From positions 1 through 64,000 of the forward strand of contig NZ_AP014836.1 of assembly GCF_002356115.1 (NCBI RefSeq): DNA of 64,000 nt. The letters are read 5' to 3'. A program made the translations under genes and the position numbers. This DNA comes from Candidatus Nitrosoglobus terrae. Lineage in GTDB: Bacteria > Pseudomonadota > Gammaproteobacteria > Nitrosococcales > Nitrosococcaceae. The notes under the pieces are model-generated. The model saw only the letters and a program-made list of their open reading frames with translations, made no database searches and was not told the DNA's origin. This document shows, piece after piece, positions 1 through 64,000 of this stretch; the stretch's first letter is position 1, and each line of letters begins with the position of its first letter.

Positions 1-96
1 TATTCATCAAATTTTCCAAATCAGCTTAATCAAGGATTAATTTTCTTAATTTTTTATACAATGTTAAATACTATAAAAACAAGGAGTATGTAATCT

Positions 97-1437
97 GTGT
101 CATCCCCGCTTTGGGAACACTGCCTTAATCATTTAGAAGGAGAACTCAGTCCTCAAGAGTTCAATACTTACATTCGCCCCTTACAAGCAATGCAGCGAGA
201 TTCTACTTTACAGCTTTATGCGCCTAATCAGTTTGTGATTGATTGGGTACAAAATTGCGTTAAAAATCGTATTAATGCCCTCTTATTTTATTATAGTAAT
301 GGCTGCATAAATAAGGCAATCTTTGATGTTGGTTCTTGTAATCCTCAGCCACAAGTCCATGTCCAAGCACCGAGTGAGAACCTAGATCCCTCCACTAAGT
401 GTATTAATTGGATATCTGATTCTCAGCTTAATAAATATTATACTTTTGATACTTTTATCGAGGGTAAATCAAATCAATTACCTCGTGCTGCCTCTTACCA
501 AACTGCTGAAAACCCTGGAAATGCTTATAACCCTTTATTCATTTACGGAGGAGTGGGTCTTGGTAAAACCCATCTAATGCATGCTGTAGGTAATCATATT
601 CGAATGCGTAGCCCTTATACTAAAGTTGCTTATCTGCATTCAGAGCAGTTTGTTGCTGGGATGATAAAAGCCTTGCAGCTAAATGCGATCAACGAATTTA
701 AAGCTCGTTATCGATCAGTGGATGTTCTATTGATTGATGATATTCAGTTTCTTGCCGGAAAAGAGCGCTCTCAGGAAGAATTTTTTTATACTTTCAATAC
801 ATTATTTGATGGCCAGCACCAAATTATCTTAACCTGTGATCGATTTCCAAAAGAAGTTATTGGATTAGAGGAAAGATTAAAATCTCGTTTTGGCTGGGGG
901 CTAACTGTTGCTGTTGAACCACCAGAGCTGGAAACAAGGATCGCTATCCTAATAAGTAAAGCTAATCTTGAGAATATTTCCCTATCAGATGATGTCGCCC
1001 TTTTCCTTGGGCGACTCATTCGCTCTAATGTTCGAGAGTTAGAAGGGGCATTACGACGAGTAATTGCTTACTCTCGATTTACTAATCGCGCGATTACGAT
1101 AGAGCTTACTCGTGAAGCATTAAAAGATTTATTAGCATTGCAGGAAAAACTAATTACAATTGAAAATATTAAAAGAACAGTTGCGGAATATTATAAAATT
1201 CGAATTTCTGATCTATCATCAAAATGGCGTTCTCGCGCTGTTGCACGACCAAGACAAATAGCTATGGCGCTTTCCAAGGAGTTAACTAATCATAGTTTAA
1301 TTGAAATCGGAAACTTCTTTGGTGGACGCGATCATACAACAGTTTTACATGCTTGTCGCAAAATAAATGAGCTAACAAGCATTGACCCGCGAGTAGCTGA
1401 AGATTATGAGAATTTATTAAAAAAACTATCTACGTAA
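97..1437 (+). CDS. dnaA: Chromosomal replication initiator protein DnaA
   Basis: Initiates chromosome replication by binding DnaA boxes at oriC, melting the origin and loading DnaB. The 446 residues show the full family layout: N-terminal domain I (about 1-85), a short linker, the AAA+ domain with Walker A GGVGLGKT (151-158) and Walker B LLIDDI (211-216), and the C-terminal DNA-binding signature [15 protein letters not shown] (about 409-423). The start is GTG at 97, preceded by AAGGAG at 81-86. It is followed by a DnaA-box cluster and dnaN, the usual origin context. Boxes lie just downstream; none that I recognise lie in the 96 bases upstream. Confidence 0.98.
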
Positions 1438-1438
1438 T

Positions 1439-1552
1439 TGTGGATAACTCAGTGGATAACCCATGTATAACTATGTTAATAACTTTATACTTCAATTATA
1501 TCAACATTTTTTCCACAGGGTTATACATGGGTTATCCACTGAGTTATCCACA
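1439..1552. repeat. Perfect 33-bp inverted repeat made of DnaA boxes
   Basis: The left arm (1439-1471) and right arm (1520-1552) are exact reverse complements over 33 bases, separated by 48 bases. Each arm has an outer TTATCCACA box, an inner TTATCCACT box and a weaker TTATACATG-like site, so boxes on the two arms face each other symmetrically. A single TTTTCCACA near-box lies inside the spacer at 1509-1517. The repeat starts two bases after the dnaA stop, so it could also act as a hairpin at the end of the dnaA transcript. Confidence 0.9.
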
Positions 1553-1610
1553 TGTTAAGATATTGATTTTTAATTAAATTTAGTCAAACCAATGTATTTT
1601 TAGCCCTTAT

Positions 1611-1650
1611 ACTACTACTACTATATATATATATATATATTAGTAATAGT
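1611..1650. other. CTA/TA repeat tract, candidate DNA unwinding element
   Basis: Four tandem CTA triplets (1612-1623) run directly into about 19 bases of alternating TA. The opposite strand therefore carries tandem TAG triplets. DnaA-trio elements of basal origins are repeats of that type (3'-GAT-5'), normally within a few bases of a DnaA box; here the nearest exact box ends at 1552, about 60 bases away. The tract is clearly AT-rich and melting-prone. Its role as unwinding element is inference. Confidence 0.45.
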
Positions 1651-1709
1651 ATTTAATCTTTCTAAAAATTAATTTATACTAATTGCATATTTTATTTAAT
1701 TAAAAGCTA

Positions 1710-2813
1710 ATGTGGTTTTCTATCGAAAGAGAAGAGATCGTTAAACATCTAACAACCGTCTGTGGGGTAGTAGAACGACGCCATGTCCTGCCTATTCTCT
1801 TTAATGTTCTTTTAATAATTGAAGATTCACAACTTTCCCTAACAACTACAGATCTTGAAGTTGAAATAAGAACTATATTTAAAGTTCAGCAAATAGAAGC
1901 TGGAAGAATAACGGTTGCTGCAAGAAAATTCCTAGATATTTGTCGTATACTACCTTCTCGATCTACACTAGAAGTGCAACATAAAAATGGGCAGCTCCAT
2001 ATTCGAGCAGAACATAGTAAATTTACGCTTAGTACTCTTCCAGCAAAAGATTTTCCTAATACAAATAATTTTGATAAAGTTACAGAAATTGAGTTAACTC
2101 AAATTGAGCTAAAAAGCTTACTACAGAAAACTGTTTTCTGTATGGCTCATCAAGACGTTCGTTATTATCTTAACGGTTTACTAATAGAACTAGAGAAAGA
2201 AGAACTACATGCTGTAGCTACAGATGGACATCGACTTGCCATTGCCTCATTAAAAAAAAGACTGTTACCTGATGAAGGAAAAATTCAGGCCATTATACCT
2301 CGAAAGGCAGTACTAGAGTTAACGCGCTTATTGGAAGAATCAGATGATTTAGTACGGATTACGCTTGGAAATAGCCAAATAAGAGCTGAATTCCATGGAC
2401 TATCCTTCTTTACTAAATTGATAGATGGCCAGTTTCCTGATCATAGACGGGTAATACCGATAGGCTGCGAGAAACAACTTATTATTAATCGAGAAGCACT
2501 CAAACAAGGGTTAGCTCGGGTAAATATTCTTACAAATGATAAACACCATGGGGTACGCTTATATTTTTCAAATTCAACACTACAAGCCATAGTGACTAAT
2601 TTAGAGCAAGAATCTGCTGAAGAAAAAATAGAAACTAATTACGAAGGAAATAGCCTTGAGATTGGTTTTAATAATTCCTATCTTATTGAGCTACTTAACA
2701 TTATTGCTTCTGAACAAGTAAAACTAGAGTTTACAGATGCTAGTAGTGGTTGCCTCATTACCCCTCTAAATGGTGATACTAGTAAATATGTCATTATGCC
2801 TATGAGATTATAG
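1710..2813 (+). CDS. dnaN: DNA polymerase III subunit beta (sliding clamp)
   Basis: Forms the ring-shaped processivity clamp that tethers DNA polymerase III to DNA. The 367-residue length matches the family (E. coli 366). Recognisable segments include the LPILFNVLL stretch near the N terminus, the ATDGHRLA motif around residue 172, and the C-terminal YVIMPMRL tail that ends the third clamp domain. It lies 272 bases after dnaA, with the candidate origin between them. No clear Shine-Dalgarno precedes the ATG, so a leaderless or weakly initiated message is possible. Confidence 0.97.
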   Translation: MWFSIEREEIVKHLTTVCGVVERRHVLPILFNVLLIIEDSQLSLTTTDLEVEIRTIFKVQQIEAGRITVAARKFLDICRILPSRSTLEVQHKNGQLHIRAEHSKFTLSTLPAKDFPNTNNFDKVTEIELTQIELKSLLQKTVFCMAHQDVRYYLNGLLIELEKEELHAVATDGHRLAIASLKKRLLPDEGKIQAIIPRKAVLELTRLLEESDDLVRITLGNSQIRAEFHGLSFFTKLIDGQFPDHRRVIPIGCEKQLIINREALKQGLARVNILTNDKHHGVRLYFSNSTLQAIVTNLEQESAEEKIETNYEGNSLEIGFNNSYLIELLNIIASEQVKLEFTDASSGCLITPLNGDTSKYVIMPMRL

Positions 2814-2918
2814 GTTTACCTTAAAAGATATTAGCATCTAGCTAGATAGTTATCCCATACCACAAATTTACATAAATAGCAACATTTATTTGTTCACGTG
2901 AAAATGAGAATAGTTTAA

Positions 2919-5330
<2,412 letters not shown>

Positions 5331-5523
5331 TTTAAAATTTAGATAAAACCTGATAATTTTAACAAAGCTAGAATTTTAAAGTGCTTTTTCTACTAGCAAT
5401 TACAAATTATTAAAGATATCTTTATATTTCCATCTCGTATGCCGTATAAAATCCGCTTGGTAATTTTATCTATAGCTATTTATCTGAATATTTAGATTCT
5501 AGTCTATTAATAAAATAAATATT

Positions 5524-6222
5524 GTGAGTTATTGGTTAGCGAGCGTACGCAGCTTAGCTGAGGCTAAATGGCTTCTAGAATCATCCAATATTCCTGATAT
5601 TCTTGATCTTAAAGATTCAGAAAAAGAAGCGCTTAGCCCTTTACCTACTTCGCTTATACGTCAAATAGTAAATCTAACTCAGAATCGCTGCCAAGTTAGC
5701 GCTACTATTGGGGGTTTACCCATGAACCCAATGCTAATCAGTAATACAATAAAGGAAGTAGCCGCTACTGGGGTAAATTATATAAAAATTAGTTTGTTTC
5801 TTGATGATCGGATATCTAATTATCTTGCAGTACTGCAACCAATGACGGCGCAGGGAATCTCTTTAGTAGGTGTGGTATTTGCTGACCAGTACCCTCTCCC
5901 TCTCTTTTCTGGGATACCTTTAATCCGGCAAGCGGGTTTTAAGGGAATCATGATTGATACCGCTATTAAAAATGGCTATAACCTGTTAACTTATTTTTCC
6001 ATAAAAGAGCTTGATAATTTTATTAAGCTAGCTCATAACAATGGGCTGGCTAGCGGCTTAGCAGGATCTCTCCAAATCAGAGACATACCAATTTTACTCT
6101 CCTTAAAACCAGATTATCTAGGATTTCGCAGCGCTTTATGCTATAGAGGGCAGCGCGATTCTAATCTCAGTTTGAAGGCTATATCTTTACTAAAACGTAT
6201 GTTAGAAGATAATTATACCTAA
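5524..6222 (+). CDS. mfnB: MfnB-like (5-formylfuran-3-yl)methyl phosphate synthase
   Basis: The family condenses two glyceraldehyde-3-phosphate molecules into the furan phosphate that becomes the furan of methanofuran or methylofuran. The 232 residues form a TIM-barrel-like protein with the family stretches SATIGGLPMNP, GIMIDTAIKNG and GLAGSLQIRDIP. Lys30, Lys88, Asp145 and Lys149 have the same spacing as the catalytic Lys27, Lys85, Asp151 and Lys155 that I recall for the Methanocaldococcus enzyme. The start is GTG. It stands alone between gyrB and fbp, but the fhc operon that needs such a cofactor lies 1.3 kb past its end on the other strand. Confidence 0.85.
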   Translation: MSYWLASVRSLAEAKWLLESSNIPDILDLKDSEKEALSPLPTSLIRQIVNLTQNRCQVSATIGGLPMNPMLISNTIKEVAATGVNYIKISLFLDDRISNYLAVLQPMTAQGISLVGVVFADQYPLPLFSGIPLIRQAGFKGIMIDTAIKNGYNLLTYFSIKELDNFIKLAHNNGLASGLAGSLQIRDIPILLSLKPDYLGFRSALCYRGQRDSNLSLKAISLLKRMLEDNYT

Positions 6223-6318
6223 TAAAATTACATAAATTAAATTTTTTCTTTTAGTACGATCTCATGAAACTATAGTAATTTACCCGCTTTAACATTTAAT
6301 TAATAAGGATGAATAGTA

Positions 6319-7329
6319 ATGCAAAATGGTATTTCCTTGGCTAAATTTATTATTGAGCAGCAGCGTAATAATCCTAAGATAGCAGATGATTTTACTGGAT
6401 TGCTTAATGATATTGCTGCCACTTGTAAATCTATCTCCCATTTAGTTAATCGCGGCGGCCTTATTCATATACTGGGAACTGCTGGAACTGAGAATATCCA
6501 AGGGGAGAGCCAAAAAAAACTGGATATTATTAGTAATAATGTGATGATTAAATCCCTAGAGTGGACAGGGCATTTAAGAGCCATGGTTTCTGAAGAAGTT
6601 GAAGGAATTATTTCAATTCCAAATCAATACCCAAGAGGTAACTATCTTCTTCTTTTTGATCCATTAGATGGATCTTCCAATACTGATGTTAATGTATCAG
6701 TAGGAACTATATTTTCTATTTTACGTTGTCCAGATGGGGTGAATAACCCGATTGAGAAAGATTTTTTACAGCAAGGCATACACCAGGTTGGAGCTGGATT
6801 TTGTGTCTATGGGCCTACCACTATGATGGTGTTGACAATTGGTAGCGGCGTTAGCGGTTTTACACTTGATCACGATATCGGAGAATTTATTCTTACTCAT
6901 CCTAATATGACAATTCCAACAGATACAGCAGAATTTGCTATTAATATGTCTAACCAGCGTTTTTGGGAGGCTCCGGTACAACAATATATTGAAGAATGTA
7001 TAAAAGGAAAAGAAGGTTCTAGGGGTAAAAATTTTAATATGCGCTGGGTAGCTTCTATGGTGGCAGAAGTTTACCGAATTCTTATTCGAGGTGGGGTTTT
7101 TATGTATCCTAGAGATAATAAAGATCCAACTAAAGCTGGCCGAATACGCCTTATGTATGAAGCTAATCCTATGAGCTTTATTGTGGAGCAAGCAGGTGGT
7201 GCCAGCTCTACTGGTTATCAACCTATTCTTGAGGTGCAACCAGAAAATATTCATCAGCGAATACCGGTTATTCTAGGATCTAAAAATGAAATAGATCGAA
7301 TAGTGGCTTATCATGCTCTTCTAGCATAG
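6319..7329 (+). CDS. fbp: Fructose-1,6-bisphosphatase class I
   Basis: Hydrolyses fructose 1,6-bisphosphate to fructose 6-phosphate in gluconeogenesis and in regeneration of ribulose bisphosphate in the Calvin cycle. The metal-binding signature [20 protein letters not shown] lies near residue 112, and the C-terminal substrate loop [18 protein letters not shown] is present. The length of 336 residues is normal. AAGGATG upstream of the ATG supplies a ribosome site. It is transcribed toward the fhc operon and separated from it by a palindromic hairpin. Whether it serves carbon fixation cannot be told here, because no RuBisCO or phosphoribulokinase gene is in view. Confidence 0.96.
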
Positions 7330-7472
7330 TGACAATGACAGTTATCGTCGTAGCCCAAGCATTCAGCAGCTTGACGGTATTAACTGCGGTGGGAGAAATG
7401 CTACTTGTATTAATACGGGCTATGTTATAACCTGTAATTGATAACCGTCTACTCACGTTTTGAATATAAAAG

Positions 7473-7498
7473 GAAATGGCCTCAATTGAGGCCATTTC
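7473..7498. terminator. Perfect 26-bp palindrome between convergent fbp and fhcC
   Basis: The palindrome is exact over all 26 bases, with its centre between 7485 and 7486, and can fold into a stable stem with a minimal loop. On the minus strand it is followed by CCTTTTATATT, which resembles the T-run of an intrinsic terminator for the fhc operon ending at 7568. On the plus strand the following bases are not T-rich. It may also serve as a barrier between converging transcripts. Confidence 0.5.
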
Positions 7499-7567
7499 TG
7501 TCTTAAGGGAGCACGCAAATGATGACGTTATACATTTGAGAGCTTTTCCTTCGCTGCTAATGATTAT

Positions 7568-8383
7568 TTAAACTTTGATTAGAATTTCACCACGGCCTAG
7601 GTTAGCCATATCACCACAGTAACGGTGTACTCTTTGTATGATTTTATTAGGATCGCCAAATTGGGTTTCAAGGTTTTTATAGGATGCCAGCATGAAAGAC
7701 AGAAAACCTAGAGTATGGGTACCACAATCGTTAAAGGTTGCGCTTAATTTATTTGGGCTTTGCCAAAGTAGTAATGTACCTCGTTTCATATTATAGCCAA
7801 GATAAATCCCAGTTTTACCCAGTACGGCTATTGTGCCAGCTATCATACCAGACCCTAAATAATCACCAGTATTGCCTTCAATGAGGAGATTCCCTCGGCG
7901 CATTTGATTTCCAGCGCGATCGCCAACATTTCCAGTTACAATAACCGTTCCTCCAACCATGCCCACGTTACTTCCTAAACGAGGCGATCCTAAGAAATCG
8001 CCGCTATCACCATTAATCTTAAGTAGTCCTCCTTTCATTTCGCAAGCAGCAAAGGCATTTGTATTACCATAAATATTAATTTGACCAGTTTTCATGCCTA
8101 TTCCTATATATGAGCCGCAAGATCCTTGAACCTCGATTCGGCCTCCAGTAAGATCCTTACCTATATAATCTAGCTTATTAGTTTCTCCATCAAAAATAAG
8201 ATAGTTGGTATCGCCTTCTGAGACTTTGAAAATTTCATCTACCCTTAAGCGTCGGTTACCCGCTACTAAAAGAAGAGATCTTATTTCTGTTTTGGATAAC
8301 CCTGATAAATTTCTTGGAATGAGAGGAGAAACATCTATTCGCTGAGCAGGAGAAGTTTGTACAGTTAAGGTGAATACCTTCAT
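7568..8383 (-). CDS. fhcC: Formyltransferase/hydrolase complex subunit C (FmdC/FwdC-like)
   Basis: Structural subunit of the bacterial FhcABCD complex, homologous to subunit C of formylmethanofuran dehydrogenase. The 271 residues show the repeated GxxGxxxG pattern of this right-handed beta-helix family, for example GSYIGIGMKTG, GNVGDRAGNQMRRG, GNTGDYLGSGM and GIYLGYNMKRG. It is the last gene of the minus-strand run fhcB-fhcA-fhcD-fhcC, 47 bases after fhcD. The same subunit order is known from methylotrophic Methylorubrum. A hairpin at 7473-7498 probably ends the transcript. Confidence 0.93.
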   Translation of the reverse strand: MKVFTLTVQTSPAQRIDVSPLIPRNLSGLSKTEIRSLLLVAGNRRLRVDEIFKVSEGDTNYLIFDGETNKLDYIGKDLTGGRIEVQGSCGSYIGIGMKTGQINIYGNTNAFAACEMKGGLLKINGDSGDFLGSPRLGSNVGMVGGTVIVTGNVGDRAGNQMRRGNLLIEGNTGDYLGSGMIAGTIAVLGKTGIYLGYNMKRGTLLLWQSPNKLSATFNDCGTHTLGFLSFMLASYKNLETQFGDPNKIIQRVHRYCGDMANLGRGEILIKV

Positions 8384-8430
8384 TGATGATATTGATACTA
8401 CTTTAGTTATATTCTCATAAATTTAATATG

Positions 8431-9324
8431 CTACTTCATGATCTCTTGGAGATGGAAATGAAATGAGCCTAGTTTACCTTCATAATTTCCAGCGCTGATA
8501 CGACTGATTCCATTCTTTGCTCCAAGGTTACAGGCAGCAGAAATTCCAGCATACATAGCTTTTTTAATATCTTCTTTAGAAAGACCATCAATAATAATTT
8601 CCATCACTGACTCAATCTCAGGGGAAAGTTTAGTTGAAACCTGTCCTTTAAGAGTGGGACAAAAAGCTTCATTAGTAGAAGCCTTAAGTCGTTTGTATTT
8701 AGATCCTACTTTTGAACCTGATCGAGCTACACCTCCAGGAAAAGGTGTAATAACATTAGGGATTTTATTTATTGCGCCAACGGCTGCCTCACAAGCGGCT
8801 AGGGCTTGAGTCTGGGATTGCGCTAAAATAAAAAAATTACCTCCTCCTATGGCGGTAGTTATTCCAGTAGCCTCTTCAACGAGAAATTCACCTTCCATTA
8901 CTGGAATTCGCCAATAACGACAGCCATTAATAAGCTTTGATATCTGGAAGCCGTCTCCGAAGAATCGAAGATTTTTTCCTAGCGGAATATCGCTTCCAGT
9001 AATCCCGGCAAATAAAGCAGAGGTTGGGGCGGTGAGCACACATTGACTAGCTCGGATTTCAACCTGTCTAGCTAATCCTTTACTGCTCATAGCAAATAAT
9101 AGGACAGCAACCCCAGGCCTACCATCTGGTGTTTCATCTGGAGCTAATTCTCGTTCAATATCCGCCTCGCAGCCACAGCCAATTATTGAAGTGGCGAACC
9201 CAGTCATCGCTTGCGCTGAGTGATAAGCCCATTTGAGATTTTGAGCAGTAATAATGGCTCTTGTGGCTTTCATAGGAAAAGCTTCAGCGAAAGTGGCATC
9301 AATCATAACTCCATTAATGATCAT
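8431..9324 (-). CDS. fhcD: Formylmethanofuran:tetrahydromethanopterin formyltransferase
   Basis: Transfers the formyl group between N5-formyl-tetrahydromethanopterin and the furan cofactor held by the Fhc complex (subunit D, homologous to archaeal Ftr). The 297 residues match Ftr length. Family stretches visible are CGCEADIERELAPDETPDGRPG, in part, near residue 50, and TPFPGGVARSGSKVGSKY near residue 193. Its ATG overlaps the fhcA stop in an ATGA (9321-9324), indicating translational coupling. In bacteria this enzyme belongs to formaldehyde oxidation or C1 detoxification rather than methanogenesis. Confidence 0.94.
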   Translation of the reverse strand: MIINGVMIDATFAEAFPMKATRAIITAQNLKWAYHSAQAMTGFATSIIGCGCEADIERELAPDETPDGRPGVAVLLFAMSSKGLARQVEIRASQCVLTAPTSALFAGITGSDIPLGKNLRFFGDGFQISKLINGCRYWRIPVMEGEFLVEEATGITTAIGGGNFFILAQSQTQALAACEAAVGAINKIPNVITPFPGGVARSGSKVGSKYKRLKASTNEAFCPTLKGQVSTKLSPEIESVMEIIIDGLSKEDIKKAMYAGISAACNLGAKNGISRISAGNYEGKLGSFHFHLQEIMK

Positions 9325-10988
9325 AATGAAGCCTCTCTATGACAAGGATGAATTTGAATATCGCTGTGCCCACCTTGGAGAATCTCTTCATCCCTTATTT
9401 TAAAGTTGCTGAGCTTTAGAGAAAGGTAACGATCAAAATAATTATTCAGATCTTTCTCTATACTATTATCAAATGCAGGCCGAACCACATGAGTAGCACC
9501 CTGGGTAACTTTTACTATCTCTCCGTTTTTGGCTACCATTTCTCCATTTTTAAAGACATAGTCAGGTTTAGCAAACATTCTTTCCTTATCTTGATACTGG
9601 GTGTAAACAGTAATATCGGCTACCGCTCCAATACCTAAATGGCCTCGATCTGAAAGACCTAGTAGCTTAGCGGCTCCCGCTCGAGTTATAATGGCTATCT
9701 CATAGAGTGAATATTCTCGATTAAGAGTACTTAAGATGCTGACTTGAGCAGCATCTGGATGAATAGTTGTCAACATATCGTTACGAAAACTACGATCCAT
9801 TAACAACCGGATAAGATGAGGATAAGTAATAAATGGTGCTCCATTAGGATGGTCAGTAGTCAGGCATATTTGCCAAGGATTGGTAACTAGAAGAAAAATT
9901 TCTAGACCAATAGCCCACTGGAGCGAGTTTACAAAAGATTTATCTTTGTACTTAAAGGGGACAACCCCACAACCCGAATCGCACTCAATATCCATAAAAA
10001 CCCCTTTCTTAGGATAAGCACGGCCATAGCTTGCATATTGCTGCATACTATCCGCTGATACGGATGTAGTTTGCCCAAAGAAAATTTGGCCTACATCAAT
10101 GGTAATATTGGGATGGTTATTGATTGCCTCTGCAATTTGAGCTGCCCCAGAAGAAAATTTCCGGTCTCCTTCTGTACCATAGCTGTGAAATTGAATATGA
10201 GTAAGGTGCATAGGTAACCCTTCACTTCCAGCAATGGTTTTTAGCGTGGTTTTTAGATTGCCAGGAACTCCTAGATTGCAGCCATGGACATGAAGTGGAT
10301 GGGGAATACCTAGCTCATATACCGCGCGTGCTAGCTGAAGTAAAATTTGGCGAGGCGTAACACCATAATAAGGCCCAGGTTCATCTAAATTTAGCTGACG
10401 CTGATTAAATTTAAAGGCGTTGATTCCGCCCGGATTGACGACTTTGACTCCCAAACATTGGCTTGCAGTGATTATCCAAGCAACATAATTATTGAGAATT
10501 TTTTGATCTTTATTCGCTGCTAGTATTCGCAACATATAATCATCATTACCTAATAGGGCATAACCTCCTTTATCTATTATTGGGATATCGCCCATTTCTA
10601 GATGAGAATGACGGGCATTCATGGGTAATATAGCGGGCTCAAAAGCTGTGGTATAGCCTAATTTTGCATATTGATAACCCGTAATGAAAGCGCTAGGAGT
10701 AGCGCGTCCACTACCAGAACGAAGTAAATCAGTATGGGCTACTGAGTAGGCCCGGTGATCTTCTGAAAGTAAGGTACGAGCAATATTTATTTTGCCGCCA
10801 CCAATATGGGTATGGATGTCGATTGCTCCTGCCATTACTATTTTATTGTGTAAGTTATATTCTTGATGAGCAGGAGCATCACTAGGGGGATCAATAATAC
10901 GGCCGTCACGTATATATATACTGCGGACTTCACCTTTAATTCCATGCATAGGATCATAAACAGTGCCACTCGTGAGCTTGATAAGCAT
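9321..10988 (-). CDS. fhcA: Formyltransferase/hydrolase complex subunit A (amidohydrolase)
   Basis: Metal-dependent amidohydrolase subunit that hydrolyses the N-formyl furan cofactor and releases formate. At 555 residues it has the family layout, with the metal-binding IDIHTHIGGG near residue 57, HVHGCNLG and THIQFHSYG in the middle and TTDHPNGAP near residue 378. The binuclear metal site therefore appears intact. It is 14 bases downstream of fhcB and overlaps fhcD by four bases. Its archaeal homologue FwdA works with a tungsten or molybdenum subunit; the bacterial complex uses only this hydrolytic site. Confidence 0.95.
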   Translation of the reverse strand: MLIKLTSGTVYDPMHGIKGEVRSIYIRDGRIIDPPSDAPAHQEYNLHNKIVMAGAIDIHTHIGGGKINIARTLLSEDHRAYSVAHTDLLRSGSGRATPSAFITGYQYAKLGYTTAFEPAILPMNARHSHLEMGDIPIIDKGGYALLGNDDYMLRILAANKDQKILNNYVAWIITASQCLGVKVVNPGGINAFKFNQRQLNLDEPGPYYGVTPRQILLQLARAVYELGIPHPLHVHGCNLGVPGNLKTTLKTIAGSEGLPMHLTHIQFHSYGTEGDRKFSSGAAQIAEAINNHPNITIDVGQIFFGQTTSVSADSMQQYASYGRAYPKKGVFMDIECDSGCGVVPFKYKDKSFVNSLQWAIGLEIFLLVTNPWQICLTTDHPNGAPFITYPHLIRLLMDRSFRNDMLTTIHPDAAQVSILSTLNREYSLYEIAIITRAGAAKLLGLSDRGHLGIGAVADITVYTQYQDKERMFAKPDYVFKNGEMVAKNGEIVKVTQGATHVVRPAFDNSIEKDLNNYFDRYLSLKLSNFKIRDEEILQGGHSDIQIHPCHREASL

Positions 10989-11002
10989 AGTAGAGTTATT
11001 TT

Positions 11003-12280
11003 TTAAAGGCTATATCTGAGTATAGCGTTAAGGATCTCGGCCGTACTAGGTAGCCCCGAATCTCGTAATTTATATAGCGGCATAATGACTGCGTTATCAG
11101 CGCGGTAGATATGCCCCTGATGATCAATCCCTGGAGTGCCTACTGGGATAAAAACTTCTGGTACTTGCATAAGATGCATGCCCGATCGTCCTAGTACTAT
11201 TGTAGGAATAGAGGTAAGTGGTGGAATGATACGTTGATCAAAGGCAGAAATCCAAATTAAAGTATCTGCCTCCCCAGAATCAAGTAATTGTTGAGTAGCA
11301 TAGTGATAAGGATCATAATCCGGGTAACTTGGTGCAAAGCTAATCCTTATAGGATAACCTGTTTGCCAAGTGCAAACATGACTGGCTGTGATCTCCCCAT
11401 GTAGCCCTCCTAAAGGCAGACCTGAGCAGCGAGTAGTTTTATTTACCGCTTTAATTAGCTCACCAAGTACTTGGACAGTAAGTTCAGCATGAGGGAAAGT
11501 CCATTGCTCTGTAATCCAAGTAATAACTCCATAGCGAGCTTGTTTTAATTGGTTTGCTAGATCAGTTAATTCTTTTATTGTAATACTTGCTACTGTTTTA
11601 GCCTGTAGCAGATTACCTATAATTTGAGCTTTTAACGCTGCAATAACTTCAGGAAGATCTTCTAATTTACAATTAATAATTTGAGATGGATATCCATCAG
11701 GTTGGTGGGGTTTCTGGCCATTAGGCAATTGACCTAAATAGATAATTTTTCTCTGAGATGGATCCCGATCGAAGAGTGTGTTTGTATTCCAGACATAACG
11801 TTTGAAAAATTGAGGAAAACTAGCTTCAATATCGCTACCTACAATCATTAAGAGATCAAGTCGATTTTTAACCTCACTTAAGGTAGTAGTTATCCAGCTA
11901 CTATTTTGAAATGCTAGGATATTGCTTAAGAGTGATTTAGAAGCTATGTGATCAACTACGGCTCCGTAATGATCAGCAAGTGCTAATATGGCTTGAATCC
12001 CGGCTATATCAGTAGCGAGGCCTGATAGTAAGGGCAAATGGGATTGATCTAGGATTTCAACAATCTGTTTAATAGCTGCTTCTAAAGTAACCGGCTTACC
12101 TTGGATTTTAGGGGTACTGTCACCTATTTCTTGCTCAAGGGCGTACTTAGTTATTGGGCAACTACTTTCTAGAACTGTGAGACGATTACCTTCTATCTTT
12201 ACCTTAAGCTCATCCGTAATAGCACCACAAAAAGGGTTGGGTACTTCATCCCATATATCATCTTCAATCCGGCGGATCAT
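11003..12280 (-). CDS. fhcB: Formyltransferase/hydrolase complex subunit B, without metal ligands
   Basis: First gene of the fhc operon and homologue of the molybdenum or tungsten subunit of formylmethanofuran dehydrogenase. The 425 residues lack the N-terminal four-cysteine iron-sulfur motif of archaeal FwdB; only one cysteine (in PNPFCGAITDEL) remains there. The region that normally carries the cysteine or selenocysteine metal ligand reads HIASKSLLSN and has no cysteine. This agrees with the view that bacterial FhcB has lost its redox activity and is structural. The ATG at 12278-12280 lies 93 bases from the divergently placed end of the next minus-strand gene upstream. Confidence 0.88.
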   Translation of the reverse strand: MIRRIEDDIWDEVPNPFCGAITDELKVKIEGNRLTVLESSCPITKYALEQEIGDSTPKIQGKPVTLEAAIKQIVEILDQSHLPLLSGLATDIAGIQAILALADHYGAVVDHIASKSLLSNILAFQNSSWITTTLSEVKNRLDLLMIVGSDIEASFPQFFKRYVWNTNTLFDRDPSQRKIIYLGQLPNGQKPHQPDGYPSQIINCKLEDLPEVIAALKAQIIGNLLQAKTVASITIKELTDLANQLKQARYGVITWITEQWTFPHAELTVQVLGELIKAVNKTTRCSGLPLGGLHGEITASHVCTWQTGYPIRISFAPSYPDYDPYHYATQQLLDSGEADTLIWISAFDQRIIPPLTSIPTIVLGRSGMHLMQVPEVFIPVGTPGIDHQGHIYRADNAVIMPLYKLRDSGLPSTAEILNAILRYSL

Positions 12281-12373
12281 GGTTTTTCTTCTAGAACTTG
12301 AGTTTATAAACTGCTATTTCGACTATACTCTTTCTCCCTTAGATTTATAGGTATATAAATAAATGAGTTTGGC

Positions 12374-13285
12374 TTAAGATCTGATTTTAACTAGCTGGCA
12401 TTCTATCTGATTATCATGTAGATGATGCTGAATCTGATAGAGTTTAGCGAGATTAATGTTTGGACCAATACGGACTCGATGCCAAATATTATTATCGGTA
12501 GCCGCTGTTTGAATGGTAGCCTCTATTCCTAAGAGCGCTAAGGTAGCCTTACGCTTATCAGCTTGGGTGTAATTACGAAAAGATCCAGCCTGCAAAACAT
12601 AAATATCAGAGGTAATTGATTTAGATCGAGAAGTTTTGGATTCTGAAGGTGATTCTACCCATATCTTAGATTGAATTTTTACTTGCTGCTGAGGAGGAAG
12701 CGGTGATTCGATCGCTGCTACATCCATCATTTTAGATCGGGATGGTTTGGGTTTAAGGGAAGGATCGGTTGCTATCTTAGGTTGAACTTTTACTTGTTGC
12801 TGAGGAGGAAGCGGTGATTCGATCGCTGCTACATCCATCATTTTAGATCGGGATGGTTTGGGTTTAAGGGAAGGATCGGTTGCTATCTTAGGTTGAACTT
12901 TTACTTGTTGCTGAGGAGGAAGCGGTGATTCGATCGCTGCTACATCCATCATTTTAGATCGGGATGGTTTGGGTTTAAGGGAGGATTCAATTACTATCTT
13001 GGATTGAGGCTTTAATTGCCGCTGAGGAGAGGTGGGTGGGCTGAGTGTTGCTACATCCATTTTTGGTAGCAAAGTATAGAATTCAAAATGAGCTAGATTA
13101 GATTTTTTTGTTCTAGTGTTTTCATCTTTAATAGTACCTTGCGTTGCTATATTTTTATCAATCCATGGATCCCAGCTTCGGAGTGAGAATACCAAAATGC
13201 CAGCCAGTAGTCCAATAATAGGCCATGGCCAAGGTTTTAACTCTTCGTCATGAGAAGTAATTTTTTTTTCTTCGTTAGAAAGCAT
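12374..13285 (-). CDS. SPOR domain membrane protein, FtsN-like
   Basis: Probable cell-division protein that binds denuded septal peptidoglycan. The 303 residues comprise a short cytoplasmic tail, one membrane segment (about 19-37), a proline- and lysine-rich periplasmic linker and a C-terminal SPOR domain (about 227-300, starting YVLQAGSFRNYTQA). The linker contains three near-identical 37-residue repeats (112-222) plus a diverged fourth copy (76-111). It starts three bases after the argS stop. The order priA-argS-SPOR protein is conserved in gammaproteobacteria, where this gene is usually named ftsN-like; hslVU, often next, is absent. Function is inferred from domain and context. Confidence 0.85.
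   Translation of the reverse strand: MLSNEEKKITSHDEELKPWPWPIIGLLAGILVFSLRSWDPWIDKNIATQGTIKDENTRTKKSNLAHFEFYTLLPKMDVATLSPPTSPQRQLKPQSKIVIESSLKPKPSRSKMMDVAAIESPLPPQQQVKVQPKIATDPSLKPKPSRSKMMDVAAIESPLPPQQQVKVQPKIATDPSLKPKPSRSKMMDVAAIESPLPPQQQVKIQSKIWVESPSESKTSRSKSITSDIYVLQAGSFRNYTQADKRKATLALLGIEATIQTAATDNNIWHRVRIGPNINLAKLYQIQHHLHDNQIECQLVKIRS
12620..13060 (-). repeat. In-frame 111-bp tandem repeat in the SPOR protein linker
   Basis: The same DNA string recurs at 12721, 12832 and 12943, exactly 111 bases apart, and encodes the 37-residue unit starting MMDVAAIESP. Copies are almost identical at the DNA level from about 12690 to 12980, which points to recent duplication or gene conversion. A fourth copy at about 12950-13060 is clearly diverged. 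Copy number changes would keep the reading frame and simply lengthen or shorten the periplasmic spacer. Confidence 0.93.
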
Positions 13286-13288
13286 AGC

Positions 13289-15046
13289 TTACATGTACTC
13301 CGGTGCTGAGACGCCAAGTAGCGTCAAGCCATTTTTGATAACTTGTTTAACAGCTGCAATTAAAGTTAGCCGAGCATCCCGTAATTCTGGAGAATCAACT
13401 AAAAAAGTGTGGCTATTGTAATAAATATGAAGCTCTTTAGCTAAATCTAAAAGATAGTAGGCTAACAAATGAGGTGCGCTCTGAGTAGCTGCATTTTCAA
13501 CTGCCTCCGGATAATAAAATAGCTGATTAATAATCGTCATTTCATGGGATTCATTTAGCTGTTTTATTTGGAATTCATCTGATTTTTGATTCCATGTTAA
13601 CCCTCGTTCTTTAAGCTGCAGGAAAACATTGGCGATACGAGCATGAGCGTATTGAATGTAATAAACTGGATTTTCATTACCTCGGGATTTAGCTAATTCT
13701 AGATCAAAGTCCATGTGTTGTTCGGGGCTACGCATTATATAAAAAAACCGCGCTGCATCTCTTCCAATTTCATGACGTAGCTCTCGTAGAGTTACAAATT
13801 CACCGCTACGCGTGGACATTTGTACTTTCTCTTTGCCGCGGTAAAGAATAGCAAATTGAACTAGATTGATCTCAAATTGCTGCGAAGTAACATTCAAAGC
13901 TTGAAAAAACGCTTTGATTCGGGGTATATAACCGTGGTGATCGGCACCCCAGACATCAATTATCTTAGCGTATCCTCGCTCTAACTTATCTAAGTGGTAA
14001 GCTGTATCAGAAGCGAAATAGGTAGGCTGGCCATTTTCTCGTACTATAACCCGATCTTTTTCATCGCCAAAATCCGTAGAGCGAAACCACCAGGCACCTT
14101 CCTTTTGGTAGAGTTGACCTAGTGCTTTGAGACGATCTATCGTATGGTTTACTGTATTAGCCTTTATAAGGGAACGCTCAGAAAACCACTGATCATAGGT
14201 GATTCCGAACTCAAGAAGATCCTCACGGATATCGGTTAAAATAGTATTCAATCCTAACTCAAAAAGCTGCTGATAATGCTCCTCTCCCAGTAAACATTTA
14301 GCCCTTTTAGAAAGAGCATCAATATATTGTTCTTTATCTCCTACTGGAGCATCTAGCGGTAACTCAGCCAGAACCTCTGTGGTAGGATAGTGAAAGATAT
14401 TTCCTTTTTCAGTTTTAAGATCTTTAGCGATATTTCGAATGTAATCTCCACGATAACCGCTAGCAGGAAAGGGCAAGGTTTCCCCGCATAACTCCAAATA
14501 TCGTAGCCAAAGACTAGTGGCAAGAATATCCATCTGTCGCCCAGCATCGTTGATATAATATTCTCGATGAATTTTATAGCCTATAGCGGTAAGTAGGCGC
14601 GCTAAAGTATCGCCATAAGCGGCTCCTCGTCCATGCCCTACATGGAGAGGGCCAGTAGGGTTTGCAGAGACAAATTCTAAGTGCACTCGTTTACCCTGTC
14701 CTAGATTACTACAGCCAAAGGCTTCTTTTTGGTTTAATATTTCAGAAATAACCGCTTGATAGGCGGATAAAGCTAAAGTGAAATTGATAAAACCTGGACC
14801 GGCTATTTCAACCTTTTCTATCCATGAATTTTTTGGTAAACGAGCAACGATAAGCTTGGCTAAATCTTGTGGCTTTTGCTGAGCTTCCTTAGCCAGTATC
14901 ATAGGAATGTTACTGGCAAAATCTCCATGGGATTTATTCCGAGTTCGTTCGATCTGGATTTTATCTGGGCTATAATTAGGTAACACGCCTTCTTGGGATA
15001 AGCAAGAAAGGGCAGCAGTAATAAGTGTTCGGAGTTGATCTTTCAA
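13289..15046 (-). CDS. argS: Arginine--tRNA ligase
   Basis: Charges tRNA-Arg with arginine. It is a class I synthetase of 585 residues. The HIGH-type motif reads [12 protein letters not shown] near residue 131, and the second signature is [11 protein letters not shown], a variant of KMSKS typical of ArgRS. The N-terminal additional domain ([12 protein letters not shown]) and C-terminal anticodon-binding domain are both present. The start is TTG at 15046, chosen because the translation then begins MKDQLRTLI like other ArgRS, with AGAGGC upstream. It lies between priA and the SPOR gene in a conserved order. Confidence 0.96.
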
Positions 15047-15147
15047 GGGACTGCCTCTTTAATAAATAGTAATTTTTAGAGGATAAAGATTTTAATTTGA
15101 GAGTTTGCGGACGAAAAGAGTGTAATATAACGGGTTTCCACCAGTAG

Positions 15148-17373
15148 TTACATTAAGTCCACAGGATCTACATCTAAAGACCATTTTACTTTTCTTGCTG
15201 TTTTAAGAAACTCTAATTTGGGTATCCACGTCGCTAATAATTGCTGTAGATAAGGACGAGAGCTTCCTTGAAGCAGCAGTTGGCCGCGATAATAACCAGC
15301 TCGGCGTTCCATAGGGGCAGATACTGGGCCTAATACGGTTACCATACCCTGATGGGTGTTGAGTGCTATAGCCATATCCCGAGCATTTTCAAGAAACGCT
15401 ATTGGTGTGTCAACTAACGCTGATTTTGCTCTAAGCAGAGCTAAATAGCCATGAGGAGGAAATCCGGTTTGGTAGCGTTCTTCTAGGAGTATCTTAGCTA
15501 CTCGATCATATTTTTGACTTATTATTGCTTGTAGCAAGAGGTTATCGGGATGTCGGGTTTGAATCAAAACTTCACCGGATTTTTCACCGCGACCTGATCG
15601 TCCTATAACTTGAAGGATAAGCTGAGCCATACGCTCACCAGCTCGAAAATCCCCGCTAAATAGACCTTGATCGGCATCCAAGATCCCGACCAAGGTAATG
15701 TTGGGATAGTGATGGCCTTTTGCGAGCATTTGCGTACCTATTAAAAGGCGATATTTTTTTTTTTGGATATCATTAAGGATTTTATCTAAAACCCCTGATC
15801 CACGGGTAGTATCTCTATCAATACGGGCAATCCCAGTATCTGGAAAAATAGATCTAAGTTTTGCTTCTACTTGTTCTGTACCTAATCCTTTTGGATATAA
15901 GAAGGAGTGATTACATTGAGGACAGTTAGCGGGGATAAGCTGATTAGCTCCACAATGATGGCAGCGTAGTCGATGGCTATCATTGTATTGATAGACTGTC
16001 ATATAGGAGTCGCAGCGGCGACAAGGAATGATAAAGCCACATTCATAGCAAATTAAAGTAGGCGCAAAACCTCGTCGGTTTAGGAATAATAATGCTTGGT
16101 TTCCTTGTTCTAAGTGATGCTCTAACGCTTTTAACATCGGTGGGGAAATTCCAGCTTCTAAGGAACAAGATCGGATATCAATAAGATAAATTTGAGGAGT
16201 CTGTGCTTTGCCGGCTCGTTGCGATAGCTGTAATAAGTGATAGCGTTGACATCTAGCATTATATAGGCTTTCTAAAGAAGGGGTCGCACTGCCTAATACT
16301 ACCGGTATTTTGGCCTGACGAGCCCATACAATAGCTAAATCACGAGCATGATAGCGAAACCCCTCTTGTTGTTTAAAAGAAGGATCGTGTTCTTCATCAA
16401 CGATGATAATCCCAAGATGCTGAAGAGGTGCCCATATTGCTGAACGAGTGCCAATAATTACAGCAACTTTTCCTTCATAGGCGGCAACCCATACTGCTAG
16501 ACGTTCCCGATCAGTAAGGCCAGAGTGCAAGACGGCAACAGAGCCTTGAAGATGACTGCAAAAGCGCTCTACAATTTGAGGAGTCAGCCCAATTTCTGGG
16601 GTCAGCACTAGCGCTTGTTGATTTTTAGCGATTATTTCCTCAATAACATGTAAATAAACCTCTGTTTTACCACTGCCGGTAACACCCTCTAATAAGAAGG
16701 GCTGGAATTTTTGCTGAGCAGTAAGAATAGTGGTAACAGCTATTTTTTGAGAGGGATTAAGTAGATGTTTAAAATGTTTTTTTGATGATTCTTGTTTTTT
16801 CCAAGCACACTCTTCTTTAAAATTTACCCAACCCTTAATGACTAAGCTGCGAAGACTACTTTGGTAGGTGCCAAATTTCTCCTTAATCTCAGATGAGGTT
16901 AATCCTTGAGGGTGGTAACGTAATAGTTCTATTATCTGCCTTTGGTGTGGAGCTCGAATGAGGATTTTTAAATCACTACTACAGCCTTTTGGAGTTAAAA
17001 ACCATTGCCGATAGGTAGGTAGATTAGCTGATTTACCTTGGCGTAAAGCTCGAGGCAAGGCAGTAAAAAATACCTCCCCTGGGGAGTGATGGTAATAGTT
17101 AACAGCCCAAGTAAGAAGCTGAAGCAGAGGTGTTGGAATGATGGGGGATTTATCAAGACAGTGTTGAGCTTGCTTTAGCTTGTGAAAAGCAACTTGGCTT
17201 TGAGAAACCACAGCAATAAGAATACCTACTACGGTACGTTTACCGAAAGAGACCTGTAAGCGTATCCCAGGTTGTAGCTGCTGATATGGTATTCCATTCG
17301 GTGGGAGATAATCAAAATAGCGCCGCAAAGGGGAGTAGATAGCCAAGCGCAGGATGCAAGTGTGAGCTGCCAT
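15148..17373 (-). CDS. priA: Primosomal protein N' (replication restart helicase PriA)
   Basis: A 3'-5' helicase that recognises stalled forks and reloads DnaB for replication restart. The 741 residues contain the N-terminal DNA-binding domain, Walker A GVTGSGKTEVY, the DEEH box in IIVDEEHDPSFKQ, and the zinc-binding cysteine array CYECGF, CRRCD, CHHCG and CPQC in the second half. Motifs IV to VI of the helicase follow (GTQMLAKGHHYP, QVIGRSGRG). The ATG start at 17373 is 50 bases downstream of the DJ-1 family gene on the same strand, and argS follows after 101 bases. Confidence 0.97.
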   Translation of the reverse strand: MAAHTCILRLAIYSPLRRYFDYLPPNGIPYQQLQPGIRLQVSFGKRTVVGILIAVVSQSQVAFHKLKQAQHCLDKSPIIPTPLLQLLTWAVNYYHHSPGEVFFTALPRALRQGKSANLPTYRQWFLTPKGCSSDLKILIRAPHQRQIIELLRYHPQGLTSSEIKEKFGTYQSSLRSLVIKGWVNFKEECAWKKQESSKKHFKHLLNPSQKIAVTTILTAQQKFQPFLLEGVTGSGKTEVYLHVIEEIIAKNQQALVLTPEIGLTPQIVERFCSHLQGSVAVLHSGLTDRERLAVWVAAYEGKVAVIIGTRSAIWAPLQHLGIIIVDEEHDPSFKQQEGFRYHARDLAIVWARQAKIPVVLGSATPSLESLYNARCQRYHLLQLSQRAGKAQTPQIYLIDIRSCSLEAGISPPMLKALEHHLEQGNQALLFLNRRGFAPTLICYECGFIIPCRRCDSYMTVYQYNDSHRLRCHHCGANQLIPANCPQCNHSFLYPKGLGTEQVEAKLRSIFPDTGIARIDRDTTRGSGVLDKILNDIQKKKYRLLIGTQMLAKGHHYPNITLVGILDADQGLFSGDFRAGERMAQLILQVIGRSGRGEKSGEVLIQTRHPDNLLLQAIISQKYDRVAKILLEERYQTGFPPHGYLALLRAKSALVDTPIAFLENARDMAIALNTHQGMVTVLGPVSAPMERRAGYYRGQLLLQGSSRPYLQQLLATWIPKLEFLKTARKVKWSLDVDPVDLM

Positions 17374-17423
17374 TAACGATATATAATATATGGTTTAGTA
17401 GCTTAAGTACTGTATAAGTTATT

Positions 17424-17978
17424 TTAGCTTGGGCGTTGTAGCTCATTTTCGACTTTATTGCGAACTTCTTTACCCATTAGAATCTCTATTAAGGTAAGTG
17501 CAAAATCCATTGCTGTTCCAGGCCCTTTTGAAGTCACCACACGGCCATCTACAACGACTGCTTCATCTCGTAGCGTTGTTGTAGGTAGGTTAAGTTTGTC
17601 AAGAAACCCTGGATAGCCGGTGGCATGTTTGCCCTCAAGCAGCCCTGCATTTGCAAGTATTGTAGGTGCCGCACAGATTGCAGCCGTAATATTCCCGCGT
17701 TCTGCAGTGCGCTTGAGTAGATCATGAATACGAGGATCTGAATTAAGATTATTGGCACCTAGTAAGCCACCAGGTAGCACCACCATATTAAATTCCTGCT
17801 GAGCCACTTTATCTAGGGATGTATCTGGAATTAAGCAAGTGCCACGGCTAGCAATAACGGGCTGATCATCAAGCCCAGCTGTAACTACATGGATACCGGA
17901 GCGTCGTAATAGATCAATTAGAGTTACCGCTTCAAGCTCCTCGCAGCCTTGAGCTAGGGGAATAAGAACATTAATCAT
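17424..17978 (-). CDS. DJ-1/PfpI family protein (YajL/ThiJ-like)
   Basis: Belongs to the DJ-1 superfamily of small glutamine-amidotransferase-like proteins; bacterial members such as YajL are linked to oxidative and carbonyl stress. The nucleophile elbow AAICAAP places the conserved cysteine at residue 102, and the glutamate that pairs with it lies in GCEELEA (residue 14 or 15). I chose the ATG at 17978 (184 residues) because AGAGGA precedes it at good spacing and the protein then begins MINVLIPLAQG like YajL. A longer reading from 18041 adds 21 unconserved residues. The exact substrate is not visible. Confidence 0.88.
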   Translation of the reverse strand: MINVLIPLAQGCEELEAVTLIDLLRRSGIHVVTAGLDDQPVIASRGTCLIPDTSLDKVAQQEFNMVVLPGGLLGANNLNSDPRIHDLLKRTAERGNITAAICAAPTILANAGLLEGKHATGYPGFLDKLNLPTTTLRDEAVVVDGRVVTSKGPGTAMDFALTLIEILMGKEVRNKVENELQRPS

Positions 17979-18070
17979 AGGTATCCTCTTGGTAATTTTC
18001 ATTGATTTTAATAGTTCTTTGTTTAACGGAATAGTGGCCATTAAGCTAAGAAATGGTAGGAGATAATATA

Positions 18071-18604
18071 ATGATTAATCGTACAATGAATATTATTGTT
18101 ACAGATTATAATAAAAATTGGCCCCAGATGTTTGAAGTGAAAGCAACAGTTATTAGAGATATATTAAAAGATGAGCTTGTTGAAATTCATCATATAGGTA
18201 GTACAGCAGTACCCAATTTAAAGGCTAAGTCAATTATCGACATTATGCTAATAGTTAAGGATATTGAAAAAGTTGATAATTTTAATCCAGTGATGATTGG
18301 AATAGGGTATGAGCCACTTGTAGAGTTTGGAATTAAAGGAAGAAGATATCTTCAAAAAGGTGGAGAAAATAGAACACACCAAATCTATATTTTTCAATAT
18401 GATAATCAATCTGAAATAGAACGTCATCTTGTAGTTCGTGATTATCTTAAGCTGCACCATGAGGATGCAATTAAGTACGGAAAGTTAAAAGAACGACTTG
18501 CTCAAAAATTCCCTAAAGATATCGCAGGATATTGTGATGGTAAGAATGGTTTTGTACAAAATCTGGAACAAAGAGCAATTGAATGGAAACAGGAAAACAA
18601 TTGA
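18071..18604 (+). CDS. GrpB family protein (UPF0157)
   Basis: Member of the GrpB/UPF0157 family, which has a nucleotidyltransferase-like fold but no settled function. The family motif HHIGSTAVPNLKAKSIIDIM sits at residues 40-59, and the conserved segments RRYLQKGG and HLVVRDYLKLH follow. Length (177 residues) is typical. I start at the ATG at 18071 because AGGAGA lies eight bases upstream; an in-frame start at 18053 is possible. Codon use is more A/T-rich than in the neighbours and the family is common in Firmicutes, which hints at transfer, but this is only an impression. It is divergent from the DJ-1 gene. Confidence 0.88.
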   Translation: MINRTMNIIVTDYNKNWPQMFEVKATVIRDILKDELVEIHHIGSTAVPNLKAKSIIDIMLIVKDIEKVDNFNPVMIGIGYEPLVEFGIKGRRYLQKGGENRTHQIYIFQYDNQSEIERHLVVRDYLKLHHEDAIKYGKLKERLAQKFPKDIAGYCDGKNGFVQNLEQRAIEWKQENN

Positions 18605-18684
18605 AACTAACTTTAGTTTTTCCCGCCAAAGATAGAGAGAAAAACTCTTAAACTAGCTATTTTAGTACCAGATCTAGCCCTATT

Positions 18685-18742
18685 AGGGTAGGAATAGGGA
18701 CATATAACCTGCTTCCACTGACTAAAGAGACTTTCCTACCCT
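18685..18742. repeat. 10-bp inverted repeat between the GrpB gene and ctpA
   Basis: AGGGTAGGAA at 18685-18694 is the exact reverse complement of 18733-18742. The arms are 38 bases apart and lie in the 197-base gap between two convergent genes. It could form the base of a folded RNA or an inefficient terminator, but no T-run follows it. Chance occurrence is not excluded. Confidence 0.3.
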
Positions 18743-18801
18743 CTGGATTTACATCTCTCTCCTGAGTTTTTATTCTATTCTCTATGTTATAGAGGGTACT
18801 T

Positions 18802-20115
18802 TTAACGGGCTGCTAAAGCACTTAGTCCCTTTAATATGTTTAATGCCTCATATAAAGGGTAGTCCTGTGCGGCTAAAGAAGTTTTTTTATCTTGTTTTTT
18901 ACCTTTGATTTTCCCTTGTTCTTCATTGCCATTTACAAGATGCCGAGAAAGATCGGATTCTCTAATAAAATCATTGGTATCAGAAAGGGAAGAGTCTGAT
19001 ATTTTTACGCTTTCAAGTTCAATATCTGGGGTAATGCCTTCCGCTTGGATAGATCGCCCAGAGGGGGTGTAATACCTAGCTGTGGTAAGTTTTAGCGCAG
19101 TATCCTCAGTGAGTGGTAAAATAGTCTGAACTGATCCTTTGCCGAAAGTCTGCGAACCTACTATGACTGCTCGATGGTGATCTTGAAGCGCGCCAGAGAC
19201 GATCTCTGAAGCGGAGGCTGATCCTCCGTTAACTAAAACGACCATAGGCGCATTATTGAGAATATCTCCAGCGGTAGCTCGAAATTGCTGCTTTGATTCT
19301 GGCTCTCTTCCTTCTGTATAAACAACTAGTCCCTTCTCTAAAAAAGCATCTGATACTTCTACTGCAGCACTAAGGACTCCCCCTGGATTATTACGCAAAT
19401 CTAAGATCAAGCCCTTGAGCTTTGTTTTGTTCTCCTTTTTAAGACCCTCGATAGCGATCTGCATATTAGATCCTGTTTCAGCTTGGAATTGGCTAATGCG
19501 GATATAGCCATAGCCTTCTTCTAAAATTCGGCTTTTAACACTTTTAACCTTAATAATGGATCGGGTAATAGTAAATTTAAGAGGCTTTGTTTCACTTTTA
19601 CGAATAATAGTTAAAGTGATATCCGTACCTGGTTTTCCGCGCATTTTTTGCACAGCATCAGAAAGACTTAGATCTTTTATTGGCTCATCGTCAATACGGA
19701 TAATAAGATCGCCCGCTTCAATGCCTGCTTTTTGAGCGGGCGTGTCGTCAATAGGAGCGACCACGCGGATAAACCCATCTTCCATGCCTACCTCTATCCC
19801 CAACCCACCAAACTCACCGGAGGTTCCAATACGTAATTCTTTGTAAGCTTGAGGATCTAGGTAAGCAGAGTGAGGATCTAGGCTGGCGAGCATGCCGCGA
19901 ATAGAGCCGTCGATGAGTATTTTATCATCTACCGGTTCAACATAATTGCGTTTAATTTGCCCAAATATCTCTGAAAAGGCACGTAACTCTTCTAAAGGTA
20001 ATGCCTCAGTCTTGCTCTCTGAGCGTTCAGCAAGGACTATTGATCCAAAAATAAGGCTTATGCCTGAGACAAGACCTAGGGTCATTGCCAATAAATAGCG
20101 TTTTGAGAAAAGCAT
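18802..20115 (-). CDS. ctpA: S41 family C-terminal processing peptidase
   Basis: Periplasmic serine protease that trims the C termini of exported or cell-wall proteins. The 437 residues start with a signal anchor (LLAMTLGLVSGISLIFGSIVL, in part), followed by a PDZ domain (about 95-185) and the S41 catalytic core. The nucleophile lies in NGGSASASEIVSGAL and the lysine in QTFGKGSVQT. The C-terminal tail is lysine-rich and low in conservation. In many relatives it follows the murein hydrolase activator gene envC; none lies upstream here. Confidence 0.95.
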   Translation of the reverse strand: MLFSKRYLLAMTLGLVSGISLIFGSIVLAERSESKTEALPLEELRAFSEIFGQIKRNYVEPVDDKILIDGSIRGMLASLDPHSAYLDPQAYKELRIGTSGEFGGLGIEVGMEDGFIRVVAPIDDTPAQKAGIEAGDLIIRIDDEPIKDLSLSDAVQKMRGKPGTDITLTIIRKSETKPLKFTITRSIIKVKSVKSRILEEGYGYIRISQFQAETGSNMQIAIEGLKKENKTKLKGLILDLRNNPGGVLSAAVEVSDAFLEKGLVVYTEGREPESKQQFRATAGDILNNAPMVVLVNGGSASASEIVSGALQDHHRAVIVGSQTFGKGSVQTILPLTEDTALKLTTARYYTPSGRSIQAEGITPDIELESVKISDSSLSDTNDFIRESDLSRHLVNGNEEQGKIKGKKQDKKTSLAAQDYPLYEALNILKGLSALAAR

Positions 20116-20630
20116 GTATCGCTCCTACGAGAAGGCGCTTAATCCAGCAGATACGACAATATATTTTGGATGTCCAATTTTATATAGGATTCCCAAATTT
20201 TGAGAGTAAACATTCTATTAATAGTAAGCAGTAAAATCTATATATAAATATGATTAATATATCATTTTTATTTTCAAACTAGGCGGGTTTTACTGGCTAG
20301 GCTATACTAGCCGAGTTTCTTTGAAGAATACCTTGAAATAATTCCTTGTCCGTTGTTGATATTCATTGCTATTATATTTTTGATATTAAGCCCGCTCAAC
20401 ACTTGTAAGTGTGCCAAACAGTATTCAGTAGCAAGTATTGAATGTTTATACTTCCATCCATATGGAATGTTAAGTCTAAAAGCCTAGGTGATATGGCCTT
20501 ATTAGAGTATATCCTAAAGCTTACACTAGCGTAGCTAAAATAACGAGATTTTTAATTATCTACACCCTAAAAAGATAAAGGGAATTTACTGATTATTATA
20601 TTAGGATAGCTGAATCAGGATAACTATTAA
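20116..20630. other. 515-base intergenic region between divergent ctpA and rhodanese gene
   Basis: No convincing gene. It is AT-rich and must hold the promoters for ctpA (minus) and for the rhodanese-grxC-secB-gpsA run (plus). A 6-bp stem with a six-base loop (20295-20312) lies near the middle; I cannot assign it. The longest small frame, 30 codons from 20442, has no recognisable ribosome site. Confidence 0.6.
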
Positions 20631-21215
20631 ATGAATATTAATATTAGCCGTATTTTTGAATTTCTCACTAATCATTGGATACTATCGACATTGCTTATAG
20701 GGGTTTTACTAGCTCTTGCTGTTGATCCATTATTGCGTCGGCTACGAGGGATTAGAAAAATATCCACAATTGAGACTACACGATTGATAAACCAAGAGAA
20801 TGCTGTAGTTATAGATATTCGAGAGGAGAAAGAGTTCGATAAAGAACATATTTTGGATTCTATCAATATACCATTATCTCATTTTTCTAAGCGCTTAGAA
20901 AAATTGGATCAGTTTAAAGATCGCCCCTTAGTGATGGTGTGGGGAATAGGGCAAGGGATACTACCCGTTACAAGCCAGCTGAGTCGAAGAGGACATAAGG
21001 CTATTTATATGCTTCAAGGAGGAATGGAATCATGGCGAGAGGCAAATATGCCTTTATTTAGTAAAGCTAAAGCCAAAGAAGTGATTAAGCTTAACAAAGC
21101 TGAGACTCAGCCTTCTGATTTTAAAGAAGAAGATATTAAGCATTACTCTGAAACCAATAAAAAAATTATTCCTAGAAAAAGAGCTAAGGGTAGAAAAAGA
21201 GATAAGCGTGGATAA
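20631..21215 (+). CDS. Membrane-anchored rhodanese-like protein (YibN-like) lacking the active-site cysteine
   Basis: The 194 residues have one N-terminal membrane segment (about 14-31), a rhodanese-like domain (about 45-142) with VVIDIREEKEFDKEHI and GGMESW, and a basic lysine-rich tail. The active-site loop normally has cysteine right after the VVV strand; here it reads VMVWGIGQG with tryptophan at 104, so sulfurtransferase activity is unlikely. E. coli YibN, which also precedes grxC and secB, likewise lacks the canonical cysteine as I recall. The last eight bases overlap grxC. A role near the Sec machinery is suggested by context only. Confidence 0.88.
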   Translation: MNINISRIFEFLTNHWILSTLLIGVLLALAVDPLLRRLRGIRKISTIETTRLINQENAVVIDIREEKEFDKEHILDSINIPLSHFSKRLEKLDQFKDRPLVMVWGIGQGILPVTSQLSRRGHKAIYMLQGGMESWREANMPLFSKAKAKEVIKLNKAETQPSDFKEEDIKHYSETNKKIIPRKRAKGRKRDKRG

Positions 21216-21474
21216 AACAGTACATGAAGTTGTAATGTATGCAACAGCACATTGTCCTTACTGTATTAGAGCACGAAGTTTATTAACTAGTAAGGGGATT
21301 GATTATACGGAGATACGCGTTGATCTTGAGCCTGAGCAGCGAGCAATAATGATAAATAAAAGTGGTCATCGTACTGTGCCTCAGATATTTATCAACGATC
21401 AGCCTATTGGTGGCTGTGATGATTTAATGATACTAGATCGGGAAGGAGATCTTGATAGGTTATTAGGCCTCTAG
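21208..21474 (+). CDS. grxC: Glutaredoxin 3
   Basis: Small thiol oxidoreductase that uses glutathione to reduce disulfides and mixed disulfides in the cytoplasm. The 88 residues contain the redox site CPYC (16-19), the cis-proline segment RTVPQIFI and the glutathione-binding GGCDDL. The GTG at 21208 overlaps the preceding gene by eight bases and gives an N terminus equivalent to other GrxC proteins. The yibN-grxC-secB-gpsA order is conserved in gammaproteobacteria. Confidence 0.96.
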   Translation: MDKTVHEVVMYATAHCPYCIRARSLLTSKGIDYTEIRVDLEPEQRAIMINKSGHRTVPQIFINDQPIGGCDDLMILDREGDLDRLLGL

Positions 21475-21505
21475 CATAAGTTTTTACGAGATATCGGGTG
21501 ATATT

Positions 21506-21988
21506 ATGACAGAAGATGGTATAGGATCGGAAGTTAATGGTAAAAATCAGCAACCTCAGTTTATTATTCAGAAGATCTACATTAAAGATCTCTCCTTTGA
21601 GACTCCTAATTCTCCCCATATCTTTACTAAAGAGTGGAAGCCTGAATTAAATCTCCAGCTTGGCAATGAAAGCCAGCACATCGCTGAAAATATATATAGC
21701 GTGATTTTATCGTTAACGGTAACAGCTAAACTAAATGATCAAGTAGCTTTTCTTACTGAAGTACAACAAGCGGGTATTTTTACACTTAGCGGTTATAGTA
21801 ATAAGGATTTAGGTCCTTTGCTTGGTAGTTATTGCCCTACTATCTTATTTCCGTTTGCAAGGGAGGTGATAGCAGATTTAGTGACTAAAGGTGGTTTCCC
21901 TCCGTTATTATTAGCGCCGGTTAATTTTGATGCAATCTATGCTGAGCAACAACATTCATCAAATAAAGTAGCCGAGGTTCGGCATTGA
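21506..21988 (+). CDS. secB: Protein-export chaperone SecB
   Basis: Tetrameric cytoplasmic chaperone that keeps preproteins unfolded and delivers them to SecA. The 160 residues show the family stretches FIIQKIYIKDLSFETPNSP, then YCPTILFPFAREVIADLVTKGGFP, in part, and the closing LLLAPVNFDAIYAEQ. It sits 31 bases after grxC and 24 bases before gpsA, in the usual order. The C-terminal zinc-interacting tail region is present but not obviously conserved. Confidence 0.97.
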   Translation: MTEDGIGSEVNGKNQQPQFIIQKIYIKDLSFETPNSPHIFTKEWKPELNLQLGNESQHIAENIYSVILSLTVTAKLNDQVAFLTEVQQAGIFTLSGYSNKDLGPLLGSYCPTILFPFAREVIADLVTKGGFPPLLLAPVNFDAIYAEQQHSSNKVAEVRH

Positions 21989-22012
21989 TATAAGTAATGC
22001 CGGTAATAGTGC

Positions 22013-23023
22013 ATGCATACTAAATACCCAAAGACTCTAGTAATAGGTGGGGGGTCATGGGGTACGGCTTTAGCGGTTCTATTGGCTCGTAAGCAAGTTC
22101 CTACCTTGTTATGGGCACGGGATGATGTTCAAGTAGCCGCTATGGCTCAAGCTCGTTGTAATGAGCGTTATTTGCCGCAGATATCTTTTCCATCATCTTT
22201 GGATTTAGTTGCAGATTTAGATGATACCCTATCAGAAGTAGAGCAAGTTTTGGTAGTGGTCCCAAGCCGTGCTTTTCGGCCAATGATAGAGCGTTTAGCT
22301 GGGCGTCTACCTAATTATACCCCCTTAATCTGGGCAACTAAGGGTTTAGAGCCAAATACAGGGCGGTTATTACATGAAGTAGTGGCTGAAGTTCTAGGTA
22401 CTGACTGGCCAATGGCTGTGATTTCAGGGCCTACTTTTGCCTATGAAGTTGCCATTGGGCTTCCTACAGCAATTACAATAACAGCTACTCAACCGGAGGT
22501 TTCTGCCCGTCTTGCTAGCTGTTTTCATGGGGATTCCTTTCGGGCTTACACAAGTGAAGATCTCATAGGTGTACAGATAGGTGGGGCCATAAAAAATATC
22601 TTTGCTATTGCAGCAGGTATTAGCGATGGCCTTGGATTTGGCGCTAATACTAGGGCGGCCTTAGTGACTCGTAGCCTTATGGAGCTGATTAGATTTGCCC
22701 TAGCAAATGGTGCTAGAAGAGAAACGTTAATGGGCTTATCAGGTTTAGGAGATTTAACGCTAACATGTACCGATAATCAATCTCGTAACCGTCGGCTTGG
22801 ATTAGCTTTGGCTCAAGGAAAGCCGTTAGAGGAAGCGTTAGTATCTATTGGCCAAGCTGTAGAAGGCGTAGAAGCTGCTAAAATAATAATGAGAAAGGCA
22901 AGACAGCTGGGTATTGAGATGCCTATTGTAGAGCAAGTATATCAGGTACTGTACACTGGCCGATCGCCTAGACAGGCGGTTGAGGCGCTGCTTAGCCGAG
23001 AGCAGAAACCAGAGTATGTATAG
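22013..23023 (+). CDS. gpsA: Glycerol-3-phosphate dehydrogenase [NAD(P)+]
   Basis: Reduces dihydroxyacetone phosphate to sn-glycerol 3-phosphate, the backbone for phospholipids. The N-terminal Rossmann motif reads VIGGGSWGTALAVLLA, the GpsA signature IGGAIKNIFAIAAGISDGLG lies near residue 190, and GLSGLGDLTLTC follows. The 336-residue length is normal. It is the fourth gene in the run from the rhodanese-like gene, and an uncharacterised lipoprotein gene begins eight bases after its stop, so both are probably co-transcribed. PlsY, which uses its product, is encoded 3 kb away. Confidence 0.97.
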   Translation: MHTKYPKTLVIGGGSWGTALAVLLARKQVPTLLWARDDVQVAAMAQARCNERYLPQISFPSSLDLVADLDDTLSEVEQVLVVVPSRAFRPMIERLAGRLPNYTPLIWATKGLEPNTGRLLHEVVAEVLGTDWPMAVISGPTFAYEVAIGLPTAITITATQPEVSARLASCFHGDSFRAYTSEDLIGVQIGGAIKNIFAIAAGISDGLGFGANTRAALVTRSLMELIRFALANGARRETLMGLSGLGDLTLTCTDNQSRNRRLGLALAQGKPLEEALVSIGQAVEGVEAAKIIMRKARQLGIEMPIVEQVYQVLYTGRSPRQAVEALLSREQKPEYV

Positions 23024-23031
23024 GGTACTTT

Positions 23032-23937
23032 ATGAAGTGTAATTATTACCATCAATACTTGTGGTTAAGATTATCTCTTTCTTTTATTTTATCTTTATCT
23101 TTAACAGCCTGTGATGGGAATAGCGAGGTAGTTAAGAAAGGGGCAAATGCTAGTAGTAATGAGGAGAATCGTGTTATTTGGGAAGAAGGCGAGCAATATG
23201 TGCGCTTTAATTCAAATGATAGAGTTGCTAACAATCAGCATCCCGCTGCTATTACTGAAAAAGATATGCGTGTTGTTTTGGAATCCCTTCTAGTTTCAGA
23301 ACGGCAGTTTCTGAGTAAGAAATTATATCCAATTTTCTCTCCAGCTGAAATTCAAGTGCTTACGCCTGCTTTAGTTAAAGGTTTAGCAATGGCTCGGCCA
23401 GATCAAGATATTGCTTTTGTAACTATTGGCGTTCATCAGGGAGCTTTTGCTAAGGTACGAGAAGTTAATACAGGAAGAGTATTTTTTAAAAATGGTAGGC
23501 TTCAAATCATTTTTGGTATGCTCCATCAGGAGGTGCGCGATCTGGATCGTCAGACTGGCCAACCAGTTGATCGGCGACTATATCCCTTCGTAATAGGATC
23601 TCGTTTCTCTGAGGCTAGTTTCACCTCTACTATTGTCCCAGAAGAGGGTATAGCATTTTATTTAGATTCTGAAAATGGTCGAGAAAGGAAGGATTGGTTA
23701 ATATTAAATGTTCCTGCTATTCTTGCCAGAACTAGTAATAGTAGTAATAGCTCTGATGAACAGATGATTAATTCGAGTCTTTTAGAAGAAATCCATCATA
23801 ACAGGCAAGAGACTCAAAATCTCAAGAGAGATCTAGATGATCTCAAGGAGGTTATATTTGATTTGAAGGAGCGTTTATTAGAAATGCAACAAGAAAGCGG
23901 AAGGAGTAGTACTACGAAAGGTAGTCATAATCGCTAA
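23032..23937 (+). CDS. Uncharacterised lipoprotein with C-terminal coiled coil
   Basis: I do not recognise a named domain. The 301 residues begin with a signal peptide ending in the lipobox LTAC (lipidated cysteine at 27), continue with a mixed globular part (about 70-230) and end in a likely coiled coil (about 245-290, leucine-spaced, LKRDLDDLKEVIFDLKERL). A serine/asparagine-rich linker separates the two. It begins eight bases after gpsA. The absence of Asp at position +2 conflicts with simple inner-membrane retention only if the mature start is as predicted: it reads Cys-Asp, which would favour the inner membrane. Confidence 0.75.
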   Translation: MKCNYYHQYLWLRLSLSFILSLSLTACDGNSEVVKKGANASSNEENRVIWEEGEQYVRFNSNDRVANNQHPAAITEKDMRVVLESLLVSERQFLSKKLYPIFSPAEIQVLTPALVKGLAMARPDQDIAFVTIGVHQGAFAKVREVNTGRVFFKNGRLQIIFGMLHQEVRDLDRQTGQPVDRRLYPFVIGSRFSEASFTSTIVPEEGIAFYLDSENGRERKDWLILNVPAILARTSNSSNSSDEQMINSSLLEEIHHNRQETQNLKRDLDDLKEVIFDLKERLLEMQQESGRSSTTKGSHNR

Positions 23938-23965
23938 AGACTCTTTGTAATCTTTAGTGATTTCT

Positions 23966-25153
23966 CTATAAGCTGGATCTTCGATCTCGCAGGCTGAAAC
24001 CTAAAATAGGTTGCTCTATTTCTCGGGTTAAAGCAAGTGCTTTAAATAACTCTCCCATCTCGCTAGGTAAAATTAGGCGTTTAATTTGATTATTAATCTC
24101 TAAAGTATAATCGCTTACACATTTGATCTCAGATTCTGCAAATTTATCTAGCCCACAAGATAATAAAAAATCGGCTTGAGAACAGTAACCTGCTATTTTA
24201 AGGCCGTTAGTGTAGCCCGCTTCAGCGAGAGCGGTAAAGTTTACATGAGCGGTGATATCTTGTAATCCTGGCAGGATAAGCGGGTTAGAATGAGCACGGT
24301 GGCGATAATGGCACATGAGAGTTCCTTGCGCCCGTTCCCAATGGTAATACTCGTGCTGAGGAAAACCATAGTCAATAATAAGTAGCATCCCTTTTTGTAA
24401 ACGGAGGGCGATTTCAGCTATCCAGCACTCCATTGCTAGATTTATTTCAGATTCGTAGTGAGTAACTGGGTTAATCAGTTTTCGTATTTCGGCGATTCGA
24501 TTACTAAGTATGGGCTGGCTAAGAGGGCCTTTTCTCCATATGAACTTGCCTTTCTCATAGCTAACATAACGTTCCCAATTATGCTCACTTTCAAGTTGGA
24601 TACAATGTACAGGCATGGCATCGCATACCTCATTGGCAATCACTACCCCCTGAATGTTATCTGGCAGCTGATCTAACCAGCTTATCATTGGAACAAGGTG
24701 AGGGATTTGTTGATAAAGCGTTTCTTGTTGCCGTTGACGTAAATCAGCACTGATCTCTAAAATAAGATACCGTGTGGGCAGACTGTTTTTACGTTCTAAT
24801 TCACTTAAAAGATCAGCCGCCATCCGGCCGGAGCCGGCACCAAACTCTAGGATATCACCTGAACCAAGTAGGTTTAAGATTTGCTGGCATGGGTGGGAGA
24901 GACAACGGCTAAATAAAGAAGATAACTCAGGGGCAGTTATAAAATCGCCTAAAGATCCTAACTTATGTAAACCTGCCATGTAATAACCTAAGTTTGGCGT
25001 ATAAAGTGCCAGCTCCATGAAAAGAGTGAAAGGGATTTGCCCGCCTGCTTGTTTAATTGTTTCTTGGATTACTTGTTGTAATTTTTGGCTATGAGCTAAA
25101 ATTTCTGGATCGGGGTAAGGTAAGTTTTCATGGGGAGAGTAGAGGGGATTCAT
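23966..25153 (-). CDS. SAM-dependent methyltransferase, MidA/NDUFAF7 family
   Basis: Class I methyltransferase of the COG1565 family, whose mitochondrial member NDUFAF7 methylates an arginine of complex I. The 395 residues contain LGDFITAPELSSLFSRCL, the SAM-binding ILEFGAGSGRMAADLL and the acidic loop IANEVCDAMPVHC. The later motif LLIIDYGFPQHEYYH is also typical. It is convergent with the lipoprotein gene (28-base gap) and follows folK and folB in a minus-strand run, a common neighbourhood in gammaproteobacteria. The bacterial substrate is unknown. Confidence 0.9.
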   Translation of the reverse strand: MNPLYSPHENLPYPDPEILAHSQKLQQVIQETIKQAGGQIPFTLFMELALYTPNLGYYMAGLHKLGSLGDFITAPELSSLFSRCLSHPCQQILNLLGSGDILEFGAGSGRMAADLLSELERKNSLPTRYLILEISADLRQRQQETLYQQIPHLVPMISWLDQLPDNIQGVVIANEVCDAMPVHCIQLESEHNWERYVSYEKGKFIWRKGPLSQPILSNRIAEIRKLINPVTHYESEINLAMECWIAEIALRLQKGMLLIIDYGFPQHEYYHWERAQGTLMCHYRHRAHSNPLILPGLQDITAHVNFTALAEAGYTNGLKIAGYCSQADFLLSCGLDKFAESEIKCVSDYTLEINNQIKRLILPSEMGELFKALALTREIEQPILGFSLRDRRSSL

Positions 25154-25176
25154 ATAAGTCTATTCACAAGGATGAT

Positions 25177-25665
25177 CTATAGCTGTAGATCAACGGGCCA
25201 TAAACATTTTGAAGATGGATTGAAGGCAGCCCAGAGATCAGCGTAGGATTGACCTATAATAGGGTGGTGTAAGTGGGGAGCAATCTCAGCTAATGGCTGT
25301 AATACAAAAGCATAATTAAGGATATCAGCACGAGGTAATTGGAGTCCTAGTTGATCAATTACAACATTATCATATAGGAGTAAATCTAAATCGAGAGATC
25401 GAGAACTAAAGCGAAGAGTATTTCGTGTACGACCACACATTTGTTCAATCTTATGAAGCCCATGAATGATCGCCTGAGCTGATTCGTTCGTATCGAAACC
25501 CACTACTAGGTTATAGAAATTTTCACCTTGAAAGCCTACTGATTCACCTTCAAATACTCGTGAAATAGTCAAAGGGTCATAATACTGACGTAAGATATTC
25601 ACTCCAGTACGAATATTGATTTCTCGATTAATATTGCTGCCTATACTGATATACGCACGAGCCAT
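25177..25665 (-). CDS. folK: 2-amino-4-hydroxy-6-hydroxymethyldihydropteridine diphosphokinase
   Basis: Adds pyrophosphate to the hydroxymethyl pterin in folate synthesis. The 162 residues start ARAYISIGSNINRE and include the GRTRNTLRFSSRSLDLDLLLYD stretch, in part, that carries the catalytic arginines and magnesium-binding aspartates, plus the HPPK closing PRADILNYAFVLQPLAEI. It lies 22 bases downstream of folB, which makes its substrate, so the two form a folate operon with the methyltransferase gene following. Confidence 0.96.
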   Translation of the reverse strand: MARAYISIGSNINREINIRTGVNILRQYYDPLTISRVFEGESVGFQGENFYNLVVGFDTNESAQAIIHGLHKIEQMCGRTRNTLRFSSRSLDLDLLLYDNVVIDQLGLQLPRADILNYAFVLQPLAEIAPHLHHPIIGQSYADLWAAFNPSSKCLWPVDLQL

Positions 25666-25687
25666 ATCAATATCAATCGGTTATGTA

Positions 25688-26056
25688 TTATAAACGTGAA
25701 AACTCTGGCCGAAACCGCTCAATAATGACTCCTACTCCTTGCGCTCCCCGTACAGCGCCTCCTTTGTCTACTTTGAGGCGTAGCCAAGAAACATCAAATT
25801 CATTGAGTACAATTTGAGCGATTTGTTCTGCTAGCGTTTCTATTAATAAAAATTCACTGTTGCTAACAAACTCTATCAGCCGTTTAGCCACGGCCTTATA
25901 ATCACATGCATCTTGGATATTATCACTGCTGGCCGCTTTAGCTACATCAGTGGCCATTTCTAAATCTAAGTAAACTGTTTGTTTGATTCGACGTTCCCAA
26001 TCATAGATTCCGATTACAGTATCAATACATAAATTGTTTAAATAGACAGTATCCAT
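25688..26056 (-). CDS. folB: Dihydroneopterin aldolase
   Basis: Cleaves dihydroneopterin to hydroxymethyldihydropterin and glycolaldehyde, the step before FolK. The 122 residues carry IGIYDWERRIKQ near the N terminus, the substrate-binding segment LIETLAEQIA with its glutamate, and the lysine-containing VDKGGAVRGA. The ATG lies at 26056, divergent from plsY across 98 bases. The folB/plsY/tsaD neighbourhood is conserved in the group. Confidence 0.96.
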   Translation of the reverse strand: MDTVYLNNLCIDTVIGIYDWERRIKQTVYLDLEMATDVAKAASSDNIQDACDYKAVAKRLIEFVSNSEFLLIETLAEQIAQIVLNEFDVSWLRLKVDKGGAVRGAQGVGVIIERFRPEFSRL

Positions 26057-26154
26057 TGTATTTAGATAAATAACTATATATAGCAGATGTGATTAAATAT
26101 CCATAAAATAAAGATTTTATGCCGAGATAATATTCTAATTACAATACAGAGTGT

Positions 26155-26763
26155 ATGGCTGATCATAACATGTTGACAAATTTAATTCTGCTTGTTGCAA
26201 GCTATGCTATGGGATCTTTATCTAGTGCGATTATTGTTGCGCGGTTAGCTAACTTAGGAGACCTTAGATCTCAGGGATCAGGGAATCCTGGAGCTACTAA
26301 TATACTACGTCTAGGTGGTAAGCGACTTGCCGCAATAGTTCTTCTTAGCGATGTTCTTAAAGGGTTTTTGCCTGTATGGTTAGCTTATAGATTGGAAGTA
26401 AATTCCTACGTTATTGCTGGATCAGGTTTATTTGCTTTTTGGGGTCATCTTTACCCAGTATTTTTTGAGTTTCGAGGAGGTAAAGGGGTGGCCACTGGTC
26501 TAGGAGTTTTACTGGGTTTATCTTGGCCACTTGCCTTAGTAGGGTTAACCGCGTGGTTGCTTGTATTTTGGCGCTGGCGAATTTCGTCTTTATCGGCGCT
26601 TAGCGCAGCTATATGTATTTTTCTCTCTTCTTGGATATTGCTATCATCACCAGCGATTAGGGAGGCAGCTATTATTATGGTATTATTTTCACTGTGGAGG
26701 CATCGAAGTAATGTTCGTCGGCTACTCAGTGGCCAAGAAAATCATTTAAGCAGATCGGATTAA
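26155..26763 (+). CDS. plsY: Glycerol-3-phosphate acyltransferase PlsY
   Basis: Inner-membrane enzyme that transfers acyl groups from acyl phosphate to glycerol 3-phosphate. The 202 residues show several membrane spans and the three family motifs: [11 protein letters not shown], the GSLSSAI segment at the N terminus and [22 protein letters not shown], in part, in the second half. The start at 26155 is the first ATG; a second at 26170 is possible. Its stop overlaps the end of convergent tsaD by four bases. Confidence 0.96.
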
Positions 26764-27767
26764 AGCTGAGAGAGACTACTAAGAGGCCATCGAGGTTGAA
26801 CATTAAATCTAGAATCAGCTCGATCTCCAGCCATAAGACGTTGGCAACCTGCAAAAGCTATCATTGCTCCATTATCAGTACAAAAAGATAATCGTGGATA
26901 ATAAATTTGAACGTTTTCCTGTACTCCCATAATTTTAAGCTGCGCTCTGAGCGCAAGATTAGCGCTAACTCCCCCAGCAATAACGAGACGATTGAGGTTT
27001 GTTTGTTGTAAAGCACGGCGACATTTAGCTACTAGGGTATCGACCACGGCATCTTGGAAAGCACAGGCTATATCGGCAGCAGCTTCTAGTCCATGTTCTC
27101 GTAAAGTATTTGCCGTGTAAGTTTTTAAGCCACTAAAGCTAAAATTTAACCCAGGTCGATTAAGCATTGGGCGTGGAAAACAAAAGCGTTTGGGATCTCC
27201 TTGCTCGGCAAACTTCGCTAGAGCAGCCCCCCCTGGGTATCCTAATCCAAGTAGTTTTGCTGTTTTATCAAAGGCTTCTCCAACGGCATCATCTAGAGAT
27301 TCTCCGAGCACGCAATAAGCACCTATGCGTTTTGCTGCCACTAGCATGGTATGGCCGCCTGAGACAAGAAGAGCGCAGAATGGAAAAATAGGAGGCGAAG
27401 ATTCTAGTAAAGGAGAGAGTAAATGCCCCTCCATATGATGAATAGCAACTGCAGGTTTATTCCAAGCCCAAGCAAGACTGTGGCCAACAGCGGCTCCCAC
27501 TAAGAGCGCTCCAGCTAATCCTGGTCCTCCAGTATAAGCTATACCATCAATATCCGTTTTGCTAAGGTTAGCATAGGCTAGAGACTCCCGAATTAAAGGT
27601 AGTAGTTTACGGATATGATCTCGAGAGGCTAGCTCTGGAACAATACCCCCATAGTCAGCATGGAGTTTTACTTGACTGTGAAGCGTATTAGCTAACAGTC
27701 CTTGATCGCTATCGAAGACAGCGACTCCTGTTTCATCGCAAGATGTTTCTATTCCAAGTACACGCAT
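26760..27767 (-). CDS. tsaD: tRNA N6-adenosine threonylcarbamoyltransferase TsaD
   Basis: Transfers the threonylcarbamoyl group to A37 of ANN-decoding tRNAs (t6A). The protein of 335 residues begins [13 protein letters not shown] and contains the iron-binding [10 protein letters not shown] (two histidines near residue 111), the ASKHA phosphate loops LVSGGHTML and [13 protein letters not shown], and GAMIAFAG. It is divergent from rpsU, the standard arrangement in gammaproteobacteria. Its tRNA substrates would include the CAU tRNA encoded at 32373. Confidence 0.97.
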
Positions 27768-27808
27768 AAGTTTATAAAAATTATCTATGATTTATTAGCA
27801 ATCTTTCT

Positions 27809-27837
27809 TTGCTTTTTTGGTTTGTAATCCGTAAAAT
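27809..27837 (+). promoter_or_regulatory. Candidate sigma-70 promoter of the rpsU operon
   Basis: TTGCTT at 27809-27814 and TAAAAT at 27832-27837 are separated by 17 bases, close to the sigma-70 consensus. The element lies 63 bases upstream of the rpsU start, in the only gap in front of the rpsU-yqeY-dnaG-rpoD run. If correct, the transcript has a leader of roughly 55 bases. The assignment is by eye only. Confidence 0.4.
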
Positions 27838-27900
27838 TTTAAGGTTTTAGCTTATGAATAAATATTTTTCTATGTCAACTAAACTCAATAAGGAGATTAT

Positions 27901-28116
27901 ATGCCAAGCGTTCGGATAAAAGAGAATGAGCCTTTTGATGTTGCTATCCGCAGGTTTAAGCGGATTTGTGAGAAGGCTGGGGTTTTATCAGAGGTTCGTC
28001 GTCGAGAGTACTATGAAAAACCTACTTCAGTCCGTAAACGTAAAGCGGCAGCCGCAGTTAAACGCTCTATGAAGAAAGTAGAGCGGGAGCGCGCACGGCA
28101 TATTCGACTGTATTAA
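27901..28116 (+). CDS. rpsU: 30S ribosomal protein S21
   Basis: Small basic protein of the 30S subunit near the anti-Shine-Dalgarno end of 16S rRNA. The 71 residues match E. coli S21 in length and pattern: [20 protein letters not shown], then REYYEKPT and a strongly basic tail. AGGAG precedes the ATG. It is the first gene of the macromolecular synthesis operon. Confidence 0.98.
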
Positions 28117-28166
28117 GCTTAGCATATTAGGCTCATGATCTAGTAGTATCATTTAGTGAGAGTTTT

Positions 28167-28637
28167 ATGGTAGCAGAAGTAAGTTTACTTAAAGTGCGTT
28201 TGCAGGAAAATGTAAAGAATGCTATGCGAGTTAAGGATAAGGCTCAATTAGGAACTTTAAGGATGATTATGGCTGCTCTTAAGCAAGTTGAGGTTGATAC
28301 TCGGGAATCTCTGAATGATGCGCAAATTATCATATTATTAGATAAAATGCTTAAACAGCGGCGTGAAGCTTGGGAGCAATTCAAAGCTGCAGGTAGGGAG
28401 GATCTGGCTGAGAAAGAATATTTTGAGCAACAAATCATTCAAAATTATATGCCAGATCCACTGAGTAAAGATGAAATAGAGCAGCTTATTGATGAAGCAG
28501 TAGAGCAATTTCATGCAGTCTCTATAAAGGATATGGGTAAAATCATGAGTGCGCTTAAGCCGCGCATCCAAGGTCGTGCTGATATGATAGTAGTCAGCGC
28601 GCAAATTAAGGTACGACTTGCAGGATTATCTAGCTAA
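28167..28637 (+). CDS. yqeY: GatB/YqeY domain protein
   Basis: The 156 residues form a YqeY protein, related to the tail domain of GatB in tRNA-dependent amidotransferase. Typical stretches are MRVKDKAQLGTLRMIMAALK, LLDKMLKQRREA, QIIQNYMPDPLSKDEIEQ and IKDMGKIMSALKPRIQGRAD. It lies between rpsU and dnaG, an arrangement common in gammaproteobacteria outside the enterics. A tRNA-related role is inferred from homology; no precise function is known to me. Confidence 0.93.
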   Translation: MVAEVSLLKVRLQENVKNAMRVKDKAQLGTLRMIMAALKQVEVDTRESLNDAQIIILLDKMLKQRREAWEQFKAAGREDLAEKEYFEQQIIQNYMPDPLSKDEIEQLIDEAVEQFHAVSIKDMGKIMSALKPRIQGRADMIVVSAQIKVRLAGLSS

Positions 28638-28718
28638 TTCCATACTTTATAAAGTTTTGTTATTTTTTATATAGAAGCTACGTGATCTTGCCTTATTTTG
28701 TGTAGATGCTTAAGGTCT

Positions 28719-30458
28719 ATGGGGGAGAAAATCCCGCAAGCGTTTATTGATGATCTAATAGCACGTACGGACATAGTAGAGTTGATTAATTCTCGTATTT
28801 CCTTGCGTAAAGCAGGCCGCCAGTACGTTGCATGTTGCCCTTTTCATAGCGAAAAAACCCCATCCTTTACTGTTAGTTTGCAAAAACAATTTTATTATTG
28901 TTTTGGCTGTGGGGTTCATGGAACGGCAATTAGTTTTCTAATGGCATTTGATCATCTTAATTTTGTTGAGGCAATAGAGGAGCTAGCACAGCAAGCGGGG
29001 ATGGTTGTTCCTCGAGAATCTAATCAGCTTCCTGATACTTCTCATCGGAAGTTATATGAGGTATTATCCTTTGCTGCTGATTTTTATCATCAGCAGCTAA
29101 AAGTTAATGTTAACCAGAATCAGGGGCGAATTAAGGCTTATTTACGGGAAAGAGGATTAAGTCGTTCTATTGTTGCAGAGTTTAAGCTAGGTTTTGCTCC
29201 TTCTCGCTGGGATATTTTACTGTCCAATACTCAGTTATCATTAAGACCTTATCTTAAAGAGGCAGGTTTAGTAATCGATAGGGATAGCGGTCATTGTTAT
29301 GATCGTTTTCGAGGTCGTCTGATATTTCCTATCCATGATTATCGTGGGCAAGTGATTGGTTTTGGCGGTCGTCTTTTAGGAGGTGAGGGATCTCCAAAAT
29401 ATCTTAATTCACCTGAGACATCGCTTTTTCATAAAAGGCGAGAACTCTATGGTTTATATCAAGTACGAAAATCTATTCGCAATTATGAAAAGATATTGGT
29501 TGTAGAAGGGTATATGGATGTGCTGTCTTTAGCTCAACATAAGATACGTTATGTGGTAGCTACGTTAGGAACAGCAACTACTTCAGAGCAGCTAACTCGT
29601 TTATTTCAAATGACCTCGCAGGTCATATTTTGTTTTGATGGAGATCGAGCAGGTCAAGAAGCAGCTTGGCGAGCGTTAGAAACTGCACTACCTTTATTAA
29701 AGCAAGGACGGCAAGTGCAGTTCATGTTTTTACCTACAGGAGAGGATCCGGATACATTAATACGTGCTGAAGGTCAAGTGGCTTTTGAATCTCGTTTAGA
29801 GAAAGCAGTACCGTTATCAGAAGTCTTATTAAATGGTTTGCAACGAAAAGTAAAACTCGACAATATAGATGGACGAGTGCATCTAATAGAATTGGCTCGG
29901 CCTTTTATAGCTAAAATTCCATCGGGAGTTTATCAGGATATGTTGTTTTCACGTCTTGCAGAAATAGCCCAAATTGGACAAGTAAGCCTTGCTCGTTATT
30001 TAAGGAAAAGCGAAATACCTCGTCAACAATTGAATTGTGCTATAGATATGGATTCTCCAGTACAGAAAATGATTGCTATTTTACTCCAACATCCTAATTT
30101 AATTCATATAATAGAGGATAGTTTTTCGCTCCAAGGACTAAAGGGGGTAGAGTTACAGCTATTACAAAGTTTAATTACGTTGCTGCGAAGTAATCCATAT
30201 TTAAATACGGCCTCTCTACTTGAGCACTGGAAAGAATCAAAGATGGGTCAGCAATTAAGACAACTAGCGATTCGAGAATTGTTTTTAACTGATAACGATA
30301 TGATTTTAGAATTAAAAGCTGCTATAGCTTGTTTACAAGCACAGGCAGCGGATGATCGGATGGAAGTACTCTCCAACCGACCTGTTTTGACTGCTGAAGA
30401 ACAACAAGAGCTACTTATTTTATTAGCAGCTAAGCAGTCAAATAAGCATATTTTATAA
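28719..30458 (+). CDS. dnaG: DNA primase
   Basis: Makes RNA primers for DNA replication. The N-terminal zinc finger spans CCPFHSEKTPSF to YYCFGCGVHG. The TOPRIM core has VVEGYMDVLSLAQ and the acidic CFDGDRAGQEAA, and a DnaB-binding C-terminal domain follows. I start at the ATG at 28719 (579 residues), which begins MGEKIPQAFIDDL like other primases and has AAGG just upstream; a TTG 21 bases earlier would add seven unconserved residues. It lies between yqeY and rpoD, as expected for the macromolecular synthesis operon. Confidence 0.97.
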   Translation: MGEKIPQAFIDDLIARTDIVELINSRISLRKAGRQYVACCPFHSEKTPSFTVSLQKQFYYCFGCGVHGTAISFLMAFDHLNFVEAIEELAQQAGMVVPRESNQLPDTSHRKLYEVLSFAADFYHQQLKVNVNQNQGRIKAYLRERGLSRSIVAEFKLGFAPSRWDILLSNTQLSLRPYLKEAGLVIDRDSGHCYDRFRGRLIFPIHDYRGQVIGFGGRLLGGEGSPKYLNSPETSLFHKRRELYGLYQVRKSIRNYEKILVVEGYMDVLSLAQHKIRYVVATLGTATTSEQLTRLFQMTSQVIFCFDGDRAGQEAAWRALETALPLLKQGRQVQFMFLPTGEDPDTLIRAEGQVAFESRLEKAVPLSEVLLNGLQRKVKLDNIDGRVHLIELARPFIAKIPSGVYQDMLFSRLAEIAQIGQVSLARYLRKSEIPRQQLNCAIDMDSPVQKMIAILLQHPNLIHIIEDSFSLQGLKGVELQLLQSLITLLRSNPYLNTASLLEHWKESKMGQQLRQLAIRELFLTDNDMILELKAAIACLQAQAADDRMEVLSNRPVLTAEEQQELLILLAAKQSNKHIL

Positions 30459-30554
30459 TACTATAATATAATTGTTTTTATAGATAAATAAAGTACAGTC
30501 AGAAAATTTTACTTCAGCAGCTAGCTTAGTTAATTTTAATATAATATTGAGTAT

Positions 30555-32357
30555 ATGGAACAAGATCGCCAGTCGCAGTTGAAGCTTTTAATTGCCAAAG
30601 GAAAAGATAGAGGGTATTTATCCTATAGCGAGGTTAACGATCATTTACCTGATGATGTAGTCGATCCTGATCAGATCGAAGATATTATTACTATGTTTAA
30701 TGATATGGGTATTTCTGTGCATGAAGATATACCGGAGGCAGACTCTTTAGCGATCATGGATGCAGAGATTACCGATGATGAGGTAGCTGAAGAGGCGGCT
30801 GCTGCTCTTGCTTCTGTCGATGGAGAATTTTCCCGGACTTCTGATCCAGTACGCATGTATATGCGAGAGATGGGGAGTGTTGAGCTTTTAACCCGCGAAG
30901 GAGAGATTCACATTGCTAGAAGAATTGAAGAGGGTATGCACCAAGTATATCATGCCATTTCTCGGTTCCCTGATAGCGCGGCTAAGCTATTACAGCAATA
31001 TAAAAGAGTAGAAGCAGGCGAAATTCGTTTGGCAGATATAGTTTCTGGTTTTTATGATTTAAAGGAAACGGATATCCATCTTAGAGAGGCTGAAGATACA
31101 ATTGACTCTGCTGATATTGGTGAATCAGAAGAAAATGACAATAGCCCAGATCCATATAAAGCTAAGGAGCAATTTACTCAGCTAAAAGCACTATATGATC
31201 AGCGGTTAAGAATTATTTCTCAGGGTGATAATAAAGCATTCGCTGATGTATCAGAAGCAATGAGCGAGTGCTTCCTACAAATTAGGCTTACACCTCGGAT
31301 GTTTCAGCAGCTAATAGAGGATCTACGTATGGTAGTAGCAAAAATTCGTGGATTTGAGCGTACTATCATGCACATTGTGGTAAATGAAGCTCATATGCCA
31401 CGACAGGATTTTTTATCCTCGTTTCATAGGCAAGAAACGAATCTGAGCTGGGTGGAGAAACATATCCGAGCTAAAAAGCATTATTCCTCTGTACTTAGGA
31501 AGCAAAGTGCTGTTATTCTAGGAATTCAAGGGAAATTAATTGCCTTAGAGCGAGCGACTAGCATGAGTATTGCTGAGATTAAGGAAGCTAATCGCTCTTT
31601 ATCTATTGGCGAGGCGCGGGCTAGACGAGCTAAAAAAGAGATGGTTGAAGCTAATTTACGTCTAGTGATTTCAATTGCTAAAAAATATACTAATCGTGGC
31701 CTTCAGTTCTTGGACTTAATTCAGGAAGGTAATATTGGTCTTATGAAAGCCGTTGACAAGTTTGAATATCGCCGTGGTTATAAATTCTCTACCTATGCTA
31801 CTTGGTGGATACGGCAAGCTATTACTCGCTCAATTGCTGATCAGGCACGGACTATTCGTATTCCAGTTCACATGATTGAGACTATTAATAAACTCAGCCG
31901 GATTTCACGTCAAATGCTTCAGGAAATGGGTAGGGAGCCAACACCCGATGAGCTTGCTGAGCGAGTAGGCATGCCGAAAGATAAGGTAAGAAAGGTTCTC
32001 AAGATTGCTAAAGAACCAATCTCAATGGAAACACCTATAGGTGATGATGAAGATTCTCACCTAGGAGATTTTGTTGTAGACTCAGACGTGATATCCCCTC
32101 CTGATTCAGCGATTTTTGCAGGGCTGAAGGAGACTACTCAGCAAATACTAGCGAGTCTAACTACTCGTGAGGCTAAAGTATTACGGATGCGTTTTGGTAT
32201 TGATATGAACACAGATCATACCTTAGAGGAGGTTGGTAAACAATTTGATGTTACGCGGGAACGGATTCGCCAAATTGAGGCTAAAGCCTTGCGTAAGTTG
32301 AGGCATCCATCCCGTTCGGAGCAATTGCGTAGCTTCTTGGATGCAGATAGCAGTTAG
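30555..32357 (+). CDS. rpoD: RNA polymerase sigma factor RpoD (sigma-70)
   Basis: Primary sigma factor for housekeeping promoters. The 600 residues contain region 1.1, region 1.2 ([20 protein letters not shown]), a non-conserved insert rich in acidic residues, region 2 ([22 protein letters not shown], in part, and [16 protein letters not shown]), region 3 and region 4 with the helix-turn-helix [23 protein letters not shown], in part. It is the last protein gene of its operon, 96 bases after dnaG. A CAU tRNA gene follows 15 bases downstream. Confidence 0.98.
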
Positions 32358-32372
32358 TTAAAGGCTAAATTT

Positions 32373-32448
<76 letters not shown>

Positions 32449-32466
32449 TATACTTAGTTTCTTATT

Positions 32467-33846
32467 TTATCTAGGATTAGAGAGCTTGCTGTGATGATAT
32501 GAGTAAGTGAAATAGATAACTAATCCTATTATTAACCATATTGAAAATCGAATCCAAGTGGCTCCGCTTAATTGAATTACTAAATATCCACAGGAGAGTA
32601 TACCTAATAACGGGATACCAGGACTAAACGGAGTTTTAAATGGCCGTTGTAAATCCGGTTTGGTATAACGCAGTATTGCGACTCCGGCGCAGACTACTGT
32701 AAAGGCACCTAATGTACCGATATTAGTAAGTTCAACAATTTCATTGAGAGGAGTTAAGCCAGCAATACTTGCCATCACTAATCCAGTAAGTAAAATCACT
32801 CGTACTGGACTACTAGTCTTTTTATTTATATAAGAAAAAAATGGAGGTAGAAGGCCATCTCGTGAAATAGCAAAGATAATCCGGGTGAGGCCAAAATATA
32901 ACACCAGTATGACAGTAGTTAAGCCTACAATAGCACCGATGGCAATCACACCAGAAGCCCATTTTACTCCTATGCGTAGTAAAGAATCAGAAACGGGTGA
33001 AGGTACATCTAGGGAGGAGTAGGGAACAATGCCCGTTAATAGAGTGGCAACTAGCATGTAAAATAAGGTGCAAATAGCAAGGGAGCCAAGAATGCCAATA
33101 GGTAGATCTTTTTGTGGATTTTGGGTTTCTTCCGCCGCTGTAGATACCGCATCAAAACCTATATAGGCGAAAAAAATACTAGCAGCCCCTGTCATAACTC
33201 CTTCCCAGCCAAAGGGCATAAAGGGTGTCCAGTAACTAGTATTAACATGGAACAAGGCAATGCTAATAAACAGTAATATAGCTGCAATCTTTACTAATAC
33301 CATTATAGCATTGAGTTTAGCAGTTACTTTAGCTCCGGTTGCGAGTAGGGTACCTAATACAAGAATAATTAGCATTGCGGGTAGGTTAATCCAGCCCCCA
33401 TGAGAAGGTGCTTTAATCAGCATTTCAGGAAGATGAATCCCTATAGCTGCTAGGCTGTTATTGATATAGCCTGACCAACCAACAGACACAGCTGCGATGG
33501 CAACTGAATATTCTAAAATCAGCATCCAGCCAATCATCCAAGCAACAAATTCCCCTAATCCAGCATAACTATATCCATAGGCGCTACCTGCGCCGCCGAT
33601 AGAGGTAGCAAGCTCCGCATAGGATAACGCAGCAAAGGTAACTGCTATTCCTGCAACTACAAAGGAGAGGACAACTGCAGGTCCGGCATAATTTGCTGCA
33701 GCAATGCCCGTAAGTACAAAAATACCAGCTCCAATAATGGCACCAACACCCAGAAAAACCAAATCGACAGATCCTAATACTCTTTTTAAATCGGTATTTA
33801 TAGCAGTACTATCGATTTCGATAGGCTTGGTTCGAAACAATTTCAT
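32467..33846 (-). CDS. APC superfamily amino acid permease (YfnA/CAT type)
   Basis: Predicted inner-membrane amino acid transporter. The 459 residues contain about twelve hydrophobic spans. The family signature VGAIIGAGIFVLTGIAAA lies in the first span, and YAELATSIGGAGSAYGYSYAG, in part, in the third. FFAYIGFDAVSTAAEETQNPQKDLP marks the cationic-amino-acid transporter subgroup in the sixth, shown here in part. It stands alone between the tRNA gene and the antiporter gene on the minus strand. The substrate cannot be decided from sequence. Confidence 0.9.
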   Translation of the reverse strand: MKLFRTKPIEIDSTAINTDLKRVLGSVDLVFLGVGAIIGAGIFVLTGIAAANYAGPAVVLSFVVAGIAVTFAALSYAELATSIGGAGSAYGYSYAGLGEFVAWMIGWMLILEYSVAIAAVSVGWSGYINNSLAAIGIHLPEMLIKAPSHGGWINLPAMLIILVLGTLLATGAKVTAKLNAIMVLVKIAAILLFISIALFHVNTSYWTPFMPFGWEGVMTGAASIFFAYIGFDAVSTAAEETQNPQKDLPIGILGSLAICTLFYMLVATLLTGIVPYSSLDVPSPVSDSLLRIGVKWASGVIAIGAIVGLTTVILVLYFGLTRIIFAISRDGLLPPFFSYINKKTSSPVRVILLTGLVMASIAGLTPLNEIVELTNIGTLGAFTVVCAGVAILRYTKPDLQRPFKTPFSPGIPLLGILSCGYLVIQLSGATWIRFSIWLIIGLVIYFTYSYHHSKLSNPR

Positions 33847-33967
33847 TTTGATTTAGAGCTTTTTAGAATTAATCTTAGGTAGTAGCTGAGAAGCTAGGTT
33901 TATTAGTTTGATATTAGAAGTTAGAGGAAAGAGAGGATGATAATAAGTCATTTAGGTTTTTGCTTGA

Positions 33968-35530
33968 TTAGGAATCGACTGATTTGAAAATAACAGATCC
34001 AACGCTATTTAATGCGCGCTCTGCTAAGCGTTCTCCACCTTCGGCGATAGGGTGAAAGACCAAATTAACTCCGCTTTCATACAATTTAGCATCTTCTTCT
34101 GGATAGAAGCTTGTTGTTGATAGTACGCCTTGAAAGCCATTTCGGCGTAAACTCTTAGAGAAGCGTAGCCTCGCATCTAAATCAGGCACGACCAAAATTA
34201 CTCCAACCAATAATTTAACGTTAATTTTTTCCAGTAACTCAGGATCTTCTGCATCCCCGCAGATGACACGCCGTTTTTTTTCAATGTGTTTTTCAACAGA
34301 TACCGGGTCAGAGTCTAGCCCCCAAACTTGTTGATTTTGTTGAACTAGCAGATTATAAGCTGCAGTACCAGCTCGGCCCATACCAATAATTAACCATTTA
34401 GCTTGCTTGATATATTCTGATTCTGCATCTGGATGAAAGCCTCGGCGTTCAAAAAACGTGAGCCATTGCTCAAAATAGATAAAAAGACTATGGGAGGCTC
34501 GACTTAGGGGAGCGGCTATGATTAATGAAATGGTAATTAGAAAAGCTAAGGTAGAAAGCCAGTTGGGGGATAAAATGTTATTTCTAACAGCATCATCAGT
34601 AACTATCAATAGAAATTCACTATAACTGAATAATGCTATTACGGAAAGAAAAGATGTTCTTGCTCTTAAGTGCAGCAGGGTTCCAAGGCAAAATTGAGTT
34701 ATTGCCCTTAGTGGTAAAGAAATTATTAGGATCAATATCCATTTGCTATCTTGTAATTCTGGTAATCCCCCAAGGCCGATTTGTAAGAAAAAACCTACAA
34801 GGAAGATTTCTTTTATCCCCCAAATTACGCTTGATAATTCACCAGAGCTAGAATGATTGGCTAGTAGCATACCAGCTATTAGGGCTCCTAATTCTGGGCT
34901 TAACCCTAAAAATTCGAAGACATATCCTCCTCCAAGTGCGATAAAAATCCCATAGAGCAATAATAGCTCGCTGTGGCCGCTCCAAGTAAGGATATGTTTA
35001 AGAGGTGAACGTAATAATGGTATGCATAATAAGAGAAGTAGTGCCCATGGAGAAGGAGCGCTACCCTTAGCTGCTACTAGCATTCCCATTGCAGCTAGAT
35101 CTTGCATAACTAAGATGCCAAGAGTAAGACGCCCGTGAAAAGCTCCAAGCTCACTTCTCTCTTCTAGCATTTTAGCAGCAAATACTGTGCTTGAAAAAGT
35201 CATCCCTAAGCCGAGAAATATAGCTGAAGATAGGGGCATTTCAGCCATTAGAAATAATAAACTAAACCCCACTCCAGTGAATACTAGATGAGCAACCCCA
35301 ATAGTTAATACTTCTCGATTAAAAATGCTTTCAAGATTTAATTTAAGCCCGATATTAAATACTAATAGCAGTATCCCTATATCGGCTATAGTATGAATGG
35401 CTGGGCTTTCATCAACACCCCATTCTCCAAGGATAAATCCCCCTACTAAATAACCTACTAGCGGTGGGAGGTTTAAATAAGAGGCACCTAATCCTAGGAT
35501 ATAAGCTATGCTAATCCAGAGAATTTCCAT
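33968..35530 (-). CDS. Cation:proton antiporter (CPA2) with TrkA-N domain
   Basis: Predicted K+ or Na+/H+ antiporter of the inner membrane. The 520 residues have an N-terminal transport domain of about twelve spans (LPPLVGYLVGGFILG, then IADIGILLLVFNIGLKLNLE) and a cytoplasmic RCK/TrkA-N domain starting near residue 365 with the nucleotide-binding IGMGRAGTAAYNLL. KefB, KefC and YbaL share this design. The short regulatory loop that marks Kef glutathione gating is not obvious, so I leave it without a gene symbol. It is a single gene with no clear operon partner. Confidence 0.88.
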   Translation of the reverse strand: MEILWISIAYILGLGASYLNLPPLVGYLVGGFILGEWGVDESPAIHTIADIGILLLVFNIGLKLNLESIFNREVLTIGVAHLVFTGVGFSLLFLMAEMPLSSAIFLGLGMTFSSTVFAAKMLEERSELGAFHGRLTLGILVMQDLAAMGMLVAAKGSAPSPWALLLLLCIPLLRSPLKHILTWSGHSELLLLYGIFIALGGGYVFEFLGLSPELGALIAGMLLANHSSSGELSSVIWGIKEIFLVGFFLQIGLGGLPELQDSKWILILIISLPLRAITQFCLGTLLHLRARTSFLSVIALFSYSEFLLIVTDDAVRNNILSPNWLSTLAFLITISLIIAAPLSRASHSLFIYFEQWLTFFERRGFHPDAESEYIKQAKWLIIGMGRAGTAAYNLLVQQNQQVWGLDSDPVSVEKHIEKKRRVICGDAEDPELLEKINVKLLVGVILVVPDLDARLRFSKSLRRNGFQGVLSTTSFYPEEDAKLYESGVNLVFHPIAEGGERLAERALNSVGSVIFKSVDS

Positions 35531-35628
35531 GGGCTAAATTGAGTATGATTAAGAAAAAGAGCTAATAATAAAATCAATGTAAAATTTTTTTAGGTTTTTA
35601 GCAACTTTTTGATCTTTAATAATCGATT

Positions 35629-36372
35629 TTATTTAGAAGATTTTGGTACAAATAGCCGAGAAAACCATAATCCTGCTTCAAATAATAGCCACATGGGTAC
35701 AGCTAATAATGTTTGTGAAATGACATCTGGGGGAGTCAATAGCATGCCAACGATGAAGGCTATAACAATGATATAAGGTCGTTTTTCTTGCAAATTCTCT
35801 ACATTACTAACTCCTGTCCATACTAATAATACAGTAGCTACAGGTACTTCAAAAGCAATTCCAAAAGCAAAGAACATGGTTAATACAAAATCAAGGTACT
35901 TACTGATATCGGTCATAACAGCAATATCTTTAGGGGCTGCTTGGGTAAAAAAACCAAACATGAGAGGAAAAACTACGAGATAGGCAAAAGCTATTCCAAG
36001 AAAAAATAAAAATGTGCTGGAAATTAATAGCGGAAGGATAAGTCGGCGCTCGTTTTTGTAGAGGCCGGGTGCAACAAAGGACCAAAGTTGGTACAACAGC
36101 ATGGGGATTGAGAGTGCAATGGCTATAGCTAATGTTAGTTTTAAAGGAGCAAGAAAAGGGGCGGTGACTTCAGTGGCAATCATTGAAGTTGCTGCGGGTA
36201 AGTGAGCCATAAGCGGGAGGGCTAAGATATGGTATAGATCATTAGAGAAGGGGAGAAGAGTGAGCGTAATGATAAATATGGTAATAATACTGCGAAGTAG
36301 ACGGCTTCGCAGCTCAATTAGATGCCTAATTAAGGGTAACTCATCTTTATCGGAATGATCAGGTGTCGCCAT
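35629..36372 (-). CDS. tatC: Twin-arginine translocase subunit TatC
   Basis: Receptor subunit of the Tat pathway, which exports folded proteins with twin-arginine signals. The 247 residues show six spans, the N-terminal LIRHLIELRSRLLRSI, the conserved FVAPGLYKNERR and the FAFGIAFEVPVATVLLV segment with its glutamate. It lies ten bases after tatB. With tatA and tatB it ends the minus-strand run that begins with the his genes. Confidence 0.97.
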   Translation of the reverse strand: MATPDHSDKDELPLIRHLIELRSRLLRSIITIFIITLTLLPFSNDLYHILALPLMAHLPAATSMIATEVTAPFLAPLKLTLAIAIALSIPMLLYQLWSFVAPGLYKNERRLILPLLISSTFLFFLGIAFAYLVVFPLMFGFFTQAAPKDIAVMTDISKYLDFVLTMFFAFGIAFEVPVATVLLVWTGVSNVENLQEKRPYIIVIAFIVGMLLTPPDVISQTLLAVPMWLLFEAGLWFSRLFVPKSSK

Positions 36373-36382
36373 CTAAATAAGA

Positions 36383-36658
36383 CTATTTTTTATGTGGATT
36401 GCCAGCTGATTTAGAGGTGGGGGAGCTGTTATTAGTTTCATTGCTATCAGGTAAATCTATATTTTTTCTAAGGGATTGCTGAAGCTCCTCAGTTCTCAGT
36501 TCTTGCTCTACTTCTTGTTTAATTTGGCTAATTAAACGCCGTATTTTTCTCACCCATAAAGCCGTAGTACGAACAACAATTGGTATTCTTTCTGGGCCTA
36601 CTACCAGTAGAAGGATAACTAGAACAACTATGATTTCCCAGAAACCAATATCAAACAT
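36383..36658 (-). CDS. tatB: Sec-independent protein translocase TatB
   Basis: Partner of TatC in the Tat substrate receptor. The 91 residues begin MFDIGFWEIIVVLVILLLVVGPERIP, shown here in part, that is the single span with the family glutamate and the GPERIP hinge, followed by an amphipathic basic helix and a short polar tail. It is shorter than the E. coli protein (171), the difference being in the variable C terminus. It lies between tatA and tatC. Confidence 0.94.
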   Translation of the reverse strand: MFDIGFWEIIVVLVILLLVVGPERIPIVVRTTALWVRKIRRLISQIKQEVEQELRTEELQQSLRKNIDLPDSNETNNSSPTSKSAGNPHKK

Positions 36659-36672
36659 AGGATAGGAGTGGG

Positions 36673-36948
36673 TTACTTAATTTCGTTATCTAATTTTGTC
36701 TTGTTAAGATTAGAATCGTTTTGTTTTTGATGAGGATAGCCCTCCATGTTAGCTTGTTCTTGTTTATGTTCTATAGTTTGAGATTCTTTAATATCAGAAG
36801 GCGTTTCATCATGCATAGCATTACGAAAGCTTTTTACTGCCTCTCCCAGATCGGCACCGATAGTACGCAGTTTTTTAGTGCCAAATAATACTAGTATAAT
36901 TAGCAGTATGATAAGTAGCTGCCAAATACTGATTCCACTTACTCCCAT
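36673..36948 (-). CDS. tatA: Sec-independent protein translocase TatA
   Basis: Pore-forming component of the Tat pathway. The N-terminal span contains [21 protein letters not shown] with the FGTKKLR hinge, followed by [15 protein letters not shown], the standard TatA pattern; the first string is one residue longer than needed to recognise it. I use the ATG at 36948 (91 residues) because GGAG precedes it at nine bases and [10 protein letters not shown] is the usual N terminus; a GTG 15 bases upstream is possible. It lies 118 bases after the HIT gene and opens the tat cluster. Confidence 0.94.
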
Positions 36949-37066
36949 AATTCTGTTCTCCACTCTTAGTTAAGGATGAATATTACCTATGTTAGAAGAA
37001 AATGGAAATGTGTTAATTCTATGTAGCATATGGGCTTTAATTACTTAACTTTGATAAAAATTACAG

Positions 37067-37414
37067 TTAAAATCCCGGCAGCTGGGGGCCGCCTAATAAA
37101 TGCATATGTAAGTGATCAATTTCTTGACCTCCTCCCTTCCCTGTATTAATAATTATTCGAAAACCTCTATGTAGATCTTGACGGTGAGCTAGGTTAGGTA
37201 ACAATAGCATCATATGGCTCATTAATCCCTCGTGTTTAGTTTCTAGCTGCGCTAGACTAGGAACATGAATACGCGGGATTAACAATAGATGCACTTTTGC
37301 TCTAGGATGTATATCTTTAAGAGCAATGACCTGATCATCTTCATATATGAGATTAGCTGGGATTTCTTTTGTTACAATTTTACAAAAAATACAATCAGGT
37401 ATTGTTACACTCAT
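37067..37414 (-). CDS. HIT family protein (HinT-like purine nucleoside phosphoramidase)
   Basis: Small nucleotide hydrolase of the histidine-triad family. The 115 residues begin with [21 protein letters not shown] and contain HLLLIPRIHVPSL; the catalytic triad reads HLHMHLLGG near the C terminus. Its start overlaps the end of hisE by 20 bases, so it is co-translated with the his operon. HIT genes between hisE and tat are common in beta- and gammaproteobacteria; the reason is unknown. Confidence 0.94.
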   Translation of the reverse strand: MSVTIPDCIFCKIVTKEIPANLIYEDDQVIALKDIHPRAKVHLLLIPRIHVPSLAQLETKHEGLMSHMMLLLPNLAHRQDLHRGFRIIINTGKGGGQEIDHLHMHLLGGPQLPGF

Positions 37415-37733
37415 AACTTTTCTCTCGATTAGCTTTTTCTTCTAAACCAGATAAGCCAAAACGTCGATCTAGCTCATTGAGTATTTGATCAGGTTCTAGT
37501 CCACATTCAACTAACATTACTAGGCTATGGAACCACAGATCAGCAGTTTCATGAATAATAGCCTTTTTTTCTCGACTTTTAGCAGCAAGTATTGTCTCGA
37601 TTGCCTCTTCGCCCAGTTTCTTTAGGATTTTATCCTGCCCAGCTTGATAGAGACTAGCGATATAAGAAGATTTTGGATCTGAATTTTTACGCTCGTTTAC
37701 TACTGTAGCGAGACGATCAAGAATATTGTTCAT
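37395..37733 (-). CDS. hisE: Phosphoribosyl-ATP pyrophosphatase
   Basis: Second step of histidine synthesis, removing pyrophosphate from phosphoribosyl-ATP. The 112 residues are an all-alpha MazG-like fold with [21 protein letters not shown], in part, [13 protein letters not shown] and the acidic [13 protein letters not shown]. It is a separate protein, not fused to hisI, and overlaps hisI by 17 bases. Confidence 0.95.
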
Positions 37734-38124
37734 CTGTATTTTTATAGATACTCTGAGGATGTTTTAAGATCGGCTCAACAATAATCCAATTTTTTTCTTC
37801 TAAGCGTTTAAAAAAGCAATGACGGCGGCCTGTATGACACGCGATACCACCGATTTGCTCAATCTGTAGAAGTACTGCGTCATTATCACAATCTAGATAA
37901 ATGGCTTTGACAATTTGGATATGACCAGATTGCTCTCCTTTCTGCCATAGACATTTTCTGGATCGAGACCAGTAGACTGCATGACCAGATTCTATTGTCA
38001 TTTCTAACGCTTCCCAATTCATCCATGCAAGCATTAGGACTTTACCAGTGTCAATTTCTTGAGCAATTACAGGAATAAGTCCTTCATCGTTCCAATTTAT
38101 ATTATTTAAACAAAAGTAGGGCAC
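37717..38124 (-). CDS. hisI: Phosphoribosyl-AMP cyclohydrolase
   Basis: Third step of histidine synthesis, opening the purine ring of phosphoribosyl-AMP. The 135 residues show [37 protein letters not shown], the metal-binding [14 protein letters not shown] and [10 protein letters not shown], which carries zinc-binding cysteines. It is monofunctional and begins three bases after hisF. Confidence 0.96.
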
Positions 38125-38127
38125 AGC

Positions 38128-38901
38128 CTATAGTCTCACCTCAACACCATGAGCAAGTAAGTGTTTTTTAGCCTCTTCTATGGTATGTTTGCCAAAGTGA
38201 AAGATACTTGCAGCCAATACAGCATCTGCTTTCCCTTCTAAGATCCCTGCTACAAGATGATCTAAAGTGCCAACTCCTCCTGAGGCAATTATTGGTATAG
38301 AAACAGATTCGCTGATAGCACGAGTAAGTGGAAGATCAAAGCCTTCTCGAGTTCCATCCCGATCCATACTAGTGAGTAGGATCTCTCCAGCTCCAAATTC
38401 GGCCATCTGGTAAGCCCAATGAATAGCATCAATCCCTGTCTGTCTACGTCCACCATGAGTAAATACCTCCCATCGTCTAGGCTCATGGGGTTGAGAGACT
38501 TGCTTAGCATCAATAGCAACAACAATACATTGGGAGCCAAAGCGCTCCGCTGCCTCTTTAACCAATGTAGGTTGCTGTATAGCAGCCGTATTGATACTTA
38601 TCTTATCAGCACCTGCGCTTAGCATACGCCGAATGTCTTCAAGGCATCGGATACCTCCTCCTACAGTAAGAGGAATAAACACTTGAGCTGAAATAGCCTC
38701 AACAATATGAACCATGGTATTTCGATTATCACTACTAGCAGTAATGTCTAAGAAGGTAATTTCATCTGCTCCCTGTTGATCATAGCGATGAGCAATCTCT
38801 ACTGGATCACCTGTATCACGGATATCAGTAAAACGAATCCCTTTAACTACGCGGCCATTGTCCACGTCAAGGCAAGGGATAATACGTTTGGCTAAACCCA
38901 T
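38128..38901 (-). CDS. hisF: Imidazole glycerol phosphate synthase subunit HisF
   Basis: Cyclase subunit that combines PRFAR with ammonia from HisH. The 257-residue (beta/alpha)8 barrel begins [19 protein letters not shown] and contains the catalytic aspartates in CLDVD and VVAIDAKQ, the phosphate loop LTVGGGIR and IIASGGVG near the end. It follows hisA by four bases and precedes hisI by three, so translation is tightly coupled. Confidence 0.98.
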
Positions 38902-38905
38902 TTGT

Positions 38906-39652
38906 TTATTTGACTTGCCTTAAATCTTGTTTTACTAAAGCAAATGCTTGATCAAGTTGTATCTGTCCTTCATAAAGGGCTCGGCCTATTATTGTTCCAA
39001 TAACACCTTTATGTTCATACTGGCATAAGGCATCAATATCTGCTAGTGAGGAAACACCGCCTGATGCAATAACCGGAATATTAATTGCTTGAGCTAGCTC
39101 ACTGATAGCTTTAAGATTAACTCCCTTCATCATACCATCACGCTGAATATCCGTATAGATAATGGCTTCAACTCCGTCTTTCTCAAAATGTTGGGCAATA
39201 TCTATTAAATTATGCCGGGATAACTTAGACCACCCATCAATCGCGATTTTACCTTCTCTAGCATCTAAGCCAAGAATAATATGACCAGGAAATTCAAGGC
39301 AGGCATCGGCGACAAAATGAGGCGTGTTAATAGCCTTAGTGCCAATAATGACATAGCGTACTCCTGCATCTAAGTAGATTTGAATAGTGTCTCCATCTCG
39401 GATGCCCCCGCCTACCTGAATATCAACATTAGGTAGTTTTTGAGCAATGTCATAGATAATATCAGCATTAATAGGTTGTCCAGCGAATGCTCCATCTAGA
39501 TCAATTAAATGTAATCTTTCAGCGCCAGCTTCGGCCCAATGTAAGGCCATAGCAACTGGATCATCAGAGAACACCGTGTTGTCTTCCATGCGTCCTTGGC
39601 GCAAACGAACACATTTCCCTCCTTTGAGGTCAATGGCAGGTATTAATAGCAT
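38906..39652 (-). CDS. hisA: ProFAR isomerase HisA
   Basis: Isomerises ProFAR to PRFAR in histidine synthesis. The 248-residue barrel begins [19 protein letters not shown] with the catalytic aspartate, and contains [17 protein letters not shown]-like [22 protein letters not shown] with the second aspartate and [10 protein letters not shown]. It lies between hisH and hisF. Confidence 0.97.
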
Positions 39653-39687
39653 TTGGGGTTTCCTTCCAATTTACAAGTGATAATGTC

Positions 39688-40320
39688 TTAGCTTACGCCG
39701 TTCCATGCCAAGAAATTGGCAAGTAATTGCAGCCCAAGCTGCTGGCTTTTTTCTGGGTGGAATTGGACTACAAAAATATTGTCTTGAACTAATGCTGAGG
39801 CAAAGGGAGTAGAATAATTTGTACGGCTAGCTATTAAAGAAGGTTTATCAGGTACCGCGTAATAGCTATGAACAAAATAAAATCGACTATCTTGGGGAAT
39901 ATTGTTCCACAATGGATGAGCACGTTCTTGATGGACTTGATTCCACCCCATATGAGGTACCTTAAACTGATTATTATTAGTATTAAGATGAAGTACTTTT
40001 CCAGACAGTAGCCCAAGACATGGAGTGCCTTGATTTTCCTCACTAAACTCAAGTAATGCCTGCATTCCAAGGCAAATACCTAGAAATGGCCGGTCAGTAG
40101 CACATTGCGTGATAATAGTATCTAAATTTAAGCGCTGTAGCTCACGTATACAATCACGAATAGCGCCTACTCCTGGAAAAACTACCCGGCTGGCGTTACG
40201 TATTCGCTGTGGATTACTGGTGATTTCTACCCGGATATCACTTGTAGCAACCTGCTGTAATGCTTTAGAGACTGATCTAAGGTTGCCCATACCATAATCA
40301 ACTACTGCAATGCTGGACAT
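39688..40320 (-). CDS. hisH: Imidazole glycerol phosphate synthase subunit HisH
   Basis: Glutaminase subunit that supplies ammonia to HisF. The 210-residue class I amidotransferase has VVDYGMGNLRSV at the N terminus, the nucleophile motif GICLGMQALLEFSEE and the histidine-glutamate pair in VVQFHPEKSQQ. It follows hisB by 36 bases. Confidence 0.97.
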   Translation of the reverse strand: MSSIAVVDYGMGNLRSVSKALQQVATSDIRVEITSNPQRIRNASRVVFPGVGAIRDCIRELQRLNLDTIITQCATDRPFLGICLGMQALLEFSEENQGTPCLGLLSGKVLHLNTNNNQFKVPHMGWNQVHQERAHPLWNNIPQDSRFYFVHSYYAVPDKPSLIASRTNYSTPFASALVQDNIFVVQFHPEKSQQLGLQLLANFLAWNGVS

Positions 40321-40356
40321 AATTTATAAACTTAAATTTGAAATGCTGCCCCTAAT

Positions 40357-40947
40357 TTACAAAGTGCCTTTAGTAGAAGGTAATAGCCCTAATTGGCGTG
40401 TATCTTGATCTACTGCTAAGCGTAATGCACGACCGAAGGCTTTAAAAATAGTTTCTGCAATATGATGAGCATTTCGCCCTTGTAGATTGTCAATATGCAA
40501 AGTTATAGCAGCATGATTTACTAATCCTTGAAAGAACTCTTGAATGAGATCAACATCAAAATTACCAATGCGAGCTTGTTGGTAATTTACACGATAGTGT
40601 AAACTCGGCCGCCCTGAAAAATCGAGTACCACACGGGAAAGCGCTTCATCCAGAGGAACATAGGCATGCCCAAAACGTTGAATTCCTATCTTATCCCCGA
40701 TTGCTTGTTTTAAGGCTTGACCTAAGGTAATACCAATATCTTCAATAGTATGGTGTGAATCAATATGTAAATCACCCGATGCTTTTATTGTGAGATCCAA
40801 TAATCCATGTCTACTTATCTGCTCTAGCATATGATCGAGGAAAGGAAGACCTGTCTCAGCAGTAAAACACCCTTTTCCTGCTAGATTGAGCGTAACTTCA
40901 ATACGAGTTTCTAATGTTTCTCGGTAGATGGTGGCTGTACGATTCAA
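40357..40947 (-). CDS. hisB: Imidazoleglycerol-phosphate dehydratase
   Basis: Dehydrates imidazole glycerol phosphate. The 196 residues include [13 protein letters not shown], the metal-binding [17 protein letters not shown] and [17 protein letters not shown] near the end. It is the monofunctional enzyme, without the histidinol-phosphate phosphatase domain of enterics, so that activity must be encoded elsewhere. It is the first gene of the hisBHAFIE-HIT-tatABC run; the 520-base gap upstream should hold the promoter. Confidence 0.97.
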
Positions 40948-41467
40948 GACGATCTTTCCTCCCTGATAAAGGGTCTACTTCAATATCTATTTATTACAGT
41001 ATAGAAGAAATTAATTTTTAAAAGCTATACTTTTAAAGTATCTTAAAACACTCTATATATTTTGGATCTTAGTAAGTTAATCAGTTTAAGGTTTAGCTAA
41101 AGTTAAATATTTAGTAAGTTAAATGAAATCCCGCTCACAGATGTACCTAAAAGTTATTGCCTATTCTATTAATCATGGTTGCATATAGAATAAGACCCTT
41201 ATAATATACTGATTTACTAAATTTGGTATCAATATAAATTTTTAGTTGCAAACTGTTTCATTTGTTCTATTATATTTATTAAATATACATATTATATATA
41301 TGTTTTAAATGGATAGGAAATATAAACCGTTATTGATGTACGTTTGGCGGTTAATACTCTTTATCAGAGGGAAAGACTGGGTATTTAAAAAAATTAAGCT
41401 AATTAAGATAATAGATATTGGATAAATATCCAGAAAGGGCGATCCATATATTTAGGAGTAATTAATA
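40948..41467. other. 520-base intergenic region between divergent hisB and cytochrome c genes
   Basis: Very AT-rich, with no convincing gene. It must carry promoters for the his operon (minus) and for the cytochrome/oxidase genes (plus). TTAGTAAGTTA occurs twice (about 41069 and 41111) as a short direct repeat. No attenuator-like histidine-rich leader peptide is visible in front of hisB. Confidence 0.6.
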
Positions 41468-41800
41468 ATGGGTAAGAAAAATTTCTCTATTTTTTTGGGG
41501 GTCAGTATATTTTTATTGGCTAGCTCAGTTGCTCAAGCTACAAGTGATGGAGATCCCGAAGCTGGTCGGCAAAAAACAGACAGGATGAACTGTGCAGGTT
41601 GTCATGGTATTCCAGGTTATAATAACGCTTATCCGACCTACCCCGTGCCAAAATTAGGTGGACAGCATGCGGAATACATAGTATCTGCTCTTCAAGCATA
41701 TAAGTCTGGCACTCGAAAGCATCCACCAATGGAGGGTACGGCTAGTGGGTTATCTGAGCAAGATATGCTTGATATTGCTGCTTTTCTTGCTAGTAAATAA
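41468..41800 (+). CDS. Periplasmic class I cytochrome c
   Basis: Small electron-transfer protein. The 110 residues have a signal peptide (about 1-24, cleavage near AQA), one haem site CAGCH (42-46), the GGQHAEYIVSALQAYKSGTR stretch typical of c4-like monohaem domains and a likely methionine ligand in KHPPMEG. An AGGAG precedes the ATG. A second cytochrome follows after 59 bases, and the aa3 oxidase genes lie downstream, so it may donate electrons to that oxidase; this is inference. Confidence 0.92.
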   Translation: MGKKNFSIFLGVSIFLLASSVAQATSDGDPEAGRQKTDRMNCAGCHGIPGYNNAYPTYPVPKLGGQHAEYIVSALQAYKSGTRKHPPMEGTASGLSEQDMLDIAAFLASK

Positions 41801-41859
41801 ATAAAATTTAAAGGTAACGAGTGATAATAGCTAAAGCAAGTCATTAAGGAGAATTTTTG

Positions 41860-42207
41860 ATGTTAAAACGGCGATTGCTTCTACTTATTCCTATATTTGG
41901 GGTTTTTATTTCCAGTTCTGTATTAGCTGCGGCAAAAGGAGATCCAGCGGCAGGAAAAGAAAAATCTCAAGCTTGCGCTTCCTGTCATGGAGCAGATGGG
42001 AATAGTCCATCACCGCAATTCCCTAAGTTGGCCGGGCAGAATGCTGGTTATATAGTGCATGCTTTAACGGCTTATCAGACAGGTAAAAGAGAAAATGCTA
42101 TGATGCAACCAATGGCAGCACCGCTCTCTGAGCAAGATAAACAGGATCTAGCCGCTTATTTTGCTAGCCAGAAAGGGCTTGTGCTCCCTTGGAAAATTAC
42201 AAGGTAA
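41860..42207 (+). CDS. Periplasmic class I cytochrome c, second copy
   Basis: Similar in design to the preceding cytochrome. The 115 residues have a signal peptide (about 1-24), one haem site CASCH (39-43), KLAGQNAGYIVHALTAYQTG and a methionine ligand in the MMQPMAAPLS region. The ATG at 41860 is chosen because AAGGAG ends eight bases upstream. Compared with its neighbour it lacks the insert after the haem site. The pair resembles the two halves of a dihaem cytochrome c4 split into separate genes. Confidence 0.92.
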   Translation: MLKRRLLLLIPIFGVFISSSVLAAAKGDPAAGKEKSQACASCHGADGNSPSPQFPKLAGQNAGYIVHALTAYQTGKRENAMMQPMAAPLSEQDKQDLAAYFASQKGLVLPWKITR

Positions 42208-42358
42208 ATTTTAGGAGCCTTTTAAAACCCTGTACTGATCAATATTCTAAAAATCTCAGCTAGTTTTTTGGTTAGATTATCTGAGGGGGATAGGGATTGA
42301 TAATTTGAGGTTAACTTAATTTAATGATATAGGGTTTTTTCAAGCTTAGGGTGCAATC

Positions 42359-42847
42359 ATGGTTTCCAAGCGATTTGAGCTTAGTAAAAATGAATTTCAA
42401 TTTATTCTTCAACCTAATAATTCACTTAGTTGGAGTAGAATGAAAATAGTTCTTTTTGCTGTAGGAGCTACCCTAGGTGTAATTTCTGCAGGGTTTGCCT
42501 TCTTAGGTCTATGGTTGGTTTTTCCATTTGCCGGGCTAGAATTGCTAGCTTTAGGTACTGCCTTTTATCTTTGTGCCCATCAAGCTCAGCGTTGGGAGGT
42601 GATTACCATTGATCAGGATGCCATTAAAGTTGAGGTTTTTCATGGCCATAAGATGACCAGAGAAACATTTAAGTTTCATCGCTATTGGGCAAGGGTTCGA
42701 ATAATGAAGATCTTACCTCATACATGGTATATGAGCCACCTGATGATAGGTTCACATGGGTCTGAGGTGGAAGTAGGTGTTTTTCTTAATGAAGATGAGC
42801 GCCTTTATCTAGCCAAAGAGTTACAGGAGACTTGTAGCTTTTCCTAG
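42359..42847 (+). CDS. DUF2244 family membrane protein
   Basis: The 162 residues match the DUF2244 family: two adjacent membrane spans (about 27-48 and 52-72) followed by a soluble part with WEVITIDQDAIKVE and VEVGVFLNEDERLYLAKEL. Such genes frequently lie just upstream of coxB in beta- and gammaproteobacteria, as here, which suggests a link to oxidase assembly or stability. No biochemical function is established to my knowledge. Confidence 0.88.
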   Translation: MVSKRFELSKNEFQFILQPNNSLSWSRMKIVLFAVGATLGVISAGFAFLGLWLVFPFAGLELLALGTAFYLCAHQAQRWEVITIDQDAIKVEVFHGHKMTRETFKFHRYWARVRIMKILPHTWYMSHLMIGSHGSEVEVGVFLNEDERLYLAKELQETCSFS

Positions 42848-42960
42848 TTTTATATTAGCTAGTTAGATGGGTATATAAAATATATTATATATACATATTT
42901 ATGTGCTATTTTACTATCATGTTAACGATATTAATTAATTGACAGCAGGAGGGGAAATGA

Positions 42961-43803
42961 ATGAGCCTGTCTGATAAAAAAAGCTTGTTTGCGACTATCG
43001 CAGGGGGTATAGGCTTACTTCTAATAAGTGGAGGTGCCAGTGCCGAATATGTGTTTAATCTGACTGAAGGAGTGACTCCCACTTCAAAAGAAATATATGA
43101 TTTACATATGTATATCTTTTGGATTTGCGTTGCTATTGGCGTAGTAGTTTATGGCATCATGGGATGGTCTATGTACCATCATCGTAAATCTAAGGGCGCA
43201 AAAGCAAGCCAGTTCCATGAGAATACAGTGCTTGAGGTGGTATGGACGGTTATCCCGTTTTTAATTCTGATTGCTGTTGCAGTACCAGCAACCTCGGCTA
43301 TGTTTCGTGCCTATAATACCTCTGACCCTGATATGACTATTAAAGTAACAGGTTATCAATGGCGGTGGCATTACGATTATTTAGATCATGGGTTTGGCTT
43401 TACAAGTACTTTGACTACCCCTATGGAACAGGTTGAGAATAAGGCGCCTAAGGGCGAAAATTACCTACTAGAGGTAGATAACTCGCTGGTGCTGCCAATT
43501 AACAAAAAAATACGTTTTGCCATTACAAGTGATGATGTAAACCATGCTTGGTGGCTACCCGCATTTGGCTTTAAGCAAGATGCAATTCCTGGCTATATTA
43601 ATGATGCTTGGGCGGTTATAGAAAAACCGGGTATTTATAGAGGTCAATGTACAGAGCTTTGTGGCCGAGGTCATGCCTTTATGCCTATTGTAGTCGAGGC
43701 TAAGACTGAGAAAGAGTTTGACCAATGGGTAGCGGATCAAAAAAAGGGAAAAGAAGTCGCTTTAACGGGTAAGGAGTTAAGTAATACCGTTGCCCAACAA
43801 TAG
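42961..43803 (+). CDS. coxB: Cytochrome c oxidase subunit II
   Basis: Carries the CuA centre that accepts electrons from cytochrome c. The 280 residues have a signal peptide, two membrane spans (about 48-70 and 92-113), the aromatic YQWRWHYDY and the CuA site CTELCGRGHAFM near residue 230 with both cysteines, the histidine and the methionine. AGGAGG lies seven bases upstream of the ATG. No haem c domain is fused to its C terminus. Confidence 0.97.
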   Translation: MSLSDKKSLFATIAGGIGLLLISGGASAEYVFNLTEGVTPTSKEIYDLHMYIFWICVAIGVVVYGIMGWSMYHHRKSKGAKASQFHENTVLEVVWTVIPFLILIAVAVPATSAMFRAYNTSDPDMTIKVTGYQWRWHYDYLDHGFGFTSTLTTPMEQVENKAPKGENYLLEVDNSLVLPINKKIRFAITSDDVNHAWWLPAFGFKQDAIPGYINDAWAVIEKPGIYRGQCTELCGRGHAFMPIVVEAKTEKEFDQWVADQKKGKEVALTGKELSNTVAQQ

Positions 43804-43945
43804 CATGAGTGAAGTAAAAGGTTTATACCTTTTACTAAAGTAAGCGTGTAATTCTCATAATTTAGGAAAAAATGAGGAAATAAGCGTAATAAATAACCGC
43901 AGCAGGTGGTTTGAATAAGGATCGATTGTGTAGAGGAGAAATTAT

Positions 43946-45523
43946 ATGAGCGTAGCAGCAGCACACGATAGTCATGCGCATCATCCCTCAGGGATCGGGC
44001 GCTGGATATTTACTACCAATCATAAGGACATTGGTACGTTGTACATGTGGATTAGCTGTATTATGTTTTTTATTGGCGGCACAATGGCGCTAGTGTTTCG
44101 GGCTGAGCTTTTTGCCCCTGGGTTACAGATTTTAGATCCACAAAAATTTAATGAACTAGTTACCCTTCATGGATTGATTATGATTTTTGGTGCCTTAATG
44201 CCAGCTTTGGCTGGGTTGGCTAATTGGCAAATCCCATTAATGATTGGCGCACCAGATATGGCGCTCCCACGCTTAAATAACTGGAGCTTCTGGATTTTAC
44301 CTTTTGCTTTTAGCTTGCTTGTTGGGAGTTCGTTTGCGCCAGGTGGTGCCCCTGCTGGCGGGTGGACCATGTATCCACCTTTATTTATTCAAGGGGGACC
44401 AGGTACTGATATGGCTATTTTTGCTGTCCATCTCATGGGTCTTTCTTCCATTTTAGCTTCAATTAATATCATTACTACCGTCTTAAATATGCGCGCTCCT
44501 GGTATGACCTTAATGAAGATGCCGCTGTTTGTCTGGTCATGGCTAATCAGCGCATTTTTACTTGTTACTATCATGCCAGTACTTGCTGGTGCTGTTACCA
44601 TGGAGCTTACCGATCGTCATTTTGGTACCAGCTTCTTTAACGCGGCTGGTGGTGGCGATCCAGTCATGTTCCAGCATATTTTCTGGTTTTTTGGCCATCC
44701 TGAAGTCTATATCTTGGTTCTACCCATTTTTGGAGTTCTCTCGGAAATTATTCCAACTTTTTCTCGTAAGCCCTTATTTGGCCATAACTCAATGGTATAT
44801 GCCTTAGCCGCTATTGCTTTCCTTTCTTTTATCGTATGGGCCCACCATATGTTCACTGTAGGAATGCCGGTTGCGGGAGAATTGTATTTCACATACGCGA
44901 CTATCATGATATCTGTCCCTACGGGTATTAAGGTTTTTAACTGGGTTGCTACTATGTGGCGTGGTTCTATGACCTTTGAGGTCGCCATGTTATGGTGTAT
45001 AGCCAGTATTGTTTTATTTACAATTGGTGGCCTTACCGGTTTGATGATGGGAGTATCTTTAGTAGATTTCCAATATCAAGATACCTATTTTATCGTTTCC
45101 CATTTCCACTATGTAGTGCTGCCTATAACAGTATTCGGTACCTTTGCTGCTGTTTTTTATTGGTTCCCAAAATGGACTGGGAAAATGCTGGATGAGCGTT
45201 TAGGGAAATGGCATTTCTGGCTATCAGTGATTTCGATGAATATTATTTTTATGCCTCAAAATTTCCTAGGGTTGGCAGGTATGCCACGGCGAATTGCAGA
45301 CTACTCCGTTCAATTTACAGAGTTTAATATGATGTCTACTGTAGGCGCTTTTATTTTTGGAGTGTCTCAGCTGATCTTCGTATACCTTCTTATTAAGGCA
45401 ATTCGTAGTGAGGCTGTAGAAAAAGTCTCTGATCAAGCTTGGGAAAGTGCTCAAGGATTAGAATGGACTATTAGCTCTCCAGCGCCTTATCATAGCTTTA
45501 CCACTCCGCCTCGTATTAAATAA
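43946..45523 (+). CDS. coxA: Cytochrome c oxidase subunit I
   Basis: Catalytic subunit of an aa3-type oxidase with haems a and a3 and CuB. The 525 residues have about twelve spans. Low-spin haem ligand in VTLHGLIMIF, the CuB/Tyr element FGHPEVYILVLP, the two CuB histidines in WAHHMFTVG and the haem ligands in VSHFHYVV are all present. The YILVLPIFG sequence with glutamate in HPEVY indicates the A-family with a D-channel. It follows coxB by 142 bases and precedes the small assembly gene and ctaG. Confidence 0.98.
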   Translation: MSVAAAHDSHAHHPSGIGRWIFTTNHKDIGTLYMWISCIMFFIGGTMALVFRAELFAPGLQILDPQKFNELVTLHGLIMIFGALMPALAGLANWQIPLMIGAPDMALPRLNNWSFWILPFAFSLLVGSSFAPGGAPAGGWTMYPPLFIQGGPGTDMAIFAVHLMGLSSILASINIITTVLNMRAPGMTLMKMPLFVWSWLISAFLLVTIMPVLAGAVTMELTDRHFGTSFFNAAGGGDPVMFQHIFWFFGHPEVYILVLPIFGVLSEIIPTFSRKPLFGHNSMVYALAAIAFLSFIVWAHHMFTVGMPVAGELYFTYATIMISVPTGIKVFNWVATMWRGSMTFEVAMLWCIASIVLFTIGGLTGLMMGVSLVDFQYQDTYFIVSHFHYVVLPITVFGTFAAVFYWFPKWTGKMLDERLGKWHFWLSVISMNIIFMPQNFLGLAGMPRRIADYSVQFTEFNMMSTVGAFIFGVSQLIFVYLLIKAIRSEAVEKVSDQAWESAQGLEWTISSPAPYHSFTTPPRIK

Positions 45524-45548
45524 AATGAGGATTAAGGTTAATTAAGCT

Positions 45549-45683
45549 ATGTCTGATGAGCTAGAGCCTTTTCATGATCAGAGCCGGCGTCGGGCGAAAG
45601 CCCGACTCACCGGGTGGGTGCTTTTTGGAATTTCTTTAGCTATTTATTTTCTATTCATATATCTACATGTGATAAAGAGATGA
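45549..45683 (+). CDS. Small single-span protein, probable cytochrome oxidase assembly peptide
   Basis: A 44-residue frame between coxA and ctaG, easily overlooked because of its size. It begins MSDELEPFHDQSRRRAKARL and then has a single hydrophobic span (about 23-40) and a short basic end. Its TGA overlaps the ATG of ctaG in ATGA (45680-45683), which supports translation. Short membrane proteins of this kind occur at the same place in many proteobacterial cox operons and are annotated as cytochrome oxidase small assembly proteins. I see no clear Shine-Dalgarno. Confidence 0.75.
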   Translation: MSDELEPFHDQSRRRAKARLTGWVLFGISLAIYFLFIYLHVIKR

Positions 45684-46234
45684 ATGTAGCTGGCACAAGA
45701 GAAGAAATTGATAAACATAGGCGTAGATTAGTAATAAAGCTAACTTTAGTAGTAGTAGCTATGTTTGGCTTCGGCTATCTTCTGATACCACTCTATAATG
45801 CATTTTGTAGTATTACTGGTCTGAATGGTAAGCCGAGCAGTAGCGCAGTTTCTGCTACTCAAGCTAAAGCTGTAAAAATAGATACTAACCGAACAGTTAG
45901 TGTTGAATTTATAGCAACAGTGAACAGCGATCTTCCTTGGGAGTTTAAATCTGAGGTGTATAAAGTTTCCATGCATCCTGGTGAGATCGTTAAGGCTAAT
46001 TTTTATGTTCATAATTTAGAAAATCAAGCGGTGGTTGGCAGGGCAATACCTAGTATTAGTCCTGGTCTAGCAGCGAAACATTTGCATAAAACAGAATGTT
46101 TTTGCTTTACTGAGCAGACTCTTCAAGCAAACGAGAGTAGAGAGATGCCGGTAGTGTTTTATATAGATCCTGATCTACCAGAAGCTTACTCCAATATGAT
46201 TTTGTCATATACTTTTTATAAGGCTAATACTTAG
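45680..46234 (+). CDS. ctaG: Cytochrome c oxidase assembly protein CtaG/Cox11
   Basis: Delivers copper to the CuB site of subunit I. The 184 residues have an N-terminal span (about 18-37), then a periplasmic immunoglobulin-like domain with the copper-binding CFCF (cysteines 140 and 142), HLHKTECFCFTEQTL and the closing FYIDPDLPEAY. The ATG at 45680 overlaps the stop of the small gene upstream; a longer frame from 45614 would add unconserved residues that coincide with the small gene in another frame. Confidence 0.95.
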   Translation: MNVAGTREEIDKHRRRLVIKLTLVVVAMFGFGYLLIPLYNAFCSITGLNGKPSSSAVSATQAKAVKIDTNRTVSVEFIATVNSDLPWEFKSEVYKVSMHPGEIVKANFYVHNLENQAVVGRAIPSISPGLAAKHLHKTECFCFTEQTLQANESREMPVVFYIDPDLPEAYSNMILSYTFYKANT

Positions 46235-46368
46235 TTTTTTAATAAAGCTAGGGTAAAAATTGCCTATATATAATATTTTTTTTGATACTTGTAAGTGAAT
46301 AAAACAGACAGCGATAGTTATACGTAGGATAACTATTATGATTAAAATAACGCGGGAGGATACATCTT

Positions 46369-47235
46369 ATGGCGCATGCTCACGGGGAGTATTATCTACC
46401 CCAACCTAGCTATTGGCCAATAATTGGAACTATAGCTATTTTTACAACGCTTTCAAGCTTTGCTGCCTACCTCAACGGCGTTGAGATAGGCGGATATGGG
46501 ATGATTGGTGGTATTGCCCTCTTATTGTTTATGATGTTTGGTTGGTTTAGGGTAGTTATTAATGAGAGTGAATCTGGGCTTTATAACGAGCAAGTAGATC
46601 GATCTTTCCGATGGGGAATGATTTGGTTTATTTTCTCAGAAGTTTTCTTTTTTGCAGGGTTTTTTGGTGCCCTTCTTTATACGCGTGTTTTTTCGCTACC
46701 TTGGCTTTTAGGTGAAGGAGATAAGGGAGCTGCCCACACCCTTCTATGGCCGGAGTTTACTGAAAACTGGCCAAGTAATGGTCCTGCTGGTATTGGCGGT
46801 GATTTTGAGTCCATGGAAGCATGGGGCATACCCGCACTTAACACACTCATTCTTCTTACGAGTGGGGCAACCGTTACTTGGGCTCATTGGGCGCTTAAGG
46901 CAGATAACCGTAGAAATCTTATTTTAGGCTTATTCTTAACTTTTAGCTTAGGGCTAACCTTTGTTGGATGTCAGGCCTATGAATATAGTCATGCTTATAC
47001 TCATATGAATCTAACGCTGGGATCTGGGGTTTACGGCTCAGTGTTTTTCATGCTCACAGGGTTTCACGGCTTCCATGTGACCGTTGGCTCTATCATGCTA
47101 ATCACCATTTTCTTACGCTCTATACGGGGCCACTTCACGCCTAAGCACCATTTTGCTTTTGAAGCGGTTGCTTGGTACTGGCACTTTGTTGATATAGTAT
47201 GGCTAGGTCTTTTTATATTTGTTTATTGGATATAG
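46369..47235 (+). CDS. coxC: Cytochrome c oxidase subunit III
   Basis: Seven-span subunit that stabilises the oxidase core. The 288 residues include YYLPQPSYWPIIG, RWGMIWFIFSEVFFFAGFFGA with the family glutamate (string shortened to its core FSEVFFFAGF for recognition), FHVTVGSIMLI and WYWHFVDIVWLGLFIFVY at the end. GGGAGGA precedes the ATG. It ends the plus-strand cox run; a strong hairpin lies 26 bases downstream. Confidence 0.97.
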   Translation: MAHAHGEYYLPQPSYWPIIGTIAIFTTLSSFAAYLNGVEIGGYGMIGGIALLLFMMFGWFRVVINESESGLYNEQVDRSFRWGMIWFIFSEVFFFAGFFGALLYTRVFSLPWLLGEGDKGAAHTLLWPEFTENWPSNGPAGIGGDFESMEAWGIPALNTLILLTSGATVTWAHWALKADNRRNLILGLFLTFSLGLTFVGCQAYEYSHAYTHMNLTLGSGVYGSVFFMLTGFHGFHVTVGSIMLITIFLRSIRGHFTPKHHFAFEAVAWYWHFVDIVWLGLFIFVYWI

Positions 47236-47260
47236 AAGAATAGTATTAGATTTTCTTCTT

Positions 47261-47292
47261 CCTCTCCTACCTAGGAATCTAGGTAGGAGAGG
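47261..47292. terminator. 14-bp hairpin between convergent coxC and DUF2909 gene
   Basis: Bases 47261-47274 pair perfectly with 47279-47292 around a four-base loop. The stem contains about half G/C. It lies in the 76-base gap between two convergent genes, where a bidirectional terminator is expected. Neither side has a long T-run after the stem, so termination strength is uncertain. Confidence 0.55.
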
Positions 47293-47311
47293 GTATAGCC
47301 TCTATTATTTA

Positions 47312-47557
47312 TTAATTAGATTGAATTGTCGTAATTTTTTCAGAATCAAACATTCTTGTATTGGGAGTAATAAGCCCTGTAGCATAACCGATCATTAGCA
47401 AGATAAATATCCCTATAGATAGACTAATACGCCAAGTTAAGGCTTTTACCATCTTATCTGAGTCATCCTCATTCCTTCGCAGCATAGAAAGAAGAGCACT
47501 TCCTAGCGCGTAAAGGGTAGAAATTAAGAAGATAATGATAAGTAATTTGAAGATCAT
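47312..47557 (-). CDS. DUF2909 twin-span membrane protein
   Basis: The 81 residues hold two membrane spans (about 2-23 and 43-65) separated by a charged loop RRNEDDSDKMVKALTWRISLS, shortened here in meaning to its acidic and basic halves. This is the pattern of the DUF2909 twin-transmembrane family, which typically sits beside coxC and surf1, facing them on the opposite strand. AGGAG lies six bases upstream of the ATG, supporting expression. Function unknown. Confidence 0.85.
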   Translation of the reverse strand: MIFKLLIIIFLISTLYALGSALLSMLRRNEDDSDKMVKALTWRISLSIGIFILLMIGYATGLITPNTRMFDSEKITTIQSN

Positions 47558-47732
47558 AGCAGGCTCCTAAAGTTTAAAATAATGAGTAAAGGTATATATA
47601 ATTTATGCCTTTATAAACTATGGAATAGCTGTTATTTTTTAATAAGTCAACCTAAGTAATTCTATTATTATTTGAGCTTAATTATAATTGTGCAGTATAG
47701 CAGTTTCATCTATTAGGAAATAATTCTTAAAC

Positions 47733-48482
47733 ATGCTGTTTCTATTTAAGGATCATAAGATAAACCCTAAACTAGGCTTGATAAGCGTCTTCTTGTTGAT
47801 AACTACTGTACTAATGTCGTTAGGGATATGGCAGCTACAGCGTGCTAAAGAAAAGCGCGCAATTGAGGCTGCTACCAGTGAGCAGAATAATGACTCATTA
47901 CTTTGGATTGGGGATCCTTTATTAGATGAAATAGATAATGAATATCAAAAAGGGGCTGCGCAAGGGTATTTTGATAATAAACATACTATGCTTTTAGATA
48001 ATCAAATTTATCAAGGCCGCGCTGGTTATTATGTATTGACACCGTTGCGTTTAGCGAATAGCAAGAAAGGGTTGCTTATTAATCGAGGGTGGGTACCTGC
48101 AAGTTTATACCGAGAGAAACTTCCTCAAGTAGAGGATGCTTCATCCTTGCTTATCACTGTACACGGGATTTTACATCGACCATCCAATCCCCCTTTTTTC
48201 TTAGGAGAAAAAGAAAGTTTAGATTCTGCGGGATGGCCAAAATTAGTACAGTATATGGATCTTAATAAGCTTCAATTTAAAATAGGTTACTCATTGCAGC
48301 CTTTAATTCTCCAATTAGCTCTAAACGAGCCTTATGGCTTCACTCGTCCATGGTTATCATCTACGCCTGTAATAGGGTCTCAGCGGCATATCGCGTATGC
48401 TATTCAATGGTTTACTATGAGTGTAATTGCCGTAATTGTATTTGTAGTTTTATATAGACGTGAATTTAGTAATAAAAAATAA
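47733..48482 (+). CDS. SURF1 family cytochrome oxidase biogenesis protein
   Basis: SURF1/Shy1 proteins help insert haem a into subunit I. The 249 residues have one span at each end (about 14-34 and 225-244) around a periplasmic domain. Visible family elements are LGIWQLQRAKEKRA, LLINRGWVPAS and YAIQWFTMSVIAVIVFV. It starts the second oxidase-biogenesis run, followed by the thioredoxin-like gene, ctaA and ctaB. Confidence 0.94.
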   Translation: MLFLFKDHKINPKLGLISVFLLITTVLMSLGIWQLQRAKEKRAIEAATSEQNNDSLLWIGDPLLDEIDNEYQKGAAQGYFDNKHTMLLDNQIYQGRAGYYVLTPLRLANSKKGLLINRGWVPASLYREKLPQVEDASSLLITVHGILHRPSNPPFFLGEKESLDSAGWPKLVQYMDLNKLQFKIGYSLQPLILQLALNEPYGFTRPWLSSTPVIGSQRHIAYAIQWFTMSVIAVIVFVVLYRREFSNKK

Positions 48483-48514
48483 TACAGCCAAGAAAGTGAT
48501 AAAGGTGCAGATTA

Positions 48515-49147
48515 GTGAGTGATAAAGAACTTAAGATAGCAGACCCGCGGAGATCTCGATGGATTATTTTAATTATTTTTATTATCTCCGCTCTCCCTGT
48601 AATAAGTGCTTGGTGGATTTTAAAAAAATTACCAGAGAAAGGAAAATTTGCTACTAGCAATTACGGGGAACTTATTACTCCAGTAATACCCATTAAAGAT
48701 AATATGATCCTTAAAATGCTAACAGATGAGAGTTTTGCTACCTCTAAGCTTAAGGGGAAATGGACATTAATTATCTTTGGATCTTCTGAGTGTACAGATA
48801 AATGCCAAGAAAACCTCTATAAAACAAGGCAGGTGCGCTTAGCTTTAGGTAATAAAGATATGTATCGAATCCAGCGATTATGGGTAACTAATAATGTAAA
48901 TGCTTTAAATGGGGTAAATTGGGTACAAAAAGAGCACCCGGATTTACTCGTAGCCTCTGAAGAGGGAGAAAATAAGGAATTCTCAAATCAATTTATGCTA
49001 CCAAATGTTTTGGATCCAATGATAAGCCAGCGAGTTTATATTGTAGATCCTTTAGAAAATATTATGATGAGCTACCCATCTAATGAGAAAGCTGAGCATA
49101 TTCTCAAAGATCTTAAGCGCTTGTTGTTTGTTTCACATATAGGGTAA
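48515..49147 (+). CDS. Membrane-anchored SCO-like thioredoxin-fold protein
   Basis: The 210 residues have one N-terminal span (about 16-35) and a periplasmic domain resembling thioredoxin-fold proteins. GKWTLIIFGSSECTDKCQ places a CxxxC pair at cysteines 93 and 97, the same spacing as the copper-binding motif of SCO proteins, although the rest of the motif and the distal SCO histidine are not evident. Homologues lie between surf1 and ctaA in many proteobacteria without a named function. A role in CuA assembly or thiol maintenance is plausible inference. The start is GTG with AAGGTG upstream. Confidence 0.8.
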   Translation: MSDKELKIADPRRSRWIILIIFIISALPVISAWWILKKLPEKGKFATSNYGELITPVIPIKDNMILKMLTDESFATSKLKGKWTLIIFGSSECTDKCQENLYKTRQVRLALGNKDMYRIQRLWVTNNVNALNGVNWVQKEHPDLLVASEEGENKEFSNQFMLPNVLDPMISQRVYIVDPLENIMMSYPSNEKAEHILKDLKRLLFVSHIG

Positions 49148-49160
49148 TAAGTAAGCTACT

Positions 49161-50195
49161 ATGAGCCGTTTTTTTGTCACTCTTATTTCAATAATCAGTT
49201 TTCTAGCTTTAGTAATTGTAGTATTAGGAGCTTACGTGCGTCTTTCAGATGCGGGATTAAGCTGCCCTGATTGGCCCGGATGCTATCAGCAATTGCTAGC
49301 GCCTACTACTAATCAACAAATTGATCAGGCTAATTCTCTTTATCCAGAGCGTCCTGTAGATACGGGTAAAGCTTGGAAGGAGATGATCCACCGCTATCTT
49401 GCTGGGATATTAGGCTTTCTAATTTTAATTGCTGCTGTAACTGCTTGTTTAAATCGCTCTAATCCTAAACAAATAATAGCTTTACCTTTATTTCTAGTTG
49501 GATTAGTAGGGTTTCAGGCGGCGCTAGGGATGTGGACTGTTACTCTACTTGTGCAACCTGCGATTGTAACACTGCATCTTATCGGGGGTATGGCATTATT
49601 GTCTTTAGCATGGTGGCTAGTGTTACGGCAGCGACAGGCGTTAGCACCTATTCAGCAAAGAATTGTTTGGTATTCTCCAGCTTTTAAAGCTTGGTCTCTC
49701 ATAGGGTTAGTTTTTTTAGGATTACAACTTACCTTGGGCGGCTGGACTAGCACTAATTACGCAGGTTTTTACTGCCAAGATTTCCCTACATGCCAAGGAC
49801 AATGGTGGCCTACCATGGATTTTCGCGATGCCTTTACGTTTTGGCGGCCACTAGGAGAAAATTATGAAGGAGGCCGGCTTACCCTTGAGGCGGCAACCGC
49901 TATTCATGTCACCCATAGAATTATCGCTATGATAGTTTTGGCAGTATTAACTGCTGTTGGCTTACGAGCGGCATTAGGGCGAGGAACTTTGGCGCTACGC
50001 AAAACTGGGTGGGTGATGATTGCGTTGGTTTTTACTCAAGTGACATTAGGAATAGCTACTGCCATGGCAGGGATACCATTAGCATTGGCGGTAGCCCATA
50101 ATGCAGTAGCTGCTTTATTGCTGCTTACTGTCATTACTTTGAATCATTTGCTCCATCCCACAGGACATCCATCGCAAGGAGCTACGAAACTATGA
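49161..50195 (+). CDS. ctaA: Haem A synthase (COX15/CtaA)
   Basis: Oxidises the C8 methyl of haem O to give haem A for the aa3 oxidase. The 344 residues contain eight spans. RLSDAGLSCPDWPGCY near the start, HRYLAGILG, LHLIGGMALLSLAWW, FYCQDFPTCQG and HVTHRIIAM supply the conserved histidines and cysteine pairs. Its stop overlaps the ctaB start by four bases (ATGA at 50192-50195). Confidence 0.96.
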   Translation: MSRFFVTLISIISFLALVIVVLGAYVRLSDAGLSCPDWPGCYQQLLAPTTNQQIDQANSLYPERPVDTGKAWKEMIHRYLAGILGFLILIAAVTACLNRSNPKQIIALPLFLVGLVGFQAALGMWTVTLLVQPAIVTLHLIGGMALLSLAWWLVLRQRQALAPIQQRIVWYSPAFKAWSLIGLVFLGLQLTLGGWTSTNYAGFYCQDFPTCQGQWWPTMDFRDAFTFWRPLGENYEGGRLTLEAATAIHVTHRIIAMIVLAVLTAVGLRAALGRGTLALRKTGWVMIALVFTQVTLGIATAMAGIPLALAVAHNAVAALLLLTVITLNHLLHPTGHPSQGATKL

Positions 50196-51094
50196 CAGCA
50201 ATTACTTTAATTCTCCGGGGAGCTTTAACTAATTGGCGGGAATATCTTGTACTTTGTAAGCCACGTATTGTTTCCCTCATTGTATTTACTGCTATTGTTG
50301 GTATGTTTTTATCTGTCCCAGGTCTTGCGCCTTGGCCAGTATTTTTATTTGGTACTCTTGGTATAGGTTTAGGAGCTGCTTCTGCTGCAGCTATTAACCA
50401 CTTAATAGATGAAAAAGCTGATGCCGTAATGAATCGTACGCAAGCTAGGCCTCTTCCAACAGGTAAACTTACTCGGGAGCAGGCTCTAATTTTTGCGATT
50501 ACATTGGGTGTTTTGTCAATGGTAATCCTATATTTTCTCATTAACCCTTTAACAGCTTGGTTAACTTTAGCTTCTATGGTGGGTTACGGGATTATCTATA
50601 CAGCATTTCTTAAACGAACTACGCCACAAAATATTGTACTAGGAGGGGCTTCTGGGGCGATGCCTCCAGTATTGGGATGGACAGCGGCCACAGGTGAATT
50701 GCATGTTCATGCCTTTCTTTTATTTCTTATTATATTTGTGTGGACGCCACCTCATTTTTGGGCTCTTGCAGTAGCGCGCCGAGATGAATATGGGCGTGCA
50801 AATTTCCCTATGCTACCGGTTACCCATGGCGTTGATTTTACTAAACAACAGGTAGTACTTTATACTTTTCTATTGTTTGCTGTTAGCTTGCTACCCTTTG
50901 TTAGTAAGATGAGCGGACTGATTTATTTAGCAGGAGCTATAGGGTTGGGAGGATATTTTTTATATCTCGCATTTGCACTTTATAGACATACTAGTAATGA
51001 GCTTGCTATGAAGACTTTTGGGTATTCTATATTTTATTTAGCAGCATTGTTTGCATTTTTACTTATAGATCACTATTTACCAAGTTTCTTATAA
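50192..51094 (+). CDS. ctaB: Protohaem IX farnesyltransferase (haem O synthase)
   Basis: Attaches the farnesyl tail to haem B, the first step toward haem A. The 300 residues contain about nine spans, the allylic-diphosphate motif NHLIDEKADAVMNRTQARPLP, trimmed to its core DEKADAVMNRT, and the second acidic motif in the RRDEYGRANFPMLPV loop. It ends the oxidase gene run; a hairpin follows at 51112-51142. Confidence 0.97.
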   Translation: MTAITLILRGALTNWREYLVLCKPRIVSLIVFTAIVGMFLSVPGLAPWPVFLFGTLGIGLGAASAAAINHLIDEKADAVMNRTQARPLPTGKLTREQALIFAITLGVLSMVILYFLINPLTAWLTLASMVGYGIIYTAFLKRTTPQNIVLGGASGAMPPVLGWTAATGELHVHAFLLFLIIFVWTPPHFWALAVARRDEYGRANFPMLPVTHGVDFTKQQVVLYTFLLFAVSLLPFVSKMSGLIYLAGAIGLGGYFLYLAFALYRHTSNELAMKTFGYSIFYLAALFAFLLIDHYLPSFL

Positions 51095-51111
51095 AATCGT
51101 CTAGCTTAGCT

Positions 51112-51142
51112 AGGGAGGAGTTAAGCGGTATAACTCCTCCTT
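51112..51142. terminator. Hairpin terminator between convergent ctaB and murJ
   Basis: Bases 51114-51123 pair exactly with 51131-51140 around a seven-base loop, and one or two further pairs extend the base. On the plus strand TTGGTTTTATAA follows, a modest T-rich stretch. The position 20 bases after the ctaB stop and before the murJ stop fits a shared terminator. Confidence 0.6.
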
Positions 51143-51173
51143 GGTTTTATAATAGAAAATTTTATTTTTTAGA

Positions 51174-52709
51174 TTAAGTTAAGATTAGCATACGTGGTCT
51201 AACACCTATAATTAATAGAGCACTAAGATAAGTAACCCCTGCAACGCTAATTAGTAATATAAGATGACTCATTCTAGTTATTAGACCCCAGTTTAACCAG
51301 CTTGCTGAAGGCGGCGCTAGCCAAAATAGCGCAGCAGCCATGAAAATAGTGGCAAGACCAATCTGCCAACTAAATGTAAACCACCCAGGTTGAGCTTGAT
51401 AGCTTCCCTGTTGTTTTAAAGCCAAAAGTAGTAGAGCTGCATTAAGCCAAGCAGACAGGGAGGTGGCTAGAGCAAGGCCGGTATGGGCTAAAGGTAAAAT
51501 TAAGGCTCCATTTAAAATTATGTTACTGAGCATAGCAATAATAGCAATTCGTACTGGCGTTTTGGTATCCTGTCGGGCATAAAACCCAGGGGCTAGAATT
51601 TTAATAAGCATAAAAGGAACTAAGCCAAAACTATAAGCAATAAGACTATGGGAAGCCATAATTGCATCATAGCTACTAAATTTTCCATATTGGAATAAAG
51701 TGATAAGAATTGGTTTAGCGAGTATCATAAGCCCTACCGCAGCGGGTACGCCAACAAGGCAGCCCCAACGTAACGCCCAATCAAGTGTACGTATAAAATC
51801 TTTAGTTGATGCTTGGTTGTGTTTTTCTGAGAGGCTAGGAAGTATGACCGTAGCTAGTGCAATACCGAAGATTCCAAGGGGAAACTCCACTAGGCGATCT
51901 GAGTAATAAAGCCAAGATACGCTACCAGTTACTAAAAATGAGGCAAGTAGAGTATCAATAAGAAGATTTATCTGTGATACGGAGCTCCCAAGGATAGCAG
52001 GTAACATTAATGTAAAGACTCGCTGAACGCCCGGATCTTTCCATTTAGCACTGGGTTTTGGTAAAAGTTTTAACCGAATAAGAAAAGGGATTTGAAACAA
52101 TAATTGTATTAGACCGGCAAAGAAAACCCCCCACGCTAGAGCAGTAACTGGCGTTAGCATATAAGGAGCAACCCATAGTGCTGAGGCAATAAGCACTAAA
52201 TTTAGAAATATAGGAGTGATTGCTGGTACACCAAATTGTTTATAGGTATTTAGGATTCCGGCCGCAAGTGCAGTGAGGGAAATAAAGAACAAATAAGGGA
52301 AAGTAACCCGTAATAAGCTGACTGCAAGTTGATACTTATCTGAGTCCCCTATAAATCCTGGAGCGAATATTACAACCCATAGTGGTGCTCCTATAATTCC
52401 TATTAGGGTTACTAGCAGCACTACTAGCCCTAAAGTTCCGGTTACTCGATTGATTAGCTGTTGGATTTCTGTAGGATTTCCTTGCATGAAGTATGATGAA
52501 AATACTGGCACAAAAGACTGAGAGAAAGCGCCTTCTGCAAATAATCGTCGTAGAAAATTAGGGATCTTAAAGGCTACAAAAAAAGCATCAGCTGCTAATC
52601 CAGCCCCAAAAGCTTGAGCGATTACCATATCGCGAACAAAGCCTAGTATTCTTGAGAATAAGGTGGCGCTACCAACAATAGCTGTAGATTTGAGTAAACT
52701 GATGCTCAT
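51174..52709 (-). CDS. murJ: Lipid II flippase MurJ
   Basis: Flips lipid II across the inner membrane for peptidoglycan synthesis. The 511 residues give about fourteen spans. Family stretches are GSATLFSRILGFVRDMVIA at the N terminus, FKIPNFLRRLFAEGAFSQSF, trimmed, with conserved arginines, and GQINLLIDTLLAS-like SQINLLIDTLLASFL. It is divergent from rpsT, as in many gammaproteobacteria. Confidence 0.96.
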   Translation of the reverse strand: MSISLLKSTAIVGSATLFSRILGFVRDMVIAQAFGAGLAADAFFVAFKIPNFLRRLFAEGAFSQSFVPVFSSYFMQGNPTEIQQLINRVTGTLGLVVLLVTLIGIIGAPLWVVIFAPGFIGDSDKYQLAVSLLRVTFPYLFFISLTALAAGILNTYKQFGVPAITPIFLNLVLIASALWVAPYMLTPVTALAWGVFFAGLIQLLFQIPFLIRLKLLPKPSAKWKDPGVQRVFTLMLPAILGSSVSQINLLIDTLLASFLVTGSVSWLYYSDRLVEFPLGIFGIALATVILPSLSEKHNQASTKDFIRTLDWALRWGCLVGVPAAVGLMILAKPILITLFQYGKFSSYDAIMASHSLIAYSFGLVPFMLIKILAPGFYARQDTKTPVRIAIIAMLSNIILNGALILPLAHTGLALATSLSAWLNAALLLLALKQQGSYQAQPGWFTFSWQIGLATIFMAAALFWLAPPSASWLNWGLITRMSHLILLISVAGVTYLSALLIIGVRPRMLILT

Positions 52710-52834
52710 AAATTAGATTGGATAGGTTGCATATTTAAATTGTTTTCTAGAAGAAAGAGATAGATTATTTTATAGATAGATATTTACAATTACTATGAAA
52801 GTTGGCATTATTTAAATTTTTAAGATTATATTCT

Positions 52835-52840
52835 AGGAGG
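52835..52840 (+). promoter_or_regulatory. Ribosome binding site that selects the UUG start of rpsT
   Basis: AGGAGG at 52835-52840 is a perfect Shine-Dalgarno. The upstream in-frame ATG at 52842 is only one base away and cannot be used efficiently, while the TTG at 52848 is seven bases away, the optimal distance. Confidence 0.8.
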
Positions 52841-52847
52841 TATGATT

Positions 52848-53111
52848 TTGGCTAATACACAGCAAGCTCGTAAACGCGTTCGTCAGGCTGAAGAACAGCG
52901 TGCTCATAATAAGAGTCAGCTTTCTATGATGCGTACTTATATAAAGAAGGTTGTGAAAGCAATTACATCTGGGGATAAAGATGAAGCAGTAACTGCTTAT
53001 AAGGCAGCAGTTCCAATATTAGATCGTTTAGCGCGTAAGGGATTAATTCATACTAATAAAGCTGCTCGCCATAAGAGTCGGTTAAATGCAAAGGTTCAAG
53101 CAATAGTTTGA
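52848..53111 (+). CDS. rpsT: 30S ribosomal protein S20
   Basis: Primary 16S rRNA-binding protein. Starting at TTG 52848 gives 87 residues beginning (M)[14 protein letters not shown], the standard S20 N terminus, with [18 protein letters not shown] at the end. An ATG six bases upstream would add two residues but lies too close to the Shine-Dalgarno. E. coli rpsT also uses UUG, and this weak start is part of its translational self-control, so the same regulation may apply. Confidence 0.96.
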
Positions 53112-53134
53112 TTTATAAAAAAATACCTGTAGGG

Positions 53135-54265
53135 TTAAAGTAATACTAAATTATCCCTATGAATAAGTTCTTCTTCACTAATATAACCTAATATTTGTTC
53201 TATTTGGCTGCTAGATCGACCGAGGATTCGTCTAGTTTCTTCAGCGTTATAATTAATGAGACCTCGAGCAATCTCTTGGGATTTTAAGGGATCTATGCAG
53301 CTTACAAGCTCGCCACGCGCGAAATGGCCATCGCAAGCTAGAACGCCAACAGGTAATAGGCTTCGTCCTGATTCGCTAATAACTTTAATAGCGCCTGAAT
53401 CCAACTGTAAGAATCCCTTAGTTTGTAACTGGCCGGCTAGCCATTGTTTACGAGCTGCAAGAGGCTCAGTATTAGGCCATAATAGGGTACCAATAGCCTC
53501 ACCTTGAGCGATCCGTTGAAGCACACTTGGCTCTTTACCTGAAGCTATAACCGTGGTAGTTCCGGAGCGCCCAGCTCGTCTAGCCGCTTTGATTTTAGTA
53601 ATCATACCGCCACGCCCTAAAGCGCTTGTTCCAGAGCTAGCCATAGCATCAAGCGTAGGATCATTAGCGGCTGCTGCAGGAATGAGCTGAGCATTAGGGC
53701 TATGCCGCGGATCAGCATTAAACAATCCAGCCTGATCAGTTAGGATTACTAAAAGATCGGCTTCTATTAAATTAGCCACCATAGCTGATAGCGTATCGTT
53801 ATCCCCAAAACGGATTTCCTCTGTAGCTACAGTATCATTTTCATTGATAATAGGTACAACGCCTAGAGATATAAGTGTGCGTAAGGTGCTACGAGCATTA
53901 ATATAGCGGTTACGGTTAGTCAAATCATCATGTGTAAGTAATACTTGTGCTGTGCATTGATTATGCTGCTGAAACTGAGCTTCATAGGTCTGGATAAGCC
54001 CCATTTGGCCAATGGCTGCTGCCGCTTGCAGTTTGTTTAAAGTTCGGGGACGCTGATACCAGCCTAGCCGCTGCATACCCGCAGCTACTGATCCTGAGGA
54101 TACAAGCACAACTTCATATCCCTTATTTCTCAGGTTAGCGATATGGTTAGCTAGATCTTGTATACGGTTAATATCTAGACTACGGTTACTGGTAGTCAGT
54201 AAGGCACTACCAATCTTTATTACCCATCGACGGGTAGTAATTAAACGATTGCGATAATCGTCCAT
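53135..54265 (-). CDS. proB: Glutamate 5-kinase
   Basis: Phosphorylates glutamate in the first step of proline synthesis. The 376 residues have an amino-acid kinase domain ([10 protein letters not shown] at the start, [36 protein letters not shown], in part) and a C-terminal PUA domain from about residue 285. Its proline feedback site is presumably in the kinase part. It follows obg by 18 bases, giving the order rplU-rpmA-obg-proB. Confidence 0.97.
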
Positions 54266-54283
54266 AATTTTATTCAGATAACG

Positions 54284-55324
<1,041 letters not shown>

Positions 55325-55382
55325 TTATCTTGATAAAATCATCGCTAAATACCCATTTATTCTTACTTATTAGCGATTGTTT

Positions 55383-55640
55383 TTACACTGTGATAATATT
55401 TACATAAGTACGGTTATGAGGCCCTTTAGTAGTAAATTTGACTTTTCCCGTTGCTGTAGCATATAGGGTATGATCACGGCCAATGCCTACATTGGTTCCC
55501 GGAAGAAAGCGAGTGCCTCGCTGCCTTACTAGAATATTTCCAGCTAATACCTGCTGACCTCCAAATCGTTTAACGCCTAAGCGTTTAGATTCTGAGTCGC
55601 GGCCATTTCGTGAGCTACCCCCTGCCTTTTTGTGTGCCAT
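55383..55640 (-). CDS. rpmA: 50S ribosomal protein L27
   Basis: The 85 residues begin [20 protein letters not shown] and continue with [21 protein letters not shown], the typical L27 core whose N terminus reaches the peptidyl-transferase centre. It is 17 bases after rplU and expressed with it. Confidence 0.98.
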
Positions 55641-55657
55641 ATTTTTATTACCTCAAG

Positions 55658-55972
55658 TTAGCCTGTAGAAATACTATCAATATGTAATTCTGTAAAATAC
55701 TGACGATGTCCCATTCGCTTACGAAAATGCTTTCGACGACGAAATTTAATTATGGTAATTTTTTTACCTCGGCCATGATTTTGAATAGTGGCGCTCACTT
55801 TTCCACCATTAATATATGGGGTACCAACTTGAATACTGTCTTCATTAGCTACTAATAATACTTGGTCAAGTGTAATATTAGCGCCTTCATCAGCATTAAT
55901 TTTCTCTACTCGGAGGATATCTCCTTCCTGGACTCGATATTGCTTTCCGCCAGTTTTAATGACTGCGTACAT
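55658..55972 (-). CDS. rplU: 50S ribosomal protein L21
   Basis: The 104 residues begin [18 protein letters not shown] and end with [20 protein letters not shown], matching L21. It is the first gene of the rplU-rpmA-obg-proB run and divergent from ispB across 241 bases, the common arrangement in gammaproteobacteria. Confidence 0.98.
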
Positions 55973-56213
55973 TGATTACTTTCCTGATTAATGAGGTTAT
56001 TTCACTTAATAAAATATAAATCTTTATTAAATAAGATCTTACTTAAATATTATTATAACAAAGATAATTTTAAACTACTCTCCTTTAAATAGTCGAGAGG
56101 GAGAGATGATATGATGTGAAATCTAGCAATTTTTGAGTATAACAAGGTATTATTAGCTACGATGTTAGCATATACAAAAATCTTATTTTATTTAACTGGG
56201 TTTTAAAAATATT

Positions 56214-57182
56214 TTGAATATACAACCCATTTACGATCTCATCGCTGATGATATGCAATCTGTTAATGCAATGATTCAGCAGCAATTACGTTCCGATGTA
56301 ATACTTATCAATCAGTTAGGTCATTATATTATTAATAGTGGTGGGAAACGGTTACGTCCAATAGTAGTTTTACTGAGTGCTCGTGCTTTTGATTACTTGG
56401 GCTCAGAGCATATTGATATAGCAGCTATTATTGAATTTATTCATACTGCTACTCTACTTCATGATGATGTGGTTGACTCTTCGCAGTTACGACGTGGGCA
56501 AAAAACAGCTAATAATATTTGGGGTAGCGAGGCGAGTGTTTTGGTGGGTGATTTCCTCTACTCTCGTGCTTTTGAAATGATGGTAAACGTAAATAGTATG
56601 CGCGTAATGGAAATTTTAGCCCATACTACTAATACCATCGCTGAAGGTGAAGTGATGCAGCTCCTCAATTGCCATGATCCTGATACAAGCGAAGAGCGAT
56701 ATTTAAATGTTATACGTAGTAAGACAGCTAAATTATTTGAGGCGGCAACTCAGCTAGGTGCGGTGCTGTGCTGTCGGCCTACTGCTGAGGAAGAAGCAAT
56801 GGCGGCCTACGGTATGCACTTGGGAACAGCCTTTCAGCTAACTGATGATGTGCTAGATTATAGTGCTTCCAGTAAAGATTTAGGTAAAAATATAGGTGAT
56901 GATCTGGCAGAAGGTAAGCCGACATTACCTCTTATTTATGCAATACGTAATGGGACCACCTCGCAGGCTAAAATTATTCGAGATGCTATTGAGAGTGGAG
57001 GTCTTGATAATTTATCCGATGTTATTAAGACTATTGAGTCTACTGGAGCTGCTGCTTATACTGCAGAAATTGCTCGCTGTGAAGCTGATAAGGCAATACA
57101 GAAAATTAGAAATATTCCAGCTTCACCTTACCAAGAAGCGCTATTAAATTTAGCTAAATTTGCAGTTTATCGGACTTATTGA
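56214..57182 (+). CDS. ispB: Octaprenyl diphosphate synthase
   Basis: Makes the long isoprenoid chain for ubiquinone. The 322 residues include the first aspartate-rich motif LLHDDVVDSSQLRRG (aspartates 84, 85 and 88), GGKRLRP upstream of it and the second motif LTDDVLDY near residue 214. The start is TTG at 56214; translation from it aligns with the E. coli IspB N terminus, and the next ATG would drop thirteen conserved residues. A tRNA-Pro gene follows five bases after its stop. Confidence 0.95.
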   Translation: MNIQPIYDLIADDMQSVNAMIQQQLRSDVILINQLGHYIINSGGKRLRPIVVLLSARAFDYLGSEHIDIAAIIEFIHTATLLHDDVVDSSQLRRGQKTANNIWGSEASVLVGDFLYSRAFEMMVNVNSMRVMEILAHTTNTIAEGEVMQLLNCHDPDTSEERYLNVIRSKTAKLFEAATQLGAVLCCRPTAEEEAMAAYGMHLGTAFQLTDDVLDYSASSKDLGKNIGDDLAEGKPTLPLIYAIRNGTTSQAKIIRDAIESGGLDNLSDVIKTIESTGAAAYTAEIARCEADKAIQKIRNIPASPYQEALLNLAKFAVYRTY

Positions 57183-57187
57183 TATAT

Positions 57188-57264
57188 CGGGGTGTGGCTC
57201 AGCCTGGTAGAGCACTGCCTTCGGGAGGCAGGAGTCGCTGGTTCAAATCCAGTCACCCCGACCA
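57188..57264 (+). tRNA. tRNA-Pro (CGG anticodon)
   Basis: A complete 77-base cloverleaf with encoded CCA. The acceptor stem pairs CGGGGTG with CACCCCG, the D arm is GGCTCAGCCTGGTAGAGC, and the anticodon loop TTCGGGA gives CGG. The TpsiC arm contains GGTTCAAATCC. It lies directly after ispB and may share its transcript. Confidence 0.97.
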
Positions 57265-57301
57265 ATATTTAGTAACTACTTTAGGTGAAGTAGTCAATTT
57301 T

Positions 57302-57357
57302 GGCTGATGAGTTCTGTAGTATTGAGGTATTTACTACAACAAACAAACTCACCAGCC
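57302..57357. repeat. 56-base imperfect inverted repeat downstream of tRNA-Pro
   Basis: The outer arms 57302-57313 and 57346-57357 are complementary except for one base, and inside them 57315-57321 pairs exactly with 57332-57338 around a ten-base loop. The element therefore folds into a long two-part hairpin. It lies between the tRNA-Pro gene and the convergent sqr gene. It may be a processing or termination structure for the tRNA transcript, or a small repeat unit; no T-run follows. Confidence 0.5.
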
Positions 57358-57430
57358 TAGAAGTTAGTTCTTTGTTATGAATAACTTTAAATAAATTTGA
57401 AGGAGCAATATTAATGCTTAACGTGTATTG

Positions 57431-58684
57431 CTATTTAGTAGGTTCTACATAGCTGTTGTTATGTTTAAAGAACCATTCATAGCCTTTTAACATATAGTCC
57501 CAGTACATAATCGGTAAGCCTGTAACTTTAATCCACCAATTAAGCCACCGTTCTTTACGTGGATCAAGAGGAAAAGTAGGCGTTACTTTTCCGCCATAGA
57601 TAAACTCAGCCATTATGATCTTTCCGTAGGCGGTAGTAAGAGGACAAGAGGCGTAGCCATCGTAGCCTTCTTCTAATTCGCTGCCACTAATAAGATGTAA
57701 GAGATTTTTTACAACTACTGGAGCTTGCTTGCGAATAGCAGCAGCTGTTTTTGAATTGGGAGTGGAGCAAGCGTCTCCAAGCCCAAAGACATTTTTAAAC
57801 TGGATATGCTGCATAGAGTGTTTATGAACATCTATATAGCCGGCCTCATTGGCTAGAGGGCTAGACTTTATTACCTCCGGTGGACTTTGGGGTGGTGTTA
57901 CATGAAGCATATCAAAATCTAGCGTAACCCTCTCTCCTGGTTTTTCACCGCCAACTATCTCAAAAGTTGCTTGCTTAGCTTGGCCATCAACGGCAATCAG
58001 GTTATGCTGAAATTTAGCATGAATACCGTATCGGGCTACTACTTTATCTAATTCCCGAGAGAATAGAGGAACTCCAAACATTACTGAGCTTTGAGTACAA
58101 AAATAGAGATCGCAGTCACTTAAAACTCCTTTTTTACGTAAATGATCCGCTGTTAAATACGCTATTTTTTGAGGAGCTCCTGGGCATTTAAATGGCAGGG
58201 GGGGTTGAGTGAAAATAGCCTTATCTCCCTTATTAAGACCTTGAACACATTGCCATGTATAGGTAGCGTATTTAGGGGAGTAATTACTACAAACACCATT
58301 GCTTCCGATAGTATCTGTTAACCCTTCTATCTTCTCCCAATCTAATGCTAATCCTGGGCAAATAACTAGATAATCATAATTCACTGGATCTCCTGATGCT
58401 AATGTGACTTGATTATCATGAGGGTTAAAGTTTACTGCTGTATCGTGAATCCATTCTACTTGTTGTGGGATTAAGCTACCTTCAGATCGGCGCGTTTTCT
58501 CTAGCGAGTAGGCGCCGGCACCTACAAGCGTAAAAGCTGGTTGATAATAGTGATCCTCTGATGGTTCAACGATAGCGATACTTAGATCCTTACCTTTTTG
58601 GTTACGGCGTAAAGAGGCGGCTACTGTGATACCTGCGGTACCTCCTCCAATAATCAAAACTTGGTAATGTTTAGTGTCTGCCAT
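57431..58684 (-). CDS. sqr: Sulfide:quinone oxidoreductase, mitochondrial SQOR-like type
   Basis: Flavoprotein that oxidises sulfide to sulfane sulfur and reduces quinone. From the ATG at 58684 it has 417 residues; GAGG lies eight bases upstream. FAD-binding motifs are IIGGGTAGITVAASL, the second VICPGLALD and VFGLGDACSTPNSKTAAA. Cys167 in FKCPGAPQK and Cys347 in ASCPLTTAYGK match the two redox cysteines of human SQOR in context and spacing, and long stretches (EPSEDHYYQPAFTLVGAGA, MLHVTPPQSPPEV) are very close to it. No gene for persulfide dioxygenase or rhodanese lies beside it. Confidence 0.88.
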   Translation of the reverse strand: MADTKHYQVLIIGGGTAGITVAASLRRNQKGKDLSIAIVEPSEDHYYQPAFTLVGAGAYSLEKTRRSEGSLIPQQVEWIHDTAVNFNPHDNQVTLASGDPVNYDYLVICPGLALDWEKIEGLTDTIGSNGVCSNYSPKYATYTWQCVQGLNKGDKAIFTQPPLPFKCPGAPQKIAYLTADHLRKKGVLSDCDLYFCTQSSVMFGVPLFSRELDKVVARYGIHAKFQHNLIAVDGQAKQATFEIVGGEKPGERVTLDFDMLHVTPPQSPPEVIKSSPLANEAGYIDVHKHSMQHIQFKNVFGLGDACSTPNSKTAAAIRKQAPVVVKNLLHLISGSELEEGYDGYASCPLTTAYGKIIMAEFIYGGKVTPTFPLDPRKERWLNWWIKVTGLPIMYWDYMLKGYEWFFKHNNSYVEPTK

Positions 58685-58992
58685 ATGATTTTCCTCTTCT
58701 AATTTTTCTAACAACTACAAATTTCTAAAAAGCTTTATGCTTCAGTATAAGAACTAATAAGCTGTTGTAACTTATTACCTTAGCATTTAGTTTTAAGCGT
58801 AGCTATTAGCTTTAAAGATTTCCACTGAAGTTTGGATTTGCTTGGCCTTATAACATGAGTTGTTTAGATTTATTTTATAAATCCGTACTATTTAGTATTT
58901 TTTTAAAGAGATTTCACGGGAATATGCGTGAAAACTAAGATATTATAAATGGAATTTAGTAGCGCTGTGATTTTAAGTAGCCCTAAAACTAG
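58685..58992. other. 308-base intergenic region between divergent sqr and coiled-coil gene
   Basis: AT-rich and without a gene. It must hold promoters in both directions. An exact 7-bp inverted repeat (TTTCACG at 58912-58918 and its complement at 58927-58933, eight bases apart) lies about 60 bases before the coiled-coil gene and has the form of a regulator site, but no regulator is identified. Confidence 0.5.
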
Positions 58993-60042
58993 GTGAAGGT
59001 AGTGAAGCGATTTCAGATTATTGTTTTAAATATATTTTTTGGGCTGGGATTTGTCTCTGCTTATGGATTAACTGTAGATATTCAGAGTGTAGTATTAACT
59101 GCCAAGGCTGCAGAAAATTGCTGTGAGGCTCAAAATAGAGCCCAAAAAGCCCGAAATAGGGCTGAAAAAGCTGAAGAAAAAGCCCAAAGTAAAGCCCAAA
59201 AAGCCCAAGAAAAAGTTCAAGATAAAGCGCAAGAGGCCCAGGAGAAAATTAAACAGGCTCAGAAAAAAGCCCAAGAGAAGATTGAAAAAATCCAAGAAGA
59301 GGCTAAGAAATCGCAAAAAAAACAGAAAGAAGCCCAAAAGAAAATTCAAAAACTCCAGACAGAGACTGAAAAGAAAGTTCGAAAAATACAGGAGAAGGCT
59401 GAAAAGAGAATTCAAAAACCTCAAAAGGAAGCTCAGAAAGCTCAAGAAAAAGCTCAAGAAACTCGAGAAATGACCCAAAAAACCCAAGAGGAAGCTCAAA
59501 AGATAGATGCTGTTTTTACTCATTGCGTGATTATAGCTGGAGATTATCCTGGGTTTCGAGTTATTGCTAGTGGAGCTGGTGGTCCTCCGCAGATTTGTCT
59601 TGACAGAAGCCGAGAAAAAGTAGATGCCGTTAAGTTTTGGAATGTAGCGTTCGTAGCGACAGAGGCTTTTAGCGAAGCTCGAACCGTAAGTTTTGAGCAT
59701 GATTTTCGGAATGGCCCACGAGGGCTTGTTTATGGGGGCGTAAGGCTTAAAGGTTTTTTTGCGACTCCAACTGGAGTGGGTGTTCCATCGGGTAGTAAGG
59801 TTTGGTTTACAGGCTTGTTTAGTCAAACTGGGCATGATGAAATTATTGGCGAAGAGCTATCACATGAGGTAGGTGAGGTGCTAGATTCCGCACTATTGAG
59901 CAAAGATACTCAGAGTCAATTTATTCTCTCTGGCCCTCGGATTCTTAAAGGAGTCCTGAAGTTTTTACTCTTGAATAAAGGTGATAAATTGGTTTTAGAG
60001 TCGGGTACTACAGTGAGTATCGATGTTTTTGATCAGCACTAA
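58993..60042 (+). CDS. Secreted lysine/glutamine-rich coiled-coil protein, unknown C-terminal domain
   Basis: I do not recognise a family. The 349 residues begin with a signal peptide (about 1-23, cleavage near VSA) followed by Cys-Cys at 43-44. A long coiled coil (about 45-171) follows, built from Lys, Gln, Glu and Ala in KAQEK-type heptads with a proline at 143. The C-terminal part (about 172-349) looks globular and beta-rich, with few charged repeats. The start is GTG at 58993. It stands alone between sqr and coaBC. The C-terminal part argues against a spurious frame, because it is well-formed coding sequence of normal composition. Confidence 0.75.
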   Translation: MKVVKRFQIIVLNIFFGLGFVSAYGLTVDIQSVVLTAKAAENCCEAQNRAQKARNRAEKAEEKAQSKAQKAQEKVQDKAQEAQEKIKQAQKKAQEKIEKIQEEAKKSQKKQKEAQKKIQKLQTETEKKVRKIQEKAEKRIQKPQKEAQKAQEKAQETREMTQKTQEEAQKIDAVFTHCVIIAGDYPGFRVIASGAGGPPQICLDRSREKVDAVKFWNVAFVATEAFSEARTVSFEHDFRNGPRGLVYGGVRLKGFFATPTGVGVPSGSKVWFTGLFSQTGHDEIIGEELSHEVGEVLDSALLSKDTQSQFILSGPRILKGVLKFLLLNKGDKLVLESGTTVSIDVFDQH

Positions 60043-60189
60043 TTAAGATGGTAAAGCTGAAGTTTTTCTTTAAGAAGCTAGAAAAAACTTGATGCTACGG
60101 TATTGCAATGGCGGAATATAAAAACGGCTATTATCTTTATCGAATCTCCAGTACTTTACCAAAATTAAGGATGAGCCCTATATAGTAGA

Positions 60190-61404
60190 ATGACTACCCT
60201 TAATCCTTTAAAAAGTAAGCGTATTTTATTAGGGGTAAGTGGTAGTATTGCGGCCTATAAAGCTGCTGATCTCGTTCGTAAGTTACGTGAAGCAGAGGTT
60301 GAAGTGAGGGTTGTCATGACTGCCGCTGCTCAAAGATTTGTAAGCCCGCTTACTTTTCAAGCGTTAAGCGGAAAGCCTGTTCATACGGAACTTATGGATT
60401 TGGCTCAAGAGGCGGCAATGGGGCATATTACGCTAGCCCGCTGGGCAGATCTACTGTTAATAGCGCCGGCCTCAGCTAATTTTTTGGCGAGGTTGGCTCA
60501 AGGTTTAGCTGATGATTTACTGGCTGCTGTATGCCTAGCTACTTCTGCTCCTGTAGCGGTAATACCTAGTATGAATCAGCAAATGTGGCAAGCTGCGGCA
60601 ACACAGAACAATATTGCAACTTTACATTCCCGAGGGGTGCAAGTGTGGGGGCCTGCGAGGGGGAGTCAGGCTTGTGGTGAATGGGGTTTAGGGCGAATGC
60701 TAGAATCCCAAGATCTATTAGAAAGGGTAATTAGATCCTTTACCGCGCCTTGTTTAGCTGGTAGATCTGTATTGGTAACGGCTGGACCTACTCGAGAATC
60801 TTTAGATCCGGTGCGGTTTTTAAGCAATCGAAGCTCCGGCAAAATGGGCTACGCGCTAGCTGCTGCTGCCGCTGAAGCTGGGGCTCGAGTGGTGCTGATT
60901 AGCGGGCCGGTCGCCCTTGATCCACCACTAGGCGTAGAACGATTCCAAGTAGAAAGCGCCCAGCAAATGTATACGACTACGCTTGCTCAAATAACCGCGG
61001 TAGATATTTTGATCGGTTGTGCTGCAGTGGCTGATTACCGACCCGTTAAGCAGGTAGAGCAAAAAATAAAAAAAACAGACCAAAATTTGATCTTAGTGCT
61101 GGAGCAAAGCCCAGATATTCTTGAACAGGTAGGAAGATTGGCTAATAAGCCTTTTATGGTTGGATTTGCGGCAGAAACTGACAATCTTGAAGCTAATGCC
61201 GAATGTAAGCTTAAGGCTAAAAACCTTGATTTGATTGCTGCTAACAGTATTAAAAATGGGCAAGGCTTTGATATGGACGAGAACACTTTAACGGTAATAT
61301 GGTCTGGTGGTAAAGCAGAACTATCTACAGCTCCTAAGATCCACTTAGCTCGGATGCTAATTAAATTAATTGCAAAACATTATGATGCCAAAAATCCAGC
61401 TTAA
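60190..61404 (+). CDS. coaBC: Bifunctional CoaBC (phosphopantothenoylcysteine decarboxylase/synthetase)
   Basis: Makes 4'-phosphopantetheine precursor steps in coenzyme A synthesis. The N-terminal CoaC flavoprotein has [40 protein letters not shown], in part, PSMNQQMW and [10 protein letters not shown] with the catalytic cysteine. The C-terminal CoaB has [25 protein letters not shown], in part, and AAVADYRP. The 404-residue length is usual. Its last codons overlap the start of dut by 23 bases. Confidence 0.97.
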
Positions 61405-61840
61405 GATCTTAGACTCTCGGCTTGGTAAAGAGATTCCCTTGCCAGAGTATGCAACGGGAGGGGCCGCTGGATTAGATTTAAGAGCCTGTATAGACGATTC
61501 TTTAACGATATTTCCGGGGGCGACTGCGCTTATCCCTACTGGATTGGCAATTTATATTGCTCATCCGGGGTTAACGGCCATGCTGCTGCCCCGTTCTGGG
61601 TTAGGACATAAGCATGGCATTGTGTTAGGTAATCTGGTAGGTCTTATTGACAGTGATTATCAGGGCGAAGTTTTGATTTCTTGTTGGAATCGGGGGGCAG
61701 CGCCTTTTACGATTATGATGGGAGAGCGTATTGCACAAATGGTGTTTATGCCTGTGGTACAAGTAGAATTTGAATCGGTGCAGCGTTTCAGACCTACCCA
61801 GCGAGGAGAAGGCGGATTTGGTCATACAGGCCAGCATTAA
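61382..61840 (+). CDS. dut: Deoxyuridine 5'-triphosphate nucleotidohydrolase (dUTPase)
   Basis: Hydrolyses dUTP to dUMP, keeping uracil out of DNA and feeding thymidylate synthesis. Five dUTPase motifs are visible: [41 protein letters not shown] and the C-terminal [12 protein letters not shown] start at the ATG at 61382 (153 residues); the next codon is also ATG, and a TTG at 61370 would add four residues. It overlaps coaBC, and algC follows after 56 bases. Confidence 0.97.
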
Positions 61841-61896
61841 TTGAAGATAAAAATATAGACTTTTAGGTAGTAGATTACCGAGGTTTAATTTTTTAA

Positions 61897-63315
61897 ATGA
61901 TGAGGAATATAAAGGTGGAAGAAAAACTTCCTAAACTGGACGGTACTATCGATCCTACTATTTTTAAAGCCTATGACATTCGTGGTGTAGTAGGAAAAAC
62001 ATTAACTTCTAAAATAGTCTATAACATTGGGCGGGCAGTTGGTAGTGAAGCTGTTAGTATAGGTCAGCAAACTATTATTGTTGGACGGGATGGACGTCTT
62101 TCTGGTACTGAATTAATTCAGGTGCTGATCGAGGGTCTCCGTGCGACGGGGTGTAACGTGATTGATATTGGTTTAGTACCAACGCCTATCCTTTATTTTG
62201 CTACTCATCATTTAAATACGGGCACAGGGATTATGCTTACTGGAAGTCATAACCCACCTGATTATAACGGTATGAAAATTATGCTAGGCGGTAAAACATT
62301 AGCCTTAGAGGAGATTCAAGCATTACGCCGCCGAATTGAGATGAGCAGCTATGCTCAGGGTGTTGGCGATCTACAAACTTTGGACATGGTACCTGCCTAT
62401 CTGCAACAAATAGCTAATGATATTAAGCTTGCTCGACCTTTAAAGGTTGTGGTGGACTGCGGCAATGGCGCTGCGGGAGAAGTGGTTCCGCAGTTGTTAC
62501 GGGCATTAGGAAATGAAGTTATAGAATTATATTGCGAGATTAACGGGCACTTTCCTAATCACCATCCTGATCCTAGCCAGCCAGAAAATTTGGAAGATCT
62601 GATTGGTAAAGTCAAAGCAACGAAAGCTGATTTAGGGTTAGCCTTCGATGGTGATGGAGATCGTCTAGGCGTAGTTGACTCTGAGGGGCGGATCATTTGG
62701 CCAGATCGTCAACTAATGCTGTATGCAATTGATATTCTTTCTCGGCATCCTAAGGCAACTATTCTGTACGATATTAAATGTTCTCGTCATTTAGATCGGA
62801 TTATTACCCAGCATGGTGGGAGATCGATCATGTATAAAACAGGTCATTCTTTGATTAAAGCCAAGATGAAGGAAACAGGTGCACTTTTGGCTGGAGAGAT
62901 GAGTGGCCATATCTTTTTTAAAGAGCGCTGGTTTGGTTTTGATGATGCACTGTATACCGGAGCTCGCTTACTAGAGATTTTAGCCGCTGATCCTCGAAGC
63001 GCTAAAGAAGTATTTGCTTCTTTGCCTGATGCCGTGAGTACACCAGAATTGCGAATAGAAATGGCTGAGGGGGATCATTTCCAATTTATGGAGAGGTTAC
63101 TAAACCAAGCGGAGTTTCCACAGGCTGAAATAACCTCTATTGATGGATTACGAGTAGATTTTGAGGATGGCTGGGGGTTAGTTCGTTCCTCTAATACCAC
63201 TCCTTGTTTAGTTTTACGTTTTGAAGCTGATAACGTTTTAGCGCTAGAGCGGATTAAAGAGAATTTTAGACATTTAATGTTGAAAGTCGATTCAAGTTTA
63301 GTATTTCCTTTTTAA
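61897..63315 (+). CDS. algC: Phosphomannomutase/phosphoglucomutase
   Basis: Interconverts hexose 6- and 1-phosphates for exopolysaccharide and lipopolysaccharide sugars. The 472 residues show the four mutase domains: KAYDIRGVVG, the phosphoserine loop MLTGSHNPPDYNGMK, the magnesium loop AFDGDGDRLGVVD, the sugar-specificity loop GEMSGHIFF and the phosphate-binding VRSSNTTPCLVLRFEA. Length and order coaBC-dut-algC-argB match Pseudomonas AlgC. Two consecutive ATG codons open the gene; I use the first. Confidence 0.95.
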   Translation: MMRNIKVEEKLPKLDGTIDPTIFKAYDIRGVVGKTLTSKIVYNIGRAVGSEAVSIGQQTIIVGRDGRLSGTELIQVLIEGLRATGCNVIDIGLVPTPILYFATHHLNTGTGIMLTGSHNPPDYNGMKIMLGGKTLALEEIQALRRRIEMSSYAQGVGDLQTLDMVPAYLQQIANDIKLARPLKVVVDCGNGAAGEVVPQLLRALGNEVIELYCEINGHFPNHHPDPSQPENLEDLIGKVKATKADLGLAFDGDGDRLGVVDSEGRIIWPDRQLMLYAIDILSRHPKATILYDIKCSRHLDRIITQHGGRSIMYKTGHSLIKAKMKETGALLAGEMSGHIFFKERWFGFDDALYTGARLLEILAADPRSAKEVFASLPDAVSTPELRIEMAEGDHFQFMERLLNQAEFPQAEITSIDGLRVDFEDGWGLVRSSNTTPCLVLRFEADNVLALERIKENFRHLMLKVDSSLVFPF

Positions 63316-63344
63316 GCAAATCTTTAAAGTTTATAAGCGCTTAA

Positions 63345-64000
<656 letters not shown>

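Follow-up and report, generated by a model that had tools for sequence, protein, structure and literature searches.

Opposed DnaA Boxes in the dnaA-dnaN Gap

In the window, which is the whole 64-kb stretch of Candidatus Nitrosoglobus terrae DNA analyzed here, dnaA (97-1437) is followed by a gap of 272 bp, dnaN (1710-2813) and gyrB. One base separates the dnaA stop codon from an inverted repeat with arms TGTGGATAACTCAGTGGATAACCCATGTATAAC (1439-1471) and GTTATACATGGGTTATCCACTGAGTTATCCACA (1520-1552), which are exact reverse complements across 33 bp and are separated by a spacer of 48 bp. The runner-up among perfect inverted repeats of the window with arms less than 300 nt apart was 14 bp, and approximately 1e-12 perfect 33-bp inverted repeats are expected per 64 kb from base composition alone. 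The perfect repeat that a first-pass annotation had reported after dnaA is thus real, with exact arms and far above chance. The features of the locus are:

97-1437, plus strand: dnaA, 446 aa, GTG start (open reading frame; PF00308 and PF08299 matches over the cut-off)
1439-1471, no strand: left arm of the perfect 33-bp inverted repeat (exact match)
1439-1447, minus strand: DnaA box 1 of the left array, TTATCCACA (same place, +2 after the dnaA stop, in G001, G003, G004, and G005)
1451-1459, minus strand: DnaA box 2 of the left array, TTATCCACT (position conserved in relatives)
1462-1470, minus strand: DnaA box 3 of the left array, weak, TTATACATG (position conserved as TTATACACA/TTATACATA in relatives)
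1474-1482, minus strand: DnaA box 4 of the left array, degenerate, TTATTAACA (two mismatches; relatives are near consensus at the matching place)
1509-1517, plus strand: DnaA box 4 of the right array, TTTTCCACA (one mismatch)
1520-1552, no strand: right arm of the perfect 33-bp inverted repeat (exact match)
1521-1529, plus strand: DnaA box 3 of the right array, weak, TTATACATG (position conserved in relatives)
1532-1540, plus strand: DnaA box 2 of the right array, TTATCCACT (sequence match)
1544-1552, plus strand: DnaA box 1 of the right array, TTATCCACA (sequence match)
1556-1568, minus strand: IHF-type site AATCAATATCTTA, exact match to the consensus WATCAANNNNTTR, directly after the outer plus box
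1609-1652, no strand: candidate unwinding element, an imperfect palindrome of 86% A+T (proposed from composition and repeats)
1710-2813, plus strand: dnaN, 367 aa (open reading frame; 56-68% identity to DnaN of relatives)

Boxes were scored as TTATCCACA-like 9-mers. Four minus-strand boxes were found on the left (starts 1439, 1451, 1462, and 1474) and four plus-strand boxes on the right (starts 1509, 1521, 1532, and 1544), spaced 12-11-12 on either side. The two good boxes per arm described earlier are present as stated, TTATCCACA at 1439 (minus) and 1544 (plus) and TTATCCACT at 1451 (minus) and 1532 (plus), and the two exact matches to TTATCCACA in the whole window are both located in the repeat arms. 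The third, weak box of each arm, the fourth box on each side, the IHF consensus site and the CTA repeats were not part of the first-pass annotation. The innermost pair of boxes, TTATTAACA and TTTTCCACA, lies outside the perfect repeat and is unlike between the two sides.

Elsewhere, an intergenic cluster of three exact DnaA boxes in plus/plus/minus orientation was observed at L004:1505-1540 (G000:C1 near 902,710-902,745), with the sequence TTATCCACA GAG TTATCCACA ATTTT TGTGGATAA. The head-to-head box pair of this cluster resembles the DARS type of DnaA-reactivating site. A small second contig encodes a Rep_3-type plasmid initiator (G000:C2:1101-1550).

Position of the Probable Replication Origin

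GC skew was determined in twenty 20-kb samples spaced along the 2.01-Mb contig, i.e., with a resolution of approximately 20 kb. The skew was positive from dnaA to approximately 1.1 Mb and negative from approximately 1.2 Mb to the contig end (-0.123 there), on which rpmH, located upstream of dnaA, sits; the G+C content of the genome was about 42% in 20-kb samples. The DnaA boxes cluster beyond chance and are found at or near the sign change of the skew, to approximately 20 kb, in agreement with the origin region suggested by the first-pass annotation. Because of this sign change and the position in the dnaA-dnaN gap, the repeat region is almost certainly oriC.

By composition, a putative AT-rich unwinding element is present beside the boxes, with 86-88% A+T at 1609-1709. 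In this candidate element, an alternating AT run is flanked by CTACTACTACTA at 1612-1623 and by TAGTAATAGTA at 1641-1651. Trinucleotide-like repeats were also observed on both sides of the AT-rich region in G003 and G004. No DnaA box with two or fewer mismatches was found at 1553-1612; the best candidate there for a lone plus-strand box beside the unwinding region matched at 6/9 positions, which is chance level.

From this arrangement we infer that DnaA and IHF would bind at the array and bring about unwinding and helicase loading. A short spacer separates the two rows of boxes, which are opposed and helically phased. As in E. coli, DnaA would assemble head to tail into one oligomer per row, with the two oligomers opposite each other. 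The right flank of the array would be bent by IHF, and DnaA close to the AT-rich region would make contact with the unwound strand, allowing two helicases to be loaded.

Comparison with Known Origins

With the positions of R1 and IHF in E. coli oriC as reference, the window resembles the E. coli origin in having opposed box halves and an IHF site on the side of the unwinding element. Two arrays of opposite orientation are present, and a consensus match for IHF lies between the array and the unwinding element. An R1-like strong box next to the unwinding element was not found, although such a box is present in Nitrosococcus-like relatives, and the window therefore matches the E. coli type only in part. 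It further differs from E. coli oriC in its perfect mirror arms and its location between dnaA and dnaN. Whereas E. coli oriC has low-affinity sites between few strong boxes, the window has near-consensus boxes every 11-12 bp.

In E. coli oriC, the boxes of one half point one way and those of the other half the opposite way, and two DnaA oligomers face each other (PMC10380432). The earlier claim that boxes are as a rule scattered over origins in mixed orientation is supported neither by these opposed halves (PMC10380432) nor by the many gammaproteobacterial dnaA-dnaN gaps in which we found the same minus-then-plus order. The suggestion of face-to-face DnaA filaments was borne out insofar as the two rows oppose each other, but such an arrangement is already textbook knowledge for E. 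coli.

The unit of DnaA box and DnaA-trio (BUS) has a limit of 16 nt between box and repeats (PMC8287927). The window resembles it in having CTACTACTACTA beside an AT-rich stretch, downstream of plus-strand boxes. The unit calls for three or more NAN triplets no farther than 16 nt from a DnaA box; here, no recognizable box lies that near to the CTA repeats at 1612-1623. Since the nearest box is approximately 60 nt away from these repeats, the locus does not represent a DnaA-trio unit (PMC8287927).

Conservation of the Layout in Relatives

All four Nitrosococcus-like relatives with dnaA (G001, G003, G004, and G005) have a two-sided array in this position. In these genomes it starts two bases past the stop codon, with minus boxes at +2, +14, +25, and +36 and a matching plus row, and the spacing is mirrored as 12-11-11/11-11-12, compared to 12-11-12 on both sides in the window. 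The layout is kept in G003 and G005 even though the longest perfect repeat within their box arrays is only 9-10 bp. A lone box on the plus strand (+148 or +159) is also present in the Nitrosococcus-like relatives and has no counterpart in the window. At the matching place, 5/5 genomes carry a minus-strand IHF-type site that departs from the consensus at one position at most; in the relatives it is located between the plus row and the lone box, with a chance probability of 4-11% per genome.

Outgroup gaps were obtained from a contig search with DnaN alignment, the matches of which included no Nitrosococcaceae (near relatives were possibly excluded). Place, polarity and IHF-type site are as in the window for both Nitrosococcus-like and Chromatiales-type dnaA-dnaN origins, and the IHF-type site was found at gap position 104-115 in many outgroups and Chromatiales-type gaps. 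The minus-then-plus order recurs in the latter with sparser boxes, often at -12, +58, and +145. A phasing like that of the window was seen in Nitrosococcus-like genomes, while most Nitrosococcus-like and Chromatiales-type genomes differ from the window in keeping a lone plus box near +145 and in having non-identical arms. In Methylophaga-type genomes, which belong to the same taxonomic order as the window, the gap is mostly very short and contains no boxes. A plasmid collection searched with DnaA gave distant records only.

Facing tandem box pairs were found in 8 of the 369 genomes of the class surveyed, each from a different family; the reversed control pattern did not occur (0/369). In the seven of these genomes other than that of the window, the array was located between dnaA and dnaN in four and beside dnaN in one; neither gene was seen in the small locus of the remaining two. 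The dnaA-dnaN gap of G297, from a distant family of the same class, contains 5 + 5 consensus boxes and a perfect mirror of 44 bp (L162:1498-1621). This origin shares with the window the perfect mirror, its location and the outer spacing of 12, but has more and stronger boxes and keeps the lone plus box. Relatives of G297 have weaker, unequal arrays. The survey together with G297 therefore indicates that the polarity is old and that long perfect mirrors arise by lineage.

Two further loci were noted. A wider version of the layout is present in the 698-bp dnaA-dnaN gap of a Candidatus Contendobacter odensis MAG (L146), with five exact boxes on the minus strand (306-372), then five on the plus strand (399-495), and a perfect repeat of 16 bp. 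At G407:C17:18443-19734 the dnaA frame of a 97% complete genome is broken into two pieces by one internal TGA, which could be a sequence error.

Origin of the Arm Identity

Over the three boxes and their linkers the arms of the window are identical to each other at 32/32 positions, whereas each arm matches the same side of the relatives at 23-27/32 only. Two states common to both arms were found in none of the eight Nitrosococcus arms. G003 and G004, on the other hand, have side-specific differences in common, and thus their arms have drifted apart. If both arms were drawn independently from the family profile (eight related arms), the probability of identity would be approximately 2e-5.

We read the identity within the genome, together with the shared derived states, as copying between the arms in the lineage of the window. 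The gene conversion previously invoked for the exact identity is supported to this extent by the lineage-specific changes that both arms share. Judged from these comparisons, homogenization of one arm by the other over a conserved layout is the probable source of the identity. Template switching or gene conversion between the inverted copies would be the route of copying, and one event or many may have led to the identity seen in the single genome of the genus that was compared. Taken as a whole, the feature is very probably the DnaA-binding half of oriC, with an inherited layout and with arms made identical by later, lineage-specific homogenization. What is unusual is the near-identity of the two rows; the layout itself is not new.

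Perfect symmetry could itself be under selection, if equal arrays led to a double DnaA complex with symmetric halves that function in the same way. In line with this, the spacing is mirrored and the outer two boxes of each side are 12 bp apart in the window, the four relatives and G297; the two independent long perfect mirrors of the window and G297 fit as well. We nevertheless consider it unlikely, as G003 and G005 have the same layout with far shorter repeats, the relatives of G297 have weak and unequal arms, and the linker bases between the 9-mer boxes are mirrored as well, which binding to the boxes alone would not need. More speculative still is that some lineages keep a truly symmetric origin, the arms of which are held identical by repeated copying and change together with DnaA, and that such origins arose at least twice (in this genus and in G297). 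No description of a mirror-symmetric oriC was found in the literature library searched.

The start of the repeat one base past the dnaA stop codon, and a strand that folds far better than shuffled sequences (z -10, DNA parameters), would fit a transcription terminator or RNA hairpin that mainly serves to close the dnaA message. A terminator scan of 1380-1760 found no terminator-like site and no T run, a hairpin loop would be 48 nt rather than the short loop of a GC-rich stem followed by a T run, and nothing scored above the Rfam gathering score; we take weak sub-gathering scores to sRNA and microRNA families to reflect the hairpin. The stem is also not conserved although the boxes are: in two relatives with an intact box layout, the longest perfect repeat of the array is only 9-10 bp. 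This function is therefore very unlikely, and the proposal that the repeat ends the dnaA transcript is unsupported. The same variation, from 9 to 33 bp of perfect arm within the family, makes a supercoiling-driven cruciform even less credible as the working element: perfect arms of 33 bp allow the strand to fold, but a 48-bp spacer slows cruciform extrusion, which is accordingly expected to be slow here. The cruciform suggested earlier is not needed to explain the repeat. Least probable of all is an assembly or sequencing artifact, in favor of which nothing was found; the innermost boxes differ from side to side, and the layout agrees with four other genomes. Homogenization of the arms over an inherited array of DnaA boxes remains the preferred reading.

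A Published Genome of the Sister Genus without dnaA

The genome of 'Ca. Nitrosacidococcus urinae' I8, from the sister genus (G002; 1,848,551 bp), was published as complete and circular (PMC9574496). The contig runs from a point 267 bp ahead of dnaN to the start codon of rpmH. Searches for the PF00308 and PF08299 domains found neither DnaA nor Hda in this genome. The 267 bp upstream of dnaN contain no box array and aligned with the gap of the window no better than shuffled sequences did; the joint absence of DnaA, Hda and the array fits the reading of the array as the DnaA-binding half of oriC. At the hda locus, the gene orders recN-nadK-recJ and DUF2066-purM-purN are kept, while hda and a pgsA-like neighbor are absent. 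Since hda is missing from within a conserved gene order, the absence is more than a gap at the contig end. G002 is possibly a free-living gammaproteobacterium without DnaA; according to a 2020 paper, no free-living species lacking dnaA had been reported outside cyanobacteria (PMC7198777). GC skew in G002 is weak and irregular, and no Rep_3-type plasmid initiators were found. Loss of RNase HI as the cause of DnaA-free replication was rejected, as rnhA is present. The G002 loci concerned are L040, L061, L080, and L182 (G002:C1).

Altogether, the locus in the window is ordinary in kind, an oriC, with a mirror that is unusually exact and lineage-specific. For the questions whether opposed DnaA arrays have to be equal, and how inverted arrays of binding sites remain alike, the layout offers a compact natural test. 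Within the family, an elaborate, probably homogenized DnaA origin in one genus contrasts with the published circular genome of a sister genus, which lacks dnaA, hda and the array.
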